Shown one piece after another: positions 1 to 9,497 of a DNA stretch of 9,497 nt. A program made the position numbers and the translations under genes. Position 1 is the stretch's first letter, and every line of letters begins with the position of its first letter. The notes beneath the pieces are model-generated. The model saw nothing but the letters and a program-made list of their open reading frames with translations. It searched no databases and was not told the origin of the DNA. The stretch is from a bacterium (GTDB taxonomy: Bacteria; T1Sed10-126), in assembly GCA_003554945.1 (NCBI GenBank), contig PWHN01000023.1, forward strand, positions 1 to 9,497, given 5' to 3'.

Positions 1-112
1 ATATCTTATTTTCTCATTCTCATCCCGCCTCCAGCGGGACTCCGAGGTATGTATTCTTCAAAACAGGCCCCTCCAGGGCCTTGAAGAATACATAAATCCG
101 AAAATAAGACAT
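1..112 (+). repeat. Structured three-way-junction element, copy 1 (left edge may be cut by the window)
   Basis: Seen in sequence: outer helix P1 pairs 4-13 with 100-109, and probably 1-2 with 111-112. Hairpin P2 pairs 23-28 with 34-39 and has the loop CTCCA. Long hairpin P3 pairs 48-61 with 81-94 (14 perfect pairs), has a four-base bulge AACA (62-65), an inner stem 66-70/76-80 and a second CTCCA loop (71-75). Unpaired joining segments are TCATTCTC (14-21), TCCGAGG (41-47) and AATCC (95-99). The same layout and joining segments recur in inverted orientation at 184-321 with different stem sequences. Strand is given for the orientation in which TCATTCTC reads 5' to 3'; the transcribed sense is unknown. 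P1 may continue upstream of base 1. I do not recognise a described riboswitch, ribozyme or REP family. It could be a structured RNA or a non-autonomous mobile element. Confidence 0.8.
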
Positions 113-136
113 GACCTATCTTTCTCTATGCGTTTA

Positions 137-176
137 TTTTTGATCAAGTAGGGATTGGGTCCTACTTTGTTAAAAA
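137..176. other. Isolated imperfect hairpin between the two structured elements
   Basis: Bases 137-152 pair with 161-176 around an 8-base loop (153-160). There are seven perfect pairs next to the loop (146-152/161-167), one mismatch (145/168), then two wobble pairs and five A-T pairs. The T-run lies on the 5' arm and the A-run on the 3' arm, the reverse of an intrinsic terminator. On the plus strand the two imperfect positions (142/171, 144/169) are G-U pairs; on the minus strand they would be A-C mismatches. This weakly favours a plus-strand transcript. No function is assigned. Confidence 0.5.
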
Positions 177-183
177 AACAGTA

Positions 184-321
184 GTTCTGAGGACCGATGT
201 GTTTCTGACGGATTTATAATGACCTCAAACCCCAGGATGGGGTTGTTTTGAGGTCTTTATACCTCGGAAGTGGCCTGGAGGGCCACGAGAATGATGTCAG
301 AAATATATCGGTTCTCAGAAC
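184..321 (-). repeat. Structured three-way-junction element, copy 2, inverted, just upstream of rbfA
   Basis: Seen in sequence: outer helix P1 pairs 184-198 with 307-321 (15 pairs, one a plus-strand G-U at 192/313). A 3x3 internal loop follows, then 202-209 pairs with 296-303. P2 pairs 270-275 with 281-286; its loop reads CTCCA on the minus strand. P3 pairs 215-219 with 257-261 and 221-228 with 248-255. It has the bulge AACA (minus-strand reading of 244-247), an inner stem 229-233/239-243 and a five-base loop. Minus-strand joining segments TCATTCTC (294-287), TCCGAGG (268-262) and AATCC (214-210) are identical to copy 1, while most stem bases differ. The element ends 23 bases before the rbfA ribosome binding site, so if transcribed it would sit in that mRNA's leader. 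The P3 hairpin (221-255) resembles a terminator but has only a weak T tract after it. Confidence 0.8.
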
Positions 322-356
322 GGTGAAACCGCAAAACTTTAGCAGGAGGTATAATC

Positions 357-737
357 GTGGGTCATCGTCAAAAACGGAAGATTGAGTCGGATTTGATAGA
401 AGTAATAAGCAGACTTATTAGAAGCGAGCTTCCTGATGACCATCAGCTGGAGCTGCTTTCTGTTACCAGGGTTGATATCACCCCAGACATGCGTCAGGCT
501 ACGGTTTATGTAAGTCATATCAAAAAAGATGAGAAACTGCGGGAGGGAAGCTTAAAGCTACTTCGCCGGTATGAGAAGGAAATTCGCGCAGGAATTACCA
601 AAGCACTGCCCCTTAAATATATACCAAAGCTGCGATTTCGTGAGGACACATCGATAAAAGAAGCACAGAAAATCAATAAAATAATGAGTGAATTGAAGGC
701 CGAACGCGATGCAAGACAAACTGACTCAGAAACTTGA
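357..737 (+). CDS. rbfA: Ribosome-binding factor A (30S maturation)
   Basis: RbfA binds the free 30S subunit and helps mature the 5' end of 16S rRNA, a step most needed in the cold. The 126-residue protein is of usual length. It matches the single KH-like domain of the family: an N-terminal basic helix (GHRQKRKIESDLIEVISRLI), a central strand segment VTRVDITPDMRQATVYVS (about 36-53), and the C-terminal signature LRFREDTSIKEAQKINKIM (about 92-110). The tail after 112 is charged and likely flexible. Translation starts at GTG 357, chosen because AGGAGG (344-349) lies seven bases upstream. The last 29 bases overlap nrnA, implying co-translation. In most bacteria infB lies directly upstream; here the preceding 356 bases are non-coding and structured, so rbfA may have its own leader or promoter, though I see no convincing -35/-10 pair. 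Identification rests on recalled family motifs. Confidence 0.95.
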   Translation: MGHRQKRKIESDLIEVISRLIRSELPDDHQLELLSVTRVDITPDMRQATVYVSHIKKDEKLREGSLKLLRRYEKEIRAGITKALPLKYIPKLRFREDTSIKEAQKINKIMSELKAERDARQTDSET

Positions 738-1689
738 ATCTTTTAAAAAAACTATAAACACAAGCGAATCAATTGTCATTACCGGTCATGAACGTCCCGA
801 TGGGGACTGTGTGGGTTCTCAATTTGCACTTCACCGCCTGCTGACCGAACTGGGCAAAGAGGTTGCAATAGTTAACCCCGACCCGCCCCCTGGCGTTTTT
901 GACTTTTTAACCGAAAAGCTTGATTTTAGAACTTCTCCCCCTCAACATTCACCGGATCTCGCGCTCATAATTGACTGCGGCAACCTCGAAAGGACAGGTT
1001 CTCTGTCCGGTTATCTGCAGTCCGCAGATCGCCTGGTTGTTATGGATCACCACCGCCATAATTCTATCGAGGCTGATTTGCGCCTTGTTACTACTGAAGT
1101 TTCCAGCGTTGGTGAACTGGTATATTATCTCTATGAAAGCTTTTCTTGCCCTCTTTCGGCTGATGTTGCCGAGGCCCTGTATGCCAGTATGCTTACGGAT
1201 ACCGGTTGTTTTCGACATGCTAATACCACTGCTGGAACTCATCGTGTTGTTGCGGATCTGATTGAAACCGGGGGGCTTCAGCCATACCGTATCTACAGTC
1301 AGATCTATGAGAGAGAGCGTCTTGAGTCAGTCTTGTTGCTGGGAGAGGTCCTTACTAACCTGAAGCGTCGTGATGGGGTTGTCTACAGCGAAGTTCCTCA
1401 CGCGCTTTTTGATGCCACAGGGACATCCGAGGAGGATTTGAAAGAGGTTATAAATTATCTCCGCCAGGTCGAAGACAGTAAAGTGGCCCTTCTATTTTGT
1501 GAACGTAAGGGTGGTGAAATCAAGGTTAGTTTTCGTTCAAAAACTGAGCTTGATCTATTACCTGTTGTCAGCAGTTTTGGGGGTGGAGGCCACTCCGGTG
1601 CCGCCGGTGCCACCCTTCACGGTAATATTTCAGAAGTACGTGAAACGGTTCTTGAGGCCGTTATAGAAGAACTGAAGAAAAGTGAGTAA
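709..1689 (+). CDS. nrnA: DHH/DHHA1 phosphoesterase, NrnA-type nanoRNase / pAp phosphatase
   Basis: Family members degrade 2-5-nt RNAs to mononucleotides and often dephosphorylate pAp; some also hydrolyse linear cyclic-dinucleotide products. The protein is cytosolic, with 326 residues (usual length 310-340). All expected metal-binding motifs are visible: HERPDGDCVGS (27-37), D89 in LIIDCGN, the name-giving DHH at 113-115, and D164 in TDTG. The DHHA1 substrate-binding domain ends with GGGGH (291-295) followed by AAG (298-300). Start ATG 709 has GAAGG (695-699) nine bases upstream, inside the rbfA reading frame. The gene overlaps rbfA by 29 bases and truB by 8. The rbfA-nrnA-truB order is common in bacteria and supports the call. 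It fits beside pnp because it removes the short RNAs that processive exonucleases leave. The preference between nanoRNA, pAp and pGpG cannot be read from the sequence. Confidence 0.93.
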   Translation: MQDKLTQKLESFKKTINTSESIVITGHERPDGDCVGSQFALHRLLTELGKEVAIVNPDPPPGVFDFLTEKLDFRTSPPQHSPDLALIIDCGNLERTGSLSGYLQSADRLVVMDHHRHNSIEADLRLVTTEVSSVGELVYYLYESFSCPLSADVAEALYASMLTDTGCFRHANTTAGTHRVVADLIETGGLQPYRIYSQIYERERLESVLLLGEVLTNLKRRDGVVYSEVPHALFDATGTSEEDLKEVINYLRQVEDSKVALLFCERKGGEIKVSFRSKTELDLLPVVSSFGGGGHSGAAGATLHGNISEVRETVLEAVIEELKKSE

Positions 1690-2581
1690 AAAATTTGAAG
1701 CCGCTGTGTTGCCTGTTGATAAACCGGCCGGTATTACCAGCCGGGAGGTTGTGGACCAGGTCAGGGATTACTACGGTGGCTTAAAAGCCGGCCACGGTGG
1801 AACGCTGGATCGTCTGGCAACCGGGGTCTTACCGGTGTTTCTTGGACGTGCAACGCCGTTAATCAACTATTTTCAAAAACGACCTAAAACCTACCGGGTT
1901 AAAATCAGGTTTGATCTCGTTTCGGAGACACTTGACCTGGACGGTAATACACGTGCAGTTGATACCGGTTTAACTACAAAAGATGAGTTTCAAGAAATCC
2001 TTTATAAATTTAGCGGGAAAATTAGCCAGCGTCCGCCCCGTTACTCGGCGCTGAAAATAGGTGGTCGGCGTGCTTCTGATCTTGCGCGCGCCGGCGAAAA
2101 GGTCGAACTTAATTCCCGGGAAGTTGAAGTTTGCGACCTCAGACTGACTGATTTTAGTTTTCCTTCTGTCAGTCTTGAGTTGACCTGTAAGCAGGGTTTC
2201 TATGTCCGTGCTCTGGCTCGTGACCTGGGACACGAGCTGGGGACTGAAGGTGGCGTGGTGGCCGAATTAATTCGAGTCAAATATGGATCTTATAACCGTG
2301 AAGATTGTGTACGGCTTGAAAATAAAGAGAGCTGGAATAGTTCTGTTTGTTTGCCCGCGTCTGCAGTTGATCATTTTCCGGTCCTAAAAGTGACTTCTGA
2401 ACAGTTGCGTCGTGTAAGTCACGGTGGGCAAATAGTGCGAAAATCTTCTCCCGATCAAAATTATGCCCTCGTTCTTAACGACAAAAAACAACTTGTTGCC
2501 GTTATGCTGGCTGATCTCCGTAACGGCGAGTCTGTCTGGCAGCCTGAGCGGGTGTTAGCACCGGAACAATGCAATTTATAA
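1682..2581 (+). CDS. truB: tRNA pseudouridine-55 synthase
   Basis: TruB converts U55 in the T-loop of most elongator tRNAs to pseudouridine and also acts as a tRNA chaperone. Of 299 residues, the N-terminal two-thirds is the catalytic fold. It begins with LPVDKPAGITS (10-20), and the catalytic loop GHGGTLDRLATGVL (37-50) contains the nucleophile D43. KTYRV (69-73) carries the base-stacking tyrosine, Y71. RPPRYSALKIGGRRA and KQGFYVRALARDLG are further family blocks. The C-terminal part looks like the small PUA-type domain. Several usually strict positions differ: Gly instead of Thr (39), Arg instead of Pro after the catalytic Asp (44), and SETLDLDG where TDTxDxxG is usual. The catalytic Asp, Tyr and Arg remain, so activity is likely. 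The start is GTG 1682, overlapping the nrnA stop by 8 bases, with only a weak purine-rich stretch upstream; translation is probably coupled. It overlaps ribF by 13 bases. Confidence 0.94.
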   Translation: MSKKFEAAVLPVDKPAGITSREVVDQVRDYYGGLKAGHGGTLDRLATGVLPVFLGRATPLINYFQKRPKTYRVKIRFDLVSETLDLDGNTRAVDTGLTTKDEFQEILYKFSGKISQRPPRYSALKIGGRRASDLARAGEKVELNSREVEVCDLRLTDFSFPSVSLELTCKQGFYVRALARDLGHELGTEGGVVAELIRVKYGSYNREDCVRLENKESWNSSVCLPASAVDHFPVLKVTSEQLRRVSHGGQIVRKSSPDQNYALVLNDKKQLVAVMLADLRNGESVWQPERVLAPEQCNL

Positions 2582-3507
2582 ATAGTCAGCCCGCCAATGA
2601 TCTGGACCGTGTAGTTGCCCTTGGAACATTTGACGGTCTACACCGCGGCCATCAGACCCTGCTCAGACTTGCTCTTAAGACTGCCGATGAACTTCAGGTT
2701 ATACCGGCTGTACTTACTTTTGATCCTGAACCGGAGACATTTTTTTGCAATGTTGCCCCCGCGCAAAGGCGTTTATTGACTAAACGCGATAAAATACGTA
2801 TCATTAATCGTTTGGGATTTGATGAATGCTATTTTCTTCGTTTTGATCAGGAATTGGCAGACATGTCTCCTGAGGCGTTTTTTCATAATATTTTATTGGA
2901 ACGCTTGAACGCCCAGGGACTGGTAGTTGGTTTTGATTACCAGTTTGGCCGGAAAAGACAAGGCGATACGACACGCTTGCAGGAACTGGCGTCGTCTGCC
3001 GGTCTTGATTTTCGCACCTGCAGCCCGATCAAGCACGAGGGGAGAACAATTAGCAGTTCCTGGATTAGAAGTTTGATCGAGGCGGGGCGGGTGGAAAAGG
3101 CGCGAGAACTCTTAACGCGTCCCTACACGGTTTTTGAAACGGTTCAGAGCGGCAAGAAGATAGGAAACCGGATTGGTTTTCCAACCGTTAACTTCAGACT
3201 GCTAAATACAATTCACCCCCGCTTTGGGATATATATTGTCCGTCTGGGAACTAACGAACGCCAGCCGGCAGTAGCTAATTTTGGTGTTGCTCCTACTCTT
3301 AAGAGTATAGAAGAGCCGCTACTGGAAGTACATCAACTTACCGGCAAACCAGATTTGATGGTTGGCGATCAAACACACGTATACTTTGAAAAATTTCTGC
3401 GGCCTGAAACAGATTTTGAAAGTCGCGAGGAACTTGTAAAGGCAATAGATAAAGATGTCCAGCAGGCAAAAAAATATTTTGAGAAGCAACCAGCAAATAA
3501 ATGTTAG
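2569..3507 (+). CDS. ribF: Bifunctional riboflavin kinase / FAD synthetase
   Basis: RibF phosphorylates riboflavin to FMN and adenylylates FMN to FAD in the cytosol. Of 312 residues (typical length), the first half is the nucleotidyltransferase domain, with GTFDGLHRGH at 19-28 (the GxFDGxHxGH ATP-binding signature). It continues with VVGFDYQFGRKRQGD (119-133) and the SSSWIR block (162-167), equivalent to the family's ISSTxIR. The second half (about 184-300) is the riboflavin kinase barrel, with GNRIGFPTVN at 199-208. Both activities therefore look intact. The ATG at 2569 lies inside truB (13-base overlap) and no clear ribosome binding site is visible, so re-initiation after truB is likely. 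The gene ends the first overlapping group, and a terminator hairpin starts six bases after the stop codon. The truB-ribF-rpsO order is widespread. No riboswitch is associated with it. Confidence 0.95.
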   Translation: MQFINSQPANDLDRVVALGTFDGLHRGHQTLLRLALKTADELQVIPAVLTFDPEPETFFCNVAPAQRRLLTKRDKIRIINRLGFDECYFLRFDQELADMSPEAFFHNILLERLNAQGLVVGFDYQFGRKRQGDTTRLQELASSAGLDFRTCSPIKHEGRTISSSWIRSLIEAGRVEKARELLTRPYTVFETVQSGKKIGNRIGFPTVNFRLLNTIHPRFGIYIVRLGTNERQPAVANFGVAPTLKSIEEPLLEVHQLTGKPDLMVGDQTHVYFEKFLRPETDFESREELVKAIDKDVQQAKKYFEKQPANKC

Positions 3508-3512
3508 AGCTT

Positions 3513-3542
3513 AGTCACAGTCGAAGATGTGACTGTATTTTT
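3513..3542 (+). terminator. Intrinsic terminator after ribF
   Basis: A perfect 7-bp stem AGTCACA/TGTGACT (3513-3519 with 3528-3534) with an 8-base loop is followed after three bases by TTTTT (3538-3542). It lies directly behind the ribF stop codon and would end the rbfA-ribF transcript. The 5' arm is also complementary to 3753-3759, so an alternative long-range pairing exists. Confidence 0.7.
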
Positions 3543-3557
3543 ATCCGTTTTTCGGTT

Positions 3558-3650
3558 GTCATTCCCGCGTAAGCGGGAATCCAGTGGCGTTGAATTTCTA
3601 ACGGTCGAAGGTCAAAGTCACTGGATTGCCCAATCAAGTTGGGCAATGAC
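3558..3650. repeat. MITE-like palindromic element with two hairpin arms
   Basis: The element starts with GTCATT and ends with its complement AATGAC. The left arm is a perfect 8-bp hairpin, ATTCCCGC/GCGGGAAT (3561-3568 with 3573-3580, loop GTAA). The right arm is a perfect 9-bp hairpin, ATTGCCCAA/TTGGGCAAT (3625-3633 with 3639-3647, loop TCAAG). Inside these, AATCCAGTG (3578-3586) and CACTGGATT (3619-3627) form a 9-bp inverted repeat. GTCATTCCCGC...GCGGGAATCCAG is an intergenic repeat type that I know to be common in many bacterial genomes, where copies occur between genes as non-autonomous elements. No transposase is present here. Confidence 0.75.
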
Positions 3651-3727
3651 GATCTTAGGTTCTGAATTGCTCGGTTGATCCCCGGCGCCGGCTCAAGTCC
3701 AGACACGATGGTCTATGGGCAATGACG
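3651..3727. repeat. Degenerate repeat remnant after the MITE-like element
   Basis: The 12-base string TGGGCAATGACG that ends the neighbouring element (3640-3651) recurs at 3716-3727 in the same orientation. Between them is the perfect 10-bp palindrome CCGGCGCCGG (3682-3691), GC-rich compared with its surroundings. This looks like a second, decayed or variant copy of a related intergenic repeat. The remainder up to the rpsO ribosome binding site (3728-3790) shows no gene and no convincing promoter. Confidence 0.45.
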
Positions 3728-3802
3728 GCAGGGGACAACCCGAAAATTCAATTGTGACTAAGCAATAGTAGAGTTTTCACCATAAGTGAAGGAGGTAGGA
3801 AA

Positions 3803-4066
3803 ATGAGTAGTCTTAAAACTGAACGCGAAGATCTCATTGAGGAGTTTCGGCTTAGTAATAAAGACACCGGGTCTCCCGAAGTTCAAATCATTCGGATGAC
3901 CGAACGAATTGAACAGCTAACCGAGCACATGAAGAGTCAACCGAAAGACTACGCTGCGCGGCGTGGCCTTATCGATCTGGTTGAGAAGCGGAAAAAGAAC
4001 CTTAAGTATCTTCGCAACAACGCGCCCGAACGTTACGAGAAAATTGTAAAAGAATTGGATCTGTAA
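3803..4066 (+). CDS. rpsO: 30S ribosomal protein S15
   Basis: S15 binds the three-way junction of 16S rRNA helices 20-22 early in 30S assembly and forms a bridge to the 50S subunit. At 87 residues it is near the usual 88-89. The family hallmark DTGSPEVQIIRMTERIEQLT covers about 21-40. The basic helix segment RRGLIDLVEKRKKNLKYL (about 54-71) and the ending ERYEKIVKELDL are typical, except that the common terminal Arg residues are missing. ATG 3803 has a strong GGAGGT (3791-3796) six bases upstream. The rpsO-pnp order is near universal. The gene is separated from ribF by a terminator and a repeat-filled spacer, so it must be transcribed from its own promoter or by read-through. S15 represses its own mRNA in several bacteria, but no mimic of the rRNA site is obvious in this leader. 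Confidence 0.97.
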   Translation: MSSLKTEREDLIEEFRLSNKDTGSPEVQIIRMTERIEQLTEHMKSQPKDYAARRGLIDLVEKRKKNLKYLRNNAPERYEKIVKELDL

Positions 4067-4128
4067 GTTTCGTTGACTGTAATTAATTTTAGTAAGGTTA
4101 GGTAATTTTTAGGAGGTTAGTATAAATA

Positions 4129-6234
4129 ATGGAATTTTCTGCATCAATTGAAGTAGGTGGAAGAGATCTTTGTTTGCGCAGCGGTAAAATGGCCCGTCAG
4201 GCCCAGGGATCTGTGGAAATACAATACGGTGACACTGTTTTACTCACTACTGCCGGGATTGACGACCCAAAGGATTTACCCTTTTTCCCGCTTACCGTAG
4301 AATATCGTGAAATGACTTACGCCGCCGGTAAAATACCTGGTGGTTTTTTTAAGCGGGAGGGAAGACCCAGTAACCATGAAACTGTTTCGGCTCGATTGAC
4401 TGATCGAGCCATACGTCCCATGTTCCCGGACGAGTATAAAAATGAAGTGCAGATCGTAACTACTGTTCTAAGTGCCGAACAGCAGAACATCCCGAATGTG
4501 CTCTCAATAATAGGTGCTTCTATTACGTTGATGATGGCTGATACGCCGTTTGATAATCCCCTCGGAGCCGTTCGTATGGGTTATCAAGATGGGGAGCTCA
4601 TAGTTAATCCTTCTAAAGAGACTCTCGGGGAGTCTAGTCTCGATCTTGTTGTGGCTGGAACTGAAGAGGCCATTACAATGGTTGAAGCCAGTGCATCCGA
4701 GGTTTCCGAACAGGTCATACTGGACGCCCTCGATCGTGCACACGAGGAAATTAAGGAGATTATAGAAGTTGAGCGTGCTCTGGTCAGTCAGTGCCAGAAG
4801 CCTCAGAGCGGTTTTGATGCTCCAGAATATGATGAAGATCTGATTAACAGGATTAAGAGTGCAGGTCGTTCTCAGATGGAAGAAGCAGTCTTCACTCCTG
4901 CAAAACAGGAACGCAAAAAAGCTCTCAAAGCTGTCGAAGAGGAGCTTGAAGAAGAATTTTTGGCTGATCTTGACGAGTTAGACGACGAAGAAGAAGTTGA
5001 CCTGCTTGAACGGTCTTTTTCTCGTGCTGTCAACGAGCTTGAGGCTGAAGTTGTTCGCTCTGCTATCCTGGAAGAAGGCCGCCGCATTGACGGGCGAGCT
5101 GTTGATGAAATCAGACCAATTGACATTGAGGTTGACAATCTTCCCCGTCCTCACGGTTCAAGCCTTTTCACACGTGGGGAAACTCAGAGCCTCGCCGCTG
5201 TTACCCTTGGCACACCCCGCGAAACACAACAGGTGGATACCCTGTTTGAAGAGTGGGAAAAGCGTTTTATACTTCACTACAATTTCCCACCATTTTCAGT
5301 GGGTGAGGTCCGCCGCATAACCGGTCCAGGGCGCCGTGAAATTGGACACGGACTTATGGCGGAAAGCGCTATACGACCGCTCTTTCCTGAAAAAGAAGAG
5401 TGGCCGTATTCAACTCGTGTGGTCTCTGAAATTTTAGAGTCCAACGGCTCAAGCTCAATGGCCTCGGTTTGTTCCGCCTCGCTTGCTCTTATGGACGCTG
5501 CGGTGCCGATTAAACGGCACGTTTCCGGTATTGCCATGGGGCTGGTTAAAGAAGGAGACAACTATGAGATTCTTACCGACATTCTTGGCGACGAAGATCA
5601 TCTTGGTGATATGGACTTTAAGATTGCCGGGACTGAAAAAGGGATCACTTCTCTGCAGATGGATATTAAAATCGAGGGAATTGATCGTGATCTTCTGGAG
5701 GAAGCTCTGGATCGTGGTAATCGTGCTCGACTGCAGATTCTCGATATCATGAAAAACACCCTGCCCGAGCCACGTTCGAATATTTCCAAACACGCTCCAC
5801 GACTCTACACCATGGATATCCCCAAAGACAAAATCCGTGATCTTATCGGCCCGGGTGGCAAAAATATTCGTCGGATTATCGACGAAACAGGCGCTACCAT
5901 CGACGTTGAGGACGACGGCACCGTTTACATTGGCGCCGAAGATGGTGAGTCTGGTGACGCTGCCAGGCGTATGGTCGAGAATTGTACCGAAGAGGTTCAG
6001 CCCGGAAAAATTTACGAGGGCGAAGTCGTCTCAACGACCGACTTTGGAGCCTTTGTAGAGGTTCTTCCCGGTCAGGACGGTCTGGTTCACATCTCGGAGC
6101 TTGCTGACTATCACGTTAAAAAGACTACTGACGTGGTTGAGGTTGGCGATGTTATCAAGGTTAAGTGTACCGACATCACCGAGAAAGGTATCGAACTCAG
6201 TAAAATAGAAGCTGATAAAGAACTTCAAAACTGA
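4129..6234 (+). CDS. pnp: Polyribonucleotide nucleotidyltransferase (PNPase)
   Basis: PNPase is a trimeric 3'-5' exoribonuclease that uses phosphate to release nucleoside diphosphates. It degrades mRNA and can add tails in reverse. The 701 residues show the full domain order: RNase PH-like 1 (about 1-140), a helical linker domain (about 210-310), catalytic RNase PH-like 2 (about 315-545), KH (about 560-620, GPGG loop at 574-577) and S1 (about 626-696). Active-site features are present: FTRGETQ (347-353), GSSSMASV, and DILGDEDHLGDMDFK (484-498). In the last, D490, D496 and K498 match the E. coli metal and catalytic residues. The helical domain holds a very acidic stretch (about 268-294). ATG 4129 has AGGAGGT (4111-4117), with a rather long 11-base spacing. 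The 62-base gap from rpsO has no terminator-like hairpin, so the two genes are probably co-transcribed. A strong hairpin follows the stop codon. Confidence 0.97.
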   Translation: MEFSASIEVGGRDLCLRSGKMARQAQGSVEIQYGDTVLLTTAGIDDPKDLPFFPLTVEYREMTYAAGKIPGGFFKREGRPSNHETVSARLTDRAIRPMFPDEYKNEVQIVTTVLSAEQQNIPNVLSIIGASITLMMADTPFDNPLGAVRMGYQDGELIVNPSKETLGESSLDLVVAGTEEAITMVEASASEVSEQVILDALDRAHEEIKEIIEVERALVSQCQKPQSGFDAPEYDEDLINRIKSAGRSQMEEAVFTPAKQERKKALKAVEEELEEEFLADLDELDDEEEVDLLERSFSRAVNELEAEVVRSAILEEGRRIDGRAVDEIRPIDIEVDNLPRPHGSSLFTRGETQSLAAVTLGTPRETQQVDTLFEEWEKRFILHYNFPPFSVGEVRRITGPGRREIGHGLMAESAIRPLFPEKEEWPYSTRVVSEILESNGSSSMASVCSASLALMDAAVPIKRHVSGIAMGLVKEGDNYEILTDILGDEDHLGDMDFKIAGTEKGITSLQMDIKIEGIDRDLLEEALDRGNRARLQILDIMKNTLPEPRSNISKHAPRLYTMDIPKDKIRDLIGPGGKNIRRIIDETGATIDVEDDGTVYIGAEDGESGDAARRMVENCTEEVQPGKIYEGEVVSTTDFGAFVEVLPGQDGLVHISELADYHVKKTTDVVEVGDVIKVKCTDITEKGIELSKIEADKELQN

Positions 6235-6247
6235 GACGGGGTAATTT

Positions 6248-6303
6248 AACCCTTCCCGAAAAGCGTTCTCCCCCTTGCAGGGGGGGCTTTTGGGAGAGGT
6301 TTT
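6248..6303 (+). terminator. Terminator-like hairpin after pnp
   Basis: Nested pairs are seen: AACC/GGTT (6248-6251 with 6298-6301), CCC/GGG (6255-6257 with 6292-6294), AAAAGC/GCTTTT (6259-6264 with 6286-6291) and CCCCC/GGGGG (6270-6274 with 6280-6284, loop TTGCA). The hairpin ends in a short T-run (6300-6303), with TTTA again soon after. It starts about 14 bases after the pnp stop codon and probably terminates most of the rpsO-pnp transcript. Partial read-through into ftsK, 35 bases on, is possible because no clear ftsK promoter is visible. Confidence 0.6.
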
Positions 6304-6337
6304 AACTTTACACTTTACCGTCTGTCGGTGATTTTTT

Positions 6338-8674
6338 ATGGCTGAGAACAACCGCTGGCTGGAGCTGTTGGGCTTCTTTGTACTTTTCGCTGCTCTCTTT
6401 TTGTTAATAGCTCTGGCCACTTTTACCCATTTTGATCCGCCGGCTACTGCAATCGAGAACGTTAACAACTGGGGCGGACTGCTGGGGGCATATCTGGCTT
6501 TTTACCTCTACGCGGGTTTAGGCTGGGCCTCCTGGTTTCTGGTTCCCATCCTTGCTCTCGGTTCCATGCAGTTCATTCGCCAGCAGCCCGCCAATCTTAC
6601 GGTTAGCGTTGTTTTGGGCTGGATTTTACTGCTAACCAGCTTAACCGGCGGGCTTAGTCTGGCAGGTACTCCCGAGGATCTTCATGGGGGTGTTATCGGT
6701 CTTTACCTTACTAGCTATTCCAGACCTCTCCTCGGTGACGTCGGGTCTCTACTTTTCTATTCTTTCCTTTTTATTGTCGGTGCTTCAGTTCAGACTGCAA
6801 GTTCTATCCGCGCTACTTTTACCGGTTTCTGGAGGCTGTTAGCCGGAATTGGACGCTTGTTTGTCAAAGGATGGAACTTTCTATTTTCAGGTTTTGGCCT
6901 TGGTATCAACTGGTTAGGCCGTCTGCAGGGGGAGGTTAAAGAAAATGTCCTTGCCCTGTTGCCCTTTGATAGAACTCCTCGGCTGGAAAGTGGTTCTACC
7001 TCAACGACTACTGAGGCTCCGCAGCAGGAAAAGAGCGAAGCTCAAGAAGAATCGGAACCGTCTCGTCAAGAAGACACTTCTTCTGATGAATCGCAGTCGG
7101 ATAAAACGAAAGTAGTCTCCATAGCCGATCGCAAAAAGCCCACTTCTTCTGGAGAAACAGTAGAGGATAAGCCGGCGGCGGCTAACGGTTCTCAGGCTGT
7201 AGAAGTCAAAAGTGAGCGGCCCCGGGTCGACGCTGCTGATATGAGCAATTACCGGTTTCCGCCGCTCGATTTGTTGTCGTCGGGGAATGTCGAAGAGGCT
7301 ATTCCAGACGAGGAGACTCAACAGGAAGTGGCCGCCAAACTCGAAGCGACCTTCACCGAATTTGGCTTTGAAGCTGAGGTTGTTGGAGCCAATCCCGGTC
7401 CGGTTTTGACCATGTATGAAGTCGAGCCTGGTCCCGGTGTCTCTGTTAATAAATTCCAGAGTCGGGCTGATGATATTAAACTCAGCCTGGCTGTCCAGTC
7501 TGTTCGTATTGTCTCGCCTATTCCTGGAAAATCAGCGGTTGGCATTGAAGTTCCCAACCCCCGTCGTGCCCTGGTGAAGCTGCGCGACGTTATTGAAGCT
7601 TCTGAATTTCAAAATGGTTCTAAAACTCTCCCGCTTGCATTCGGTCTCGATGTATTTGGTTCGCCTCTTGTTGTTGATCTCGGCGATCTGCCGCATCTGT
7701 TAATCGCTGGTGCGACCGGTAGCGGTAAGAGCGTCTGCATTAATTCCCTTATCTGTAGCTTACTCTACAAGCTTAATCCTGATGAATTGAAAATGATTCT
7801 GATTGATCCTAAACGGGTTGAGTTAAAACTCTATGACGATCTTCCTCATCTTACGACTGAAGTTATAGACGATCCTGATGACGCCAACCAGGCCCTTCAA
7901 TGGGCAGTAGAGGAGATGGAAAGGCGGTATTCTGCTCTCTCGGAGGTCGGATGTCGAAGCCTTGACAGTTATAACGAAACCGTGGAAGATGAGGACAAGA
8001 TACCCTACCTGGTTATTATCGTCGACGAATTAGCCGATCTTATGCTGGTCAATCAAAAGGAATGTGAGCAATCTATAACCCGGATCGCTCAGAAAGCAAG
8101 AGCAGTAGGAATACATTTAATTCTGGCTACCCAGCGTCCTTCAACCGATGTAATCACCGGATTGATTAAAGCCAATATGCCCGCTCGTCTGGCTTTTCGT
8201 GTTTCCAGCGGGACCGACAGTCGTGTTGTCATCGATCAAAATGGAGCTGAAACTTTGCTTGGTGATGGCGACCTTCTTTACCTGTCGGCGGCAGCGCCGA
8301 ATCCTCAGCGTGCCCAGGGGGCCTTTCTTTCTGATGATGAAACTAAAGATATTATCCGTTTTGTCAAGGAACAGCTCAAGCCCAGCTATATTGACGAGGA
8401 GGAAATTTTTGGTTCTGATACCCTTGGTGAGCTGGATGAGGATTTCGACGATGAATATTATGATGACGCCAAGGAACTTGTCGTAAAATCCGGCAAAGCT
8501 TCTGCTTCTATGATACAGCGCCGCTTTCGAGTCGGATATAATCGTGCTGCTCGAATGGTTGACATGATGGCGGAAGAGGGTATAGTAGGACCACACCGGG
8601 GAAGTAAGGCCCGGCGAGTTCTGGTTGATCCTCAAGAATATTTCTCAGATGACGAGGCTGAGGAGGCTGAGTAA
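6338..8674 (+). CDS. ftsK: DNA translocase FtsK/SpoIIIE
   Basis: FtsK is a septum-anchored hexameric motor that pumps chromosomal DNA through the closing septum. The N-terminal part has about four membrane segments (roughly 10-32, 49-80, 87-110, 130-153). A linker (about 215-300) rich in Ser, Glu and Gln is probably disordered. YRFPPLDLL (from 305) opens the motor region. Walker A is GATGSGKS (458-465) and Walker B ends in VDE (562-564) within YLVIIVDELADLM. The C-terminal gamma winged-helix domain (about 712-772, KSGKASASMIQRRFRVGYNR) reads oriented chromosomal sequences. An acidic stretch rich in Asp and Glu (about 690-711) precedes it. Length 778 matches SpoIIIE-size proteins rather than the 1,329-residue E. 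coli form. ATG 6338 has a modest GGTGA (6327-6331). The gene overlaps the next one by 26 bases if that gene starts at 8649. Confidence 0.96.
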   Translation: MAENNRWLELLGFFVLFAALFLLIALATFTHFDPPATAIENVNNWGGLLGAYLAFYLYAGLGWASWFLVPILALGSMQFIRQQPANLTVSVVLGWILLLTSLTGGLSLAGTPEDLHGGVIGLYLTSYSRPLLGDVGSLLFYSFLFIVGASVQTASSIRATFTGFWRLLAGIGRLFVKGWNFLFSGFGLGINWLGRLQGEVKENVLALLPFDRTPRLESGSTSTTTEAPQQEKSEAQEESEPSRQEDTSSDESQSDKTKVVSIADRKKPTSSGETVEDKPAAANGSQAVEVKSERPRVDAADMSNYRFPPLDLLSSGNVEEAIPDEETQQEVAAKLEATFTEFGFEAEVVGANPGPVLTMYEVEPGPGVSVNKFQSRADDIKLSLAVQSVRIVSPIPGKSAVGIEVPNPRRALVKLRDVIEASEFQNGSKTLPLAFGLDVFGSPLVVDLGDLPHLLIAGATGSGKSVCINSLICSLLYKLNPDELKMILIDPKRVELKLYDDLPHLTTEVIDDPDDANQALQWAVEEMERRYSALSEVGCRSLDSYNETVEDEDKIPYLVIIVDELADLMLVNQKECEQSITRIAQKARAVGIHLILATQRPSTDVITGLIKANMPARLAFRVSSGTDSRVVIDQNGAETLLGDGDLLYLSAAAPNPQRAQGAFLSDDETKDIIRFVKEQLKPSYIDEEEIFGSDTLGELDEDFDDEYYDDAKELVVKSGKASASMIQRRFRVGYNRAARMVDMMAEEGIVGPHRGSKARRVLVDPQEYFSDDEAEEAE

Positions 8675-9350
8675 TATCAAACGGCCAGCGGTTTGTCTCT
8701 GTTTTATGATTACAATTTTAATAATCATTTCACCGGCGGCTCGCGCCTATACTCCGGAAGAACTCTCCAGCCGTCTGGAAGTTAAATTTCGCCGCGTGGG
8801 AAGCGTCTATATTCGTGCTCTTGGTCATCCGATTGAAAATCCCGCTGACACAACTGAAATGACCGTCGCTTACCGCTATCCGGAACAATTTCTACAGACA
8901 CTTCGCGGTCGACAACAGCGCGAACAGTATGTTCTGCTTTCCGCCGATAAATACGCCCTCCATTATCCGCATCTTAATAGTTACGAAGAAGGGGAAATGA
9001 CTGAGGCGGAACAGCGTCGGTTGATTGCTGATTTTTTCCCGCTTGTTGGACTGGCAGGTGCGGCTGTTTCAGAAGAACATCTGGAGGAAAACGTCACAAC
9101 AACTGATTTTGGAGACACTCTCCTTGTTCAAATAAATCACGTCGATCCACGGCTTGAATTTGAAAAAACGGAAATTATTCTTGATCGTAGAGAGCTTCGA
9201 CCGATTGAACTGATCTCCCGTGCGTCGGTAGACAGCGGTGATTATCGACTGGAAATAATTAGTTACGAAGAGGACTTACGTTTCCCACGTCCAATCGAGC
9301 AGGCCCTGGCCGAATTTGATCTCCGGCTGCTGGTAGGGGAAGAGCTGTGA
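8649..9350 (+). CDS. Secreted LolA-like outer-membrane lipoprotein carrier candidate
   Basis: The 233-residue protein has a clear Sec signal peptide: basic residues (TRLRRLSNIKR), a hydrophobic core (about 13-29) and the cleavage site ARA before Y34. No lipobox is seen, so it should be soluble in the periplasm. The mature part (TPEELSSRLEVKFRRVGSVY...) begins with a helix and then alternates beta-strand-like segments. One of these, TEIILDRRELRPIELI, resembles the strand pair of LolA/LolB-fold proteins. LolA ferries lipoproteins from the inner to the outer membrane, and location just after ftsK matches lolA in several diderm bacteria. The residue-level match is weak, so a related lipid-binding or DUF-type member of the fold is possible. 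I chose ATG 8649 because it gives a full basic n-region. TTG 8625 adds eight residues, and ATG 8706 would lose the basic residues. No strong ribosome binding site is visible; coupling to ftsK is likely. Confidence 0.7.
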   Translation: MTRLRRLSNIKRPAVCLCFMITILIIISPAARAYTPEELSSRLEVKFRRVGSVYIRALGHPIENPADTTEMTVAYRYPEQFLQTLRGRQQREQYVLLSADKYALHYPHLNSYEEGEMTEAEQRRLIADFFPLVGLAGAAVSEEHLEENVTTTDFGDTLLVQINHVDPRLEFEKTEIILDRRELRPIELISRASVDSGDYRLEIISYEEDLRFPRPIEQALAEFDLRLLVGEEL

Positions 9351-9497
9351 GCTCTTCTTTTGGTGAGTCTTTTCGCAAAAAAAGAGAAGAGGCCGACATC
9401 AGTATTTCTGAGGCGGCGGAAAAACTTAACCTCAGGAAAAAATATCTCCTTGCGCTTGAAGAGGAAGAATTCGACGTTATGCCTGCCGAGGTATACA
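9347..9497 (+). CDS. rodZ: RodZ-like helix-turn-helix cell-shape protein, 5' end only
   Basis: The gene is cut by the window end; 50 codons are visible. Residues 5-50 (FGESFRKKREEADISISEAA, then LNLRKKYLLALEEEEFDVMP and AEVY) follow the pattern of the N-terminal cytoplasmic HTH_25 domain of RodZ: LGExLRxAREExGLSLxxVA...YLxALExxxFxxLPxxVY. RodZ couples MreB to the cell-wall elongation machinery; full proteins also have one membrane helix and a periplasmic domain, which would lie beyond the window. The start is GTG 9347, overlapping the upstream TGA stop by four bases (GTGA), with AGGGGAAG (9335-9342) just upstream as a good ribosome binding site. The ftsK-near-rodZ arrangement is known in several phyla. 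Other HTH_25 proteins cannot be excluded until the membrane and periplasmic parts are seen. Confidence 0.8.
   Translation, partial: MSSSFGESFRKKREEADISISEAAEKLNLRKKYLLALEEEEFDVMPAEVY

Follow-up and report, generated by a model that had tools for sequence, protein, structure and literature searches.

A foldable three-way-junction module present in dozens of intergenic copies in bacterial genomes of at least three phyla

The two inverted copies at the start of the window, the 9,497-base stretch of DNA analysed here, belong to a hitherto undescribed family of short DNA modules that can fold, which occurs in dozens of copies per genome and spans at least three phyla. The module spans about 105–150 bases and consists of three stems, invariant junctions and GGA-containing loops. 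On the strand that we call R, the reverse complement of the orientation used in the original prediction, its layout is 5′-P1-GGNTT-P3-CCTCGGA-P2-GAGAATGA-P1′-3′. The explanation that we favour, tentatively and with slightly less than even confidence, is that the module is the structure-selected core of mobile repeats and is probably recognised as folded single-stranded DNA.

Position 1 of the window is the start of a contig (C114:1) of a 2.2-Mb assembly. Judging from their translations, we take the genes of the window to be rbfA (357–737), a DHH phosphoesterase gene, truB, ribF, rpsO, pnp and an ftsK-like gene. Copy 1, of family H, occupies positions 1–112 with R on the minus strand (covariance model R1, E 1.5e-32). 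Read on the plus strand, it comprises P1 and P1′ (1–13 and 100–112), the segment TCATTCTC (14–21), P2 (22–28/34–40, loop CTCCA), TCCGAGG (41–47), P3 (48–61/81–94) with an AACA bulge (62–65), the inner P3 (66–70/76–80, loop CTCCA) and AATCC (95–99). Its outer P1 runs on to position 120, the partner and the left end of the element having been lost at the contig end. Copy 2, of family A, occupies positions 184–321 with R on the plus strand (R1, E 5.7e-28). On R it comprises P1 (184–209/296–321), the J1/3 segment GGATT (210–214), P3 (215–261; outer pairs 215–228/248–261, inner pairs 229–233/239–243, loop AGGAT 234–238, bulge 244–247), the J3/2 segment CCTCGGA (262–268), P2 (270–286; pairs 270–275/281–286, loop TGGAG 276–280) and the J2/1 segment GAGAATGA (287–294). 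Between the modules, positions 113–183 form the interior of a miniature inverted-repeat element (MITE) that is common to other TIR1 elements of the genome; the right terminal inverted repeat of this TIR1 MITE, GAAACCGCAAAACTTTAG, lies at 325–342 on the plus strand and the left one beyond the contig end. The window element is a TIR1 element carrying two modules in opposite orientation. The core pattern matches twice in the window, against an expectation of 0.00.

The original prediction had described a three-way junction of P1–P3 in both inverted copies, and both fold in that manner. Its figure of 16 compensated base pairs proved exact when read pair by pair (5 of 6 in P2, 5 outer and 2 inner in P3, 4 of 8 in P1), as did its single unpaired P3 position. 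In the orientation of that prediction the copies fold with z values of -9.1 and -11.2 relative to shuffled sequence. Either strand folds much better than shuffles do, and R is the more stable in energy (-52.8 versus -46.5 and -77.5 versus -64.9 kcal/mol).

Covariation across many copies indicates that the folded strand is what is conserved. In an alignment of 79 rows (A3), 92.6% of the cells pair and double changes are present in 33 of 34 pairs; the covariation score is 0.797, compared to 0.172 for shuffles and at most 0.133 for slid controls. A larger alignment of 103 rows (A4) gave 92.3% paired cells and a score of 0.847 (shuffles 0.172, slid controls at most 0.147), with a count of further pair types that was not above shuffles. 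A3 and A4 were both fitted to the model and favour it, but the same picture is seen in the plain sequences. The selection on a folded single strand that had been proposed from the two window copies is therefore supported by scores of 0.80–0.85 against 0.17 for shuffles and no more than 0.15 for slid controls. In 74 representatives sharing less than 80% identity, the columns of the unpaired core (GGNTT, CCTCGGA, GAGAATGA and the GGA of both loops) are 92–100% identical; the exceptions are the N of GGNTT, which is free, and the first G of the P3 loop (85%). This constant core amounts to about 25 letters. The stem columns of the same set are mostly 30–75% identical, and the C-G pairs closing both hairpin loops are nearly fixed. 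R is the folding strand, since G·U mismatches exceed A·C on it by almost three to one (58 versus 20, p 2e-5). G·U pairs account for only about 2–3%, and P1 of many copies retains an A·G/G·A tandem. This mismatch evidence fits RNA and single-stranded DNA alike. Because the stems vary freely without losing their pairing, and the unpaired parts are almost constant, we infer, without binding data, that something probably recognises the folded strand, presumably a protein.

The module was then found to be abundant in this genome and outside it. A DNA search located 25 related places in this genome, and the exact core pattern 10, with four different P2 stems, compared to none for the reversed pattern. 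Covariance model R1, built from six copies, placed 60 matches at E <= 0.01 in the 2.2 Mb, and a broader model, R2, 55 at E <= 1e-6, so that this genome holds some 55–60 copies overall. These genome-wide statistics rest on searches and on sampled stretches. The true number may be higher because the assembly breaks at module copies, several of which lie at contig ends (C114:1, C34, C106, C7, C41, C100, C63 and C113). R1 had no match in 58 other genomes, only one of which belongs to the same family, and R2 found no copy in the second of the only two genomes of this phylum that were examined. A scan with the exact pattern over one genome per species returned 39 loci, chiefly in Nitrospirota and Spirochaete MAGs, most of which were upheld by the covariance model. 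At E <= 1e-6, seven Nitrospirota and Spirochaete MAGs hold 14–86 copies each (22, 86, 29, 31 in the Spirochaete MAG, 33, 21 and 14) and three more carriers hold 3 each. R2 matched 47 of 295 Nitrospirota genomes, with at most 13 candidates scored per genome, and Desulfospira gave one locus with a weak match only (R2, E 6e-10). The expectation of further copies was thus met both in this genome and in relatives, other phyla included. Exact-pattern searches of viral contigs and blastn searches of plasmids and phages gave no match. An archaeal host was considered and set aside: a contig assigned to Thermoplasmata (L089) carries a copy almost the same as family G here and is probably misbinned, and a Desulfurococcales locus (L100) had no covariance match. 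No Rfam family, the hammerhead included, matched at the gathering threshold, and nothing credible appeared at E-value thresholds, consistent with an undescribed family. Literature searches, limited to open-access papers, found no description of the module.

The copies are intergenic; where a few seem to overlap genes, these are short ORFs that, in our view, the element itself creates. Several repeat families of this genome (A–H), which differ in outer sequence, contain the module, and the elements are observed to have the properties of MITEs: they are multicopy and non-coding, carry no transposase of their own, and have terminal inverted repeats and target-site duplications. TIR1 elements end in CTAAAGTTTTGCG...CGCAAAACTTTAG with 7-bp duplications (TTTCTAA at L003, TAAATTA at L004), and TIR2 elements in GGCTCTGTTGAAATCC with an 8-bp duplication (TTTTGTAA at L061); a duplication is not visible in every copy. 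The same module is thus found inside elements with unrelated ends. In Nitrospirota, several copies are bounded by ends such as TGTCCGGTAAA...TTTACCGGACA. The Spirochaete MAG copies that were read have no outer repeat and no terminal inverted repeats, and their outer P1 differs from copy to copy. The mobile-repeat half of the original prediction, which had offered a structured RNA or a mobile repeat, is well supported by this genomic context of MITE-like ends and target duplications in several families; the choice between RNA and single-stranded DNA is not settled.

Several variants were encountered. P2 hairpins of one family occur inside modules of another (L013, L133, L061 and L065), as if exchanged as cassettes. 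In a TIR1 element of about 427 bases (L122, 1868–2290; also L120 and L121), a larger branched domain, kept in five copies, takes the place of P2; the element has an RNA fold z of -12 on R in L122 and no Rfam match. The idea that this domain carries a gene was dropped, as only further structure and no convincing gene was seen in it. In two Nitrospirota copies (L096, 579–719 and 7361–7503) the P2 arm is interrupted by the insertion of another palindrome, GGGGTCCCCGAAAAGTC...GACTTTTTGGGGTA. TIR2-like elements contain a CCCTCTCCC...GGGAGAGGG palindrome at L175, L182 and L185, and a plain hairpin in place of the module at L178 and L195. Insertion of the elements into terminators was also discarded, copies being rarest between convergent genes (11 of 107).

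Within this genome the module is observed to be more constrained than the arms of its MITEs, with about three-fold less divergence. Divergence from the consensus was 3.4% in the module and 11% in the alignable arms for family A, and 4.4% and 12% for family C. Singletons alone gave 1.9 versus 3.2% for A (p 0.06), 2.0 versus 6.2% for C and 1.8 versus 6.9% for G. Gene conversion between copies, or recombination of the arms, could contribute to this difference. Hairpin self-correction cannot account for the constraint, since within families the unpaired core is constrained as much as the stems. This weighs on the possibility that the module has no function and that its palindromes are merely kept perfect by template-switch repair and by hairpin exchange between copies. 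Such processes would agree with the abundance of double changes, the rarity of one-sided intermediates and the exchange of P2 hairpins between families; however, the unpaired core letters, which have no correcting partner, are nearly invariant across phyla, and the core diverges less than the MITE arms within families. We consider this improbable. We give equally little credence to the bare module being itself mobile and jumping into different MITEs. The identical module in elements with unrelated ends, the varying outer P1 of the Spirochaete MAG copies and the plain hairpin that replaces the module in some TIR2-like elements could be read in this way, and module-less sites (L004, L006 and L178) had raised the suspicion of independent insertion. 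However, deletion across short direct repeats (TATCTT, ACGG) accounts for the TIR1 copies that lack one or other module. Three comparisons between genomes were made: remnants of a deletion were seen in one, and in the other two the module was present or absent as part of a larger unit that includes arm sequence. Insertion of the bare module therefore remains unsupported.

The orientation of the copies bears on the nature of the folded strand. The R strand is C-rich in the 1.5-kb flanks of 72 of 108 loci (27 of 35 in this genome, 42 of 67 in Nitrospirota), and the bias persists when coding direction is regressed out (intercept -0.042 ± 0.008), the loci not being fully independent. With 20-kb flanks in this genome, R is C-rich at 18 of 25 loci (p 0.02–0.04). 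A preference of R for the C-rich strand is thus suggestive. Relative to the neighbouring genes R is sense in 26 cases and antisense in 42 (p 0.07), so that sense is not favoured.

The same genome harbours a REP family of the form GGATT-hairpin-AATGA, with 35 matches and 8 different stems in 435 kb, compared to no match in the same 435 kb for six control flank pairs; the GGATT and AATGA flanking bases are those of the module. An inverted pair of such repeats lies just upstream of rpsO in the window (about 3559–3649). Y1 transposases were found in 9 of the 12 genomes searched. Three carriers had no match, a weak absence as these are MAGs, and the module adjoined none of the 20 Y1 loci that were read. 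No transposase or RAYT gene sharing the ends of the repeat, a point that the original prediction had asked to be examined, was found, DDE families lying outside our search. RAYT/Y1 transposases are not supported as a requirement, and we rejected them as the driver. Two Y1-transposase-like genes of this genome (L203 and L210) have short direct repeats of their own (AAACGACAATCGACACCTCCGTCCC and GTTTAAAGTTTAACTCTGACACT, respectively).

In the explanation that we favour, the module would be the functional core of several families of MITEs. R would fold by itself and be recognised in the folded state, presumably by a protein, the stems being able to drift provided that pairing is kept. It would most likely act as single-stranded DNA exposed in replication or transposition, like REP/IS200-type hairpins and integron attC sites, and might help its carrier MITE to persist or spread. 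Protein recognition, the benefit to mobility and the choice of single-stranded DNA over RNA are all inferences. We rank single-stranded DNA first on five grounds: R leans to the C-rich strand, shows no preference for the sense direction and contains seemingly few G·U pairs; the flanks resemble those of REP repeats; and there is a precedent in hairpin elements that work on the lagging-strand template (PMC6006769). Several points speak against it. An RNA would show the G·U excess as well. With long flanks the bias in orientation becomes weak, and it could stem from copies having been lost and not from a mechanism. The duplicated target sites suggest that double-stranded DNA is moved by DDE transposition, and no single-strand transposase is common to the carriers, bearing in mind the weakness of absence from MAGs.

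A close second, which we regard as a serious but lesser possibility, is that the module works as RNA, R being transcribed and its junction and GGA loops binding a protein, for which CsrA is one candidate. The G·U excess on R, the G·A/A·G tandem recurring in P1, the conservation, for the most part, of GGA in both loops and the stable R-strand fold of the 427-base relative would all suit an RNA, and 19 of the 23 carriers have csrA. In addition, the P2 loops CAGGAUG and CAUGGAUG, which are common, are similar to the CsrA consensus (ACARGGAUGU). However, R does not favour the sense direction of its neighbours, and the MITE arms, where a promoter would sit, are poorly conserved. As for CsrA in particular, P3 loops are often GTGAT, several family A copies have CCGAG, AAGAG or ACGAG in P2, and four multicopy genomes have no detectable csrA, which incompleteness of the MAGs could explain. 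Data on transcription and CsrA binding are absent. CsrA is not supported as a requirement, and a CsrA sponge, dropped as a separate explanation, is retained only as part of the RNA possibility.

More broadly, the module may define a cross-phylum class in which the folded single strand is the selected unit, housed in unrelated MITEs, with hairpins as cassettes, and read by a widespread, unidentified protein whose target would be a three-way junction bearing GGA in its loops; we put this forward as a conjecture that could well fail. The roughly 25 core letters, together with the covariance model, provide a handle for finding the recogniser and for testing in which form, folded single-stranded DNA or RNA, selection acts on mobile repeats.

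Integron attC sites are recognised by structure as a folded single strand, with variable stems and a few fixed unpaired bases. ERIC, bcr1 and similar intergenic repeats of 100–160 bases have a conserved secondary structure but are each known from one group only. The module elements of this genome resemble MITEs in being short and gene-less, with many intergenic copies, terminal inverted repeats and 7–8 bp target duplications. However, a MITE family is defined by its ends, whereas the module core recurs across unrelated ends and several phyla and is the better conserved part. Like REP/REPIN repeats and IS200/IS605 hairpins (RAYT, TnpA-REP), the module is a palindromic element with many copies between genes, in which the feet are fixed and the stems vary. 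REP-type elements are single hairpins with a 5′ GTAG-type guide, located next to a Y1 gene (PMC6006769), whereas the module is a three-way junction with two hairpins on a long stem and no adjoining Y1 gene in the loci read. The Neisseria dRS3 repeats (ATTCCC-N8-GGGAAT), the target of a phage integrase (PMC3898611), are also palindromic and have the same flanking bases as the window repeat at 3559–3649, but they are 20 bp long with one hairpin. Bacterial palindromic repeats are mostly single hairpins confined to one lineage; the module, by contrast, is a single junction architecture that has no Rfam model and shows very strong covariation. Its unpaired letters stay the same across a phylum from which few genomes are sampled, Nitrospirota and a Spirochaete MAG, and one genome can hold as many as 86 detected copies.
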